Assembly (NCBI GenBank): GCA_902806345.1
Contig: CADCWF010000365.1
Location: 1 to 48,582, forward strand
DNA: 48,582 bases
Direction of reading: 5' to 3'
Origin: an uncultured Thermomicrobiales bacterium
Lineage (GTDB): Bacteria > Chloroflexota > Chloroflexia > Thermomicrobiales > UBA6265
In this document: positions 1 through 48,582 of the stretch, piece after piece
Layout: the number at the start of each line of letters is the position of its first letter
Numbering within the stretch: position 1 is the stretch's first letter
Made by a program: the position numbers and the translations under genes
Notes under the pieces: model-generated
Database searches by the model: none
What the model was told of the DNA's origin: nothing
What the model saw: only the letters and a program-made list of their open reading frames with translations

Positions 1-800
1 TCGTCGTCCAGGCCGACGAGCGTAAGGGTCGCCGGTCCGTCCGGCGCCGCGTCGAGCGCGAACGCCAGCGTCGCCCGGGGGTAGGCGCTCTGGGCGCCGT
101 AGACGGCGACCCAGGGGCGGCCGTAAGCGAGCGCGTCGCCGCGGTAGTAACCGCCGGTCCAATTGTCGGCCGCGAAGACCGCGCGAGCCCCGGGGGCCGG
201 GGTCGGCGTGGGCGTCGAGGTCGGGGGTGCCGGCGACGGGTTCGGCGTCGCGGTCGCAGGAGCTGGCGTCGGGGTCGGAGTTGGAGTCGGAGTCGGAGTC
301 GGGATCGGTGTCGGAGTCGGCGTAACGACCACCCGAGGGATCGGGGTCGGGCTCGGCTCGGCGGTCGCCGTGGCGGTCGCGGTCGGGGGCGCAGTCGCGG
401 TCGCCGTTGCGGTCGGGGCGGTGGTCGGGCGTGGCGTAGCGGACGCCGGCAACGCTGGCGAAGCAGCGGCGGCGGGTGATGCCCGCCGTACCGCCGAGGG
501 GAACGCCAACGGGGTCGCCGCCGGGGTGGCGCCCGACGGAGTCGCGGGCGACGCGTCCTGGTCGGGCGTCGACGCGGGCGAAGGAACGGCCACCACCCGC
601 GGCGTCGGGGTCGCCGTGGGCCGGTCGAAGACGAGGGCCACGGGCGTCGGGGTGGGGGCCGACTGGGCAAAGGACCGGGAGACACCGCCCATGGGGCCCG
701 ACGAGGCGAGAAGCGCGGTGCCGGCGAGCACCGCCAGGACGGTACCGCCAAGGAGGAGCCGCCTGCGGTTTCGGACCGTACCGAAGGCCGGGCTATCCAT
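1..800 (-). CDS. Secreted protein with Thr/Pro-rich linker, 5' part only
   Basis: The leftward frame from the ATG at 800 stays open to the left edge (about 266 codons), so the C-terminus is missing. AGGAGG lies 8 bases upstream of this ATG, which decides the start. The N-terminus is a signal peptide or anchor: an Arg-rich stretch (RNRRR at residues 10-14), a hydrophobic run (LLLGGTVLAVLAGTALLA) and a likely cleavage site near SFAQ-SA. Residues of roughly 48-200 are a low-complexity Thr/Pro/Ala linker with TPTPTP and TATATA runs. A globular part starts near residue 205 (FAADNWTGGYYRGDAL) and continues past the edge. I do not recognise this domain; such linkers usually join exported domains or tether them to the surface. 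The opposite strand is also open but reads as Gly/Val repeats and is a shadow. Confidence 0.8.
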   Translation of the reverse strand, partial: MDSPAFGTVRNRRRLLLGGTVLAVLAGTALLASSGPMGGVSRSFAQSAPTPTPVALVFDRPTATPTPRVVAVPSPASTPDQDASPATPSGATPAATPLAFPSAVRRASPAAAASPALPASATPRPTTAPTATATATAPPTATATATAEPSPTPIPRVVVTPTPTPIPTPTPTPTPTPTPAPATATPNPSPAPPTSTPTPTPAPGARAVFAADNWTGGYYRGDALAYGRPWVAVYGAQSAYPRATLAFALDAAPDGPATLTLVGLDD

Positions 801-1291
801 GATGCATACCTCCTGACGCCGCGCCCACCCGGCGTGGAGCCACCCGGGCCGCGCCGGGGCCGCCGACTTGCCTCGACTCGGCCCACCCCACGCCTCCCCT
901 ACCCGGCAGGGACCGTGCCGCGGCTTGCAGGGTCCACGCCGCTCCGTCCGGCAAACTTCCCGCCGCCCTGACGGGCAGGCCGCCGACACAGACTCTCACC
1001 ACCTCCGATCTCCTGCCGTTCGCCGCCGCCGGAGCGAGACCGGCAGGAGTTTCGTTCACCGGGACGGTGACGGCGCCGCGTTGGATCGTCGGGTCTCGGA
1101 GGCGAACGGTGGGCGGGAACGTCCGGGGAGGTGCCGTGCTTCGCTGCCCGCCTGCGTTCGGGTAGGGGGCCGGCCCCCCGGATCGGTGCCCGCTGGTGAA
1201 CGGGCCGCGGACGGGGCGCCCTTTCCAGCTTGGCCCTCCTGCCGGACAATCGGTGCCGGCGCCAGGATCCACCGGTCAGAGGAGGGGTCGC
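801..1291. other. Gene-free stretch between divergent genes
   Basis: About 490 bases separate the leftward secreted-protein gene from the rightward dehydrogenase. Long open frames occur on both strands here, but their composition (Arg, Gly and Pro dominated) and lack of ribosome-binding sites mark them as GC-driven shadows. The only clear signals are the two Shine-Dalgarno sequences at the ends. I see no convincing promoter, tRNA or riboswitch. Confidence 0.6.
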
Positions 1292-2284
1292 ATGTCCAGG
1301 TCCGATCGCCCGCTCGTCGCCGTCACCCGGGTCATCCCGCAGGCCGGCCTGGACCTCGTCCGGGAGGCGTGCGAGGTGCGCCTCTGGGCGGGCGACCTGC
1401 CGCCCTCGGCGGCGCAACTGGCCGATCTCCTCCGTGGTTGCGAAGGGGCGCTGACCCTCCTCACCGACACGATCGACGGCGCCGTCCTCGACCGCGAACC
1501 GCAGCTCAGGGTGGTCTCCAACTTCGCGGTCGGCTACGACAACGTCGACGTCCCCGCAGCGACCGAGCGCGGCGTCGCCGTCTGCAACACCCCCGGCGTC
1601 CTGACGGCCGCCACGGCCGATGCGACCTGGTCGCTCCTGATGGCCGCCGCCCGTCGCGTCGTCGAGGGGGTCGACTACGTTAGGGCCGGCAAGTGGCAGA
1701 CCTGGGGGCCGACGCTGCTGCTCGGCCAGGAGGTGACCGGGGCGACGCTCGGGATCGTCGGCTTTGGCCGGATCGGGAAGGAGGTCGCCAAACGGGCCAG
1801 GGGCTTCGACATGACCGTCCTCGTCTACGACACGTACCGCGACGAGGTGGCCGAGGCGGAGCTGGAAGTGACCTTCCGACCGCTTGACGACCTCCTGCGG
1901 GAGGCGGACTTCGTCACCCTCCACGTCGCCCTGACGGAGGAGACGCACCACCTGATGGGCAAACGGGAGTTCGGCCTGATGAAGCCGACGGCCGTCCTCG
2001 TCAACGCCGCCCGCGGTCCGGTCGTCGACACCGACGCGCTCGTCGCCGCGCTGCGCGACGGCGAGATATTCGCCGCCGGTCTCGACGTCACCGATCCGGA
2101 GCCGCTGCCGGCCGACCACCCCCTCGTCGCCCTGCCCAACTGCACGGTCGTGCCTCACACCGCCTCCGGCACGGTCCAGACCCGCGACGCGATGGCGTCG
2201 CTGGCATCGCGCAACCTGCTCGCGGTGCTCCGCGGGGAGGAGCCGCCGGCCTGCGTCAACCCGGAGGTGCTGGGGCGGCGGTAG
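1292..2284 (+). CDS. D-isomer-specific 2-hydroxyacid dehydrogenase (glyoxylate/hydroxypyruvate reductase-like)
   Basis: This 330-residue protein belongs to the NAD(P)-dependent D-2-hydroxyacid dehydrogenase family, which reduces 2-keto acids such as glyoxylate or hydroxypyruvate in the cytosol. The nucleotide-binding motif GFGRIG lies near residues 154-159. The three catalytic positions are visible: Arg in NAARGPVVD, Glu in the DPEPL segment, and His in VVPHTASGT. The ATG at 1292 has GGAGGGG six bases upstream; the frame is open further upstream, but that part is not protein-like. Length and domain order are normal. The substrate cannot be fixed from sequence: glyoxylate reductase, hydroxypyruvate reductase and phosphoglycerate dehydrogenase relatives share these motifs. 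A glycolate-oxidase-type gene at 11.2 kb would fit glyoxylate chemistry, but the two are not linked. Confidence 0.85.
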   Translation: MSRSDRPLVAVTRVIPQAGLDLVREACEVRLWAGDLPPSAAQLADLLRGCEGALTLLTDTIDGAVLDREPQLRVVSNFAVGYDNVDVPAATERGVAVCNTPGVLTAATADATWSLLMAAARRVVEGVDYVRAGKWQTWGPTLLLGQEVTGATLGIVGFGRIGKEVAKRARGFDMTVLVYDTYRDEVAEAELEVTFRPLDDLLREADFVTLHVALTEETHHLMGKREFGLMKPTAVLVNAARGPVVDTDALVAALRDGEIFAAGLDVTDPEPLPADHPLVALPNCTVVPHTASGTVQTRDAMASLASRNLLAVLRGEEPPACVNPEVLGRR

Positions 2285-2357
2285 GGCGGTTCCCCGCCGA
2301 CTGCTGCACCCTTGCCACTGCCTCCACCGGGCGGCATTCGGAGGCGGAACCGGCTTG

Positions 2358-2363
2358 TATACT
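2358..2363 (+). promoter_or_regulatory. Probable -10 element upstream of the fusion oxidoreductase
   Basis: TATACT preceded directly by TTG stands out in an otherwise GC-rich gap and lies about 90 bases before the next start codon. The same hexamer precedes tmRNA. No good -35 hexamer lies at the expected distance. Confidence 0.35.
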
Positions 2364-2454
2364 TTTCGCACCGTGGCCCGACGACGCCGGTTCGCCCGGT
2401 GCCGCCCAATGTGCCCGATGCCCTGCCGCGTTCGTCGAGAGGTGACCCCCGGCC

Positions 2455-4548
2455 ATGTTCCGATGCAAGGTCTGCGGCTGGATCCATGAGGGAGCTACGC
2501 CGCCCGATGCCTGCCCCTCCTGCGGTGCCACCCCGGATCGATTCCGGCCGATGGACCTGGGGGAGATCAACGTCGTCACTGGCGACCTCGCCTCCTACGG
2601 CGTCGCCGGCCAGGGCTACGATGACATCGACATCGAGACCGGGCGCCGGCTCCGCCTGCTCGCCTTCGTCGACGCCTCCTTCTACACCCCGTTCGTCCAG
2701 CGCGCCGGCAAGCGGTACCCGATCTACACGGGCGACCCCCAGTGGTTCAACGACAACATCCCGTGCATGACGGCCTGCCCCTCCCACACCGACATCTCGC
2801 GCTACATCGCCCTCATCGCCGACGGCCGCTACGCCGACTCCTACGAGCTGAACAAGGAGAGCAACGTCTTCCCGGGCTGCCTCGGCCGGATGTGCGCCCG
2901 CCCCTGCGAGGACGCCTGCCGGCGCAAGGAGATCGACGCCCCGATCGGGATCTGCTACCTGAAGCGGGTTGCGGCCGACTACCGGGGCGAGACCCGGCGG
3001 GAAACGCCGCCGCCGCCCAACGGCCTGACCGCGGCCATCGTCGGCGCCGGGGCCAACGGGCTGACGGTCGCCCGCCAGCTCGCCCGCAAGGGGTACAAGG
3101 TCACCGTCTTCGAGCGCTATCCCGTCCCCGGCGGCGTGATGTGGACGGGCGTCCCCGAGTGGCGGCTGCCGCGGGACGTGATCCTCGACGAGGTGCAGCA
3201 GATCGTCGACCTCGGGATCGAGGTCCGCTACAACACCGAGGTCGGCAAGGACGTAACGCTCAAGGAGCTCTCCGACACCCACGACGCGGTCGTCATCTCC
3301 GCCGGCTGCCAGATCGCCTCGTCACTGGGGGTGCCGGGCGAGGAGTTCGATGGGGTCGTCTCCGGGCTCAAGTTCCTCGAGGACGTCAGCCTCGGCCAGT
3401 TGGATGTCTGGGTCGGTCAGCGGGTCGTCACCGTCGGCGGCGGGTTCACCTCGATGGACTGCGTGCGAACGGTGATGCGGATGGGCGCCGAGGTCTCGAT
3501 CATGACCTACCGGCGCTCGATCCAGGAGATCCCGGTCGACGAGATCGAGCTGGAAGAGGCCGAGCTGGAGGGGGTCGAGATCATGTACATGGTCGCCCCC
3601 ACCCGCGTCCTTGGCGACGAGCAGGGCAAGGTCACCGGGATCGAGCTGATCCGCAACGAGTTGGGGACGCCGGACGACAAGGGCCGCCGCCGGCCGGAAC
3701 CGGTCAAGGGGTCGGAGTTCGTCATCCCCTGCGACATGGTGCTGGTCGCCATCGGCCAAAAGCAGGACAAGACCGTTCTCAACGGCGTCGACGTCGAGAC
3801 CGACCGCCGTGGCGTCCCCCTCCTCGACCAGCACCTGAAAACGGCGCTGCCGAACGTCTGGGCGGCCGGCGACTACGTCGTCAACCCGACCAACTTCATC
3901 TCCTCGATCGGCGAGGGCCGGCGCGTCGCCGACCTGATCGACCAGGAACTGCGGCGGGCGCTGCCGAAGGTCAAGGAGATGGAGCTGACCCGGATCCCGA
4001 CGGAGTTCATCGCGACCCCGAACCCGCTCGTCTCGGAGGGGATCGCCGAGTGGAGCCTGACGGCGATGAGCCGCCGCCTCGTCTGGGGCGACGACTACGC
4101 CGGCGTCGGCCGCCAGATGATGCCGAGCCTTCCGGAGGCGAACCGCGGTATCGGCAGCGGCGACACCACGCTCGAGGTCGAGATCGGCTACACCAAGCCG
4201 ATCGGCTTCGAGGAAGCGAAGCGCTGCCTCCAGTGCCAGCTCAACATCTTCATCGACGGTAACCGCTGCATCCTCTGCAACAACTGCGGCGACGTCTGCC
4301 CCCACCAGTGCATCGAGATGATCTCGCTCGACCGGATCGACTCGATCGACAACGACTTTGAGATGGCCGGGATGGCCCGGGCCGAGTTGGGCCCCAACGC
4401 GGCGGCGATGGTGATCGACGAGCGGGCCTGCATCCGCTGCGGCCTCTGCGTCGATTGGTGCCCGACCGAGTGCCTGACGATGGACCACTTCCGGCTGACC
4501 CCGGCCGAGAGCCGGGAGAGCGTCGACCTGGCGATCCTGGCGATGTAG
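2455..4548 (+). CDS. Rubredoxin-like / GltD-like flavin oxidoreductase / 2x[4Fe-4S] ferredoxin fusion
   Basis: A 697-residue redox protein with three parts. Residues 4-23 form a rubredoxin-like zinc or iron knuckle (C4-x2-C7 and C20-x2-C23). Residues 90-560 resemble the glutamate synthase small subunit and NADPH-dependent pyridine-nucleotide oxidoreductases: a Cys-rich N-terminal Fe-S region (NIPCMTACP, then GCLGRMCARPCEDACRR), an FAD-binding GAGANG near 195 and a second dinucleotide fold with VGGGFTSMD. The C-terminus carries two ferredoxin motifs, C605-x2-C-x2-C-x3-CP and C659-x2-C-x2-C-x3-CP. Such proteins pass electrons between NAD(P)H and Fe-S partners; the physiological partner is unknown. 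It is followed at 41 bases by a small PHA-system-like protein and then a cupin, probably one transcript. There is no glutamate synthase large subunit in the window, so glutamate synthesis is not implied. Confidence 0.85.
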   Translation: MFRCKVCGWIHEGATPPDACPSCGATPDRFRPMDLGEINVVTGDLASYGVAGQGYDDIDIETGRRLRLLAFVDASFYTPFVQRAGKRYPIYTGDPQWFNDNIPCMTACPSHTDISRYIALIADGRYADSYELNKESNVFPGCLGRMCARPCEDACRRKEIDAPIGICYLKRVAADYRGETRRETPPPPNGLTAAIVGAGANGLTVARQLARKGYKVTVFERYPVPGGVMWTGVPEWRLPRDVILDEVQQIVDLGIEVRYNTEVGKDVTLKELSDTHDAVVISAGCQIASSLGVPGEEFDGVVSGLKFLEDVSLGQLDVWVGQRVVTVGGGFTSMDCVRTVMRMGAEVSIMTYRRSIQEIPVDEIELEEAELEGVEIMYMVAPTRVLGDEQGKVTGIELIRNELGTPDDKGRRRPEPVKGSEFVIPCDMVLVAIGQKQDKTVLNGVDVETDRRGVPLLDQHLKTALPNVWAAGDYVVNPTNFISSIGEGRRVADLIDQELRRALPKVKEMELTRIPTEFIATPNPLVSEGIAEWSLTAMSRRLVWGDDYAGVGRQMMPSLPEANRGIGSGDTTLEVEIGYTKPIGFEEAKRCLQCQLNIFIDGNRCILCNNCGDVCPHQCIEMISLDRIDSIDNDFEMAGMARAELGPNAAAMVIDERACIRCGLCVDWCPTECLTMDHFRLTPAESRESVDLAILAM

Positions 4549-4589
4549 CCAGAATTGGCAGGCGAGGTTCACGTCCGTAAGGAGGCTCC

Positions 4590-4892
4590 ATGCCGAAGAT
4601 GTCCGTCACCGTGCCGCACCAACTCGGCCAGGCCGAGGCGCTCACCCGCGTCCAGACGATGATCGGCGGGCTGAAGCGGCAGTACGGCGACCAGATCTCC
4701 GACCTCCACGAGCAGTGGACCGGGCCGAACGGCGAGTTCTCGCTGAAGGCGATGGGGTTCCACGTCTCCGGCCGCCTCGCCGTCTCCGAGACGGCGCTCC
4801 AGATGGATGGCGACCTGCCGCTGATGGCGGCCCCGTTCAAGGGCCAGATCGAGCAGATGGTCCGCCACGAGGCGGAGCGCCTGCTGACGTAG
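4590..4892 (+). CDS. Polyhydroxyalkanoic acid system family protein-like
   Basis: A 100-residue cytosolic protein starting MPKMSVTVPHQLGQAEALTRV, with a strong AAGGAGG ribosome-binding site 5 bases upstream. The pattern (N-terminal beta strand, PHxLGxxEAxxRV helix, central WTGPNGEFSLKAMGFHVSGRLAV strand pair, and a C-terminal amphipathic helix ending in KGQIEQMVRHEAERLL) matches my memory of the small PHA-granule-associated family. Members lie near polyester genes but their biochemical role is not settled. Here the context is redox, with the fusion oxidoreductase upstream and a cupin downstream, so the PHA link is by resemblance only. Confidence 0.65.
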   Translation: MPKMSVTVPHQLGQAEALTRVQTMIGGLKRQYGDQISDLHEQWTGPNGEFSLKAMGFHVSGRLAVSETALQMDGDLPLMAAPFKGQIEQMVRHEAERLLT

Positions 4893-4902
4893 GAGGGGCG
4901 TG

Positions 4903-5265
4903 ATGACCGCGGCAGACACCGTCGCGACGACGGCTCCGCTGGAGGCGCATGCGATCGCCGAGGTCGAGGACGCCCGCCGGGCGAGCGGCCAGGCCTACCG
5001 CCAGTTCGTCAACCGGGGTAGCCTGAGCGCCGGACTCTACGTGCTGGAGGCGGGCGCCACCGACACCCAGCAGCCCCACGCCGAGGACGAGGTCTACTAC
5101 GTCCGCTCCGGCCGCGGCCGGATCACGGTCGAGGGCGAGGAGCGGCCGGTCGCCGCCGGCGATGTCATCTTCGTCGCCGCCGAGGCCGAGCACCGGTTCC
5201 ATGACATCGCCGAAACGCTGTCGCTGCTCGTCTTCTTCGCCCCGGAGCACGCCGTGACCGGGTAA
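4903..5265 (+). CDS. Single-domain cupin protein
   Basis: A 120-residue small beta-barrel protein. The first cupin motif is visible as H59-x3-E63 followed by VYYVRSGRGRITVEGEE, and the second as GDVIFVAAEAEHRFHDI with H97 and H100, giving a plausible His/Glu metal site. AGGAGG lies six bases before the ATG at 4903; a GTG three bases earlier is too close to it. The gene follows the preceding stop codon by only 10 bases, so it is likely cotranscribed with the PHA-like gene. Single-domain cupins serve as dioxygenases, isomerases or ligand-binding proteins; nothing here distinguishes these. Confidence 0.8.
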   Translation: MTAADTVATTAPLEAHAIAEVEDARRASGQAYRQFVNRGSLSAGLYVLEAGATDTQQPHAEDEVYYVRSGRGRITVEGEERPVAAGDVIFVAAEAEHRFHDIAETLSLLVFFAPEHAVTG

Positions 5266-5306
5266 ACTGTCAGGCGGCAGCGCAGGATCGGGCGCGATGC
5301 GTCGGG

Positions 5307-5334
5307 TTGACAAGGCGGCCACACTCACTATCAT
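5307..5334 (+). promoter_or_regulatory. Sigma-70-type promoter of the IscA-like gene
   Basis: TTGACA at 5307-5312 and TATCAT at 5329-5334 are separated by 16 bases. They lie in the 136-base gap after the cupin gene and about 70 bases before the next start. This is among the best matches to the housekeeping consensus in the window. Confidence 0.65.
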
Positions 5335-5401
5335 TAGGGAAGCAATCGGGCAACGTGGGCGGTGGCGGTACCGCCGGTCGTCCGGTGGAGGATCCGTTTC
5401 A

Positions 5402-5764
5402 ATGATCACGATCACCCCCGAGGCAGTGCAGCAACTCAAGGGCTTCCTGGTCGAGCAGGGGTCGCCGGAGGCGGGCCTGCGGGTCTTCGTCGCCCCGGGC
5501 GGCTGCTCCGGCCTCCAGTACGGCATGACCATCGAGGAGAGCGCCGAGGACGGCGACGAGGTGATCGAGACGGAAGGCGTCCGGCTCCTCGTCGACAACT
5601 TCAGCGCGATGTACCTCCAGGGTGCCGAGGTCGACTACGTCAACTCGTTGATGGGCGGCGGCTTCACGGTTCACAACCCGAGCGCCGTCTCCGGCTGTGC
5701 CTGCGGCCACTCCTTCAACACGGGCGGCAACGAGGCGACCGCCCAAGGCTGCGGCTGCGGCTAG
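5402..5764 (+). CDS. IscA/ErpA/HesB-type iron-sulfur cluster assembly protein
   Basis: A 120-residue A-type Fe-S carrier. The family's three conserved cysteines are present: C35 in PGGCSG, and C99 and C101 in SGCACG. A-type proteins receive clusters from scaffold proteins and hand them to apo-enzymes in the cytosol. It ends in an extra Cys pair in QGCGCG (C117, C119), beyond the usual CxC, which is a little unusual. The ATG at 5402 starts the recognisable MITITPEAVQQL; the open frame upstream is not family-like. GGAGG lies about 10 bases upstream, and a good promoter precedes it. The Fe-S-rich fusion oxidoreductase upstream is a possible client, though that is only inference. Confidence 0.88.
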   Translation: MITITPEAVQQLKGFLVEQGSPEAGLRVFVAPGGCSGLQYGMTIEESAEDGDEVIETEGVRLLVDNFSAMYLQGAEVDYVNSLMGGGFTVHNPSAVSGCACGHSFNTGGNEATAQGCGCG

Positions 5765-5886
5765 GTCCCACCCCACGCCAACGGCGACCCGAACGGAACC
5801 GGGGCGGCTCTTGGGCCGCCCCGGTGTCGTCGCGTTTCGCCGACGAAGATTCGTGACACGGACCCATCGCAGTGTCCGTACAGCGG

Positions 5887-5895
5887 TGCTATGAT
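5887..5895 (+). promoter_or_regulatory. Extended -10 promoter upstream of the sigma factor
   Basis: TGCTATGAT is an extended -10 (TG-N-TATGAT). It lies about 210 bases before the sigma-factor start, implying a long 5' leader. No recognisable -35 hexamer lies 17 bases upstream, which is normal for extended -10 promoters. Confidence 0.45.
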
Positions 5896-6103
5896 CCGGG
5901 CAACGTAGCGCGACGTATTGTCGGCAGGGACGGTTCGGCCGTTGTTGGGAAGCGGTGCCCGCCTTCCCGCGGCAGTCGCGAAACCGGGACCGCCACCGGT
6001 GCGTCCCGGCATGTGACGTGCAAGGCGATGGAGGACCGGCGACGGGGGATCCGCCAAGCCCGAGGAGCAGCCCGATCCCCCGGACACGAGGAGTATGGTG
6101 CGA

Positions 6104-7114
6104 ATGAGCGACCAAATGCAAACCTACGACGTGGAGAAGATCGACGAGCTGGTCGCCAAGCGGGCCAGCGGCGATGACATCCCCGTCGACGTCCCCGAGG
6201 AGATCCAGACCCAACTCGCCGATGTCGAGGTCCAGGAGGATATCGAGCGCGACCTCGACGTCCTTCAGCGCCTGGATCCCAACTTCATCAACGACCCGGT
6301 GCGGCTCTACCTGCGGGAGATCGCCGAGACGCCGCTGCTCAACCACGCCCAGGAGATCGACCTCGCCAAGCGGGTCGAGAACGGCGACCTCGATGCGACC
6401 CAGCGGTTCGTCCGGGCCAACCTACGCCTCGTCGTCTCGATCGCCAAGCGGTACGTCAACCGCGGCCTGACCCTGCTCGACTTGATTCAGGAGGGCAACA
6501 TCGGGCTGATGCGGGCGGTCCAGAAGTACGACTGGCGTAAGGGATTCCGTTTCAGCACCTACGCCACCTGGTGGATCCGGCAGGCGATCACCCGCGCCAT
6601 CGCCGACCAGAGCCGGACGATCCGGCTGCCGGTCCACATGGGCGACTCGATCTCCCGCTACCGGAAGACGCTGAACGGGCTCGCCCAGGAGCTCGGCCGC
6701 CAACCGACCCCGGAAGAGGTCGCCGAGGCGATGGCCGTCCAGCCGGAAAAGATCCACCAGATCGTCCAAGCGGCGCAGCGGACCATCTCGCTGGAGACGC
6801 CGATCGGCAGCGAGGACGAGACCAGCCTGGGCGACCTGATCGCCGACGAGGTCTCGGAGACGCCCTACGAGGCGGCCAGCGAGTCGATGCTGAAGCGGGA
6901 CGTCAACGCCGCTCTCGACACGCTTAACGCCCGCGAGAAGCTGGTGCTCCAGCTCCGCTTCGGGCTCGGCCACGGCCACCAGCACACCCTGGCCGAGGTG
7001 GGCGAGCAGCTCCAGATCTCGCGCGAGCGGGTCCGCCAGATCGAGAACGAGGCGCTCCAGAAGCTGCGCCGCCTCGACGGCGACCGCCTGTTCGCCTACC
7101 ACCAGGAGCTGTAG
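6104..7114 (+). CDS. sigA: RNA polymerase sigma factor, sigma-70 family (primary-type)
   Basis: A 336-residue sigma factor that directs core RNA polymerase to promoters. Region 1.2 ([16 protein letters not shown]), region 2 ([32 protein letters not shown], then the -10 reading [22 protein letters not shown]), region 3 and region 4 (helix-turn-helix [24 protein letters not shown]) are all present. Region 1.1 is absent, and the length is typical of short primary or group 2 factors. The ATG at 6104 is preferred because GAGGAG lies 10 bases upstream; an ATG at 6095 lies only one base after it. The gap before it (5765-6103) holds an extended -10 and a long leader. Calling it the primary factor is likely but not certain, since other sigma genes may lie outside the window. 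Confidence 0.9.
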
Positions 7115-7168
7115 GGGCGGCCGGGAGACCCCTCGGGAGGCTTCCCTACCGGTTCCCTCACCCCCCTA

Positions 7169-7198
7169 CCCCCTCTCCCGCTGCGGCAGGAGAGGGGG
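7169..7198. terminator. Hairpin between convergent sigma and menG genes (repeat family)
   Basis: CCCCCTCTCC and GGAGAGGGGG form a perfect 10-bp stem around a short GC loop, followed by CTTTGG. It lies between two convergent genes, where it can terminate transcription from both sides. Very similar hairpins occur at 21163, 33981 and 41481, so it is also one copy of an intergenic repeat. Confidence 0.6.
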
Positions 7199-7242
7199 CT
7201 TTGGCGTCCAGAGTCGGCCATGTCTGGCGACCGAAGTTGGCT

Positions 7243-8010
7243 TCAAGCGGAGACCGGACTCCCCTCCCCGCCCCGAACTTTTACCCCTGTGTGCAGCGCC
7301 ACCGTCCCTCCGCCGAGCTTGCGGAAGCGCGCGTCAGTTAGGCCGGCGCGCTCCATCATGGAAGCCAGCGCCGGGGCGTCGGGGAACGCGGCGACCGACG
7401 CCGGCAGATAGCGGTAGGCCTCCCGGTCACTGCTGAGTAGGCCGCCGAGGAGCGGCACCACCTGCTCGAAGTACCAGCCAAAGGCGGTGCCCACGAGGGG
7501 CGTCCGCAGCGGGGTCATCTCCAGGCAGACGAAGCGCCCGCCGGGCCGCAGCACCCGCGTCATCTCCGCCAGCGCCAGCCCGTAGTCGGGCATGTTGCGG
7601 AGGCCGAAGGCGACGGTGCAGGCGTCGAAGGCGCCGTCCGCGAAGGGGAGCGCCATCGCGTCGGCGACCACCCAGGAGAGCCTCCCCGCCTCGGAGGCGA
7701 CCGGCTTCGCGGCGGCGGCGCGCAGCATCGGCGCCGCGAAATCGACGCCGATCACTTCTGCCGCTCCGGCTGCCGCCAGGGCCAGCGCCAGATCGCCGGT
7801 CCCCGTCGCCACATCCACGACCCTTGCCGTGCCACAGGGGTAGCCCGAGAGCGCCGCCCGGACGGCGAGGTTCCGCCAGGCGACATCGCGCCCGCCGGTC
7901 ATCAGGCGGTTCATCAGGTCGTAGCGGCCGACGATCCGGCCGAACATCTCGCGCACCTCGGGGCCGGGTTTGAGCGCCCCGGACGCATGGCCCGGCTCGG
8001 CCGGGCTCAC
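7243..8010 (-). CDS. menG: Demethylmenaquinone methyltransferase (MenG/UbiE)
   Basis: A 255-residue SAM-dependent C-methyltransferase that converts demethylmenaquinone to menaquinone, the last step of the pathway. Family signatures are present: RYDLMNRLMTGG near the N-terminus, the SAM-binding VVDVATGTGDLALAL, and FGLRNMPDY. The likely start is the GTG at 8010, which overlaps the menA stop codon by four bases (GTGA) and implies translational coupling. It forms a two-gene operon with menA, which makes the substrate for this enzyme. No ubiquinone-specific gene is present in the window, so menaquinone is the natural reading. Confidence 0.9.
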   Translation of the reverse strand: MSPAEPGHASGALKPGPEVREMFGRIVGRYDLMNRLMTGGRDVAWRNLAVRAALSGYPCGTARVVDVATGTGDLALALAAAGAAEVIGVDFAAPMLRAAAAKPVASEAGRLSWVVADAMALPFADGAFDACTVAFGLRNMPDYGLALAEMTRVLRPGGRFVCLEMTPLRTPLVGTAFGWYFEQVVPLLGGLLSSDREAYRYLPASVAAFPDAPALASMMERAGLTDARFRKLGGGTVALHTGVKVRGGEGSPVSA

Positions 8011-8921
8011 AGGACGATGCTCGCGGCGAAGGGGACGGCGAACAGGAGTGCCAGGCGGGCGGTCTTGCCGAGCAACGGGTTGAGCGCCCGGCCGTCGGCC
8101 AGGTGGAGGTCGAGTCCGAGCCGGAAGGCGACCCGCAGCGCGGCCCACGAGAGCCACCAGAAGGGCCCGAGGAAGCCGGCCAGCCAGAGCCCTAGCGGGG
8201 TCGCGAAGGCGACCGCCAGCAACCCGAGGTACTCGATCCGGGCGAAGCGCGGCCCGAAGCGGACGGCGAGCGTCATCTTGCGGGCGGCGCGGTCGGTCGG
8301 GATGTCGCGCAGGTTGTTGACCACGAGCACCGCCGTCACGATGGCGCCGATCGGGACGGAGGCCCAGAGCGCCAGCGGGGTCAGCTCCCGGGTCTGGACG
8401 TAGGCGCTGCCGGCGACCCCGGCGAGGCCGAAGAAGAGGAAGACGAAAATCTCCCCCAGTCCGAGGTAGCCGAGCGGCGCCGGGCCGCCGGTGTAGGCGA
8501 CGGCGGCGACGAGCGCCGCCAGCCCGAGCAGGAGGATTGGCCAGCCGCCGCGCCAGACGAGATAGAGCCCGGCGAGCGTCGCCAAGCCGAGGACGACGCT
8601 GGTGGCGACGGCCACCTGCCGCGTCGAGAGCAGGCCGCACTGGGTGACGCGGGTCGGACCGAGGCGGTCGGCGGTGTCGGCGCCGCGGTGGAAGTCGAGC
8701 ACGTCGTTGGCGAGGTTGGAGCCGACCTGGAGCAGCAGCGCGACCGCCAGCGCGACGAGCGCGGTCGCGAGGTGGAAGCCTCCCTCGTGCCAGGCGACGG
8801 CGCTGCCGACGAGGATCGGGGCGACGGCTGCCGGCAGCGTCCGCGGCCGGACCGCGAGCAGCCACGCGCGAAAGGGCGAAACGGAAGCGGTCGCGGCGGC
8901 GGGAGCGGCAGCGTGGGTCAT
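8007..8921 (-). CDS. menA: 1,4-dihydroxy-2-naphthoate polyprenyltransferase (MenA)
   Basis: A 304-residue integral membrane prenyltransferase that attaches the isoprenoid tail to 1,4-dihydroxy-2-naphthoate. The first Asp-rich motif is visible in NLANDVLDFHRGADTADR and the second in NNLRDIPTDRAARKMTLAVRFG, followed by several hydrophobic helices. The ATG at 8921 begins MTHAAAPAAA, shortly before the conserved RAWLLAVRPRTLPAA. An in-frame GTG at 8993 would add 24 residues but would push into the tmRNA promoter region, so I prefer 8921; no strong ribosome-binding site decides it. It overlaps menG by four bases. Confidence 0.9.
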   Translation of the reverse strand: MTHAAAPAAATASVSPFRAWLLAVRPRTLPAAVAPILVGSAVAWHEGGFHLATALVALAVALLLQVGSNLANDVLDFHRGADTADRLGPTRVTQCGLLSTRQVAVATSVVLGLATLAGLYLVWRGGWPILLLGLAALVAAVAYTGGPAPLGYLGLGEIFVFLFFGLAGVAGSAYVQTRELTPLALWASVPIGAIVTAVLVVNNLRDIPTDRAARKMTLAVRFGPRFARIEYLGLLAVAFATPLGLWLAGFLGPFWWLSWAALRVAFRLGLDLHLADGRALNPLLGKTARLALLFAVPFAASIVL

Positions 8922-9010
8922 GGAGCGTATCGTACGCGCGGCGAAGGTTTCGCGGTCGCGCTCGTGCGACGCAACGCCGCCTGACCGATCCACCTGAGGC
9001 CAAGACGAGG

Positions 9011-9019
9011 TGGTATACT
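9011..9019 (+). promoter_or_regulatory. Extended -10 promoter of tmRNA
   Basis: TGGTATACT (TG-N-TATACT) lies 13 bases before the mature 5' end of tmRNA. A CCTGAG about 15 bases upstream is only a poor -35. A short precursor trimmed by RNase P would fit this spacing. Confidence 0.5.
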
Positions 9020-9032
9020 AGTGGCTGGTCAC

Positions 9033-9390
9033 GGGGATGTTTGGTTTCGACAGGGTCGTAGGTCAGATCGTTGCGCGCCGAGGCGCCCGAGGCCTCGTAA
9101 AAACGGGCACCCAAGAGCTGCGAACCAGCCTCTTGCTCTCGCTGCCTAAGTCTCAGACCTCTAGGTAGCGCGTCCGACCGGTCTTTCCCCTTCCGGGGCC
9201 GGGATCGGGCGTCACCTTAGGAAGGGTGCGGCGGTCTAGTTTGCCGGAGCGCGACCGCCCAAGGCAGTCCGGCTCACCGTTAGGGAACCCCGTCGGTGGG
9301 GGTCCCGAGCGGCACGAAAAACGCCGACTACGCGCGTAGGATACGCTCGGCTCGCGGTCTTGGACGGGGGTTCGACTCCCCCCATCTCCA
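9033..9390 (+). ncRNA. ssrA: Transfer-messenger RNA (tmRNA, ssrA)
   Basis: This one-piece tmRNA, about 358 bases long, rescues stalled ribosomes. The 5' end GGGGATGTTTGGTTTCGACA and the 3' T-arm GGGGGTTCGACTCCCCC with CATCTCCA are diagnostic; GGGGATG pairs with CATCTCC as the acceptor stem, and the 3' CCA is not fully encoded. The mRNA-like part reads GCG AAC CAG CCT CTT GCT CTC GCT GCC TAA at 9120-9149, giving the degradation tag ANQPLALAA and an immediate stop; a resume codon one triplet earlier would add one Ala. The C-terminal LALAA is what tail-specific proteases recognise. The tRNA-like half is complete. Confidence 0.95.
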
Positions 9391-9402
9391 CCCCCAACCG
9401 GC

Positions 9403-9430
9403 ACGGCCCATCCTTAACGGGGTGGGCCGT
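9403..9430 (+). terminator. Intrinsic terminator of tmRNA
   Basis: ACGGCCCATCC pairs with GGGTGGGCCGT (11 bp including one G-T pair) across a short TTAACG loop. The stem runs straight into TTTGCTT. It sits 13 bases after the tmRNA 3' end. The remaining gap to 9700 holds nothing else I can support. Confidence 0.75.
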
Positions 9431-9699
9431 TTGCTTGCCGTCGTCCGTACCGTCCCAAGAGGCCCCGCCGCCGTGCCCGACGCCAAAGCCATCGGGTTGA
9501 AGCGACGTAGACCCCTTCCGGACGGGAGCATTCCGGCCGTCACCGGTCGAGCCGCGGTGGACGGGCTCGTCGGGACCGCTCCCTGCGTCACGTACCGGCG
9601 CATCAGCATCGGGTTCGCCCCGATCCATCGAGCTTTGGCGCCGCAGCCCGATCCGGTGATGGTCGGGGGCTCGTCCGAGGAACAGCCGGTCGGGCTCTG

Positions 9700-10143
9700 C
9701 TAGACCTCGACCGCCGCCACCTCCACCACCTCGTCGATCACCCTCAGGTCGCCGACGATCGTGCGGTGAACAGGGCAGCGCTCGGCGATCTCGCGCAGAC
9801 GCTGCCGCTGCTCCCCGTCGAGCGGCCCGACGAGGTCGATCTCGCGCCGGATCTCTTCCCAGCGGACGGTCGTGCGTCCGTCGTCGCCGGGGGCCGCGTG
9901 CCGTTCGTGGCGGAGGCGGACGGTGACCCCTTCCAGCGGCCCCCCCTTGCGGCGGGCGTAGGCGTGGAGCGTCATCGTCGTGCAACTGCCGAGGGCGGCG
10001 AGCAGCAGGTCGTACGGGTCGGGGCCGAGGTCGTCGCCGTTCGCGTCCGCGGGCTCATCGGCCAGCCAGGCGTGGTTGCCCGCCTCGATCTCGGCCGTTT
10101 AGACCGCACCGGGAACTGACCGCACCGTGACCACCGCACTCAT
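9700..10143 (-). pseudogene. OsmC/Ohr-like protein gene interrupted by an in-frame TAA
   Basis: The leftward frame from the ATG at 10143 (GAGGAG nine bases upstream) would give a 147-residue OsmC-family protein, the normal length. These proteins use Cys thiols to reduce organic hydroperoxides. Family landmarks are in order: AGNHAWLADEP, GPDPYDLLLAALGSCTTMTLHAYARRKG with the first catalytic Cys in GSCT, and EIAERCPVHRT with the second. Codon 15 (10101-10099) is TAA, at a position usually filled by Tyr, Lys or Gln before T-x-E-I. The first downstream ATG, at 9975, would lose the first catalytic Cys. So the gene is broken by a single base, or the base is a sequencing error. It is last in a leftward group behind the EVE and ferredoxin genes. 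Confidence 0.8.
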
Positions 10144-10180
10144 TGCCGCCCGCTCCTCTACCGTGACCGCGACCACACCG

Positions 10181-10531
10181 TCAGTTCCACGATCGGTTCC
10201 CCGGTTTCGCCCGAGCCGGCTTCGGCCGGAACAGCCACCCCTCGGCCACCTCGCCGCCCGCCAGGTGACGGGCGACGATCTCCTCGATCGCGCCTTCGTC
10301 CAGGAGGTTGTAGAAGACCGGGCCGGGGTAGACGTTCATCGATGGGCCGTAGTCGCAGCGGTCGCGGCAGGTCGTCGCCAGCACCTCGACCCGGTCGGCC
10401 AGCCCCGCCCGCGCCACGGCAACCTGCAGACCCGGCAGCAGCGTCCGGCTGCCTCGGGCCGAGCAGTTCGGTCCGAGGCAAAGGTGGACCCGGTAGGTCG
10501 CCCCGCCCGGCGCGTCGCTACCGTTGGTCAT
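10181..10531 (-). CDS. Thioredoxin-like [2Fe-2S] ferredoxin domain protein
   Basis: A 116-residue protein with the Cys pattern of thioredoxin-fold [2Fe-2S] ferredoxins: C18-x4-C23 (LCLGPNCSARGS) and C55-x3-C59 (TTCRDRCDYGP), followed by VYPGPVFYNLLDEGAIEEIVARHL, the usual C-terminal part. Related domains occur in NuoE and in stand-alone ferredoxins that accept electrons in the cytosol. The ATG at 10531 lies inside the end of the upstream EVE gene (14-base overlap), so translation is probably coupled. No separate ribosome-binding site is evident; a TTG two codons earlier is an alternative start. Confidence 0.82.
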   Translation of the reverse strand: MTNGSDAPGGATYRVHLCLGPNCSARGSRTLLPGLQVAVARAGLADRVEVLATTCRDRCDYGPSMNVYPGPVFYNLLDEGAIEEIVARHLAGGEVAEGWLFRPKPARAKPGNRSWN

Positions 10532-11012
10532 GGCCAACGGTGGCGGGAACCCGCGCCGCCGCCTCCATCGCTTCGTGGATCAGCGCGTAGTCGGCGGGGC
10601 CGATCTCGTGGACGTTGCCCTGGAAGGCGAGCGTCCAGTTGGCGGCCGGCCACTTGGCGGCGTAGACCATCCGCCGGGCGATCGGCTCGGCCGGCACCAC
10701 GCCCTCCTCGCCGAGGATTAGATCCGGCGAGATGCGGACCCGGAAGGGGTACTCCTCGGCCGCCTTCTTCGGGTCGTTGCTGGTCCAGATCCGCTCGGTG
10801 CTCTCGAAGAAGGGCGACTCGATGGTGGCGACGGCGGCGAACGCCTTGCGCCCGGTCAGGTAGTAGACCAACTTGTCGCCGGCCGCCATCCGCTCCGCCT
10901 TCTTGCGGTGGCGCGACTTGATGCCCTGGAGCGTGAAACCCAGTTCGGCCGTGCGCCGGAAATTGTCCGGCGAGCCGACGATGATCCAGTGGTTTTGCCC
11001 GGGCTCGGCCAT
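10518..11012 (-). CDS. EVE-domain (PUA-like) protein
   Basis: A 164-residue protein of the EVE family, a PUA-related fold thought to bind modified nucleotides in RNA or DNA. The N-terminal NHWIIVGSPDNFRRTAELGFTLQG and the central GDKLVYYLTGRKAFAAVATIES match the fold's first strands and pocket. The C-terminal RMVYAAKWPAANWTLAFQGNVHEI is also typical. The ATG at 11012 opens MAEPGQNHWIIV; the frame continues upstream in non-family sequence. EVE proteins are often found near defence genes, but here the neighbours are an electron carrier and an OsmC gene, which points to a housekeeping or stress role. The ligand is unknown. Confidence 0.82.
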   Translation of the reverse strand: MAEPGQNHWIIVGSPDNFRRTAELGFTLQGIKSRHRKKAERMAAGDKLVYYLTGRKAFAAVATIESPFFESTERIWTSNDPKKAAEEYPFRVRISPDLILGEEGVVPAEPIARRMVYAAKWPAANWTLAFQGNVHEIGPADYALIHEAMEAAARVPATVGHDQR

Positions 11013-11143
11013 CGCGCTCGTCCATCCTCTGGTCGCCGTCGTACCTGGACGGCCCTCGGGGGGCTGGTCGGAGTATGGCACGTGGCCGGCACCTGATGGA
11101 CCTGCGCGAACCTCGCTTCCGTGCGACTCCGCCCCATTCCTGC

Positions 11144-11172
11144 TTGTGCCTCCTCCCACCCGAGGGCGATAC
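11144..11172 (+). promoter_or_regulatory. Possible promoter of the GlcD-type oxidase
   Basis: TTGTGC at 11144-11149 and GATACT at 11167-11172 are spaced by 17 bases, about 40 bases before the start codon. Both hexamers are imperfect. Confidence 0.35.
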
Positions 11173-11213
11173 TTTGGCCAGTCGCGCCGCGCACCACCCC
11201 GGACGGAACCGCC

Positions 11214-12674
11214 ATGGACCGAGCCGCCCTGATCGACAAGCTGCGGGACATCTGCGGGGAGGGCGGTGTCTTCCACACCCCCTCCGACCTGATGGTCTAC
11301 GAGTACGACGGCGGCGTCGACGGCGCGGTCGAGACCGGCCGACCGGTGGCGGTCACGCTGCCGACGACGACCGAGCAGGTGGCAGCCATCGTCAAACTTG
11401 CCCACGCCGCCGGCATCCCCGTCACTGCCCGCGGCGCCGGCACCGGCCTCTCCGGCGGCGCTATCACCGAGGAGGGCGGGATCATCGTCGCCCTGACCCG
11501 GATGGACCGCATCGTCGAGGTCGACCGCGAGGACCGGACGGCGCTGGTCGAGCCGGGGGTGATCAACCTGGAGTTGTCGGAGGCGACGGGGCCGCAGGGG
11601 ATGTTCTTCGCCCCCGACCCCTCCAGCCAGAAGGCCTGCACGATCGGCGGCAACGTCGCCGAGAACTCCGGCGGCCCCCACTGCCTCAAGTACGGCGTGA
11701 CGACCAACCACATCCTCGGCCTGGAAGTCGTGCTGCCGGACGGCCGGGTGGTCTGGACGGGCGGTCGAGCCTCGGGCGCGCCCGGCTACGACTTGACCGG
11801 GGCGCTGGTCGGCTCGGAGGGGATGCTCGGGATCGTGACCAAGGCGCTCGTCAAGCTGACCCCCAACCCGGAGGCGATCCTCGTCCAGCTCGCCGCCTTC
11901 CCCGACATCGACTCGGCCTCCCAGGCGACCTCGAAGATCATCGCCGCCGGCATCATCCCGGCCGCGCTGGAGATGATGGACAACCTCTGCATCCAGGCGG
12001 TCGAGCCGCAGTACCACGCCGGCTACCCGATGGACGCCGGGGCGGTGCTGCTGGTCGAGACGGACGGCTCGGCCGAGGAGGTGCGGGCGGTCGGCGAGGA
12101 GATCGCCGCGATCTGCCGGGAGTGCGGCGCGACCGAGGTCCGGATCGCGACCGAGCAGGGCGAGCGGGACCGGCTCTGGAAGGGCCGCAAGATGGTGCTG
12201 GCGGCGATGGGCCGCCTCTCGCCCAACTACTACCTGCACGACACCGTCGTCCCCCGCTCCCAGCTGCCGGCGACCGTCGCTCGGGTGGCGGAGATCTCGG
12301 CCGACTCCGGACTGCCGATCGCCAACGTCTTCCACGCCGGCGACGGCAACCTCCACCCGCTGATGCTCTTCGACCGCCGCAAGCCGGGCGACACCGAGCG
12401 GATGCTGGAGGCGGGCAAGGAGATCATCAAGTTCTGCGTCTCGGTGGGAGGAGCGCTCTCCGGCGAGCACGGGATCGGCACCGAGAAGCGGGACTACATG
12501 ACCCTGGTCTACACCGCCGAGGACCTGGCGGCCATGGCCGGGCTGAAGAACGCGTTCGATCCCGGCGGCCGGTTCAACCCGGGCAAACTCTTCCCGAAGG
12601 GGTACGTATGCGGCGAGGTGCGGGCGCTGCGGGCGCAAGCGATCGCCCAGAAGCACGGGATCTACGCCTGGTAG
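11214..12674 (+). CDS. FAD-linked oxidase, glycolate oxidase subunit GlcD / D-lactate dehydrogenase family
   Basis: A 486-residue FAD enzyme that oxidises 2-hydroxy acids such as glycolate or D-lactate. The FAD-binding PCMH domain is seen at residues 45-230 (VTARGAGTGLSGGA, then GGNVAENSGGPHCLKYGVT), and the C-terminal cap holds HAGDGNLHPLMLF and the family end motif GALSGEHGIGTEKRDYM. The ATG at 11214 starts the natural protein; upstream codons are not family-like. Length is standard for GlcD. GlcE and GlcF partners are not adjacent, so it may act alone as a D-lactate dehydrogenase or the partners may lie elsewhere. Confidence 0.85.
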   Translation: MDRAALIDKLRDICGEGGVFHTPSDLMVYEYDGGVDGAVETGRPVAVTLPTTTEQVAAIVKLAHAAGIPVTARGAGTGLSGGAITEEGGIIVALTRMDRIVEVDREDRTALVEPGVINLELSEATGPQGMFFAPDPSSQKACTIGGNVAENSGGPHCLKYGVTTNHILGLEVVLPDGRVVWTGGRASGAPGYDLTGALVGSEGMLGIVTKALVKLTPNPEAILVQLAAFPDIDSASQATSKIIAAGIIPAALEMMDNLCIQAVEPQYHAGYPMDAGAVLLVETDGSAEEVRAVGEEIAAICRECGATEVRIATEQGERDRLWKGRKMVLAAMGRLSPNYYLHDTVVPRSQLPATVARVAEISADSGLPIANVFHAGDGNLHPLMLFDRRKPGDTERMLEAGKEIIKFCVSVGGALSGEHGIGTEKRDYMTLVYTAEDLAAMAGLKNAFDPGGRFNPGKLFPKGYVCGEVRALRAQAIAQKHGIYAW

Positions 12675-12711
12675 GAGTTCCCTCCCGGCTCGATGGCTAC
12701 CATGGCCATCG

Positions 12712-13080
12712 TCATGTTGCCGTCACGTCGTCGCCTCGCCTGGCTTCATAGTCGACGCCGTTCTCGGCCAGCCACTTCGGGTCCGGATATCCGCTGCCAC
12801 CGATTGCCGGTTCGGCGCCGCCCTCCGCCGGTCTCAGGTAGAAGTGGATGAGGAAGACCTGGCGGCCAGCGGCGTTCATGCGGGCCACGTCGAGGCTTCG
12901 GGTACCCGCCGGTTCGTCGACGCTCTTCGGAACAGGCTCCTTGCGCCGGCAACACCCGAACTCGCCTTGGTTGGCCCGTTCGAGGTAGCCGCCCCGGTTG
13001 AACCGGTCGCGGAGTTCCGTCGCAGGAACCGGCGAAGGAGCGATCGAATTGGAAGGGTCATCTCCGATCTTCGTCGGCAC
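12712..13080 (-). CDS. Small protein of unknown function
   Basis: I do not recognise this gene by name. From a GTG at 13080 the leftward frame gives about 122 residues. The C-terminal half looks like real protein (QVFLIHFYLRPAEGG, then GGSGYPDPKWLAENGVDYEARR), with aromatic and acidic positions atypical of GC-rich shadow frames. The N-terminal part (ATELRDRFNRGGYLERANQGEF) is also protein-like. The open frame continues to 13335, but that part is the shadow of the opposite-strand gene. No strong ribosome-binding site supports the start. Codons here use more A and T in third position than neighbours, suggesting an accessory region. Its 5' end overlaps that of the divergent gene at 13048. Confidence 0.45.
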   Translation of the reverse strand: MPTKIGDDPSNSIAPSPVPATELRDRFNRGGYLERANQGEFGCCRRKEPVPKSVDEPAGTRSLDVARMNAAGRQVFLIHFYLRPAEGGAEPAIGGSGYPDPKWLAENGVDYEARRGDDVTAT

Positions 13081-13314
13081 CTGGCCGGTCTCGTCGATGG
13101 CTCCATCTCGATCGATCAGTTCCACAGCTGGTTCGTTGAGTGCGAGCCGGCGGTCGAGCAGTGGGGCAACGACGAAGATGTCGACCTTGCGAACCTCGTG
13201 TTCAGTCGGTTTGCGGAATACACGAGCAAGTACATCGGTGAGCCGGGACTCATCGATGCGCTTCGCGACGACGCCGACGTGCTGAGCCCGGTGATGCCTG
13301 GATTCCGATCGTGA
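13048..13314 (+). CDS. Small acidic protein of unknown function, start codon apparently ATT
   Basis: The C-terminal 88 residues of a rightward frame look genuine: GRVISDLRRHLAGLVDG, SISIDQFHSWFVECEPAVEQW, then DLANLVFSRFAEYTSKYIGE. The layout (short helix, DQFHxWFV, then a helix ending in AEYT) resembles small uncharacterised bacterial proteins of this length. An ideal AAGGAG lies at 13035-13040, seven bases before the codon ATT at 13048, where ATG would be expected. No ATG, GTG or TTG lies nearby in frame. Either ATT is used, or the start codon has been lost and this is a pseudogene. The frame is open back to 12844, but that segment is the shadow of the leftward gene. Confidence 0.45.
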   Translation: MGRVISDLRRHLAGLVDGSISIDQFHSWFVECEPAVEQWGNDEDVDLANLVFSRFAEYTSKYIGEPGLIDALRDDADVLSPVMPGFRS

Positions 13315-13422
13315 TGATCGCTGGGCGGGCTTCACGCCAGTTCTGAGTCGCCCTCTTGGCCTCGATCTGTGGGTCGACTGGTCTCTCCGATGGGAACCTC
13401 TGAACTGCCATCCCGGCGCTCC

Positions 13423-14004
13423 CTACCCCTGCCCCACCTCCCGCAGCGCCGCGACCACTCGCTCTTCGACCGGTAGCTCCAGCTGACCGGCCGTGCGGGC
13501 GGCGGCGGCGTGGGCCTCGGCGGCGGTGTAGCCGAGCGCGCGCAGCGCGGCGATGACCTCGGTGTCCGCCTTCGTCGCCGGCCCCGCCGGTCCCTCGGGC
13601 AGCGGGACCAGCTTGCCGCGCAGCTCCAGGATGAGGCGGGAGGCGGTCTTGCGGCCGACACCGGGGACGGTCGCCAGGAGGTCGGCGTTCTCGTCCAGGA
13701 TCGCCGCCGCCAGGGCGTCGGGCCGCATCTTCGAGAGGATCGTGCAGGCCAGCCGGGGGCCGACGCCGGTGATTCCGATCAGCGTCTCGAAGAGGCGCAG
13801 CTCGTCCGTCTCGGCGAAGCCATAGAGCGTCAGCTGGTCCTCGCGGACGAAGAGGAAGGTGTGGAGGCGGACGAGGTCGCCGGGCCCGCCGACCGCGGCC
13901 AGGGTGGTCCCGCTCGTGTTGACCTTGTAGACGACGCCGCCGACGTCGACGAAGAGGACGTCCGGCGTCGTCGCCTCGATCCGCCCCTTGAGCCCGGCGA
14001 TCAC
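13423..14004 (-). CDS. ruvA: Holliday junction branch-migration protein RuvA
   Basis: A 193-residue RuvA, which binds Holliday junctions and loads the RuvB motor in recombinational repair. The N-terminal OB-fold (MIAGLKGRIEATTPDVLFVDVGGVVYKV) and the tandem helix-hairpin-helix motifs (LIGITGVGPRLA and LATVPGVGRKTASRLILELRGKL) are present, followed by the small C-terminal domain (ADTEVIAALRALGYTAAEA) that contacts RuvB. The GTG at 14004 overlaps the upstream amidohydrolase stop by four bases (GTGA), implying coupling. ruvB and ruvC are not adjacent on either side. Confidence 0.92.
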   Translation of the reverse strand: MIAGLKGRIEATTPDVLFVDVGGVVYKVNTSGTTLAAVGGPGDLVRLHTFLFVREDQLTLYGFAETDELRLFETLIGITGVGPRLACTILSKMRPDALAAAILDENADLLATVPGVGRKTASRLILELRGKLVPLPEGPAGPATKADTEVIAALRALGYTAAEAHAAAARTAGQLELPVEERVVAALREVGQG

Positions 14005-14876
14005 GACGGCACCCCCGCCCGCTCCGGGAGCGCGTAGACGCGCCGGGCGTTGCCGCCGAACAGGGCATCGGCTTCGTCGGCGCGGACCCCGGCCTCGTCG
14101 CGGCTGCGGCGCAGGAAGCGCTCCATCCCGAGCACCGGGTAGTCGCTGCCCCAGAGCACCTTGGCCGGGCCGACGACGTCGAGCACCGCCCGGAAGACCG
14201 CCGGCCGGTAGAGGTAAGTGCTGGCCGCCGTGTCGTACCAGACGTTCGCGCACGCCGCGGCCACCTCCGGCATCAGCTCGTAGAAGGGCAGTCCGCCGCC
14301 CCAATGGGCGAGCACGACCCGGAGATCCGGGAACGCGCCGACGAACGCCAGGAGCTTGTCGGGGGTGGCGGTGCCCTTGCCGGGGTAGGCGTGCCCGAGC
14401 GGCTCGGAGGCGTGGAGCAGGAGCGGTCGGTCCGCGTCGATGCAGGCGAGCGCGACCGGGGCGAGCGCGGCCGGGTCGGCGAGGTCGAACCCCTGGCCGT
14501 CCGCGTTCAACTCGCCCAGGCCGGAGGCCCCTAGGGCGAACGCCCGCGCGGCCTCCTGAGCCGCCCCCGGGCCGTGCTTCGGGGAGACGCTGGCGAGCCA
14601 AGCGACCCGGCCGCCGCCGCGCTGGCTCGCCTCGGCCAGCACGTCGTTCTCCGCCCGGCAGCGGCCGGGGTCGCTCCAGGGGAAGCCGCAGGCAACCGCC
14701 GTCTCGACGCCGGCCTCGTCCATCGCCGCCAGGAGGTCGGTTTCGCCGGCGAGTGCCGCCTTCGGGTTGGCGTAGAGGGCGCCGAACCACGGCTCCCGCC
14801 CGAGCAGCGCCTCCCGCCCGCGCACCACGTCGGGGCCGAAGAGGTGAGTATGGGCGTCGACGACCGCGGCGGCCAT
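14001..14876 (-). CDS. Amidohydrolase-2 family TIM-barrel metal-dependent hydrolase
   Basis: A 291-residue metal-dependent hydrolase or decarboxylase of the amidohydrolase-2 (PF04909-type) group. The first metal-binding motif is DAHTHLFGPD at residues 8-17, a His ligand follows in LLLHASEP and VLAHWGGG, and the metal Asp is in LWGSDYPVLGMER. Relatives cleave C-O, C-N or C-C bonds of small organic acids; the substrate is not predictable here. It lies between the PP2C phosphatase (17 bases upstream) and ruvA (four-base overlap) in a leftward transcript whose members share no obvious theme. Confidence 0.82.
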   Translation of the reverse strand: MAAAVVDAHTHLFGPDVVRGREALLGREPWFGALYANPKAALAGETDLLAAMDEAGVETAVACGFPWSDPGRCRAENDVLAEASQRGGGRVAWLASVSPKHGPGAAQEAARAFALGASGLGELNADGQGFDLADPAALAPVALACIDADRPLLLHASEPLGHAYPGKGTATPDKLLAFVGAFPDLRVVLAHWGGGLPFYELMPEVAAACANVWYDTAASTYLYRPAVFRAVLDVVGPAKVLWGSDYPVLGMERFLRRSRDEAGVRADEADALFGGNARRVYALPERAGVPS

Positions 14877-14893
14877 GCGATCCCCGGTGCCGG

Positions 14894-15817
14894 CTATGGC
14901 ACGACCCCAAGGACCAACGCGGCCACCAGGAGGAGGACGAGGATCGCCGCGATCGCCGCCGCGGCGATCGCCCCGACCGGCACCCCGCGGGCCGGGGCGG
15001 GTGCCGGCAGCGCGGTCGGCACCCGGGTCGGCACGGCGACGGCGACGACGGCCGAGACGTTGTCGGTCGTCCCCCGCTCCTTCGCCAGCCCGATCAGCCG
15101 CTCGACCGACTGCTCCGGCGCGGCGGCCGCCAGGATCTCGGCGTAGTCTCGCTGCTCCAGCACGTCGTGGAAGCCGTCGGTGCAGAGCAGCAGGCGGTCT
15201 TCCGGGAGCAACGTCAGCTCGAAGACGGCCGGCAGGTCGCGGGCGAGCTTCGGCTGGGTGCCGAGGGCGTGGGTGAGGATGTTGCGCTGTGGGCTGGTCC
15301 GCGCCTCCTCCCGGCTCAGCTCGCCCGCGGCTACCTGCTCCGCCACCAGGGAGTGGTCCTTGGTCACCTGGGTGACGCCCCGGCCGCGCAGGAGGTAGGC
15401 CCGGCTGTCGCCGACGCTGGCCACCGTCGCGTACTTGCCGCGGAGGATGGCGGCGGTCAGCGTGGTCCCCATCCCGGCCGCGCCGGTCGCCGCCGCCTCG
15501 GCCACGATCACTTCGTTGGCGCGGCGGAACGCCTGCTTCAGCAGGAGCGCGGCGTCGCCGTCGCCGCCGGGCTTGACCGCGTCGCGGATCGTCTCGATCG
15601 CGAGCCGGCTGGCCACCTCGCCGCCGGCGTGGCCGCCCATCCCGTCGGCAACGGCGAGGAGGAACGCGGGCGAGCCCGCTTTGCCCCGGTCGGGGGCGGC
15701 GAGCTCGATCGCCAACGCGGCGTCCTCGTTGCTCGGGCGGCCACCCGTGTCGGTGGCGGCGGCCACCGCGATCGCGAGCGTCTCGGGCAGCGCCGGCAAG
15801 GTCTGGCGGTCGGTCAC
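14894..15817 (-). CDS. PP2C-family protein phosphatase with C-terminal membrane anchor
   Basis: A 307-residue PPM/PP2C serine/threonine phosphatase. Metal-binding motifs are present in the expected order: DTGGRPSNEDA, VADGMGGHAGGEVAS, GTTLTAAIL, ASVGDSRAYLL, LCTDGFHDVL and GTTDNVSAVV. Residues of roughly 278-307 form a hydrophobic helix (AIAAAAIAAILVLLLVAALVLG) at the very C-terminus, so the catalytic domain should be cytosolic and membrane-tethered. It would reverse Ser/Thr kinase signalling; no kinase gene is in the window. The start is probably the GTG at 15817, with GAGGG about 12 bases upstream. It diverges from the lipoprotein gene at 16025. Confidence 0.85.
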   Translation of the reverse strand: MTDRQTLPALPETLAIAVAAATDTGGRPSNEDAALAIELAAPDRGKAGSPAFLLAVADGMGGHAGGEVASRLAIETIRDAVKPGGDGDAALLLKQAFRRANEVIVAEAAATGAAGMGTTLTAAILRGKYATVASVGDSRAYLLRGRGVTQVTKDHSLVAEQVAAGELSREEARTSPQRNILTHALGTQPKLARDLPAVFELTLLPEDRLLLCTDGFHDVLEQRDYAEILAAAAPEQSVERLIGLAKERGTTDNVSAVVAVAVPTRVPTALPAPAPARGVPVGAIAAAAIAAILVLLLVAALVLGVVP

Positions 15818-15966
15818 GGCTTGGGGCAACCCTCGTCTGGTCCGATCCGGGCCGGGTGCGGCAAACGGGCGCCACCGCGGACGAAACGGCTCGACCGGGC
15901 CGCGATCATAGCACGGCCGCTCGGGCACCCGGCCCCGACCGGGGTCGGGTTCGGGATTGGGTCGGG

Positions 15967-15975
15967 TGCTAGACT
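15967..15975 (+). promoter_or_regulatory. Extended -10 promoter of the lipoprotein gene
   Basis: TGCTAGACT (TG-N-TAGACT) lies 50 bases before the start codon. It closely resembles the elements at 5887 and 48333. Confidence 0.4.
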
Positions 15976-16024
15976 CGCTGTTGCTTCGACGGCGGCGGCG
16001 CGCCGCGCTCCGAGGAAACCCCGG

Positions 16025-16771
16025 TTGCCTTTGCCGACGCCTACCCGCCGCCGCCTGCTCGCCACGACGGCGCTGGCTCCGTTGGCCGCACTCCTGGCCG
16101 GTTGCGGAGCGGACCCGGCCCCGCCGACGCCGACGGCCGCGCCGACCGCCACCCCGGAGGAGCTGCTCACCCGCGCCAGCGAGCGCCTGGCCGCGACCCC
16201 GTCCGTCGGCTTCAGCCTCGACATCGAGGGCGACACCTTCGTCGACCCCGCCCGGACGATCCGCCTCCTCTCCGCCACCGGTAACCTGCTCCGGCCGGAT
16301 CGCGTCTGGACCGAGTTCCAGGCCGAGGTGCTCGGGCGGGCGATCACCCTCCAATTGATCACGATCGGCGAGCAGACCTGGCTGACCAACATCCTGACCG
16401 GCGAGTGGGGAGCGGCACCGGCCGAGTTCGCCTACCGGCCCGATGTCCTGTTCGACACCCAGAACGGCATCGGTCCGGTGATGGGGCGGGTCGACAACGT
16501 CGAGCGCCTCGAGGACGCCGAGATCGGCGACCGGGCCGCGGCCCACCTCCGGGCCGCGGTCGAGGAGTCGGTGATCGGCCCCCTCACCTACTACACCCTG
16601 AAGGGGTCGCCGGTCGTCGTCGACCTCTGGGTCGACCAGGAGACCGACGACCTGCTGCGGGCGAAATTGAGCGAGCCGCCGACCGCCGACAAGCCCAACC
16701 CCGCCGTCTGGACGCTCGACCTCTCGGACCACGGCGAGCAGGTGACCATTGAGCCGCCCCCGGAGTCCTGA
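16025..16771 (+). CDS. LppX/LprAFG-like lipoprotein
   Basis: A 248-residue exported lipoprotein. The N-terminus has a basic stretch, a hydrophobic run (LLATTALAPLAALLAGC) and a lipobox LLAGC with the cysteine to be lipidated, then an Ala/Pro/Thr linker. The mature part (TPSVGFSLDIEGDTF, VWTEFQAEV, ITIGEQTWLTN, SVIGPLTYYTLKGSPVVVDLWVDQETDDLLRAKLSEP) follows the curved-sheet pattern of the LppX/LolA-like group, which carry lipids across the envelope in relatives. The start is taken as TTG at 16025 because GAGGAAA lies just upstream and no ATG is available. The MFS gene begins inside its 3' end, so export of a hydrophobic compound by the pair is possible (inference). Confidence 0.75.
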   Translation: MPLPTPTRRRLLATTALAPLAALLAGCGADPAPPTPTAAPTATPEELLTRASERLAATPSVGFSLDIEGDTFVDPARTIRLLSATGNLLRPDRVWTEFQAEVLGRAITLQLITIGEQTWLTNILTGEWGAAPAEFAYRPDVLFDTQNGIGPVMGRVDNVERLEDAEIGDRAAAHLRAAVEESVIGPLTYYTLKGSPVVVDLWVDQETDDLLRAKLSEPPTADKPNPAVWTLDLSDHGEQVTIEPPPES

Positions 16772-18398
16772 ACCGACCGCGGGCCACTTCACCGGCCTCG
16801 CCCCCCTCGCCGGGCTACCAACCGGCGCGCGGCGGGCGATCGGCGCCGCGCTGCTGGCCGTCTTCGTCGGCGCCCTCGACCTGACGGTGATCGCGACGAT
16901 CCTGCCGCGGATGGTTTCCGACCTGGAGATCAACACCGCCGACATCGACCGCTACGTCTGGATCGTCAACGGCTACCTGCTCGCCTACATCGTCGCCATC
17001 CCCCTTGTCGGCCGCCTCTCCGACCTCGTCGGCCGGCAGCGGGTCTTTGCCGCGTCGTTGGTCGTCTTCCTGGTCGGCTCGGTCTGGTGCGCCCTGGCCG
17101 ACGGCCTGCTCGGCCTCGTCCTCGGCCGCGTCATCCAGGGCGTCGGCGGGGGAGCCCTGCTGCCGGTGACGATGGCGCTCGTCGGCGACCTCCTGCCGGC
17201 CCGACGGCGGGCCGGGGCGCTCGGGCTAGTCGGCGCGGTCGATACCCTGGGTTGGGTCCTCGGCCCGCTCTGGGGCGCCGCGCTCGTCACCCTCGCGCCG
17301 GGAGCGGAGCCGTGGCGGTGGGTCTTCTTCGTCAACGTCCCGCTCGGCCTCGTCGCCGTCTTCGCCATCCGCCGCAGCGGCCGCGACGTCCTCCTCCCCG
17401 AAGGGACGGACGACCGGACGGAGGCGGCTCCGAGCGGCGACTGGCTCGGCCGACTCGACCTCGTCGGCGCGGCGCTGCTGACGGCGGCGCTGCTGGCGCT
17501 CAACCTCGGTCTGTCGGCCGGCGGCGAGATCGGCGCCGCCGAAGCCGGCGGAGGTCGGGCGCTCGGCGGCACCCGCAACCCCCTCGCCGACTACAGCCTG
17601 GTGCTTGTCGTTGCGGCGGCGGCGGTGCTGGCGCTCTTCGTCTGGTGGGAGCGCCGGGCCCGCCACCCGCTGCTGCCGCTGGGGCTGTTCCGGCGGCCGC
17701 GCTTCGGCGCCGCGATGGGGGCGAACTTCGTGGTCGGCGCCGCCCTGATCGTGGCCATGGTCGACGTCCCGGTCGTCGTCGCCCTCCTCGTCGATCCCGG
17801 CCAGGTCAGCACCGTCACGGGCGCGATGATGGCGCCGTTCACCCTCTTGATGGCAGCGCTCGCGCTCGGCGGCGGCGCCATCGTGGCGTCCCGCGGCGAG
17901 CGCTGGGTGGCGGTCGTCGGTCTCGTCCTGGTGGCGGTCGGCTACGCCCTCCTCTGGGTGGGGCTGCGCGGCGGCAACCTGCTTGGGCTGTTGCCCGGTC
18001 TGGTCCTCGCCGGGGCAGGGTTCGGGCTCGTCGTCGCCCCGATCGGCGCGACCGCGATCGACGCCGCGCCGCCGGCCGACCGCGGCATCGCGGCCGCCCT
18101 GACCCTGGTGTTCCGCCTCCTCGGGATGACGGTCGGCATCTCTTCCCTGACCGCGCTCGGCGTCAACCGCCTCCAGGGGCTGGTCGGCAACCTGGAGGAG
18201 ATCGTGCAGTTGCCGAGCGAGACGACGGCGGAGTTCTTTGCCCGCCAGAGCGCGATCCTCTACGAGACCGTGATCCCGGTCTCGCTCCAGGTAGTGCGGG
18301 AGACCTTCCTCATCGCCGGCGTTATCGCCCTCCTGGCCCTGGTGCCGGTCTGGTTGATGGGCGCGTCGGCGGGGCGGCTGGGGTCGGAGACGGGGTAG
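16749..18398 (+). CDS. MFS transporter, DHA2 (14-helix, EmrB/QacA-like) drug exporter family
   Basis: A 549-residue membrane transporter. Family signatures are clear: DLTVIATILPRMV in helix 1, motif A GRLSDLVGRQRVF, and the exporter motif C region (LGLVGAVDTLGWVLGPLWGA). The length and number of hydrophobic segments fit 14 helices, using proton antiport. A TTG at 16749, with AGG about seven bases before it, is the only usable start before helix 1, and it overlaps the lipoprotein gene by 23 bases. In mycobacteria an LprG-type lipoprotein works with an MFS exporter (P55/Rv1410); the same pairing here is suggestive. The substrate is unknown. Confidence 0.85.
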   Translation: MSRPRSPEPTAGHFTGLAPLAGLPTGARRAIGAALLAVFVGALDLTVIATILPRMVSDLEINTADIDRYVWIVNGYLLAYIVAIPLVGRLSDLVGRQRVFAASLVVFLVGSVWCALADGLLGLVLGRVIQGVGGGALLPVTMALVGDLLPARRRAGALGLVGAVDTLGWVLGPLWGAALVTLAPGAEPWRWVFFVNVPLGLVAVFAIRRSGRDVLLPEGTDDRTEAAPSGDWLGRLDLVGAALLTAALLALNLGLSAGGEIGAAEAGGGRALGGTRNPLADYSLVLVVAAAAVLALFVWWERRARHPLLPLGLFRRPRFGAAMGANFVVGAALIVAMVDVPVVVALLVDPGQVSTVTGAMMAPFTLLMAALALGGGAIVASRGERWVAVVGLVLVAVGYALLWVGLRGGNLLGLLPGLVLAGAGFGLVVAPIGATAIDAAPPADRGIAAALTLVFRLLGMTVGISSLTALGVNRLQGLVGNLEEIVQLPSETTAEFFARQSAILYETVIPVSLQVVRETFLIAGVIALLALVPVWLMGASAGRLGSETG

Positions 18399-18440
18399 GT
18401 TGCGCGTCCGGTCCCCGATCGGCGGCCTGGGCGGTTCCCG

Positions 18441-18446
18441 TACAAT
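18441..18446 (+). promoter_or_regulatory. Possible -10 element of the xylulokinase gene
   Basis: TACAAT lies 39 bases before the start codon in the short gap after the MFS gene. No -35 is evident. Confidence 0.3.
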
Positions 18447-18485
18447 CCCGACCCTGACGGTCCAAACGGAGCACGGGAGGCCGAG

Positions 18486-19925
18486 ATGGCTCGGGAGGTC
18501 GCGCTCGGGGTCGATTCCAGTACCCAGTCGACCAAGGTCGTCGCGGTCGACCTCGCCACTGGCGAGACGGTCGCCGAGGGCCGGGCCGCGCACTCCGGGG
18601 AGGACACCCAGCACCCGGAGGCGTGGTGGGCCGCGCTCGGGGAAGCGACTCGGGCGGCGCTACGGCCCGACTTCGCCGTCCGGGCCATTGCCGTCGGCGC
18701 TCAGCAGCACGGCCTGGTGGCCCTCGACGCCAACGGCACCCCGGTCATCCCGGCGCCGCTCTGGAACAACACCGCCTCGGCGCCCGATGCCGAACGCCTC
18801 AATGCGGCGGCGGACTTCCCGGCGGCGGTTGGCAGCCGCCTGGTCGCCTCGTTCACCATCACCAAGCTCGCCCACCTGGCGCGCACCAGACCGGAGCTCC
18901 TGGCCACCGTCGACGCGGTCTGCCTCCCCCACGACTACCTCACCTTCCGCCTGACGGGGCGCCTCGCGACCGACCGCGGCGAGGCGTCGGGCTCCGGCTG
19001 GTGGTCGCCGGCGGAGGGGCGGCACCGGCGCGACCTTCTCGCGCTGGCGGTCGGCGCCGAAACGGCCGAGCGCCTCCGGCTGCCGGACGTCCTCGGGCCG
19101 GACGAGCCGGCCGGCGCGGTGGGCGGCGAGGCGGCGGGCGAGCTCGGCCTGCCGGCGGGCATCCCGGTCGGACCCGGAACCGGCGACAACATGGCCGCGG
19201 CGCTCGGGATCGGCGCCGCGCCCGGGGAGATGGTGATCAGCCTCGGCACCAGCGGCACCGCCTTCGCCAGTTCCGCCCACCCGACCGCCGACGAAACCGG
19301 GGAGGTCGCGGGGTTCGCCGACGCCACCGGCCGCTTCCTGCCCCTGGCCTGCATGTTGAACTGCACCCGCGTCGTCGATACCGTCGCCACGCTGCTCGGC
19401 ATCGAGCGGGACGCCGCGCTCGACCGGGCGGGGGCGGCCGAGCCGGGGGCCGGCGGCCTGCTGCTGATGCCCTACCTCGCGGGCGAGCGGACGCCGAACC
19501 TGCCGCGGGCGACCGGCTCCGTCCTCGGCCTGACGGCGGCCTCGGCCACCCCGGAGCACCTCGTGCGGGCGGCTCTCGATGGCGTCGCCGCCGGTCTCGC
19601 CTACTGCGTCGAGGCCCTCGCCCGCCTCGGGGTCCGCGCCCCGGCGGTGACCCTCGTCGGCGGCGGCAGCCAGCACGGCGCCTGGCGGCAGGCGGTAGCG
19701 GACGCGACCGGCCTGACCGTCTCCGTCCGCGGCGGCGGCGAGCACGCCGCACGGGGAGGGGCGATGCAGGCGGCGGCCATCGCGCTCGGCGAGCCGGTCG
19801 ACGCGACGATCGGCCGGTGGCGCCCGCCGGTGGTGGCGGAGACGGGGCCGCGGCCGGGGATGCGGGAGGCGTTCCGGCTCGACGAGCGGCGGGGGTTGGT
19901 CGAGCGGTTGAAGGGGGAAGGTTGA
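18486..19925 (+). CDS. xylB: Xylulokinase (FGGY family)
   Basis: A 479-residue FGGY sugar kinase most like xylulokinase, which phosphorylates D-xylulose with ATP. The N-terminal phosphate-binding loop is LGVDSSTQSTKVV, substrate-contact motifs appear as GAQQHGLVALD and LWNN, and the C-terminal ATP domain has VISLGTSGTAFA, LPYLAGERTPNLP-like spacing and VTLVGGGSQHGAWRQAVAD. GGGAGG lies six bases upstream of the ATG. No xylose isomerase is adjacent; the gene stands alone, followed by a repeat-containing gap. Two further FGGY kinases at 21.3 and 22.9 kb are only distant relatives of it. Confidence 0.85.
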   Translation: MAREVALGVDSSTQSTKVVAVDLATGETVAEGRAAHSGEDTQHPEAWWAALGEATRAALRPDFAVRAIAVGAQQHGLVALDANGTPVIPAPLWNNTASAPDAERLNAAADFPAAVGSRLVASFTITKLAHLARTRPELLATVDAVCLPHDYLTFRLTGRLATDRGEASGSGWWSPAEGRHRRDLLALAVGAETAERLRLPDVLGPDEPAGAVGGEAAGELGLPAGIPVGPGTGDNMAAALGIGAAPGEMVISLGTSGTAFASSAHPTADETGEVAGFADATGRFLPLACMLNCTRVVDTVATLLGIERDAALDRAGAAEPGAGGLLLMPYLAGERTPNLPRATGSVLGLTAASATPEHLVRAALDGVAAGLAYCVEALARLGVRAPAVTLVGGGSQHGAWRQAVADATGLTVSVRGGGEHAARGGAMQAAAIALGEPVDATIGRWRPPVVAETGPRPGMREAFRLDERRGLVERLKGEG

Positions 19926-19969
19926 GATCGAAGCCGGACGAGCGATGGGCGTTCGCGCCGGTTCCCCCA

Positions 19970-20105
19970 GTCGTTCTGAGCCCGCAGGCGAAGAATCTCG
20001 CTCGGACTCGGCCAAGCACCGCTGCCTGGACGCGACAGTGGCAGGTCCTCCTTGGGTCTCGGAGCAGGACCCGAGCCGGGATCCTTCGCTTCGCTTGGGA
20101 TGACG
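19970..20105. repeat. Intergenic element with imperfect inverted repeats
   Basis: GCGAAGAATCTCGCTCGG at 19988-20005 and CCGAGCCGGGATCCTTCGC at 20071-20089 are imperfect inverted copies about 65 bases apart. The right end continues TTCGCTTGGGATGACG. Sequences of this kind (GATCCTTCGCTTCGC...GGATGAC) are typical dispersed non-coding repeats in GC-rich bacteria. Confidence 0.5.
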
Positions 20106-20163
20106 CGATGGATTGCATTGTCGACGTCGGGAACCGGTCGGGTGACATCCGCAGGAACGAGCG

Positions 20164-20607
20164 ATGCTGATCTATGTCGCCGCGCCCCTGTTCTCGGAGG
20201 CGGAACGGCGCTTCAACGCCACGCTTGCCGAACGGCTGGAAACGGCGGGGTTCGACGTCTTCCTGCCCCAGCGCGACGGGGTTGAGCGCGACCGGCAGCC
20301 CTACGACGCGATGCCGCCGGAGGAGCGGCGGGTGGCGATGTTCGAGCTGGATGTCGCCAAGGTCACCGCCTGCGACGCGCTGGTCATCGTCCTCGACGGG
20401 CGGGTGCCGGACGAGGGCGCCTGCTTCGACCTGGGGGTGGCCTACGCCCAGAAGCGCCTCGGCCAGCCCCACAAGTACCTGGTCGGTCTCCAGACCGATG
20501 TCCGGGCGGCGTTCATCGGAGCCAAGCTCAACCCGATGCTCGCCGTCGCGGTGGACGACCTCGTCGCCGACGAGGAGGCGCTGCTCGGGAAGCTGCGGAG
20601 CCGGTGA
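20164..20607 (+). CDS. Nucleoside 2-deoxyribosyltransferase-like protein
   Basis: A 147-residue protein of the nucleoside 2-deoxyribosyltransferase fold, which includes N-glycoside transferases and hydrolases acting on deoxynucleosides or their phosphates. The N-terminal strand IYVAAPLF, the segment FDVFLPQRDG and DALVIVLDGRVPDEGACFDLGVAYA are characteristic. The catalytic nucleophile of the family is normally Glu in an ELG context; here the residue is Asp (FDLG), a conservative but potentially important change. The ATG at 20164 starts directly at the conserved strand, with AGGA about 10 bases upstream. It stands alone, with a strong hairpin some 90 bases downstream. Confidence 0.75.
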   Translation: MLIYVAAPLFSEAERRFNATLAERLETAGFDVFLPQRDGVERDRQPYDAMPPEERRVAMFELDVAKVTACDALVIVLDGRVPDEGACFDLGVAYAQKRLGQPHKYLVGLQTDVRAAFIGAKLNPMLAVAVDDLVADEEALLGKLRSR

Positions 20608-20698
20608 TGCGGATGTAGCAGGGACGGCGCCGACGACGACCCGCGAGCCCGCCTTGCCAACCCTCATCGAGTCGCCGAGGAGGGGAAACCAGGCCTGA

Positions 20699-20755
20699 GC
20701 GAAGGGACCCGCCCACCCCTCTGCCGGCCCCACGGAGGTGGGCGGGTCCCTTCGC
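20699..20755. terminator. Strong hairpin, probably bidirectional terminator
   Basis: GCGAAGGGACCCGCCCACC (20699-20717) and its exact reverse complement (20737-20755) form a perfect 19-bp stem with a 19-base loop. There is no T-tract. Position between convergent genes suggests transcription termination or RNA protection. Confidence 0.5.
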
Positions 20756-20882
20756 GACGAGTCGCCGACGCGAGCAAGGGGAACTCCGCCAAGGGAACCA
20801 AGGGCGCCAACGCCGCCAACGCCGCCGACACGTTTCCGGCGGTCTGGAGCGAAACGCTTGTCACCCGAATGTCAAAGCAGCG

Positions 20883-20948
20883 GTAGGGGCGGAGGCACCG
20901 CGCGGGAGCCCCCCCTGGGTGATCGTCCCTCCGCGCGGCGTTCCCTAC
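20883..20948. repeat. Interrupted inverted repeat
   Basis: GTAGGG plus CGGAGG on the left pair with CCTCCG and CCCTAC on the right, with a bulge on the right arm. The internal GGCACCGCG recalls a T-box bulge, but no stem I, specifier loop or downstream gene accompanies it. Confidence 0.35.
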
Positions 20949-21162
20949 TTTGAGAACGGCTCGGCGGCAGGAAATCTCGCGGATTCTTGGGGGACGATCT
21001 GTAGCGGTACCTGCAATGTCACATCCACGGCTGCGAACTCCGGGCGGACGGGCAGAGTGGCCAACTATTTTCGATCATCCCTTTCCGACCGCTCCGAATG
21101 GACGCGGGCGAGAGCGGTTCCCGGACGTTGCGTCGGCGCCGCAGCCAACCCTCACCCCCCGG

Positions 21163-21190
21163 CCCCTCTCCCGCCGCGGCGGGAGAGGGG
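21163..21190. repeat. Palindromic hairpin, copy 2 of the CCCCTCTCCCG family
   Basis: CCCCTCTCCCGCC and its exact complement form a 28-base perfect palindrome, preceded by CCCTCACCCCCC as in the other copies. It lies 92 bases beyond the stop codon of the leftward kinase gene and may also serve as its terminator. Confidence 0.6.
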
Positions 21191-21281
21191 GAGACGCCGG
21201 AACCGCCCGACGGAGGTTTCGGGAGCCGCCCTCGCGTGCACGTGGCGGGGCTGGCCGGAGAAGCGGCCGATCGGATCCCCC

Positions 21282-22844
21282 TCACCCCCGCCGTGACGGC
21301 CGCATCGGCACGATCGGCCCGCGGGCGGGCTCGGCGAAGTCGACGAGCTTGTGGGAGATCGAGCGCGTCGCCTCGGTCGCCTCGCGGTAGAGCGGGACGA
21401 GCTCGGCGTAGCGGGCCGAGCCCCGGTCCGTCGGTGGGAGCGGCGGGCCGGTGGAGGACCAGGCGCGGGCGGTGGCGACGGGGTCCAGGCCGCCGATCCC
21501 GGCCGCCGCCAGGATGGCGGCGCCGAAGGCGGCCTGGTCGGCCGTGGCGAGGGCGTGGACCGGCAGGCCGAAGACGTCGGCGACGATTTGCCGCCAGACA
21601 GGGCTGCGGGCCCCACCGCCGGCCATCACGATCCGGCTCGGGGTGGCGCCCCCCTCCCGCAGCACCTCGAAGGCGTCGAAGCAGGCAAGGACCGTCCCCT
21701 CCATGACGGCCCGGACCACCTCGTTGCGGCCGTGGTGGGCACCAAGCCCGAGGAACGCGGCCCGCAACCGGGAGTCCATGTGGGGCGACCGCTCGCCGAC
21801 CATGAACGGCAGGAAGAGGAGGCCCCGCGACCCCGCCGGCGCTTCGCCCGCCCAGGTCGTCATCCGCTCGTAGGCGTCAGGGCCGGCCTGGCCGAGCATC
21901 TCGTCGCGGAGCCAGCGGAGCGCCATGCCGGCGACGAGCGTCGCCCCCATCTGGTACCAGCCCGGTCGGTCCGTACCCGGTTCGAGGGCGGCGCAGAAGG
22001 TGTGGCTGCGGCCGGCCGGGTCCGGGATAACGAACGTGGCCGGAACCATCACCTGGGCGCCGGTCGAGATCGAGAGCAGCATCGTGTCGGGGTCGACGAT
22101 GCCCGCCCCGAGGAGGCCGGCCGGGGCATCGCCGGTGCCGACGACGACCGGCGCCCCGGCCGGCAGCCCGAGCTCGACCGCCGAGCCGACGGAGAGCCCC
22201 CCGGCCGGGGCGACCGCCGGCCGCAGCGGGGGCAGCTTTGCTTCCTCGACGCCGACCGCCTTGAGCAGATCCGGCGACCACGTCCGCCAGCGGACATCGA
22301 GCAGGAGCGTGCCGGATGCCTCGCCGGGGTCGGTCGCGATCTCCCCCGTCAGCCGCCGGCGCAGTTCGTCCTTCGGCGAGAGGACGCGTCGCGTCCGCCA
22401 CCACAGCGACGAGCGCTCCTTCTGGAGCCAGGCGATCGTCGCCGCCTGGAAGCCGGCGGCGACGGCGCGGCCGGCGGTGTCGATCAGCTTGGCGGCGCCG
22501 ATGCGCTCGGTGATCTCCGCCACCTGGCGCCAGGAGCGGCCGTCGGCCCAGATGATCGCCGGCGCGACCGGGAGGTCGTCGTCGCCGAGGAGGACCGCGC
22601 CGTGCATCTGGCCGGCGACCCCGATCCCCGCCACGCGGGATCCGGCGGGCGCCCAGCCGATCGCCTGGCGGACGGCGGCGACGGTCGCCGCCCACCAGTC
22701 GTTCGGGTCCTGCTCGGCGTAGCCGGGTTGCGGGTGGTGGACGGGGTACTCGGCGCTGCCGACGCCGCGGACGCGGCCTTCCGGGTCGACCAGGAGCGCC
22801 TTGATCGCCGAGGTCCCGAGGTCGAGCCCCAGATACAAGTCCAC
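21282..22844 (-). CDS. FGGY carbohydrate kinase (xylulokinase-like)
   Basis: A 520-residue sugar kinase. It has the N-terminal LYLGLDLGTSAIKALLV loop, the GVAGQMHGAVLL and IIWADGRS substrate-site segments shared with xylulokinases, LLSISTGAQVMVP and the C-terminal IVMAGGGARSPVWRQIVADVFG. The GTG at 22844 lies six bases after the stop of the preceding kinase, with AGGGG just upstream. It is the last gene of the leftward carbohydrate operon. Which sugar it phosphorylates cannot be read from sequence; an operon with a different FGGY kinase and a DhnA-type aldolase suggests sequential handling of ketoses or pentuloses. Confidence 0.82.
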   Translation of the reverse strand: MDLYLGLDLGTSAIKALLVDPEGRVRGVGSAEYPVHHPQPGYAEQDPNDWWAATVAAVRQAIGWAPAGSRVAGIGVAGQMHGAVLLGDDDLPVAPAIIWADGRSWRQVAEITERIGAAKLIDTAGRAVAAGFQAATIAWLQKERSSLWWRTRRVLSPKDELRRRLTGEIATDPGEASGTLLLDVRWRTWSPDLLKAVGVEEAKLPPLRPAVAPAGGLSVGSAVELGLPAGAPVVVGTGDAPAGLLGAGIVDPDTMLLSISTGAQVMVPATFVIPDPAGRSHTFCAALEPGTDRPGWYQMGATLVAGMALRWLRDEMLGQAGPDAYERMTTWAGEAPAGSRGLLFLPFMVGERSPHMDSRLRAAFLGLGAHHGRNEVVRAVMEGTVLACFDAFEVLREGGATPSRIVMAGGGARSPVWRQIVADVFGLPVHALATADQAAFGAAILAAAGIGGLDPVATARAWSSTGPPLPPTDRGSARYAELVPLYREATEATRSISHKLVDFAEPARGPIVPMRPSRRG

Positions 22845-22850
22845 CGTCCC

Positions 22851-24374
22851 CTACCCCTCTCCCCCCTGGATCTCAACCGCCGCGCGGCTGAGGGGCGCGA
22901 CGCGATCGTACAGCGGACGGTAGACGCGCTGGTAGATCCGCTCGTAGAGGTCCCGCTCGGCTGGGTCCGGCTCGACCACGCGCTGCCCGAGGTCCAGCGC
23001 GGCCAGCGCCGCGGCGACGTCTGGGTAGACGCCGGCGCCGAGGCCGCCGAGGATCGCCGCCCCGAGCGCGGTCGCCTCCTCCGCCTCGACGACCGTCAAC
23101 GGCAACCCCATCACGGTCGCCTTGATCCGCATCAGGAGGTCGTTGCGGGTGGAGCCGCCGATAGCGCGGACGGAGGCGGGCGGCGTCACCTCCGGGTAGG
23201 CGAAGAGCGGCTCGTAGGTGGCGCGGGTCTCGAAGGCGAGCCCTTCGAGCACGGCCCGGACCAGGGCGTCCCGCCCGACGTCCGTGCTGAGACCGACCAA
23301 GGCGCCCCGCGATGTCGGGTCGTCGTGGGGCGGGTTGGCCAGCCGGAGGTGCGGCAGGAAGCAGACGCCGAGGCTGCCGGGTGGCGCCCCGCCAGCCTCG
23401 GCCAGGAGCGTTTCGTACGACGCGCCGTTGCCGACGAGGTCGCGCACCCAGGCGACGCAGGCGCCGGAGGTGTACTGCCCGGCGAAGACGTAGGGCCGGC
23501 CGCCGACGACGTGCGCCCCCTGGGTGTACCCCTGGCGCCCGGCCTGGGGGTCGGTCAGGGGACGCTCGAGGGGCATGAAGACCGCCTCGGCGGTGCCGAG
23601 CGAGTTGAGCATCTGGCCCGGTTCGGTGACGCCGGCGGCGAGGGCGCCGCAGACGTGGTCGTGGCCGCCGGTCGCGACGACGCAGCTCTCGGGCAAGCCC
23701 GTTTGCCGCGCCGCCTCCGGGGTGACGGTGCCGAGCGGGGTGCCGCCCGGGGCCAGCGGCGCCAACAGGCCGGGGTCGATCCCGGCCGCTCCCAGCGTCT
23801 CGGCGTCCCACTCCAGGGTGTGGAGGTTGAGCATCAGCGTGCGGGAGGCGAGCGAGTGGTCGGTGGCGGCGACGCCGCAGAGCCGCCAGGCGAGGTAGTC
23901 GGCGGCCATCAGCCAGCGGGTCGTCCGGGCCCACGCCTCCGGCCGCTCGTCGCGCAGCCAGAGCAGCTTGCAGAGGGAGAAGATCGGCTGGAGCGAGACG
24001 CCGGAGCGGGCGAAGAGGGCGTCCTTGCCGATGATGCGGTCGAGCCACTCCGCCTGGGGTCGGGTCCGGGTGTCGAACCAGGCGATGACCTCGGCGGTAG
24101 GCTCGCCCCTGGCGTCGAGCGGCACGATCGCCTCGCCGACGCTGGCGACCGCGATGGCGGCGACGGCGCGCGGCTCGGGGACGGCGGCGAGCGCCTCGCG
24201 GACGACGGTAACGGCGGCGGCCCAGAGCTCGTCGGCCAGGTGGTAGGCCCAGCCGGGTCGCGGGTTGTGGGTCGGGGTCGGCACGGCCGCGCGGCCGATC
24301 GCACGCCCTTCGGGTTCGTAGACGACCGCCTTGATGGATGTCGTGCCGACATCGAGCCCGACGAGCAGGGTCAT
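22851..24374 (-). CDS. FGGY carbohydrate kinase (gluconokinase-like)
   Basis: A 507-residue FGGY kinase distinct from its neighbour. The phosphate loop is LLVGLDVGTTSIKAVVYEPEG, followed by VASVGEAIVPLDARGEP and IAWFDTRTRPQAEWL in the sugar domain. The ATP domain shows MLNSLGTAEAVFMPL and VRAIGGSTRNDLLMRIKATVMGLP. The spacing resembles gluconate or erythritol/ribulose kinases more than xylulokinases. AI-2 kinase (LsrK) is also an FGGY protein and LsrF a DhnA-type enzyme, but the permease type here is not of the Lsr kind. The gene lies between the permease gene (46 bases upstream) and the second kinase. Confidence 0.8.
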   Translation of the reverse strand: MTLLVGLDVGTTSIKAVVYEPEGRAIGRAAVPTPTHNPRPGWAYHLADELWAAAVTVVREALAAVPEPRAVAAIAVASVGEAIVPLDARGEPTAEVIAWFDTRTRPQAEWLDRIIGKDALFARSGVSLQPIFSLCKLLWLRDERPEAWARTTRWLMAADYLAWRLCGVAATDHSLASRTLMLNLHTLEWDAETLGAAGIDPGLLAPLAPGGTPLGTVTPEAARQTGLPESCVVATGGHDHVCGALAAGVTEPGQMLNSLGTAEAVFMPLERPLTDPQAGRQGYTQGAHVVGGRPYVFAGQYTSGACVAWVRDLVGNGASYETLLAEAGGAPPGSLGVCFLPHLRLANPPHDDPTSRGALVGLSTDVGRDALVRAVLEGLAFETRATYEPLFAYPEVTPPASVRAIGGSTRNDLLMRIKATVMGLPLTVVEAEEATALGAAILGGLGAGVYPDVAAALAALDLGQRVVEPDPAERDLYERIYQRVYRPLYDRVAPLSRAAVEIQGGEG

Positions 24375-24420
24375 GGGCGGAGGAGCCCCTCCCCTCCGGA
24401 TTCGGTGCCGTGCCGCACGC

Positions 24421-25302
24421 CTACCCCTTCACCGCCCCGAGCGACAGCCCGCGCACGATGTAGCGCTGGGCGGCGAGGGCGGCCAGGAGCGGGACCGAGG
24501 CCGTCAAGAGCATCCGGGTCCCGATCGCCTGGAAATCGACGCCGCGGGTCTGGTCGCCGCCGGCGAGGTAGACCGGCATCACTCGGGCCTCGGTCTGGGT
24601 CATCGCGAAGCCGAACAGGAACTCGTTCCAACTGAACGCCAGGCAGAGGATCCAGGAGACGACGAGTCCGGGGAGTACGAGCGGAACGGCGATCTTGAGG
24701 AAGATGCCGAACCGGGTTTCGCCGTCGATCTGGGCCGCCTCCTCCAGTTCGTAGGGGATCTCGCGGAACATCTGGGTCAGGATGATGACCGGGAAGGCGA
24801 GGTTGAAGGTGGCGTTCAGCAGCACCAGACCCCAGAGCGTGTCGAGCAGCCCGAACTGGAGGAAGATCAGGAAGTAGGGGGTGACGAAGATCACCGGCGG
24901 CAGCACCCGCTGCGAAAGGAACCAGGTGGTGAGGCTGCCGTTCTTCGGGCGGTGGAACCGGAAGCGGGCGATCCCGTAGGCGGCCAGCGTGCCGAGCACC
25001 ACCGCGATGGTGGCCGCCCCGACCGAGACGACCGCGCTATTGACCATCGAGTCGCGGATCTCGCGGATCGACCAAAGGTCCCGCCAGGGCTGCAGCGTCG
25101 GCACGAACGAGACGAACGGCAGCCACTTGTTGCCGTAGTTGTCGGCCGGGTTCTTGATCGAGGAGATGAACGCCCAGTAGAAGGGGAACAGCGTCCAGAT
25201 CAGGAGGAGGAGGACGATCACCCCGGTCACGATGCCACGCAACCGTCCGGCCGACTCGCGGCGCCGCGGTGGAGCCGCCAAGACCTGCGTCGCCGAACTC
25301 AT
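24421..25302 (-). CDS. Carbohydrate ABC transporter permease (MalG-type)
   Basis: A 293-residue inner-membrane permease of the CUT1 class. About six hydrophobic helices are visible, beginning with VTGVIVLLLLIWTLFPFYWAF. The coupling motif that contacts the ATPase is EEAAQIDGETRFGIFLKIAVPL, and the C-terminus ends GLSLGAVKG, the typical MalG-like tail. Its ATG overlaps the preceding permease stop codon (four bases), so the two subunits are translated together. No ATP-binding subunit is encoded in the operon; a shared MsiK/MalK-type ATPase elsewhere is likely. Confidence 0.9.
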   Translation of the reverse strand: MSSATQVLAAPPRRRESAGRLRGIVTGVIVLLLLIWTLFPFYWAFISSIKNPADNYGNKWLPFVSFVPTLQPWRDLWSIREIRDSMVNSAVVSVGAATIAVVLGTLAAYGIARFRFHRPKNGSLTTWFLSQRVLPPVIFVTPYFLIFLQFGLLDTLWGLVLLNATFNLAFPVIILTQMFREIPYELEEAAQIDGETRFGIFLKIAVPLVLPGLVVSWILCLAFSWNEFLFGFAMTQTEARVMPVYLAGGDQTRGVDFQAIGTRMLLTASVPLLAALAAQRYIVRGLSLGAVKG

Positions 25303-26870
25303 GCCCGCACCCCGTCGTCCTCGTAGACGTGCCGGATCCGGCCCCAGAGCAGGGAGACCAGGATCATCACGATCAGGAGCAGCAGGAACGCCTGGGCGGC
25401 GGCCCCGCCGTAGTCGAAGAACTTCCGCGCCGTCCGGTAGTTGAACATGCTGAAGTACTCGGTGGCCCGACCCGGCCCGCCCAGGGTCAGCCCCTGGGGG
25501 ATGTCGATGACCTTGAACGAGTCGATCGCCCGCAGCAGGAAGATCAGCCAGAGGATCGGGGTCATCAGCGGCAGGGTGATGTAGCGCAGCACCTGGAGGC
25601 CCGTCGCCCCGTCGACCTCGGCCGCCTCGATCACGTCCTGGGGCAGGCTCTGGAGGCCGGCGAGGGCGATGATGAAGACGAACGGGGTCCACTGCCAGAC
25701 GTCGACGAGGATAGTCGCCACCTTGGCCCAGTCGGGGCTGGAGAGCCACGGCGGCTGAGCCAGACCGAGGCTGCCGAGGACCGCGTTCACGGGGCCACCC
25801 TGCTCGTAGAAGATGGCCCGGGCGAGGTAGCCGAGGGCGATCGGGGTGGCGAAGATCGGCAGCGTCATGATCGCCCGCAGCGGCCCGCGCCCCCGGATCT
25901 CGCGGTTCATGAAGAGCGCGATGGCGACGCCGAGGATCATCTCGGTGACGACGGCGCCGGCGACGAACATGAACGTGATCGTCATCTGCTCGTTCAGGGG
26001 GTCGTTCAGGACGTTCGCGGAGAGGTAGACGATCACGGCCGGCACGATGAAGACGGGCAGCCGGCCGAGCACGATCCGCCGGTCTTCGACCCCGAACCGC
26101 CGCTCCGGCAGCCAGCGGGCGAGGAAGCCGACCGCGAGCACCGCCGCGCCGATCGCCAACCCCAGGAGCGCGGCGCCGGCAAGCCCGGCTGGCACGTTGT
26201 CCGGTTCCAGCAACCGGCGGTAGTTGTCCCAGCCGACGAAGCGGCTGATGCGGCCGTTGCGGTAGGCGTAGCGGCTGGTGGTGAAAGCGTAGACGAGCGG
26301 GAAGACCGTCAGCGCGAAGACCCAGAGGACGGCCGGCAGGAGGAACAGCCACTTCCACCAGCCGACGCCGAGCAGGGGCCGGGTGCGGTCCCAGGTCAGC
26401 AGGCCGAACCAGGGCAGGACGGCGGCTGCCCCGAGCAGCGCCCAGGCCCAGGTCAGGCCGGGGCCGATCCCGGTCGCCTCGGGCTCGAGGGTGGTCAGGT
26501 TGGCGCCGACGTAGGCGGGGATCGCCATCGCGGCGACGGAGCCGAGGGTGATGGTGACGGCCTGGATGAACCGCTCGTCCCGCGGGAAGACGAAGGCGGC
26601 GAGGAAGGCGATGATCCCCCCCAGCCAGCCCAGGGTCGGCACCCAACCGGCGCCCTTGATCGTCAGGGTCGTCCCGATCTCGCCGAGCCCGATCGCCCCG
26701 TCCGGGTGGAGGACGGCCGGAGCCAGCGAGACAACGACGGCGACGGCGACCAGCGCGGCGGCGACGAGGAGGCGGGTCAGCCACGCCCCCGACGCCGGTA
26801 TCCGCGCCGTCGGTCGCGTCGTGCCGCGGGCAACAGCCGGGATCGGGCCGGTGGTTTGCAGTTGGGCCAT
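25299..26870 (-). CDS. Carbohydrate ABC transporter permease (MalF-type) with extra membrane segments
   Basis: A 523-residue permease, against about 300 for most CUT1 partners. The conserved core is recognisable: FLLPAVLWVFALTVFPLVYAF at the first core helix, FVGWDNYRRLLEPDN, and the coupling motif EAAEVDGATGLQVLRYITLPL. Two regions are added. The first 165 residues carry three or four extra hydrophobic segments (LLVAAALVAVAVVVSLAPAV and others). A second insertion of about 80 residues with two more helices lies between NYRRLLEPDN and FMFVAGAVVTEMILG, where ordinary permeases have none. It pairs with the MalG-type gene that follows. Confidence 0.88.
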   Translation of the reverse strand: MAQLQTTGPIPAVARGTTRPTARIPASGAWLTRLLVAAALVAVAVVVSLAPAVLHPDGAIGLGEIGTTLTIKGAGWVPTLGWLGGIIAFLAAFVFPRDERFIQAVTITLGSVAAMAIPAYVGANLTTLEPEATGIGPGLTWAWALLGAAAVLPWFGLLTWDRTRPLLGVGWWKWLFLLPAVLWVFALTVFPLVYAFTTSRYAYRNGRISRFVGWDNYRRLLEPDNVPAGLAGAALLGLAIGAAVLAVGFLARWLPERRFGVEDRRIVLGRLPVFIVPAVIVYLSANVLNDPLNEQMTITFMFVAGAVVTEMILGVAIALFMNREIRGRGPLRAIMTLPIFATPIALGYLARAIFYEQGGPVNAVLGSLGLAQPPWLSSPDWAKVATILVDVWQWTPFVFIIALAGLQSLPQDVIEAAEVDGATGLQVLRYITLPLMTPILWLIFLLRAIDSFKVIDIPQGLTLGGPGRATEYFSMFNYRTARKFFDYGGAAAQAFLLLLIVMILVSLLWGRIRHVYEDDGVRA

Positions 26871-26904
26871 CGTCGGTCCTCGCGCCGGGGAGAGTCGGGG
26901 ATGC

Positions 26905-26934
26905 GGGGCGGGACCGGCGCGCCGGTCCCGCCCC
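26905..26934. repeat. Perfect 30-base palindrome between binding-protein and permease genes
   Basis: GGGGCGGGACCGGCG is followed directly by its exact complement, in the 109-base gap after the substrate-binding-protein gene and before the permease gene. Hairpins in this position commonly cause partial termination or protect the upstream mRNA, so that binding protein is made in excess over permease. Confidence 0.65.
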
Positions 26935-26979
26935 GACAGGGGCGGCCGGCTGCCGGACGACGGCAGCCGACCTTTCCCG

Positions 26980-28611
26980 CTAGAGCCCCAGCGAGCCCCG
27001 GTAGATCTCGAGCTGCTCCTCGACCCCGAGGCGGTCGTTGATGTCGCGGAAGTCCTGCGCCATCTGGGCCAGCGCGTCCTGGGGCGTCACGTCGGAGGTC
27101 AGCGTCTCCGACAGCCGGACGTCCATCTGGGTCCAGTAGTCGAAGGTGCCGGGGATCCGCAGGAACGGCAACTGGTTGGGGTTCTGGAAGTTGTCGTAGT
27201 AGGCGCGGACGTACTCGTTGGCATCCTCCGGATTCCAGCCCTGGGCGACGTAGGCGTCGATGCTGCCGGTTCCGCCCTCGACGACGTCCGGCGGCATCTG
27301 CGACAGCCGCCCCGGGTCGACCCCGTCGGTGCCGACCGCCGCGTAGTACTGCTGCTTCTCCTCGGTCGCCATCAGGGCCAGCCAGTAGTAGGCAAGGTCG
27401 GCGTTCTCCGACGCCTTCATGATGACGCCGGCCCACGAGCCGCCGGTGGTGTTGCCGACCAGGTTCGGCTCCGTGGTCTGGTACTCCTCGCCCGAGAGGG
27501 GGTTGACGTAGGCCAGGGTGCCGGGCAACTGCGACGTGCCGATCCGGCCCTTGACGAAGGCGTTGCGCTCGACGGCGAGCGGGGCGACGTCGCCCCAGGA
27601 GTAGGTGAAGACGGCATTGCCGCGGAGGAAGTAGTCCCACGCCTCGCCGAGCGCCCAGGCGGCCATCGCCTGCGGCCCGTACTGGACCAGCTCGAGGTAG
27701 GTCTCCATCGCCCGGCGGTGGCCTTCGCTCTCGACGAGCGGGTCCATGTTCTCGGGGTTGAACCAGTAGAGGTTCTTGTTCTCCGGACCGATGACGAAGG
27801 GCGCCGAGAGGGACATGAAGTGGAACATGCCCTGGCCGCCGACCTTGAGGTGCATCGAGATGCCGTTGCCCTCGCCGGCGTCGCCGCCGAGCGGCTTGCC
27901 GTTGAAGTAGCCGGCGATCGCCTTGAGCTCGTCCCACGTCCGCGGCACGGCCAGGTCGTTGCCGGTCTCGGACTTGTAGGCGTCCATGTGGGCCTGGTCG
28001 GTCAGCAGGTCGCGGCGGTAGTAGAGGCACTGGCCATCGGCGTCGTAGGGGACGACGTAGAGCTGGCCGTTGTACTGGCGGAGCGCCCGCATGCCCGGCA
28101 GCTCGTCCTCGACATCGAACGACGGGAACCGGCCCGAGTCGTCGGCGTAGAACTCGTCGTAGGGCAGGATGTAGTCGCCGGCGACCAACTCGCCGAGCCA
28201 CCACATGCCGATCATCGCCGCGTCGAACCGGTTGGAGCCGGTGGCCGCGTCCTCGAGCAGGCGCGGGAAGGCCTCGCCGATCGGGTCGGCGACGATGGTC
28301 ACCCGCGCCCCGGTGGCCGCCTCGAACTCGCCCCGGACCTCTTCCCAGGGGATCAGGACCGAGTCGTCGATGGCCTGGACGGTGATCTCCTTGCCCGCCC
28401 AGGCCGGATCGCCGCTGCCGGGTTGGGCCACGACCGGGGCACCCCCGCCGGCGGCCGGGGAGGCGTCCTGGGCAGCGGCGGGCACCGCCCGCAGCATCTG
28501 GCCGACGGTGACCAGGGAGAGGCCGGCCGCCATCGCCCGCCTGACGAAGGTCCGGCGGGATATGTGGCCCGCCGCGAAATCGGCGAAGAGCTTCGCGGTC
28601 CGCATGTCCAT
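26980..28611 (-). CDS. Extracellular sugar-binding protein with Tat signal (ABC transporter)
   Basis: A 543-residue family 1 solute-binding protein. The signal peptide has a twin-arginine motif SRRTFVRRAMAAGLSLV and a likely cleavage after AAAQD, so it is exported folded through Tat. The mature part shows the usual binding-protein landmarks: ITVQAIDDSVLIPWEEVRGEFEAATG, YVVPYDADGQCLYYRRDLL, VPRTWDELKAIAGYF and a C-terminal NQLPFLRIPGTFDYW. GGAGGAG lies about 8 bases before the ATG. It lies between the aldolase and the permeases in one leftward operon. The ligand is a carbohydrate by family; nothing narrows it further. Confidence 0.9.
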   Translation of the reverse strand: MDMRTAKLFADFAAGHISRRTFVRRAMAAGLSLVTVGQMLRAVPAAAQDASPAAGGGAPVVAQPGSGDPAWAGKEITVQAIDDSVLIPWEEVRGEFEAATGARVTIVADPIGEAFPRLLEDAATGSNRFDAAMIGMWWLGELVAGDYILPYDEFYADDSGRFPSFDVEDELPGMRALRQYNGQLYVVPYDADGQCLYYRRDLLTDQAHMDAYKSETGNDLAVPRTWDELKAIAGYFNGKPLGGDAGEGNGISMHLKVGGQGMFHFMSLSAPFVIGPENKNLYWFNPENMDPLVESEGHRRAMETYLELVQYGPQAMAAWALGEAWDYFLRGNAVFTYSWGDVAPLAVERNAFVKGRIGTSQLPGTLAYVNPLSGEEYQTTEPNLVGNTTGGSWAGVIMKASENADLAYYWLALMATEEKQQYYAAVGTDGVDPGRLSQMPPDVVEGGTGSIDAYVAQGWNPEDANEYVRAYYDNFQNPNQLPFLRIPGTFDYWTQMDVRLSETLTSDVTPQDALAQMAQDFRDINDRLGVEEQLEIYRGSLGL

Positions 28612-28768
28612 CGTTGCGACTCCTCCTCGTTCGCTCGCCGGCTCCGTCGCCGGCCTCGCTGCGCCCGGTTGCGCCCCCCGTCCGCGGGGGCTGGAGCGTT
28701 GCTCCCTCGATTGGAATCCGCCGGCCCCGCCTCGGCCGTCCTCCGTCGGAGGGGGGCGGGATGACGGG

Positions 28769-29593
28769 CTAGACGCCGACGGCGCTCGCGCCGTGGATGA
28801 CGTCGCGCAGCAGGCCGCACATCAGCAGTGGGTCGTCTGCCTGCCAGACGTTGCGGCCGTAGACGACGCCTTTGGCGCCCGCTTCCAGCGCGCCGCGGGT
28901 GGCTTCCAGCACGGGGGCCGGGTCGGCCGAGCGGACCCCGCCGAGGACCAGGACCGGGATCGGGCAGCCCTCGACGACCCGCCGCATCGACTCCGGGTCC
29001 CCGGTGTAGGTCGTCTTGATCGCGTCGGCCCCGAGCTCGGCCGCCATCCGGGCGGCGAAGGCGAGCAGCTCGGCGTCGCGCTGGTCGTCCATCCGCGAGC
29101 CCCAGAGCACCGACTCGACGATCACCGGCAGCCCGATCGCCCGCGCCTGCTGGGCGGCATCGGCGACCGCGACGACGTTGTCGGCGAACTCGGCGCCGTC
29201 TTCCATGCCGACGATCAGGAACATCGTGATCGCGTCGGCGCCGAGGGCCAGGGCATCGGCCGGGGAGCAGACCACCCGGTAGTGCTCCCCCTGGGCGGTG
29301 TCCTGGAGCCGGCTGGGGAGCCCCTTGAAGACGTCGTGGTTGTAGATCCAGTCGGCGCGGACGATCGGGGCCGGGGCGCCCTTGAAGGCGAAAAGGTGGC
29401 CGCCCTGCTTCATCATCCCAGGCGAGACGAGGATGCCGTCCGGGTCGCCGGCGACGATCCGCTCGAGCACGTCGAGGGCCCGCTCGGAGCCGGGCTTGGG
29501 GCCGAGGGTGATGCCATGGTCGAAGGCGGTGATGAAGGACCGCCCGCTCTGGCGATCGAAGAGCCGGCCGAGCCGGACGTCCGCGCCGTTCAA
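28769..29593 (-). CDS. DhnA-type class I aldolase (fructose-bisphosphate aldolase/LsrF family)
   Basis: A 274-residue TIM-barrel aldolase of the DhnA/archaeal class I group. FITAFDHGITLGP at residues 20-32 is the family's opening signature, and the Schiff-base lysine is K193 in DAIKTTYTG, followed by VLVLGG and the phosphate-binding GVVYGRNVWQ. Relatives cleave fructose 1,6-bisphosphate, related ketose phosphates or AI-2 phosphate. The start is a TTG at 29593 with GAGGAG 11 bases upstream. It is the first gene of the operon, behind a good promoter, and presumably acts on the phosphorylated product of the kinases downstream. The 157-base gap after it holds only GC-rich imperfect repeats. Confidence 0.82.
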   Translation of the reverse strand: MNGADVRLGRLFDRQSGRSFITAFDHGITLGPKPGSERALDVLERIVAGDPDGILVSPGMMKQGGHLFAFKGAPAPIVRADWIYNHDVFKGLPSRLQDTAQGEHYRVVCSPADALALGADAITMFLIVGMEDGAEFADNVVAVADAAQQARAIGLPVIVESVLWGSRMDDQRDAELLAFAARMAAELGADAIKTTYTGDPESMRRVVEGCPIPVLVLGGVRSADPAPVLEATRGALEAGAKGVVYGRNVWQADDPLLMCGLLRDVIHGASAVGV

Positions 29594-29701
29594 GATGGTT
29601 CCCGCTCCTCACGCGCCGGGGCGAACCCCGGGGCGCCTCGGTCCGACCGGCGATCGATCGGACCCTGCGAAGTGTTCGGATGCGCCGCGTTTCGCGGGGC
29701 G

Positions 29702-29730
29702 ATCGTAGCCCTCGGTCCGGGGAGCGTCAA
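29702..29730 (-). promoter_or_regulatory. Promoter of the leftward carbohydrate operon
   Basis: On the minus strand TTGACG (29730-29725) and TACGAT (29707-29702) are separated by exactly 17 bases. The leader that follows contains an imperfect inverted repeat, GGTCCGATCGATC...GGTCGGACC (29639-29664), a possible repressor operator. Confidence 0.65.
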
Positions 29731-29865
29731 TAGCGACGCGACCGGGCCGGGCCGGGCCGAGGGGCGTGGCGGCGAAACCACCCCGTGCTCGGCCGGGCGA
29801 CCACCCACCTCGTGCCAGAATGGGAGACACGTTTTTCCTCGGGGCAACGTTGGGGGATCCGTCTA

Positions 29866-30699
29866 ATGGAAGGTTCGGGGAACGAGGCATCGTCGGGCGC
29901 GACCCTGCGGATCGGGCTGGCCGCAGCGCGGAACGCACCGCCCGTCGAGGAGCGGATTGAGGCGGCCGACCGCTTCCTCGCGGAGGCGGCGGCGCGGGGC
30001 GTGGCCATCGTCTGCTTCCCGGAAGCGTACATCCCCGGCTTGCGCGGCTTCGACTTTCCGGTTCCGCCCCCCGACCAGCGCCGCCAGGAGCGGGCGCTGG
30101 TGGCGATCCGGGCCTCGGCCGCGGCGCACGGGGTGGCGGCGGTCGTCGGCATGGAGTGGGAATCGAGCCTGGGGCGACACAACGTGGCGTTCGTCGTTTC
30201 GCGGACCGGCGAGGTCGTGGGGTACCAGGCGAAGAACCAGATCCCCCTCGAGGAAGAGCCGTACTACGTGGCCGACGGCCGCCGCCGGCTGTTCGAGGTC
30301 GACGGGGTTCCGTTCGGGATCACCATCTGCCACGAGGGATGGCGCTACCCCGAGGGGGTGCGGTGGGCGGCGGTCCGCGGCGCCCGCCTGGTCTTCCACC
30401 CGCAGCTGACCGGCAGCGACCGCAGCGGCTCGACGATCGAGCGCTGGGGAGACCCCGGCTCGCCCTACTACGAGAAGGCGATGGTGGTGCGGAGCGTCGA
30501 GAACACGATTTACTTCGCGAGCGTGAACTACGCGATGCGCTACCAGGACTCCGCAACCAGCCTGATCGGCCCCGAGGGCGACTGCCTCGCCCACGTCCCC
30601 TACGGCGAGGAGGGCTTGCTGGTGCACGACCTCGACCTGGAGCGGGCGACCGGGCTGTGCGCCCGGCGGTTCAACCCGGCGTTCTATCCGCCGGACTGA
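29866..30699 (+). CDS. Carbon-nitrogen hydrolase (nitrilase superfamily)
   Basis: A 277-residue amidase or nitrilase-type enzyme. The catalytic triad is visible: Glu53 in CFPEAYIPG, Lys near 123 in YQAKNQIPLEEE, and Cys near 155 in TICHEGWRYPE. These enzymes hydrolyse amides, nitriles or carbamoyl groups through a Cys thioester. The ATG at 29866, with GGGGGA about nine bases upstream, starts the natural protein; the open frame upstream is not family-like. It diverges from the carbohydrate operon and stands alone. Substrate not predictable; the HEGWRYPE segment resembles nitrilase-branch amidases rather than NAD synthetase or biotinidase branches. Confidence 0.85.
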   Translation: MEGSGNEASSGATLRIGLAAARNAPPVEERIEAADRFLAEAAARGVAIVCFPEAYIPGLRGFDFPVPPPDQRRQERALVAIRASAAAHGVAAVVGMEWESSLGRHNVAFVVSRTGEVVGYQAKNQIPLEEEPYYVADGRRRLFEVDGVPFGITICHEGWRYPEGVRWAAVRGARLVFHPQLTGSDRSGSTIERWGDPGSPYYEKAMVVRSVENTIYFASVNYAMRYQDSATSLIGPEGDCLAHVPYGEEGLLVHDLDLERATGLCARRFNPAFYPPD

Positions 30700-31039
30700 C
30701 GGGGACTCGGGGCGATCGAAGGGAAAGCACGCGGACCCCTCCGGCTGTCACCACGAGCAGAGGCGAAGGGTTTCCCTCCGACATCCCAATCGGATGAACG
30801 AACCGCGCCTCGGCAAGCGATCGTTCGCTCCGTTCGGGATGGCGGGAGGGCCCGGCGAACCGGCGACCCGGACTCCGAACGGGTGGTTCATCGAGTGGGC
30901 GTGGCCGGTGCCGCGGCCATCGGCCGCGTTGCTCGGCATCCACCTGTTCCGCTGGCGAGGGGGCAGACGGCCTGGTTGCCGAGGAGGGGTTCGGCGAGGC
31001 GGTCCCGGCAGCGAGGCCATCCCGCTACAATCGGCCGCC
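30700..31039. other. Gene-free stretch upstream of the COG3375-like gene
   Basis: About 340 bases. The frame of the next gene is open through most of it, but the composition is not protein-like. Imperfect repeats (CGATCGTTCGCTCCGTTCGGG near 30820) resemble the dispersed element at 19970. Only the -10 element at 31026 is otherwise notable. Confidence 0.5.
31026..31031 (+). promoter_or_regulatory. -10 element implying a near-leaderless transcript
   Basis: TACAAT ends nine bases before the ATG at 31040. Transcription from it would begin at or within a base or two of the start codon, and no Shine-Dalgarno sequence is present. Confidence 0.4.
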
Positions 31040-32104
31040 ATGTCTACCCTTCCGACCGAATCGGCACGGCAATCGGCCCTGGCCGCCCTCGACCCCCGGC
31101 GGTGGGAATGCTCGCCGTGCCTGGCCGGCTGGACGACGCGGTTGCCGGATATCGGAGAACTCCGGATCGCGTCCCTCGGCTGGCAGCATGCCCAAACTCC
31201 GGCCCGCGACGGCGAGGGCGACGGCGCGAACGCGCTCGGCCTGCTGGTCGCGCTCCAGGGCGAGGTCTGGGGGATGCCGCCGGAGGAGACGGTGCCGGCC
31301 AACCTGCTCGCCGTCCTCCCCGAGACCGGTGGCTCGGTCCTCGTCGCCTACCGGGCGGAGACGGGCTGGACCGCCGAGGGGTGGCTCGGGTTCGCCCTCG
31401 CCGCCGGCGCCCGCTCGGGCGTCCTGGTCTCCCACATGCTCGGCGTCCGCGACGGCATCCGTGGCGGCCACGGCCTCGGCTGGCTGCTGAAGGCCGTCCA
31501 AGGGTACGAGGCGGTCCAGACCGGCCACCACGCCGCGACCTGGACCTTCGACCCGATGCGGGGCGCCAACGCCCGCCTCAACGTCGAAAAACTCGGCGGC
31601 GTCTGTCGGACGCTGACCGTCGACAAGTACGGGCCGCTCCGCAGCGCCCTCTACGGCGACGTACCGAGCGACCGCCTCGTCGCCACCTGGGACCTCCTGG
31701 ATCCTGAGGTCGCCACCCGCCTCGCCGCCGTCCACGACGGCAGCCGGGCGGTTCTTTCGGCGGCGGACCTGGCTGCCATCCCCGAGGCGGCCTGGAAGCC
31801 CGGTACAGGCCGGGACTCGGCGGCGACGCTCCGCTACGAGATCCCGGCGGACATCGACCGCCTGACGCGGGACGACCCGGCCGCGGCGGCACGGTGGCGG
31901 GGCGAGATGCGACGGGTGCTCGGGGCACTCCTCGCAACCGAGCGGGCCGTTCCCGGTCCCGGCGGTGATCCCCTCCGAACCGCGGTCGAGCGGACCCCGG
32001 GGGCGTTCGTCGTCGACGGGTTCGCCTCGGTTCTCGAGGGAGGCGGGGAACGCCGGAACCATTACCTGCTGTCGCGCCGGCCGATCGAGGAGGCCCCTGG
32101 ATGA
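31040..32104 (+). CDS. COG3375-like GNAT-fold protein
   Basis: A 354-residue protein resembling the uncharacterised GNAT-superfamily group COG3375. The motif LVSHMLGVRDGIRGGHGLGWLLKAVQGYEA is where acetyltransferases bind acyl-CoA, and WTFDPMRGANARLNVEKLGGVCRTLTVDKYG is the group's most conserved segment. Members are often encoded beside MenC-like enolase-superfamily genes, and here the downstream MenC-like gene overlaps it by four bases, so they are translated together. The reaction is not known; N-acylation of an amino acid for an N-acylamino acid racemase is one idea. The start is ATG at 31040, directly after a -10 element. Confidence 0.72.
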   Translation: MSTLPTESARQSALAALDPRRWECSPCLAGWTTRLPDIGELRIASLGWQHAQTPARDGEGDGANALGLLVALQGEVWGMPPEETVPANLLAVLPETGGSVLVAYRAETGWTAEGWLGFALAAGARSGVLVSHMLGVRDGIRGGHGLGWLLKAVQGYEAVQTGHHAATWTFDPMRGANARLNVEKLGGVCRTLTVDKYGPLRSALYGDVPSDRLVATWDLLDPEVATRLAAVHDGSRAVLSAADLAAIPEAAWKPGTGRDSAATLRYEIPADIDRLTRDDPAAAARWRGEMRRVLGALLATERAVPGPGGDPLRTAVERTPGAFVVDGFASVLEGGGERRNHYLLSRRPIEEAPG

Positions 32105-33252
32105 AGCTCGCCCGCGCCGCCGTCCGCCTGGTAGACCTCAACCTGCGGACGCCGTTCACCACCTCCTTCGGCACCGCCACGCTGCTGCGGCGCCCCTTCG
32201 TCGTCCTGGAGACGGCCGACGGCCGGCGCGGCGTCGGCGAGGTGCCGACGCTGCCCGAGCCCGCCTACAAGGCGGAGGTGGACACCCCGGCGGTGCTGAC
32301 CTCCCTCCACGAGTGGCTCCTGCCGGCGGTTGCGGAGGCGCAGCGGAACGGCGGTGGGATCGAAGATGTCGAAGCCCTCCGCGGCAGCTACGGCTGGGTC
32401 AAGGGCGCGGTCTTCGCCAAGAGCGGGGTCGAGGCCGCCTTCTGGGATCTCCTCGCTCAGGAAGCCAACCTGCCGCTCTGGAAGCTCTGGGGCGGCGAGC
32501 GGCGGAGCTTCGACGTCGGGGTCAGCATCGGCGGGGCGACAACGGACGACGTGCTCCGTCTGGCGGACAAGGCAATCGGGCTCGGCTACCGCCGGCTGAA
32601 GGTCAAGATCTGGCCGGGGTTCGACCGCGAACCGGCGACCGCGCTGCGCGAGCGCTTCCCGGACCTCTTGCTCCAGGTGGACGCCAACTCGGCGTACGAC
32701 CTTTCGTCGTGGGAGCGGCTGAAGGCGCTCGACGGGCTCGGGCTGCTGCTGATCGAGCAGCCGCTGTTCGACGACGACATCGTCCTCCACGCCCGGATCG
32801 GCCGCGAACTGGCGACCCCGATTTGCCTCGACGAGTCGATCCACTCGCTGCGCGACGTCGACGCGGCGATCTCGCTCTGGGGGGACGGTGCCGGCCTGGA
32901 GCGGCTGATCGTCAACATCAAGCCGCCCCGCGTCGGCGGCTTCGCCGAGGCGGTCGCGATCGCGCACCGCTGCTCGGAGGCGGGCGTCCGGACGTGGATC
33001 GGCGGCATGCTGGACTCCGCCTGGGGCAAGGCGATGAACCTGCAGCTGAACGGGCTGCCGGCGATCGACCTGCCCGGGGACCATTTTTCGCCCGGGGGCG
33101 CCTACTTCGAGGAGGACGTGACGACCACGGCGCTGGTCGCGGAGGGCGGGCGGTTCGCGCTGGGGGATGCGCCGGGGACGGGGTCGGCGATCGACTGGGA
33201 GCGGTTTGAGCGGATGGGGGACGAGATCTTCGCGCTCGACCTGCGGGGTTAG
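32101..33252 (+). CDS. menC: o-Succinylbenzoate synthase / N-acylamino acid racemase (MenC-type enolase superfamily)
   Basis: A 383-residue enolase-superfamily enzyme. Catalytic features of the OSBS/NAAAR group are in order: the KxK pair in RLKVKIWPG (near 166-168), metal ligands Asp in QVDANSAYD, Glu in LIEQPL and Asp in CLDESI, and the second-base Lys in NIKPPRVGG near 273. Such proteins make o-succinylbenzoate for menaquinone, racemise N-acylamino acids, or do both. menA and menG lie 23 kb away, so a menaquinone role is possible; the COG3375-like partner argues at least equally for N-acylamino acid racemisation. The ATG overlaps the preceding stop (ATGA). Confidence 0.82.
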   Translation: MKLARAAVRLVDLNLRTPFTTSFGTATLLRRPFVVLETADGRRGVGEVPTLPEPAYKAEVDTPAVLTSLHEWLLPAVAEAQRNGGGIEDVEALRGSYGWVKGAVFAKSGVEAAFWDLLAQEANLPLWKLWGGERRSFDVGVSIGGATTDDVLRLADKAIGLGYRRLKVKIWPGFDREPATALRERFPDLLLQVDANSAYDLSSWERLKALDGLGLLLIEQPLFDDDIVLHARIGRELATPICLDESIHSLRDVDAAISLWGDGAGLERLIVNIKPPRVGGFAEAVAIAHRCSEAGVRTWIGGMLDSAWGKAMNLQLNGLPAIDLPGDHFSPGGAYFEEDVTTTALVAEGGRFALGDAPGTGSAIDWERFERMGDEIFALDLRG

Positions 33253-33923
33253 GAGACGACCGGCCCGGCGCGTGAACGGATGGGGCTTCGTCGGGACGAC
33301 GCCTCCACCAACAGCAGACCCATCCCCGCCCCCCACAGCCAACCGCCGAGCACGTCCGACGGCCAGTGTGCCCCAAGGCGGACCCGGCTCCAGCCGATCA
33401 GCAGGGCTAACCCGAGGCACGAGGCGACCACAGCCGCCCTCCTGCCTGGCTGCCGAATCCGAGGGGCCGCGACCGCGGCGATGACCGCGAACAGGAGCAT
33501 CGCGCCGAAGGCATGGCCGCTGGGGAAGCCGAGCCCGGACGCATGCTCGAGGACGCCGGCCACATCCTCCGACGGCCGCTCCCGGTTGACGGCCGCCTTG
33601 AGCAGCCAGTTGAGCGGGGAGAGCAGCGCCGCGGCGCCGATGACCGCGGCCTCTTGCGGCGCGCCCCGGCTCCACAAGAGCACCACCACCGCGGCGCCGA
33701 TCACCGCCATCGGGACGAACCGGCCGATCCACGACAGCCCGCGGGCCAGCCCGTCGAGGACGGCGGAGTCCGGCGCCTGGACGATCAGGATGATGGGGAC
33801 GTCGAAGGGGAAGGGATCGAGCCGCGTGGCCGCGATCGAGAGAGCGATCGCCAGAACAAGGCAGACCACCGCCGTGATCGCTGGCCAGCGATGCGATGCG
33901 TTCGCCGGCGCTTCAGTGGACAC
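33249..33923 (-). CDS. PAP2-family membrane phosphatase
   Basis: A 224-residue integral membrane phosphatase of the PAP2 superfamily. The three motifs are present: KAAVNRERP, FPSGHA and SRVRLGAHWPSDVLGG, with the catalytic His residues in SGH and in the third motif. Six hydrophobic helices surround them. Relatives dephosphorylate phosphatidic acid, undecaprenyl pyrophosphate or similar lipid phosphates at the outer face of the membrane. It is convergent with the MenC-like gene, and the two stop codons overlap by four bases. No co-oriented neighbour indicates a pathway. Confidence 0.88.
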   Translation of the reverse strand: MSTEAPANASHRWPAITAVVCLVLAIALSIAATRLDPFPFDVPIILIVQAPDSAVLDGLARGLSWIGRFVPMAVIGAAVVVLLWSRGAPQEAAVIGAAALLSPLNWLLKAAVNRERPSEDVAGVLEHASGLGFPSGHAFGAMLLFAVIAAVAAPRIRQPGRRAAVVASCLGLALLIGWSRVRLGAHWPSDVLGGWLWGAGMGLLLVEASSRRSPIRSRAGPVVS

Positions 33924-33970
33924 CGGTTCGTCGTGTCATTTCGAACCCCTTCCGCGCAGGCCACCCTTGC

Positions 33971-34017
33971 ACCGCCGCCTCTCCTCTCCCGATGCGCGGG
34001 AGAGGAGAGGCGGCGGT
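33971..34017. repeat. Long perfect hairpin, copy 3 of the CCCCTCTCCCG family
   Basis: A 21-bp perfect stem (33971-33991 with 33997-34017) closes a five-base loop ATGCG. Its core TCTCCCGATGCGCGGGAGA is shared with the copy at 41481. It lies between the start of the leftward PAP2 gene and the argG promoter. Confidence 0.6.
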
Positions 34018-34084
34018 GAGGGCCGTTCGATGGCACCGGTGCCCCCGTTCGCCGCATCCTGGCCACCGCTGGGCCCGAAAACCC

Positions 34085-34113
34085 TTGACAAATCTCGCAG
34101 CGGCCCGTAGCGT
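34085..34113 (+). promoter_or_regulatory. Promoter of argG
   Basis: TTGACA at 34085-34090 and TAGCGT at 34108-34113 are separated by 17 bases. They lie about 200 bases before the argG start, leaving a leader of unusual length. Confidence 0.6.
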
Positions 34114-34175
34114 ACCTCCCAGCCGGGCACGCGGTCACGATCGTGTCCATCCCGGCGTGGGAGCAACGCGCACCG

Positions 34176-34253
34176 ATGATGCCCTTCCCGACCCGACGCC
34201 CCCGCAGCCGTACCCGTACTTGCCGAACGGGCGCCCCCCGTTCGGCCAAGTAA
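34176..34253 (+). other. Possible Arg-rich leader peptide upstream of argG
   Basis: A 25-codon open frame from tandem ATG codons to TAA contains seven Arg codons (CGA, CGC, CGC, CGT, CGT, CGA, CGT), in the argG leader. Its last third overlaps a perfect 10-bp hairpin (GCCGAACGGG at 34222-34231 with CCCGTTCGGC at 34237-34246). GGGAG lies about 12 bases upstream. This could be a ribosome-stalling attenuator. Arg codons are, however, common in random GC-rich frames, so the case is weak. Confidence 0.3.
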
Positions 34254-34311
34254 CGGTCCGCGTCCCCTAACCGGGCGCGCGGTACGGCATCGTCGCTAAG
34301 GGAGCATCCCC

Positions 34312-35568
34312 GTGGATCAGGTCCAGAGCGCACCCCCCGCCCCCAAGAAGGTCTGCCTCGCCTACTCCGGTGGCCTCGACACCTCCTGCATCATCCCCTG
34401 GCTGAAGGAGACCTACGACGGCTGCGAGGTCGTCGCGGTCGCCGTCGATGTCGGCCAACCGGACGACCTCTCCGGGGTCGAGGCCAAGGCGCTCGCCAGC
34501 GGCGCCGCGACGTGCCACGTCATCGACGCCCGCGAGGAGTTCGTCCGCGAGTACGCCTTCCCCACCCTCCGCGCTGGCGCCGTCTACGAGCGGAAGTACC
34601 TGCTCGGGACCTCGATGGCGCGACCGGTCATCGCCAAGCACCAGGTCGAGATCGCCCTCCTGGAAGGGTGCGACGCGCTTGCTCACGGCTGCACAGGCAA
34701 GGGGAACGACCAGGTCCGCTTCGAGCTGACCTACCAAACCCTGGCCCCGCAGCTCGCCGTGATCGCACCCTGGCGCTCGTGGCACATCCGCTCCCGCGAG
34801 GACGCTATCGCCTACGCCGCTGCCAAGGGCGTCCCGGTCCAGGCGACAGCCGCCAAGATCTACAGCCTCGACGGCAACGTCTGGCACCTTTCGCACGAGG
34901 GCGGCGCCCTCGAAGACCCGTGGAACGAGCCGCCCGCGGACTCCTACAGCATGACGGTGGCGCCGGAGGAGGCGCCGGACGAGCCCGCCTACGTCACCGT
35001 CGGCTTCGAGCAGGGCTGGCCGGTCGCGCTCGACGGGCAGCGGCTCGACCCGCTCGACCTCGTCTCGGCCCTGAACGGGCTGGCCGCCGCCCACGGCGTC
35101 GGCCGGATCGACCTCCTCGAGAACCGGCTGGTCGGGATGAAGAGCCGCGGCGTCTACGAGACACCCGGCGGCACCCTCCTCTCGACCGCCCACCGCGAAT
35201 TGGAGCATCTGACGCTCGACAAGGCGACGATGCGCCAGAAGGACGCCCTGGCGCTGACCTACGCCGACCTCGTCTACAACGGCCAGTGGTTCTCGCCGCT
35301 GCGGGAGGCGCTGGACGCCTTCGTCGACAAGACCCAGGAGCCGGTCACCGGCGAGGTCCGGCTGAAGCTCTACAAGGGAACCGCATCCGCGGTTGGACGG
35401 CGCTCGCCGTTCGGCCTCTACCGCGAGGATCTGGCGACCTTCGGCGAAGACGACGTCTATCGACAGGCGGACGCCGAGGGGTTCATCCGGCTGTTCGGTC
35501 TCGGACAGAAGGTGGCCGCCAACCGGGCGCGCCGCATGAGCGAGGAGCAAGCGGGGGTGCAGGGATGA
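34312..35568 (+). CDS. argG: Argininosuccinate synthase
   Basis: A 418-residue enzyme that joins citrulline and aspartate with ATP to form argininosuccinate. The N-type ATP-pyrophosphatase loop SGGLDTS is at residues 19-25. Substrate-binding segments [16 protein letters not shown] and [15 protein letters not shown] are complete, and the C-terminus ([14 protein letters not shown], then the final helix) is standard. The start is the GTG at 34312, with AAGGGAG seven bases upstream. It has its own promoter and a 200-base leader, and lies upstream of the T-box and the carbamoyltransferase genes that supply citrulline. argH is not in the window. Confidence 0.93.
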
Positions 35569-35614
35569 TGGTCTCGGCAGGGGGGGGCGTTTCCCGCTCT
35601 CCGCTCGGGCCGTT

Positions 35615-35648
35615 GGCGCGCCGACGGTCCCGTCCGGCGCGCCGACGG
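35615..35648. repeat. 13-bp direct repeat with 21-bp period
   Basis: GGCGCGCCGACGG occurs at 35615-35627 and 35636-35648. The period of 21 bp is two helical turns, placing both copies on one face of the DNA. It lies about 85 bases upstream of the T-box leader and just after argG, so it may be an operator or part of the end of argG. Confidence 0.4.
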
Positions 35649-35730
35649 CCGTAACCCGGTCCGCTCGGCGCAACGCAACCGCACAACCGAATCCTCCGTC
35701 GCCGCTCCGAGCGGCGACTCGCCCGCGTTG

Positions 35731-36050
35731 ACGGGGAAGAGTACGGAGGCGAGACGCCAAAGCGACCCGGGGAGGGTGGAAGCCCGGGATCGGCGACCCG
35801 CCCCGGAACGCGCCCCCGAGCGGCCGGCCGAAGAAAGCCTTGATCGACGGCTCTTATCCGTCTTCGGGCCAGTAGGACCGGGTGGGTGGCCCCCACGCCA
35901 ACAACAGCCGAGAGTGGCGCGGCCCCGGGATGTGCCCGGCTTGTCGCGTCAGAGGGGTGGTACCACGGGAGCCGACGCCTCCCGTCCCTTCGGTCCGGTC
36001 GCGGTCTTCCGCGCCGGCGCCGGGCGTCCAGCCATCGGCAGCCGAAGGGG
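35731..36050 (+). promoter_or_regulatory. T-box leader with predicted Arg (CGC) specifier, translational type
   Basis: The leader has all main T-box parts in order. Stem I: GGGGAAGAGTA at 35733-35743 holds the AGTA of the specifier loop; the apical region reads AAAGCGACCCGGGG then GTGGAAGCCCGGG. On the returning strand GAA at 35806-35808 is followed by CGC (35809-35811) and a purine, and CCCC closes on GGGG. AGTAGGACC (35871) and ACAGCCGAGAGTGG (35903) follow in the stem II/III region. The antiterminator AGGGGTGGTACCACGGGAG (35953) carries the UGGU bulge for an uncharged tRNA ending ACCA, and ACGGGAG pairs with CTCCCGT. CCCTTCGG (35986-35993) is complementary to CCGAAGGG (36042-36049), which includes the Shine-Dalgarno of the next gene. 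Uncharged tRNA-Arg should therefore free the ribosome-binding site. Confidence 0.88.
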
Positions 36051-36057
36051 GTCCATC

Positions 36058-37179
36058 ATGTCCATGCCCGAAGCGTCCTCCGCCCAGAGCTACCCCGTCC
36101 CCAACCCGACGCCGCCCGGTCTGACGACCGTGGCCCCCGCGTACGACCCGCTGGCCGACGCGCTGGCGCCGCGCGTCCTCTCGCTCGGCGGTGCGGTCGG
36201 TGAGAAGCTGCCGGCGTTCACCATCGGCGCCCGGCTCCAGGGCCGGAGCGTCCTCCACGACACCGACCTGACGCGCGACGAGATCGGCGAGGTGCTGGAG
36301 ACTTCGGCCCGGCTGAAGGCGCTCCGCAGGGCCGGCCGGCCCCATTCCTACCTGGCCGGCAAGACGCTCGGGATGGTCTTCCAGCACCCCAGCACGCGGA
36401 CGCGGGTGGCGTTCGAGGCGGGCATGGCCCAGCTCGGCGGGCAGGCGATCTTCCTCGGCGTCAACGATCTCCAGATGAAGCGGGGCGAGACGATCGCCGA
36501 CACGGCCCAGGTGCTCAGCCGCTACGTCGACGGCATCGTCGCCCGCGTCGCCCTCCACTCCGACCTGGAGAAGATGGCCACGGCCGCCACGATCCCGGTC
36601 CTGAACGGCCTGACCGACCGCAGCCACCCGATGCAGGCGCTCTCCGACCTGCTGACCTTGCGGGAGCGGTTCGGCGGCCTAGCGGGGTTGAAGCTGGCCT
36701 ACCTCGGCGACGGCAACAACGTCGCCCAGTCGCTGCTGCTCTCCTGCGCCGTGATGGGGACAAGCGTCAGCGTCGCCTCGCCGGCGGGCTTCGAGCCGGA
36801 CCCGGAGGTGGTCAACCAGGCCAGGTGGCTCGCCGCCGCCTCCGGCGCCGGCAACACCGTCGAGGTGGGCAGCGATCCGTTCGCCGCCGCCGAGGGCGCG
36901 GATGCGGTCTACACCGATGTCCACGTCAGCATGGGCCACAAGGACGGTCCGGCGCGGGCGGTGGCGCTGGCGCCCTTCAAGGTGACCCGAGCCATCATGG
37001 CGGCGGCGAAGCCGGAGGCGGTCTTCATGCACTGCCTGCCGATGCACCGCGACGAGGAGGTCGAGACCGCCGTCGCCGACGGCCCGCAGTCGATCATCTT
37101 CGACCAGGCGGAGAACCGGCTCCACCTCCACAAGGGCATCCTGCTGCACACGCTGTGCAGCCAGCCCCAGGGGTTTTAG
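36058..37179 (+). CDS. argF: Ornithine carbamoyltransferase, first of two tandem copies
   Basis: A 373-residue carbamoyltransferase that makes citrulline from ornithine and carbamoyl phosphate. Carbamoyl-phosphate ligands are in FQHPSTRTRVAFEAG and in NGLTDRSHPMQALSDLL (His and Gln of HPxQ); ornithine contacts are in LGDGNNVAQSL, TDVHVSMG and HCLPMHRDEEV. It carries some 60 extra N-terminal residues rich in Pro and Ala before the usual LQGRSVL start. The ATG at 36058 is fixed by AGGGG eight bases upstream, the same site that the T-box can mask. It heads the arginine/lysine gene group, and its stop is six bases before the second copy. Confidence 0.9.
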   Translation: MSMPEASSAQSYPVPNPTPPGLTTVAPAYDPLADALAPRVLSLGGAVGEKLPAFTIGARLQGRSVLHDTDLTRDEIGEVLETSARLKALRRAGRPHSYLAGKTLGMVFQHPSTRTRVAFEAGMAQLGGQAIFLGVNDLQMKRGETIADTAQVLSRYVDGIVARVALHSDLEKMATAATIPVLNGLTDRSHPMQALSDLLTLRERFGGLAGLKLAYLGDGNNVAQSLLLSCAVMGTSVSVASPAGFEPDPEVVNQARWLAAASGAGNTVEVGSDPFAAAEGADAVYTDVHVSMGHKDGPARAVALAPFKVTRAIMAAAKPEAVFMHCLPMHRDEEVETAVADGPQSIIFDQAENRLHLHKGILLHTLCSQPQGF

Positions 37180-37184
37180 GCGCG

Positions 37185-38180
37185 ATGGGCGGACGCGGCG
37201 GCACGGGGGTTCGGGAGCACGGGGGGGCGGCGCTGCCGCCGGCGGTCGATGCCGGTCGGCTGCGGGGCCGGAGCGTGCTCTCCGACCTCGACCTCTCGGC
37301 GGCGGACGTCGCCGACCTGCTCGACACCGGTGCCCGCCTGAAGGCGATGCGGCTCCGCCACGAACCGCACCCCTTCCTGGCCGGCAAGACGCTCGGGCTG
37401 ATCTTCCAGCACCCCAGCACCCGGACCCGCAACGCGTTCCAGGCCGGAATGGAGCAGCTTGGCGGCCACGCGACCTTCCTCGGCGCCTCGGAGTCGCAGA
37501 TGACGCGGGGCGAGACGATCGCCGACACGGCCCGGATCATGAGCCGCTACGTCGACGCCGTCGCCGCCCGCTTCGCCCGGCACGAGGAGATGGAGGAGTT
37601 CGCGGCGAGCGCCTCGGTGCCTGTCTACAACGCCCTCTCGGAACGGTTCCACCCGATCGAGGCGTTGAGCGATCTGCTGGCGCTGCGCGAGCGGTTCGAG
37701 GATCTGAAGGGGGTGAAGCTCGCCTACCTCGGCGACGGCAACAACGTCTGCCACTCGCTGCTGGTCTCCGGCGCCACGGCCGGGCTCCACGTCGCCGTGG
37801 CGGCGCCGCCGGAGCACCGGCCGGACCCGGCGATCGTCGCCGCGGCCGAGGCGCGGGCGGCCGGGCCCGGCGGCCGGGTGGAGATCACCGACGACCCCTT
37901 CGCCGCCGCGGCCGGGGCGGACGCGGTCTACACCGACGTCCACGAGAGCATGGGCGAGCCGACCGACGACGCCAAGAAGGCGTCACTCGCCCCCTACAAG
38001 GTGACCGAAGCGATCATGGCCGTGACGCGGCCGGGGGGGGTCTTCATGCACTGCCTGCCGATGCGCCGGGGCGAGGAGGTGGAGGAGGCGGTGGCGGACG
38101 GCCCGCGCTCGATCGTCTTCGAGCAGGCCGAGCACCGGCTCCACATGCACAAGGCGATGCTGCTGCTCACGCTCGGCTGA
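37185..38180 (+). CDS. Carbamoyltransferase paralogue with altered active-site motifs
   Basis: A 331-residue paralogue of the preceding gene, clearly of the ornithine/aspartate carbamoyltransferase family (FQHPSTRTRNAFQAG, LGDGNNVCHSL, TDVHESMGEP, HCLPMRRGEEV). Two active-site positions differ. The HPxQ motif that binds carbamoyl phosphate reads HPIE (NALSERFHPIEALSD), replacing Gln with Glu. The HCLPxH motif reads HCLPMRR, as I recall from acetylornithine and succinylornithine transcarbamylases. It may use a modified amine, form a mixed oligomer with the first copy, or be regulatory. The ATG at 37185 follows the first copy by five bases, so both are probably under the same T-box. Confidence 0.82.
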   Translation: MGGRGGTGVREHGGAALPPAVDAGRLRGRSVLSDLDLSAADVADLLDTGARLKAMRLRHEPHPFLAGKTLGLIFQHPSTRTRNAFQAGMEQLGGHATFLGASESQMTRGETIADTARIMSRYVDAVAARFARHEEMEEFAASASVPVYNALSERFHPIEALSDLLALRERFEDLKGVKLAYLGDGNNVCHSLLVSGATAGLHVAVAAPPEHRPDPAIVAAAEARAAGPGGRVEITDDPFAAAAGADAVYTDVHESMGEPTDDAKKASLAPYKVTEAIMAVTRPGGVFMHCLPMRRGEEVEEAVADGPRSIVFEQAEHRLHMHKAMLLLTLG

Positions 38181-38184
38181 CGCC

Positions 38185-38219
38185 AGTCGAGAAGTCGAGA
38201 AGTCGAGGAGTTGAGAAGT
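38185..38219. repeat. Tandem 8-bp repeat upstream of lysW
   Basis: AGTCGAGA is repeated about four times (AGTCGAGA, AGTCGAGA, AGTCGAGG, AGTTGAGA) in the 55-base gap between the second carbamoyltransferase and lysW. Confidence 0.6.
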
Positions 38220-38235
38220 GGACGGAGGGGTTGCG

Positions 38236-38400
38236 ATGACAGGGACGTGTCCGGAGTGCGCGGCGGAGTTCGAGCTAAGCGGGGTCGAGCAGGGCGAGAT
38301 CGTGCCCTGCCCCGAGTGCGGGGTCGAGCTCGAAGTGCTCAACGCCAACCCGGTCCAGCTCGGGCTGGCGCCGGAAGAGGGCGAGGACTGGGGCGAGTAA
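38236..38400 (+). CDS. lysW: Amino-group carrier protein LysW
   Basis: A 54-residue acidic carrier protein. It has the zinc-ribbon Cys pairs CPEC near residue 5 and CPEC near 25, and ends in EDWGE, the conserved C-terminus whose final Glu is joined to the amino group of aminoadipate or glutamate. The tethered amino acid is then processed by LysZ, LysY and LysJ and released by LysK. The ATG at 38236 has GGAGGGG five bases upstream. The gene lies directly downstream of the carbamoyltransferases and upstream of the ligases, separated from the latter by a repeat-built hairpin. Confidence 0.93.
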
Positions 38401-38406
38401 CTGACG

Positions 38407-38491
38407 AGTCGTGAGTCGTGAGTCGTGAGTCGTCGAGCCCAGCGATGAGTCGCATCGGAGACCGGTACTCCACGAGTCACGACTCACGACT
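38407..38491. repeat. Hairpin made of GAGTCGT repeats between lysW and the next gene
   Basis: AGTCGTGAGTCGTGA (38407-38421), part of a run of four 7-bp repeats, is the reverse complement of TCACGACTCACGACT (38477-38491). Because the left arm is repetitive, several pairing registers are possible. It fills most of the 111-base gap between lysW and the ATP-grasp paralogue. Confidence 0.6.
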
Positions 38492-38511
38492 TAGAAGAAT
38501 CGAGGAACGCA

Positions 38512-39456
38512 ATGGCGACGGTAGGCGTGCTCTGCGGGCGGATGCGGGTCGAAGAGAAACTGCTGGTGGCGGCGCTGGCCGAGGCCGGCGTCGTCGCCGA
38601 GCCCGTCGTCCCCACCGGCCTGCCGCTGCCGCCGAGCCGCCATCCGTTGCCGCCGGCGCCGGCGTTCGCCGGCGGCCCCCAAACGGACCTCCTCATCGAC
38701 CGCTTCCCGGAGCGGGCCGCCGGCGCGGCGCTGATCGCCGCCAGTCGGGCAACCGGCTCCGCCACCATCGACGCCGGGCTGGCGGCGACGGGCGACCGCC
38801 TCACGGTGGCGACGGCGCTGGCGGCGGCCGGGGTGCCGCGGCCGAACACCCACTTCGCCTGGTCGGCCGAAGCGGCGCTGGCCGCGGTCGCCTCGCTCGG
38901 CTATCCGGCGACGCTGCTGCCGCTCGCCTACCGCAGCGCGGCGACGCCGCTGCTCGATATCGACGCGGCGGAGGCGGTGATCGAGCACCGGGCCGTGCTC
39001 GGCAACGGGGTCGAGACGCTGGCGCTGGTCCAGGCCGGGGTCGCGGTCGGGTGCTCGTCGTGCTTCGTCGTGGTCGACGGCGAACCGGTCGCCAGCGACG
39101 GCGGCCCCGAGCCCGACGCCGTGGCGCCGAACCTGGCGGCCCGCGCGGCGCACGCGCTCGGCGCCCGCCTGATCGGGGTGGTGGTCGCCGAGACCACCCA
39201 CGGACCGGTCGTCTGGGACGTCCAGCCCGTCCCCGAGTTCCGGCACGCCCGGCCGCTCTCCGGCCGCCCGGTCGCCGAGGCGGTGGCGGCGATGGCGATC
39301 CGGCTGCTGAAGGCGCGGGCACCGCAACAGGAGCCGATGGACCCACACGACCCTCGGCCGGTTCTCGCCCCCGCGGGGCACCTCAACGGGCACGGCAACG
39401 GGAACCTTCGGGCCGAGGCCGGGGAGGTGCGCGATGGCGTCGCCCTCTTTGCTTGA
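38512..39456 (+). CDS. Degenerate LysX/RimK-like ATP-grasp paralogue, probably without ligase activity
   Basis: A 314-residue protein. Its start MATVGVLCGRMRVEEKLLVAALAEAGV aligns with the LysX-type genes at 40525 and 41571. The middle domain then keeps the spacing (GDRLTVATALAAAGVPRPNT) but loses key residues. [12 protein letters not shown] becomes LPLAYRSAATPLL, DRDIRAYVVGER becomes AVGCSSCFVVVDGE, and the metal-binding EVNxxxEF becomes DVQPVPEF. Thus the ATP lysines and metal ligands appear lost. The C-terminus adds a Pro/His/Gly-rich tail. It is translated with lysK (23-base overlap) and kept in frame, so it is probably a maintained pseudoenzyme, perhaps a partner of one ligase or of LysW. 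No ribosome-binding site is strong; GAGGAA lies about 8 bases before the ATG. Confidence 0.7.
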   Translation: MATVGVLCGRMRVEEKLLVAALAEAGVVAEPVVPTGLPLPPSRHPLPPAPAFAGGPQTDLLIDRFPERAAGAALIAASRATGSATIDAGLAATGDRLTVATALAAAGVPRPNTHFAWSAEAALAAVASLGYPATLLPLAYRSAATPLLDIDAAEAVIEHRAVLGNGVETLALVQAGVAVGCSSCFVVVDGEPVASDGGPEPDAVAPNLAARAAHALGARLIGVVVAETTHGPVVWDVQPVPEFRHARPLSGRPVAEAVAAMAIRLLKARAPQQEPMDPHDPRPVLAPAGHLNGHGNGNLRAEAGEVRDGVALFA

Positions 39457-40528
39457 GACCGCTGCCCCCGGCGCCACTGTGGCGAATCCCGAGGACGTCG
39501 ACCTCCTCCACCGGATCGTCACGATCGAGAGCCTCTCCGACGGCGAGGGCGAGGCGGTCGCCGAACTCGTCCGACAGATGGCGGCGCGCGGCTTCGACGC
39601 CGAGGTCGACGTCGCCGGCAACGCGGTCGGCCGGATCGGCGCCGGGGAGCGGCACATCGTTCTCCTCGGCCACATCGACACCGTCCCGGGGAGGATCCCG
39701 GTCCGGATCGAGAACGCCGTCCTCCACGGCCGCGGCGCGGTCGACGCCAAGGGGCCGCTCTGCACCTTCGTCGCCGCCGCGGCCGCCGCCGCGCGACGGC
39801 TGAATGCCCGCGTGACCGTCGTCGGCGCCGTCGGCGAGGAGCGGATGGGCTCGCCGGGTGCGACGGCCGTCGCCTGCTGGCCCGCGCCCGACCTCTGCGT
39901 CATCGGCGAGCCGAGCGGCTGGGATGCCGTCTGCCTCGGCTACCGGGGGACCCTCTCGTTCATTTACGAGCTGGTCCAGCCGTCGCGCCACACGGCGGGA
40001 CCCGGGGAGTCGGCGGCGGAGCAGGCGGTCGCCTTCTGGAACGGCATCGTCGCCCACGCCGCCGCGCTCAACGCCGAAATCCAGCCGACCTCGACCTTCG
40101 GCACCATCACGCCGACCCTGCGGTCGATGGCCTCCGACGGTGACGGGATGGCCGACCGGGCGACCCTCTCGGTCGGGCTCCGGCTGCCGCCGGGGGTCGA
40201 TATCTCGACGTTGCTCGGGACGATCCAGGCGCTTGCGGGTCCCGCCACGATCCGGGTCGACGGCGCTCAGGAGGGGTACCGGACCGAGAAACGGTCGCCG
40301 CTGGTGCCGCCCTTCCTGCGGGCGATCCGGGCCGCGGGCGGGACGCCGCGGTTCACCCTCAAGCTCGGCACTTCCGACATGACCGTGGTCGGTCCGGCCT
40401 GGGGCTGCCCGATCGTCGCCTACGGGCCGGGCGACGCCGCGCTCGACCACACCCCGGAGGAGCGGATCGAGCTGGCCGACTACGCGCGGGCGATCCGCGT
40501 CCTGACCGACGTGCTGGAGGCGCTATGA
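39434..40528 (+). CDS. lysK: [LysW]-lysine/ornithine hydrolase LysK (M20 peptidase family)
   Basis: A 364-residue M20-family zinc hydrolase that cleaves lysine or ornithine from the C-terminal Glu of LysW. The first metal motif LLGHIDTVPG is near residue 78, followed by GRGAVDAKGPL, the catalytic Glu in VGEERMGSPGA near 134, and a metal Glu in IGEPSGWD. The C-terminal LKLGTSDMTVVG completes the site. It overlaps the upstream pseudoenzyme gene by 23 bases and the downstream ligase by four (ATGA), so the three are one translation unit. With only one lysK in the window, it probably serves both lysine and arginine pathways. Confidence 0.88.
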   Translation: MASPSLLETAAPGATVANPEDVDLLHRIVTIESLSDGEGEAVAELVRQMAARGFDAEVDVAGNAVGRIGAGERHIVLLGHIDTVPGRIPVRIENAVLHGRGAVDAKGPLCTFVAAAAAAARRLNARVTVVGAVGEERMGSPGATAVACWPAPDLCVIGEPSGWDAVCLGYRGTLSFIYELVQPSRHTAGPGESAAEQAVAFWNGIVAHAAALNAEIQPTSTFGTITPTLRSMASDGDGMADRATLSVGLRLPPGVDISTLLGTIQALAGPATIRVDGAQEGYRTEKRSPLVPPFLRAIRAAGGTPRFTLKLGTSDMTVVGPAWGCPIVAYGPGDAALDHTPEERIELADYARAIRVLTDVLEAL

Positions 40529-41460
40529 GCGGGTCCAACGGCCGGATGCCCCGCCTGGGCGTCCTCGTTTCCTACCTGCGGACGGAAGAGAAGCTGATCC
40601 TTGCCGATGCCCGCCGCCGCGGCATCCCGGTGACGCCGCTCTTCGACAAGGAGCTGGTGCTCGACTTTTCGGCGCCGACGGCGGCGGCCAGCGGCGTCGA
40701 CGTCGACGTGGTGCTCGACCGCTGCGTCGCCCACGCCCGCGCCGGCTACGCCATCCGGGCCTTCGAGCGGTGGGGCATCCCGACGCTCAACAGCGCCGAG
40801 TCGGTCCACCTCTGCGACGACAAGGCGGAGAACAGCCTGGCGCTGGAGGCGGCCGGCATCCCGACGCCGCGGACGGTCCTGGCCTTCACCATGGAGTCCG
40901 CCCTCAAGGCGTGCGAACTCGTCGGCTACCCGGCGGTGCTCAAACCCGTTGCGGGCTCCTGGGGGCGTCTGCTGGCGAAGGTGAACGGACCGGAGCAGGC
41001 GAAGGCGGTCATCGCCCAGAAGCTCGAGCTCGGTTCGGTCGGCCACGGCGTGATCTACGTCCAGGAGTTCGTGCCGAAGCCCGACCGCGACATCCGCGCC
41101 TACGTCGTCGGGGAGCGGGTGCTGGCCGCCTCCTACCGGGCCGCCGACCACTGGGTGACGAACGCGGCGCGGGGCGCCACCAGCCTCCCCTGCCCGATCA
41201 CCCCCGAGATCGAGGAGTTGTCGCTGCGGGCTTGCCAGGCCGTTGGCGCCCGGCTGGCGGGGGTCGACCTGATGGAGACGGCCGACGGGCTGACGGTGAT
41301 CGAGGTCAACTCAGGCGGCGAGTTCCGCGGCCTGATGGCCACCACCGACACCGACATCGCGGCCGAGATCGTCTCGGAGGCGATGGAAACGGCCAGGCGG
41401 GGTCGGCCCGAGCGGCGCGGCGCGGCGAAGTCGATGGCCGTGGGGCCGATGGCGGTCTGA
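40525..41460 (+). CDS. argX: LysW ligase of ArgX type (glutamate-LysW ligase) or LysX paralogue
   Basis: A 311-residue ATP-grasp ligase that attaches an amino acid to the C-terminal Glu of LysW. ATP-binding residues are intact: [17 protein letters not shown] near 137-150, YVQEFVPKPDRDIRAYVVG, and the metal site GLTVIEVNSGGEFRG near 257-268. It has EVNSGGEF where the ligase at 41571 has EVNYTMEF, and HWVTNAARGAT where that one has [11 protein letters not shown]. Since the second enzyme matches Thermus LysX in these places, I infer this one handles glutamate for arginine. That assignment is inference. The extra C-terminal residues after RRGRPERRG look disordered. Confidence 0.78.
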   Translation: MSGSNGRMPRLGVLVSYLRTEEKLILADARRRGIPVTPLFDKELVLDFSAPTAAASGVDVDVVLDRCVAHARAGYAIRAFERWGIPTLNSAESVHLCDDKAENSLALEAAGIPTPRTVLAFTMESALKACELVGYPAVLKPVAGSWGRLLAKVNGPEQAKAVIAQKLELGSVGHGVIYVQEFVPKPDRDIRAYVVGERVLAASYRAADHWVTNAARGATSLPCPITPEIEELSLRACQAVGARLAGVDLMETADGLTVIEVNSGGEFRGLMATTDTDIAAEIVSEAMETARRGRPERRGAAKSMAVGPMAV

Positions 41461-41480
41461 CGAGCAGCCCTCACCCCCAG

Positions 41481-41507
41481 CCCCTCTCCCGATGCGCGGG
41501 AGAGGGG
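41481..41507. repeat. Hairpin, copy 4 of the CCCCTCTCCCG family, inside the operon
   Basis: CCCCTCTCCCG pairs with CGGGAGAGGGG around the loop ATGCG, preceded by CCCTCACCCCCAG as in other copies. It lies between the argX-like and lysX-like genes, so a pure terminator role is unlikely unless termination is partial. Confidence 0.6.
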
Positions 41508-41570
41508 AGCACGACCATCCCGCTCGCCGCACGAATCAATCGAATTCCGTAGCTGATAGGGGAGCAAACC

Positions 41571-42470
41571 GTGGAACGTGAGCTGACGGTCGGCATGCTG
41601 ATGTCCCGCATCCGGGTCGAGGAGAAGCTGCTGCTGGCCGAGCTGGAGAAGCGGGGGGCGGCGGTCATCCGCTTCGACGACCGGGTGTTCACGCTCGACC
41701 TGCACGAGGCGCACCCGGGCATGGCCGCTTGCGACGTGGTGGTCGAGCGGTGCATCAACCACCTCCGGGCGCTCTACACGCTGAAGATGCTCGGTGACTG
41801 GGGCGTCCCCAGCGTCAACACCTACGAGGTCGCCAACATCTGCGGCGACAAGCTGCTCACCTCGGCCGCGCTGGAGAAGGCGGGCGTCCCATCGCCGCGG
41901 ACGCTCGTCGCCTTCACCCCGGAGTCGGCGCTGGCGGCCTGCGACGAGCTCGGCTACCCGCTGGTGATGAAGCCGGCGGTGGGCTCCTGGGGTCGGCTGC
42001 TGGCCCGGGTCAACGACCGCGACGCGGCCGAGGCGCTGCTGGAGCACAAGGTGACCCTCGGCTCGTTCCACCACGGCGCCTTCTACCTGCAGGAGTTCGT
42101 CGCCAAGCCGGGGCGGGACATCCGCTCGTTCGTCGTCGGCGACGAGACGATCTGCGCCATCTACCGCTCGTCGCCCCACTGGATCACGAACACGGCCCGG
42201 GGCGGCGCGGCGACCAACTGCCCGGTGACCGACGAGATCGCCGCGCTCTCGCTCGCCGCGGCAAAGGCCGTCGGCGGCGGGGTGGTGGCCGTCGATCTGG
42301 TGGAGAGCGAACGGGGGCTGCTGGTCATCGAGGTCAACTACACGATGGAGTTCCGCAACTCGATCGACACGACAGGGGTGAACATCCCGGCCAGGATCGT
42401 CGACTACGTGCTGGCGGTCGGGCGGGCGGCACGCGAGGGCCGGGCCGGAGTCCTGGCGGTGGCGGGGTGA
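41571..42470 (+). CDS. lysX: Alpha-aminoadipate-LysW ligase LysX
   Basis: A 299-residue ATP-grasp ligase closely resembling the Thermus LysX that joins alpha-aminoadipate to LysW. Matching segments include [17 protein letters not shown] near residue 130-146, [41 protein letters not shown] and [19 protein letters not shown] near 252-268. The start is the GTG at 41571 with GGGGAG six bases upstream. The gene follows a 110-base gap holding a hairpin repeat, and its stop overlaps the start of the methyltransferase gene. The presence of this enzyme implies lysine synthesis through aminoadipate, whose earlier genes are not in the window. Confidence 0.88.
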
Positions 42471-43222
42471 TGGCCGGCGCGCTCGACTACGAACGATTGG
42501 CGGTCGACTACGCCGCGAACCGACGGATCCACCCGGGCGTTATCGCGGCGCTCATCGCGGAAGGCGATCTCGGTCGCACCTCCCGCGTGCTGGAGGTCGG
42601 GTGCGGCACGGGCAACTACGCCGCCGCCTTGGCGGAAACCGTCCGTTGCGCCGTGACCGGCGTCGAGCCGTCGGGAGCCATGCTGGCGCTCGCCGCCGAG
42701 CGGGGCGGAGGGATCGTGCTCCGACAGGGCCGGGCAGAGGCGTTGCCGTGCGCCGCCGGGGTGTTCGACCTCGTCTTCTCGGTCGACGTGATCCACCACG
42801 TCGCAGACCGGGCGGCGTTCTACCGGGAGGCGTTCCGGGTGCTGGCTGCGGGCGGCAGGGTCTGCACCGCGACCGACTCCGCGGACGACATCCGTCGCCG
42901 GGTTCCGCTGTCGAGCCACTTCCCCGAGACGGTCACCGTGGAGTTGGAGCGCTATCCGGCCATCGAAACGCTCCGCACCGAGATCGCGGCGGCCGGGTTC
43001 GACGACATCGCCGAAGCGAAAGCGGAGATCGCCTATCCGCTGACCGCCGCCGACGGGTACCGGGCCCGGGCCTATTCTTCGCTCCACCTGATCGACGACG
43101 TCGCCTGGCGGCGCGGGATGCATCGACTGGAAGCGGAGTTGACAGCGGGACCGATCGCGGCGCTGTCGCTCTACACGCTGCTCTGGGGCGAAAAGCGTCC
43201 CTCGTCGTTCGGCTCAGAATGA
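42470..43222 (+). CDS. SAM-dependent methyltransferase (type 11)
   Basis: A 250-residue class I methyltransferase. The SAM-binding loop is VLEVGCGTGNYAAAL near residues 40-54, followed by GVEPSGAM, the acidic/aromatic DLVFSVDVIHHV segment and FRVLAAGGRVCTATD. The acceptor is unknown. Its ATG overlaps the lysX stop codon (TGATG), so it is translationally coupled to the lysine/arginine genes, a position where I know of no established methyltransferase. A substrate within the LysW pathway or the carrier itself is conceivable but untested; it may be an unrelated passenger. Confidence 0.82.
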   Translation: MAGALDYERLAVDYAANRRIHPGVIAALIAEGDLGRTSRVLEVGCGTGNYAAALAETVRCAVTGVEPSGAMLALAAERGGGIVLRQGRAEALPCAAGVFDLVFSVDVIHHVADRAAFYREAFRVLAAGGRVCTATDSADDIRRRVPLSSHFPETVTVELERYPAIETLRTEIAAAGFDDIAEAKAEIAYPLTAADGYRARAYSSLHLIDDVAWRRGMHRLEAELTAGPIAALSLYTLLWGEKRPSSFGSE

Positions 43223-43291
43223 CTGCGGTCCGGGCGTTTGCGGCGTCTGTACGAGCGCCGTTCTCGCTGCGGCCAACGCGGAGGAGTACCC

Positions 43292-44338
43292 ATGACTGAC
43301 GTATCGGTGATCGGGGGCAGCGGCTACGCCGGCGGCGAGCTGGTCCGCCTGCTGCTGGCCCACCCCGAGGCGACCCTCAAGCAGGTGACCTCGGAGCGCA
43401 ACGCCGGCAAGTTCGTCCGCTCGGTCCACCCGAACCTGCGGAAGGTGACCGACCTGAAGTTCTCGTCGATCGAGGCGCTGGAGCCGGTCGATGTCCTCTT
43501 CGTCGCCCTCCCCCACGGGGTGGCGATGGGCAGGATGGCCGAGCTGCGCGCCAAGGCGAGCGTCGTCATCGACCTGTCGGCCGATTTCCGGCTGCGGAAC
43601 CCGGCCGACTACCCGACCTGGTACGGCCATGAGCACGCCACGCCCGAAGCGCTGGCCGACTTCGTCTACGGCATCCCCGAGCTGCACCGGGAGGAGATCA
43701 AGGGGTCGAGCGCGATCTCCAGCGCCGGCTGCATGGCGACGACGACGATCCTCGGCCTCTACCCGCTCGTCCAGGCCGGCGTGGTCGACCTCGCCAGGCC
43801 GGTCGTCGTCGAGTGCAAGACGGGGTCGTCCGGCTCCGGCGGCGGACCGAGCCTCGGCTCCCACCACCCGGAGCGCTCCGGCGCGATGCGCTCCTTCAAG
43901 CCGACCGGCCACCGCCATTCGGCCGAGGTGATCCAGGAGCTGACGGTCGACGGCCGGGCGCCGGAGGTCGCCTTCTCGGCAACGGCGATCGAGGCGGTCC
44001 GCGGCATCCTCGCCACCTCCCACGTCTACCTCACCGAGCCGTTGGCCGACAAGGACCTCTGGGCGATCTACCGCAAGGCGTACAAGGACGAGCCGTTCAT
44101 GCGGCTCGTCAAGGAGGTGGGCGGGGTCCACCGCTACCCGGAACCGAAGCTGCTCTCCGGCACGAACTGGTGCGATGTCGGCTTCGAGCGCGACCCCCAC
44201 TCCAACCGGGTCGTCGTCATGGCCGCCCTCGACAACCTGATGAAGGGCGCGGCCGGCCAGGCCGTCCAGGCGTTCAACCTCCGCTGCGGCTTCCCGGAGA
44301 CGACCGCGCTGGAGTTCGCGGGGCTCCACCCGATCTGA
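43292..44338 (+). CDS. lysY: [LysW]-aminoadipate/glutamate phosphate reductase LysY (ArgC family)
   Basis: A 348-residue NADPH-dependent reductase that converts the LysW-bound acyl phosphate to its semialdehyde. The nucleotide loop is VIGGSGYAGGELVRLLL at the N-terminus, and the catalytic Cys is in ISSAGCMATTTILGL near residue 146. The catalytic His segment FKPTGHRHSAEV and the C-terminal NLMKGAAGQAVQAFN are typical of ArgC relatives. The ATG at 43292 has GGAGGAG about five bases upstream. It lies 69 bases after the methyltransferase, and a hairpin-rich gap separates it from lysZ. One copy probably serves both pathways. Confidence 0.9.
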   Translation: MTDVSVIGGSGYAGGELVRLLLAHPEATLKQVTSERNAGKFVRSVHPNLRKVTDLKFSSIEALEPVDVLFVALPHGVAMGRMAELRAKASVVIDLSADFRLRNPADYPTWYGHEHATPEALADFVYGIPELHREEIKGSSAISSAGCMATTTILGLYPLVQAGVVDLARPVVVECKTGSSGSGGGPSLGSHHPERSGAMRSFKPTGHRHSAEVIQELTVDGRAPEVAFSATAIEAVRGILATSHVYLTEPLADKDLWAIYRKAYKDEPFMRLVKEVGGVHRYPEPKLLSGTNWCDVGFERDPHSNRVVVMAALDNLMKGAAGQAVQAFNLRCGFPETTALEFAGLHPI

Positions 44339-44344
44339 TGTAGC

Positions 44345-44433
44345 GGATGGGCGTAGGGGATAGGGAATAGGAAACCGACGACGGTTCGGCGGCGTCCTCC
44401 GTGCTCCTATCCCCTATCCCCTACGCCCTATCC
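44345..44433. repeat. Long inverted repeat between lysY and lysZ
   Basis: The left arm (44345-44372, GGATGGGCGTAGGGGATAGG at its start) and right arm (44404-44433) are near-perfect complements, differing by two or three bases over about 28. Each arm contains GGGATAGG-type direct repeats. The resulting hairpin fills most of the 114-base gap. Confidence 0.65.
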
Positions 44434-44452
44434 ACTGACGGGGAGCGACGAC

Positions 44453-45298
44453 ATGCTGGTGATCAAGATCGGCGGCGGGGCCGCGATCGGCGAGGGCGCG
44501 TTCGCCAACTTCGCGGTCGACCTCGCCGCGCTGGCCGAGCCGTTCGTGGTCGTCCACGGCGGCAACGCGGAGTTCAGCGAGCTGAGCCGACGGCTCGGGA
44601 TGCCACCGCGGATGGTCACGTCGCAGAGCGGTCGGGTCAGCCGCTACACCGACGCGGCGACGATGGACGCGATGCTGATGGCCTACTGCGGCAAGGTCAA
44701 CAAGCGGCTCGTGGCGACGCTGCGCGCCCACGGGGTTAACGCCGTCGGCCTGAGCGCGATCGACGGCGGCATCGGCGTCGGCCGCCGCAAGCCCGTCCTC
44801 CGAGGGACCGAGGAGGGCAAGACGAAGGTGCTCCGCGACGACCATGCCGGCACCCTCGAGACTGTCGACCCGGCGCTGGTCCGGCTGCTGCTGGCCAACG
44901 GGTTCCAGCCGGTGCTGACGCCGCCCGCGCTCGGCGAGGAGGGGGTGCCGATCAACGTCGACGGCGACAAGCTGGCGCTGGAGCTGGCGGTCGCCCTCGG
45001 CGCCGACGGCCTGCTCTTCTTCTCCGACACGCCGGGGCTGCTGGCGGACCGTCACGACGAGGCGAGCCTGATTCCGGAGATCGACGCGGCGGACCCGGCC
45101 ACCGCGCTCGCCGCCGCCGGCGGCCGGATGGTCGTCAAGGTCGAGGCGGCGCTCGGCGCGGTCGCCCGCGGTGTCGGCCGGGTCGTCTTCGCCGACGGCC
45201 GGGCCGAAGCTCCCGTCTCCCGCGCGATGGCGGGAGCGGGCACCGTCGTCCGGGCGCCGACCTCGGTAGTCGCTGGCGGGAGCGGGAGCGACGGATGA
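44453..45298 (+). CDS. lysZ: [LysW]-aminoadipate/glutamate kinase LysZ
   Basis: A 281-residue amino-acid kinase of the acetylglutamate kinase family that phosphorylates the side-chain carboxylate of the LysW-bound amino acid. MLVIKIGGGAAIG and VVVHGGNAEFSELSRRLG form the ATP and substrate sites, RMVTSQSGRVSRYTD and YCGKVNKRLVATL are characteristic of the LysZ branch rather than ArgB, and PINVDGDKLALELAVALGADGL is the C-terminal nucleotide region. GGGGAG lies about 8 bases before the ATG. No ordinary argB or argJ is present in the window, so arginine synthesis probably depends on this carrier-bound route. Confidence 0.9.
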   Translation: MLVIKIGGGAAIGEGAFANFAVDLAALAEPFVVVHGGNAEFSELSRRLGMPPRMVTSQSGRVSRYTDAATMDAMLMAYCGKVNKRLVATLRAHGVNAVGLSAIDGGIGVGRRKPVLRGTEEGKTKVLRDDHAGTLETVDPALVRLLLANGFQPVLTPPALGEEGVPINVDGDKLALELAVALGADGLLFFSDTPGLLADRHDEASLIPEIDAADPATALAAAGGRMVVKVEAALGAVARGVGRVVFADGRAEAPVSRAMAGAGTVVRAPTSVVAGGSGSDG

Positions 45299-45413
45299 TG
45301 ACAAGCTCGGAGGCGCGCTCGGGTTGGGCGGGTCGCGCCGTCCACCGCCTTTCCGCCCCGGGCCGCCCGCCGCGCGACGCCGCGGCCAAGGGGCGAGGGA
45401 GGCCGGTTGCCCG

Positions 45414-45923
45414 ATGAACGACGTGCTCGTCCACGAGACGACGGACGACGACCGAACGGCGGTGCTCGCCTTCCTGCGGGAACTCTGGGGCGGCGAAGAG
45501 ATGGTCGTCCACGACGAGGTGCTTCGCCCGGCCGAGCTGCCGGGATATGTCGCGGTGGACCGGGGCCACTTGTTCGGCTTGGCGACCTTCCGCATCGAGG
45601 CCGACGCCGTCGAACTCGTCAGCCTCGACAGCCTCCGCCCGAGCCAGGGCGTCGGCGGCGCGCTGCTGAACCGCGTCGAGCGGGAGGCGGCGAGCCGCGG
45701 CTGCGCCTCGGTCTGGCTGATCACCACCAACGACAACCTCGGCGCGCTCCGCTTCTACCAGAAGCGCGGCTACCGGATCGTCCGCGTCGACCCCGGCGCG
45801 GTCGACCGGGCGCGCGCTCGCAAGCCGGCGATCCCCCTCGTCGGGGACGACGGCATCCCGATCCGCGACGAGCTCGTGCTCGAGAAGAGCCTGCCAGGGG
45901 TGGGCCAGGAGGAGACCGGATGA
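45414..45923 (+). CDS. GNAT-family N-acetyltransferase
   Basis: A 169-residue GNAT acetyltransferase. The acyl-CoA-binding loop is RPSQGVGGALLNRVEREAASRG near residues 78-99, preceded by VELVSLDSL and followed by WLITTNDNLGALRFYQKRGYRIV, the typical C-terminal strand and helix. It ends KSLPGVGQEETG. The ATG at 45414 has GGGAGG about 11 bases upstream. Its last codons overlap the lysJ start (ATGA), so the two are coupled. Acetylation of an amino acid, LysW or another protein is possible; the acceptor cannot be told from sequence, and classical arginine synthesis by N-acetylglutamate is not otherwise represented. Confidence 0.82.
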   Translation: MNDVLVHETTDDDRTAVLAFLRELWGGEEMVVHDEVLRPAELPGYVAVDRGHLFGLATFRIEADAVELVSLDSLRPSQGVGGALLNRVEREAASRGCASVWLITTNDNLGALRFYQKRGYRIVRVDPGAVDRARARKPAIPLVGDDGIPIRDELVLEKSLPGVGQEETG

Positions 45924-47104
45924 GCACCGTCATGAACCATCTCGACCTCGCCGCCGTCCAGGCGTCGGAGCAGGAGCACCAGGCGGCCCTCTACGCCAAG
46001 CGGGACATCGCGCTGGTACGGGGCGAGGGGCCGTACCTCTACGACAGCGACGGCAAGCGCTACCTGGACGCGATGAGCAATTACGGCGTCGCCGTCCTCG
46101 GCCACGCCGACCCGGAGTTCGCCGCGGCGCTGGCCGACCAACTCGCGACGCTGGCGACCTGCCACCAGAGCTTTTTCAGCGACACGCGGGCGGCGTTCCT
46201 GGACGAGCTGGCGACGATCGCGCCCGAGGGGTTGGCCAAGTCGTTCCTCTCCAACTCGGGGGCGGAGGCGGTCGAGGCGGCGTTGAAGTTTGCCCGCGCC
46301 GCGACCGGCCGGCCCCGCTTCGTCGCGCTCAAGCGCGGCTACCACGGGCGCACCCTCGGCGCCCTGGCGGTTACCGCCGACACCAAGTACCGGGCGCCGT
46401 TCGAGCCGCTGGTGCCGGAGACGGTCCACGTCCCGTTCGACGACGCCGCGGCGCTGGACGCCGCCATCGACGAGACGGTCGCCGCCGTCATCCTGGAGCC
46501 GATCCAGGGTGAGGCCGGCGTCTTTCCGGCGAGCGCGGAATCGTTGGCCGCGGCGCGCCGGCTGACGCGGGAGCGCGGGGCGCTCCTGATCGCGGACGAG
46601 ATCCAGACCGGATTCCGCACCGGCGCCCCGTGGGCCATCGCAGGCTCGGGTGTCGTCCCCGATATCCTGGTGACGGCCAAGGCGCTGGCCAACGGCTTCC
46701 CGATCGGCCTGACGATGGTGACCGAGCCCGTCGCCGGTTCGCTCCCGAGCGGCGCCCACGGCTCGACCTTCGGCGGCAACCCGCTCGCCTGCCGGGCCGG
46801 TCTCGTCACCCTCAAGGCGCTCCGCGACCGCGGCCTCTACGAGCGGAGCGCAACCCTCGGCACCGAGATCGTCGAGGAGATCAGGGGGCTGGGCGCGGCG
46901 AAGGTGCGGGCGGTGCGCGGGCGCGGATTGATGATCGGCGTCGAGCTGAAGGAGCGGGTGACGCCGACGCTGCGGGCGCTCCAGGAGCGCGGCGTCCTCG
47001 TCCTCCCTGCCGGGCCGGTCACCTTCCGGTTGCTGCCGCCGCTCGTCTGGGAGCGCCAACAGGTGGACGAGCTGCTGGCGGCGCTGAGAGAAACCCTGGG
47101 ATAG
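45920..47104 (+). CDS. lysJ: [LysW]-aminoadipate/glutamate semialdehyde transaminase LysJ
   Basis: A 394-residue class III pyridoxal-phosphate aminotransferase that aminates the LysW-bound semialdehyde to give LysW-lysine or LysW-ornithine. The PLP lysine is near residue 254 in DILVTAKALANGFPIG; the cofactor phosphate site is FLSNSGAEAVEAALKFAR, and the cofactor ring Asp is in LLIADEIQTGFRTG. GSTFGGNPLACRAGL is the usual late motif. It belongs to the ArgD family, and its place beside lysZ and lysY assigns it to the carrier route. It is the last gene of the group; the insertion sequence begins about 250 bases downstream. Confidence 0.9.
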   Translation: MSTVMNHLDLAAVQASEQEHQAALYAKRDIALVRGEGPYLYDSDGKRYLDAMSNYGVAVLGHADPEFAAALADQLATLATCHQSFFSDTRAAFLDELATIAPEGLAKSFLSNSGAEAVEAALKFARAATGRPRFVALKRGYHGRTLGALAVTADTKYRAPFEPLVPETVHVPFDDAAALDAAIDETVAAVILEPIQGEAGVFPASAESLAAARRLTRERGALLIADEIQTGFRTGAPWAIAGSGVVPDILVTAKALANGFPIGLTMVTEPVAGSLPSGAHGSTFGGNPLACRAGLVTLKALRDRGLYERSATLGTEIVEEIRGLGAAKVRAVRGRGLMIGVELKERVTPTLRALQERGVLVLPAGPVTFRLLPPLVWERQQVDELLAALRETLG

Positions 47105-47185
47105 AGGCGCGGCGCCGTCGCTCGCGAGGGGGGTTCGCCGGGGCGGCGAGGGCCGGACGGCGGCGTACAGTCGTGGTTTCTGTCT

Positions 47186-47237
47186 CAACTGTCTCAACTG
47201 AATCACCTGTTTCATGGTAGGGAGGGTGAGACAGTTG
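47186..47237. repeat. 11-bp inverted repeat after lysJ
   Basis: CAACTGTCTCA (47186-47196) and TGAGACAGTTG (47227-47237) are exact complements 30 bases apart, and TCTCAACTG is also directly repeated on the left. It may be the end signal of the operon; there is no T-run. Confidence 0.4.
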
Positions 47238-47352
47238 CGGGAGACGCGGAGCCGCGGACGGTGCTTGGGGCCTTGCCGGTCCGTGGCTCGAGGGCGACCC
47301 GCAGGCGGCTCCCGGATGTCGCGTCGGAGCGCCCTCACCCCCCTGCCCCTTA

Positions 47353-48207
47353 GAGCGTGTTTCACAACCGTTCCTGGAGTCGGCCGTGGCAGACGAGGCA
47401 GCACGCGAGCGTGAGGAGGGCCTGGTGGATGTCCTCGCGGCGCTCGTAGCGGACGGCCAGGCGGCGGTAGCGCTTCAGCAAGGCCAGCGTCTGCTCGACG
47501 ACCCAGCGGTGGCGGCCGAGCCGGCCCCTCGGCTCGACGCCGACCCGGGCGATGCGCGCCTTGATGCGGCGCCGGCGGCAGGCCGCGCGGCAGCGCGCGT
47601 AGTCGTAGCCCTTGTCGGCGTGGAGCTTGGCGGGGCGCTTGCGCCGCTGGCCGCTCGGCCGCCGGGTCGGCGGCACGGCGTCGAGCATCGCCTCGAACGC
47701 GGTGGAGTCGTGGCGGTTGGCGGGGCCGACGCGGGCGGCGAGGGGGAGACCGTTCGCGTCGGTCAGCAGGTGCAGCTTGACGCCCGGCCTGCCGCGGTCG
47801 GTCGGGTTGCGGCCGGTCCCGGCGCCCCCCTTTTTGCCGGGACGCTGGCGCTGTCCAGGCAGGCCCGTTCCCAGGCGATCTTGTCGGCGCTGCCGAGCTT
47901 GTCCAGCAGCGCCCGGTGGGCGGCGCCCCAGACGCCCGCCTCCTGCCAGTCCCGCAGCCGCCGCCAGCAGGTGGCCGGGCTGGCCGTGCCGGGGCCGCGC
48001 GGGACCGCGGACCAGGGCGCGCCCGTCCAGAGCACGAAGAGGACCCCGCACAGCGCGGCGCGGTCGTCGGCGAACGGCCGCCCGCCCTTGGGCTGCGGCC
48101 GGCGGGGCGGGAGCAAGGGGCCGACGACCGCCCAGAGGCCGTCGGCGAGGCGGGGGATGTCCATGCGCCCATGATGCCACGACCACCCCCGGTTGTGAAA
48201 CGCGCTC
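47353..48207 (-). mobile_element. IS5-type insertion sequence (IS427-like group), 855 bp, apparently intact
   Basis: The ends are inverted repeats: GAGCGTGTTTCACAACCG on the left and GAGCGCGTTTCACAACCG read inward from the right, 17 of 18 matching. TA flanks both ends (47351-47352 and 48208-48209) as the target duplication. A single transposase gene in two overlapping phases fills it, and its stop codon lies within the left repeat. The flanks, CCCTCACCCCCCTGCCCCT and AAGGGGAGG, resemble the arms of the hairpin repeat seen at 7169, 21163 and 41481. Confidence 0.9.
47362..48164 (-). CDS. IS5-family transposase made by -1 frameshift
   Basis: The DDE transposase begins at the ATG at 48164 (MDIPRLADGLWAVVGPLLPP) with the first catalytic Asp in ACLDSASV. 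Around 47825-47835 the minus strand reads AAAAAGGGGGG, a slippery run; a -1 shift there joins the first phase (SVPAK) to the second (KGGAGTGRNPTDRGRPGVKLH-type continuation). The second phase supplies the other catalytic residues, Asp in LHADKGYD and Glu in HRWVVEQTLALLKRY, and ends at 47362. The join gives a protein of about 267 residues, normal for this IS group. Both phases are free of stops, so the gene looks functional. Confidence 0.88.
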
Positions 48208-48332
48208 TAAAGGGGAGGATAGGCCGTTTCCTGGGTGCGTCAATCGGTCCTGGACCCACGAGCCAAGGCAGGCGACGTGCGTATCCGAGACGACGCTCCC
48301 CCGGCGGCGGGTGCCCTCGGCCGGAGCCGGGG

Positions 48333-48341
48333 TGCTATGCT
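48333..48341 (+). promoter_or_regulatory. Extended -10 promoter of the last gene
   Basis: TGCTATGCT (TG-N-TATGCT) lies 75 bases before the start codon at 48417 and closely resembles the elements at 5887 and 15967. Confidence 0.4.
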
Positions 48342-48416
48342 GCGAGTGGGAAATCGTCGCCCGTCCGGACTGCGGATTGGGGCGCGGGGACGCGGCGACC
48401 AAGGGGTGGGGAACTA

Positions 48417-48582
48417 ATGGAGACGCGGGGGATGCCTCCGGTCGGGCGCAGGCTCTCGCGCCGGCGCTTTTCGGCCATGCTCGGCCTCGGGGCGGCCGCC
48501 GCGTCGGCTCTCCCGCTCCGCGGGGTGGCGCCGGTCGCGCGCGCCCAGGACGTCCTGATCGTCGACCCGGAGACGGAGCAAC
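48417..48582 (+). CDS. Tat-exported protein, N-terminal part only
   Basis: Only 55 codons lie in the window. AGGGGTGGGGA just upstream of the ATG is a good ribosome-binding site. The N-terminus is a twin-arginine signal: LSRRRFSAMLGLGAAAASALP, with a likely cleavage near ARAQD. The mature part begins DVLIVDPETEQ and runs off the edge, so function is unknown. The signal resembles that of the sugar-binding protein at 28.6 kb. Confidence 0.75.
   Translation, partial: METRGMPPVGRRLSRRRFSAMLGLGAAAASALPLRGVAPVARAQDVLIVDPETEQ

Follow-up and report, generated by a model that had tools for sequence, protein, structure and literature searches.

Between argG and argF1 of an uncultured Thermomicrobiales bacterium lies a leader that resembles a T-box riboswitch and is open from end to end in the reading frame of the gene behind it, which raises the question of what it senses, how it acts on that gene and whether ribosomes read it. 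The window, the whole stretch of DNA analysed here, comprises 48,582 nucleotides (contig CADCWF010000365.1). We consider it quite probable that the leader is a covarying arginine T-box in which uncharged tRNA-Arg(GCG) is predicted to free the argF1 ribosome-binding site, and that its unbroken, argF1-joined frame is translated. What comparison among genomes shows is the specifier, a bulge that matches the tRNA, stems that covary, an arm whose two pairings exclude each other, and the lock of the leader to the argF frame.

A LysW-type arginine gene group behind one leader

A sequence-only reading of the window had placed an arginine T-box at 35731..36050, ahead of a LysW-type gene group. That gene group was borne out, with two ornithine carbamoyltransferases (TIGR00658), LysW (TIGR01206), LysX-type ligases, LysK, ArgC, LysZ and, below its model's cut-off, LysJ:

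34312..35568, forward strand: argG, argininosuccinate synthase (TIGR00032, 509.5 bits)
36058..37179, forward strand: argF1, ornithine carbamoyltransferase, ATG at 36058 (TIGR00658, 362.4 bits)
37209..38180, forward strand: argF2, second ornithine carbamoyltransferase (TIGR00658, 348.1 bits for 37275-38177)
38233..38400, forward strand: lysW carrier protein (TIGR01206, 70.2 bits, cut-off 53.2)
from 38512, forward strand: LysX-like protein, far below the LysX cut-off
from 39434, forward strand: LysK (NCBIfam)
from 40525 and from 41571, forward strand: two LysX-type ligases (NCBIfam, over cut-off)
from 42467, forward strand: methyltransferase-like ORF
from 43289, forward strand: ArgC (NCBIfam)
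from 44453, forward strand: LysZ (NCBIfam)
within 45407-47104, forward strand: LysJ-like protein, the last gene (best match LysJ, below model cut-off)

The stretch from the LysX-like to the LysJ-like gene spans 38512..47104 on the forward strand, and the argF2 start is approximate, 37209 being where its match to argF1 begins. The argF1/argF2 tandem (window 36058-38180) recurs as a pair in many relatives, and argF1 has about 60 extra residues ahead of its family domain. ARAGORN places a 95-base tRNA-Gly inside argF1 (window 36801-36895) that is probably spurious; no tRNA was found inside argF1 at the Rfam cut-off, and a tmRNA is the only match in the window at that level.

A weak model match and a conserved family of leaders

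35719..35992, forward strand: T-box leader, stem I to antisequestrator (RF00230, 33.9 bits, and family alignment A1)

The letters and coordinates given for the T-box in the sequence-only reading were right, and an RF00230 match exists, with an E-value of 7.3e-6 in a 561-base stretch and 1.5e-5 in the whole genome. At 33.9 bits it lies below the curated cut-off of 93 bits, a database criterion and not a structural one, and a scan at that cut-off misses the leader. Of the Rfam scan and fold that had been proposed as a check, the scan gave this sub-threshold match, while the free fold of the whole leader was unremarkable (z -0.51; equalled or bettered by 31 of 100 shuffles). Since the free fold is no more stable than those of shuffled sequences, the case rests on comparison and not on stability.

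When 61 genomes of the order were searched by protein, the window's family yielded 22 argF1 loci with upstream DNA, one of them the window's own; ten of the 32 family genomes lack an argF1 leader, nine having no close argF1 match and one ending at a contig end. The T-box motif is present in all 22 leaders, 102-231 bases before the start of the match, and the Shine-Dalgarno sequence and start of argF1 are conserved among them. At E 0.01, 18 of the 22 match RF00230 (29.9-78.2 bits) and L038, L043, L051 and L055 do not; none reaches the cut-off. Related loci outside the family match in 19 of 20 cases, one of which (L137) reaches it, and seven argF loci of another family (L059-L065) showed no T-box motif in the 561-620 bases examined. 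The family sequences are mutually related, and the p-values below are guides only.

The window's genome has five RF00230 matches, and by specifier the other four are of Thr, Leu, Trp and Phe types; a clear U-run follows the T-box in three of these four (L001, L003, L004). A tRNA-Ala(GGC) gene lies inside this genome's leuS-type T-box (1501-1828; the gene at L002:1686-1761). Of 26 loci scanned, 4 have such a gene within a Leu-type leader, in the interval from stem II to the T-box bulge (the others being L012:1560-1633, L014:1560-1633 and L030:1666-1741), and three more, L009, L022 and L029, have it just outside the T-box match.

The specifier and its tRNA

35806..35811, forward strand: specifier loop GAA-CGC, with CGC (35809-35811) as arginine specifier in argF1's frame (22 of 22 leaders, register rule)

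The CGC that the sequence-only reading took for an arginine specifier directly follows GAA (35806-35808), and GAA-CGC-(G/A), together with a UGGU bulge, recurs in all 22 homologous leaders. Among 30 non-arginine T-boxes, with codons assigned by motif or next gene, the specifier ends exactly 6 bases before GA(G/A) in 29, with no match in L032; here CGC stands 6 bases from the K-turn GAG and GCG stands 5. It is scarcely credible that the specifier is instead GCG (Ala), one base further along, as one base does separate GAA and codon in the Pro, Thr and Phe type T-boxes examined here and the genome has a tRNA-Ala(CGC), but the register, the arginine gene downstream and a bulge base that tracks N73 of tRNA-Arg(GCG) speak against it, and we rejected it on register and tRNA match.

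The anticodons of tRNA-Arg in the window's genome, where anticodons were read from 30 of 38 tRNA matches, are TCG, GCG, CCG, TCT and CCT, with no ACG, and tRNA-Arg(GCG) ends in A73-CCA. Across 16 genomes the bulge base follows base 73 of tRNA-Arg(GCG) in 19 of 21 T-boxes (Fisher p 3e-4): all 7 T-boxes facing A73 (6 genomes) have UGGU, and 12 of the 14 facing G73 (10 genomes) have UGGC, the exceptions, L148 and L167, having U opposite G. Genus g95 of family f30, distant from the window's family, shares the A73/UGGU combination with it. This table draws on 4 of the 22 family genomes and excludes G352, whose acceptor stem could not be resolved, a second G373 tRNA (dense tRNA array) and T-boxes specifying Pro, Gln or Trp. 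At the level of sequence, such tracking is a co-change between the switch and its predicted ligand.

Covarying stems and one arm with two partners

35953..35990, forward strand: antisequestrator, with helix A1 (35953-35957 with 35986-35990), UGGU bulge (35958-35961) and helix A2
35986..35993, forward strand: switch arm CCCUUCGG, common to helix A1 and the sequestrator
36042..36051, forward strand: CCGAAGGG (36042-36049), covering the Shine-Dalgarno sequence GAAGGGGG (36044-36051)
35974..36028, forward strand: extra pairing, weakly supported, of A2-loop GACGCC (35974-35979) with GGCGUC (36023-36028)

Comparison of leaders in related genomes, the check that had been proposed, revealed covariation as well as the conserved specifier. 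In alignment A1 (22 rows; L048, with a deleted hairpin, was left out of the model alignment), 34 pairs in 7 helices are 97.2% paired, and 12 of the 34 pairs change on both sides, giving 31 two-sided cells versus 5.1 in shuffles. When the partner strand is slid, pairing is reduced to 47-51%, with no more than 10 two-sided cells. Helices 5 and 6, those of the antisequestrator, are paired in all 22 leaders.

The arm CCCUUCGG can pair alternatively with the T-box side (35953-35957) or with CCGAAGGG over the Shine-Dalgarno sequence; this alternative had been read from the single sequence, and among the 22 leaders the anti-Shine-Dalgarno pairing recurs and its two sides change together. Of the sequestrator, 95.4% is paired and 4 cells are two-sided, and in percentage, cells and score it surpasses all 500 shuffles, while the other two of five covariation measures were reached by shuffles (number of two-sided pairs in 23 of 500, pair types in 148 of 500). 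Arms pair better with their own Shine-Dalgarno sequence than with those of others (-16.1 versus -14.5 kcal/mol, permutation p 5e-5), and the pairing is weak in L044 and L057. For the extra A2-loop pairing, 91.7% of cells are paired, but two-sided change is confined to 1 of the 6 pairs.

Constrained folding puts the sequestered state lowest in all 22 leaders, with a margin of 2.6 to 15.9 kcal/mol, which would be expected if tRNA is needed for opening; the constrained 'on' folds leave 0 to 6 of the 6 Shine-Dalgarno bases paired, with all six in L050. No U-run follows the T-box in any of the 22 family leaders (by a pattern slightly narrower than that used for relatives), and transcription termination was rejected for the window's family on this count. 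The earlier view that control is translational and not by termination fits both this absence and the sequestrator, which is the competing structure of the T-box class in this leader. When tRNA-Arg is charged, the arm would pair with the Shine-Dalgarno sequence and argF1 would be off; when it is uncharged, its 3' end would sit in the UGGU bulge, the arm would move into helix A1 and argF1 would be on. The observation made in the sequence-only reading is confirmed and its interpretation supported; it did not include the altered pseudoknot of stem IIA/B, the spread of the lineage through the phylum with relatives of terminator-like type, or the frame lock with its upstream ORF.

A variant pseudoknot marks a lineage within the phylum

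35882..35910, forward strand: variant stem IIA/B, a hairpin (35882-35886 with 35892-35896) whose loop UGGC (35887-35890) pairs with GCCG (35907-35910)

In the family leaders a hairpin loop UGGY pairs with a downstream RCCG in place of the F-box. An F-box CCG(U/A)UA is present in 33 of 34 other T-boxes examined, all but L004; its letters occur once among the 22 leaders, in L057, where they belong to stem I rather than stem IIA/B. The leader lacks the F-box CCGUNA usual in the stem IIA/B pseudoknot, while the pseudoknot itself is supported. Some T-boxes are without parts of stem II, and the replacement marks a variant T-box.

Model R1 contains the variant hairpin without the loop pairing; it was built on CGC leaders and favours CGC. 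The loop pairing covaries in 41 R1 matches outside the family (GGUU:AACC, GGCU:AGCC), with 13 two-sided cells (shuffles give 4.0 and sliding no more than 8) and a score that exceeds all shuffles; in these 41 matches the number of two-sided pairs and of pair types do not exceed all shuffles. Within the class, R1 has matches in 32 of 158 genomes, of which 22 belong to the window's family; in a sample of 400 genomes from the phylum, a set that overlaps the class set, it has them in 48. Applied to 299 genomes from a different phylum, the one to which a Desulforudis record belongs, it gave 4 weak matches only, and as candidates for a variant stem IIA/B outside the phylum these were rejected, both readable ones having a normal F-box.

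Specifiers of the 41 matches are CGC in 31, CCC in 4, CGA and CCG in 2 each, and CAG and UGG in 1 each. We chose 40 places outside the family by hand from the R1 matches, mostly the strongest; 33 of these relatives have a tblastn match to a window arginine gene (argG, argF, argC, lysZ or lysW), three of them weak, at about 31% to argF, and other loci start with carA- or argH-like ORFs (by eye). A U-run follows the T-box in 33 of 40 relatives with a readable T-box versus 0 of 22 in the family; L152, in which no T-box motif matched, was left out of the relatives' U-run, interval and stop counts.

Judged from these sequences, the arginine T-boxes form a lineage of Chloroflexota that is marked by an altered stem IIA/B pseudoknot. 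The sensor lineage occurs widely across the phylum; its output looks terminator-like in most relatives, and Shine-Dalgarno sequestration is predicted here.

Several relatives depart from this arrangement. CCC or CCG (Pro) specifiers precede argC-like genes in L152, L154, L158, L159, L160 and L161, and CGC is kept ahead of argC in L148 and L165; a switch from Arg to Pro sensing is possible in those six leaders. L136 has two arginine T-box model matches in a row (205-294, 514-604) before one argG, L169:3036-3145 is a variant-pseudoknot T-box with CAG (Gln) before a glutamyl-tRNA synthetase-like ORF (by eye), and L139 and L140 (family f4) combine a CGA (Arg) specifier with a diverged stem IIA/B before argG-like genes.

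The leader is locked to the argF reading frame

35569..36057, forward strand: stretch free of stops in argF1's frame, from the argG stop to the argF1 start, through the whole T-box (from sequence)

All 66 intervals measured (specifier to GTAG, GTAG to T-box, T-box to start codon) are divisible by three, over 27 distinct lengths; for the first two of these intervals, the 40 relatives show an even distribution modulo 3 (15/12/13 and 17/9/14). Summed over the 22 leaders from the upstream TGA to the argF1 start, stop counts are 0 for the frame of argF, 58 and 60 for the remaining forward frames and 47, 40 and 44 for the reverse ones. An antisense gene as the cause was rejected, each reverse frame having 40-47 stops. 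Between the upstream-ORF stop and stem I, outside the T-box, there are again 0 stops in argF's frame and 33 and 11 in the others (14.5 expected per frame; 22 of the 33 are the upstream-ORF stops themselves), and none of the three frames is interrupted within the upstream ORF, where 8.3 stops would be expected. The specifier frame of the 40 relatives has 144 stops versus 146 and 158, and 2 of 40 are open. As a single case, the specifier frame is open through the T-box in L138:331-481 (family f5; CGC, no U-run, before argG).

The leader is locked to argF's frame, and from the frame counts and interval lengths we infer that ribosomes likely read it in that frame. It is unlikely that this is an ordinary translational arginine T-box with an untranslated leader, in which the frame lock is non-translational or due to relatedness. 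The leader amino acids are not conserved and there is no codon-position signal, with differences of 0.20/0.21/0.23 in the T-box versus 0.18/0.13/0.40 in argF1 (both in 18 chosen pairs), and the conserved Shine-Dalgarno sequence and start of argF1 would suffice for its translation. Against it speak an argF frame free of stops over 22 leaders when every other frame, forward or reverse, has at least 40, the restriction of all interval lengths to multiples of three, the openness of the variable region that separates stem I from the upstream ORF, and the lack of such bias in 40 T-boxes of the same lineage outside the family.

An upstream ORF as a possible entry into the frame

35565..35654, forward strand: short upstream ORF, in the frame one before argF1's (predicted; counterpart in the same place in 22 of 22 leaders)
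35608..35650, forward strand: 15-bp hairpin, 35608-35622 with 35636-35650, over the upstream-ORF end (read by eye)

The TGA that bounds the open frame, in the window the argG stop (35566-35568), overlaps the upstream-ORF start codon, which is ATG in 19 leaders, GTG in 1 and CTG in 2, and an SD-like purine stretch is present at this start in 18 of 22 (by eye). The ORF has 20-44 codons and is Arg-rich. Its last codon is Arg in 20 of 22 leaders (CGC in 16) and its stop is UGA in 12, UAA in 5 and UAG in 5, followed by C in 20 of 22; the window's own ORF ends CCG-TAA, not Arg-stop. In all 22 leaders it lies one frame before argF's and the +1 frame continues without a stop into argF, so that a +1 shift would enter argF's frame. 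By codon position the upstream ORF is flat (0.26/0.26/0.27; 18 chosen pairs). Its Arg-richness may come from base composition, and argF's frame over the same stretch also reads Arg-rich. Among the 22 leaders, no slippery codon or re-pairing site was recognised at the upstream-ORF ends, and no shared start codon in argF's frame was found ahead of the T-box.

A +1 shift from the upstream ORF would hypothetically be the one visible entry open to all 22 leaders, because argG was found upstream in only 11 of 22 loci (in the upstream DNA examined) and L041 and L045, with no argG upstream, have no ATG, GTG or TTG in argF's frame before stem I. Ribosomes would start on the upstream ORF, shift +1 at or before its stop and traverse the leader in argF1's frame. 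We advance only tentatively the fuller proposal of a translated T-box, in which ribosomes on the Arg-rich ORF would shift +1 near the terminal Arg codon and the stop and cross the T-box to argF, so that CGC and tRNA-Arg(GCG) would be read twice, by two coupled sensors of arginine charging.

That ribosomes enter argF's frame by reading through the argG UGA, without a frameshift, and so translate the leader seems improbable. In the window, argG and argF1 are in the same frame with one UGA and an open stretch between them, but argG was found ahead of the leader in only half of the loci and the frame is open in all, and further stops follow just after argG in L038, L048 and L049. That the T-box is a relic, now coding an N-terminal extension of ArgF and inactive as RNA, is very unlikely, since beyond the frame lock that favours it, the stems covary within the family, specifier and bulge are invariant, the Shine-Dalgarno sequence and arm co-change and the codon positions evolve alike; covariation, co-change and like codon positions argue for selection on the RNA and not on amino acids.

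Relation to known leaders

In common with the transcriptional T-boxes of RF00230, the leader has a long stem I, specifier loop, AG-bulge region, stem II S-turn, UGGN bulge and competing arm; it differs from them in having no U-run, a different stem IIA/B pseudoknot, a score below the cut-off and a leader wholly open in the gene's frame. The B. subtilis at/rtp leader likewise combines a T-box with a leader peptide ORF rich in the same amino acid, but there the peptide follows the T-box, whereas here the ORF precedes it and the T-box is in the frame of the controlled gene. In prfB, a +1 frameshift occurs at a stop followed by C; the upstream ORFs share that C (20 of 22) and the +1 position of the next frame, and differ in lacking a known slippery codon, in using UGA, UAA or UAG as stop and in the hypothetical nature of the product.

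T-boxes, arginine specifiers (PMC7778990) and translational T-boxes (PMC7583486) are already known, as the available parts of these papers show. The available part of PMC7583486 describes translational T-boxes as mostly having a short stem I, with a few that keep long ones; the actinobacterial ileS type there resembles the present leader in opposing an antisequestrator to a Shine-Dalgarno sequestrator and differs from it in stem I, ligand and gene, which here are long, tRNA-Arg and argF. Stem I here is neither ultrashort nor intermediate, as in the ileS type, and aligns to the full RF00230 stem I. CGC makes up 52% of Arg specifiers in TBDB according to the available part of PMC7778990; those T-boxes share CGC with this one, whose pseudoknot and output differ.

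For the phylum, PMC2494555, in the part available, gives six T-boxes in two Chloroflexi genomes, described as ile and trp types, and PMC3766115, likewise in part, lists Chloroflexi among the phyla with T-boxes and gives T-box regulons of five Chloroflexi genomes. Nothing of this kind is described in the available parts of PMC12452182, PMC11477304, PMC4342826 and PMC13198045. In the literature covered, which does not prove absence from print, we recognised no arginine T-box in Chloroflexi and no T-box in its own gene's frame.

Implications

The above analyses suggest that LysW-type arginine synthesis is tied by its leader to the charging of tRNA-Arg, through one sensor whose output stage differs across the lineage and whose changed pseudoknot is mostly missed by the Rfam cut-off. 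Riboswitch leaders are normally treated as untranslated, and here a whole T-box is free of stops in the frame of the gene behind it, across 22 genomes that differ by many indels. Should ribosomes traverse the leader, its fold and the translating ribosomes would compete as tRNA sensors on the same nucleotides, and if the translated T-box is true, CGC codons and tRNA-Arg(GCG) would be read by the ribosome and by folded RNA within one RNA stretch.
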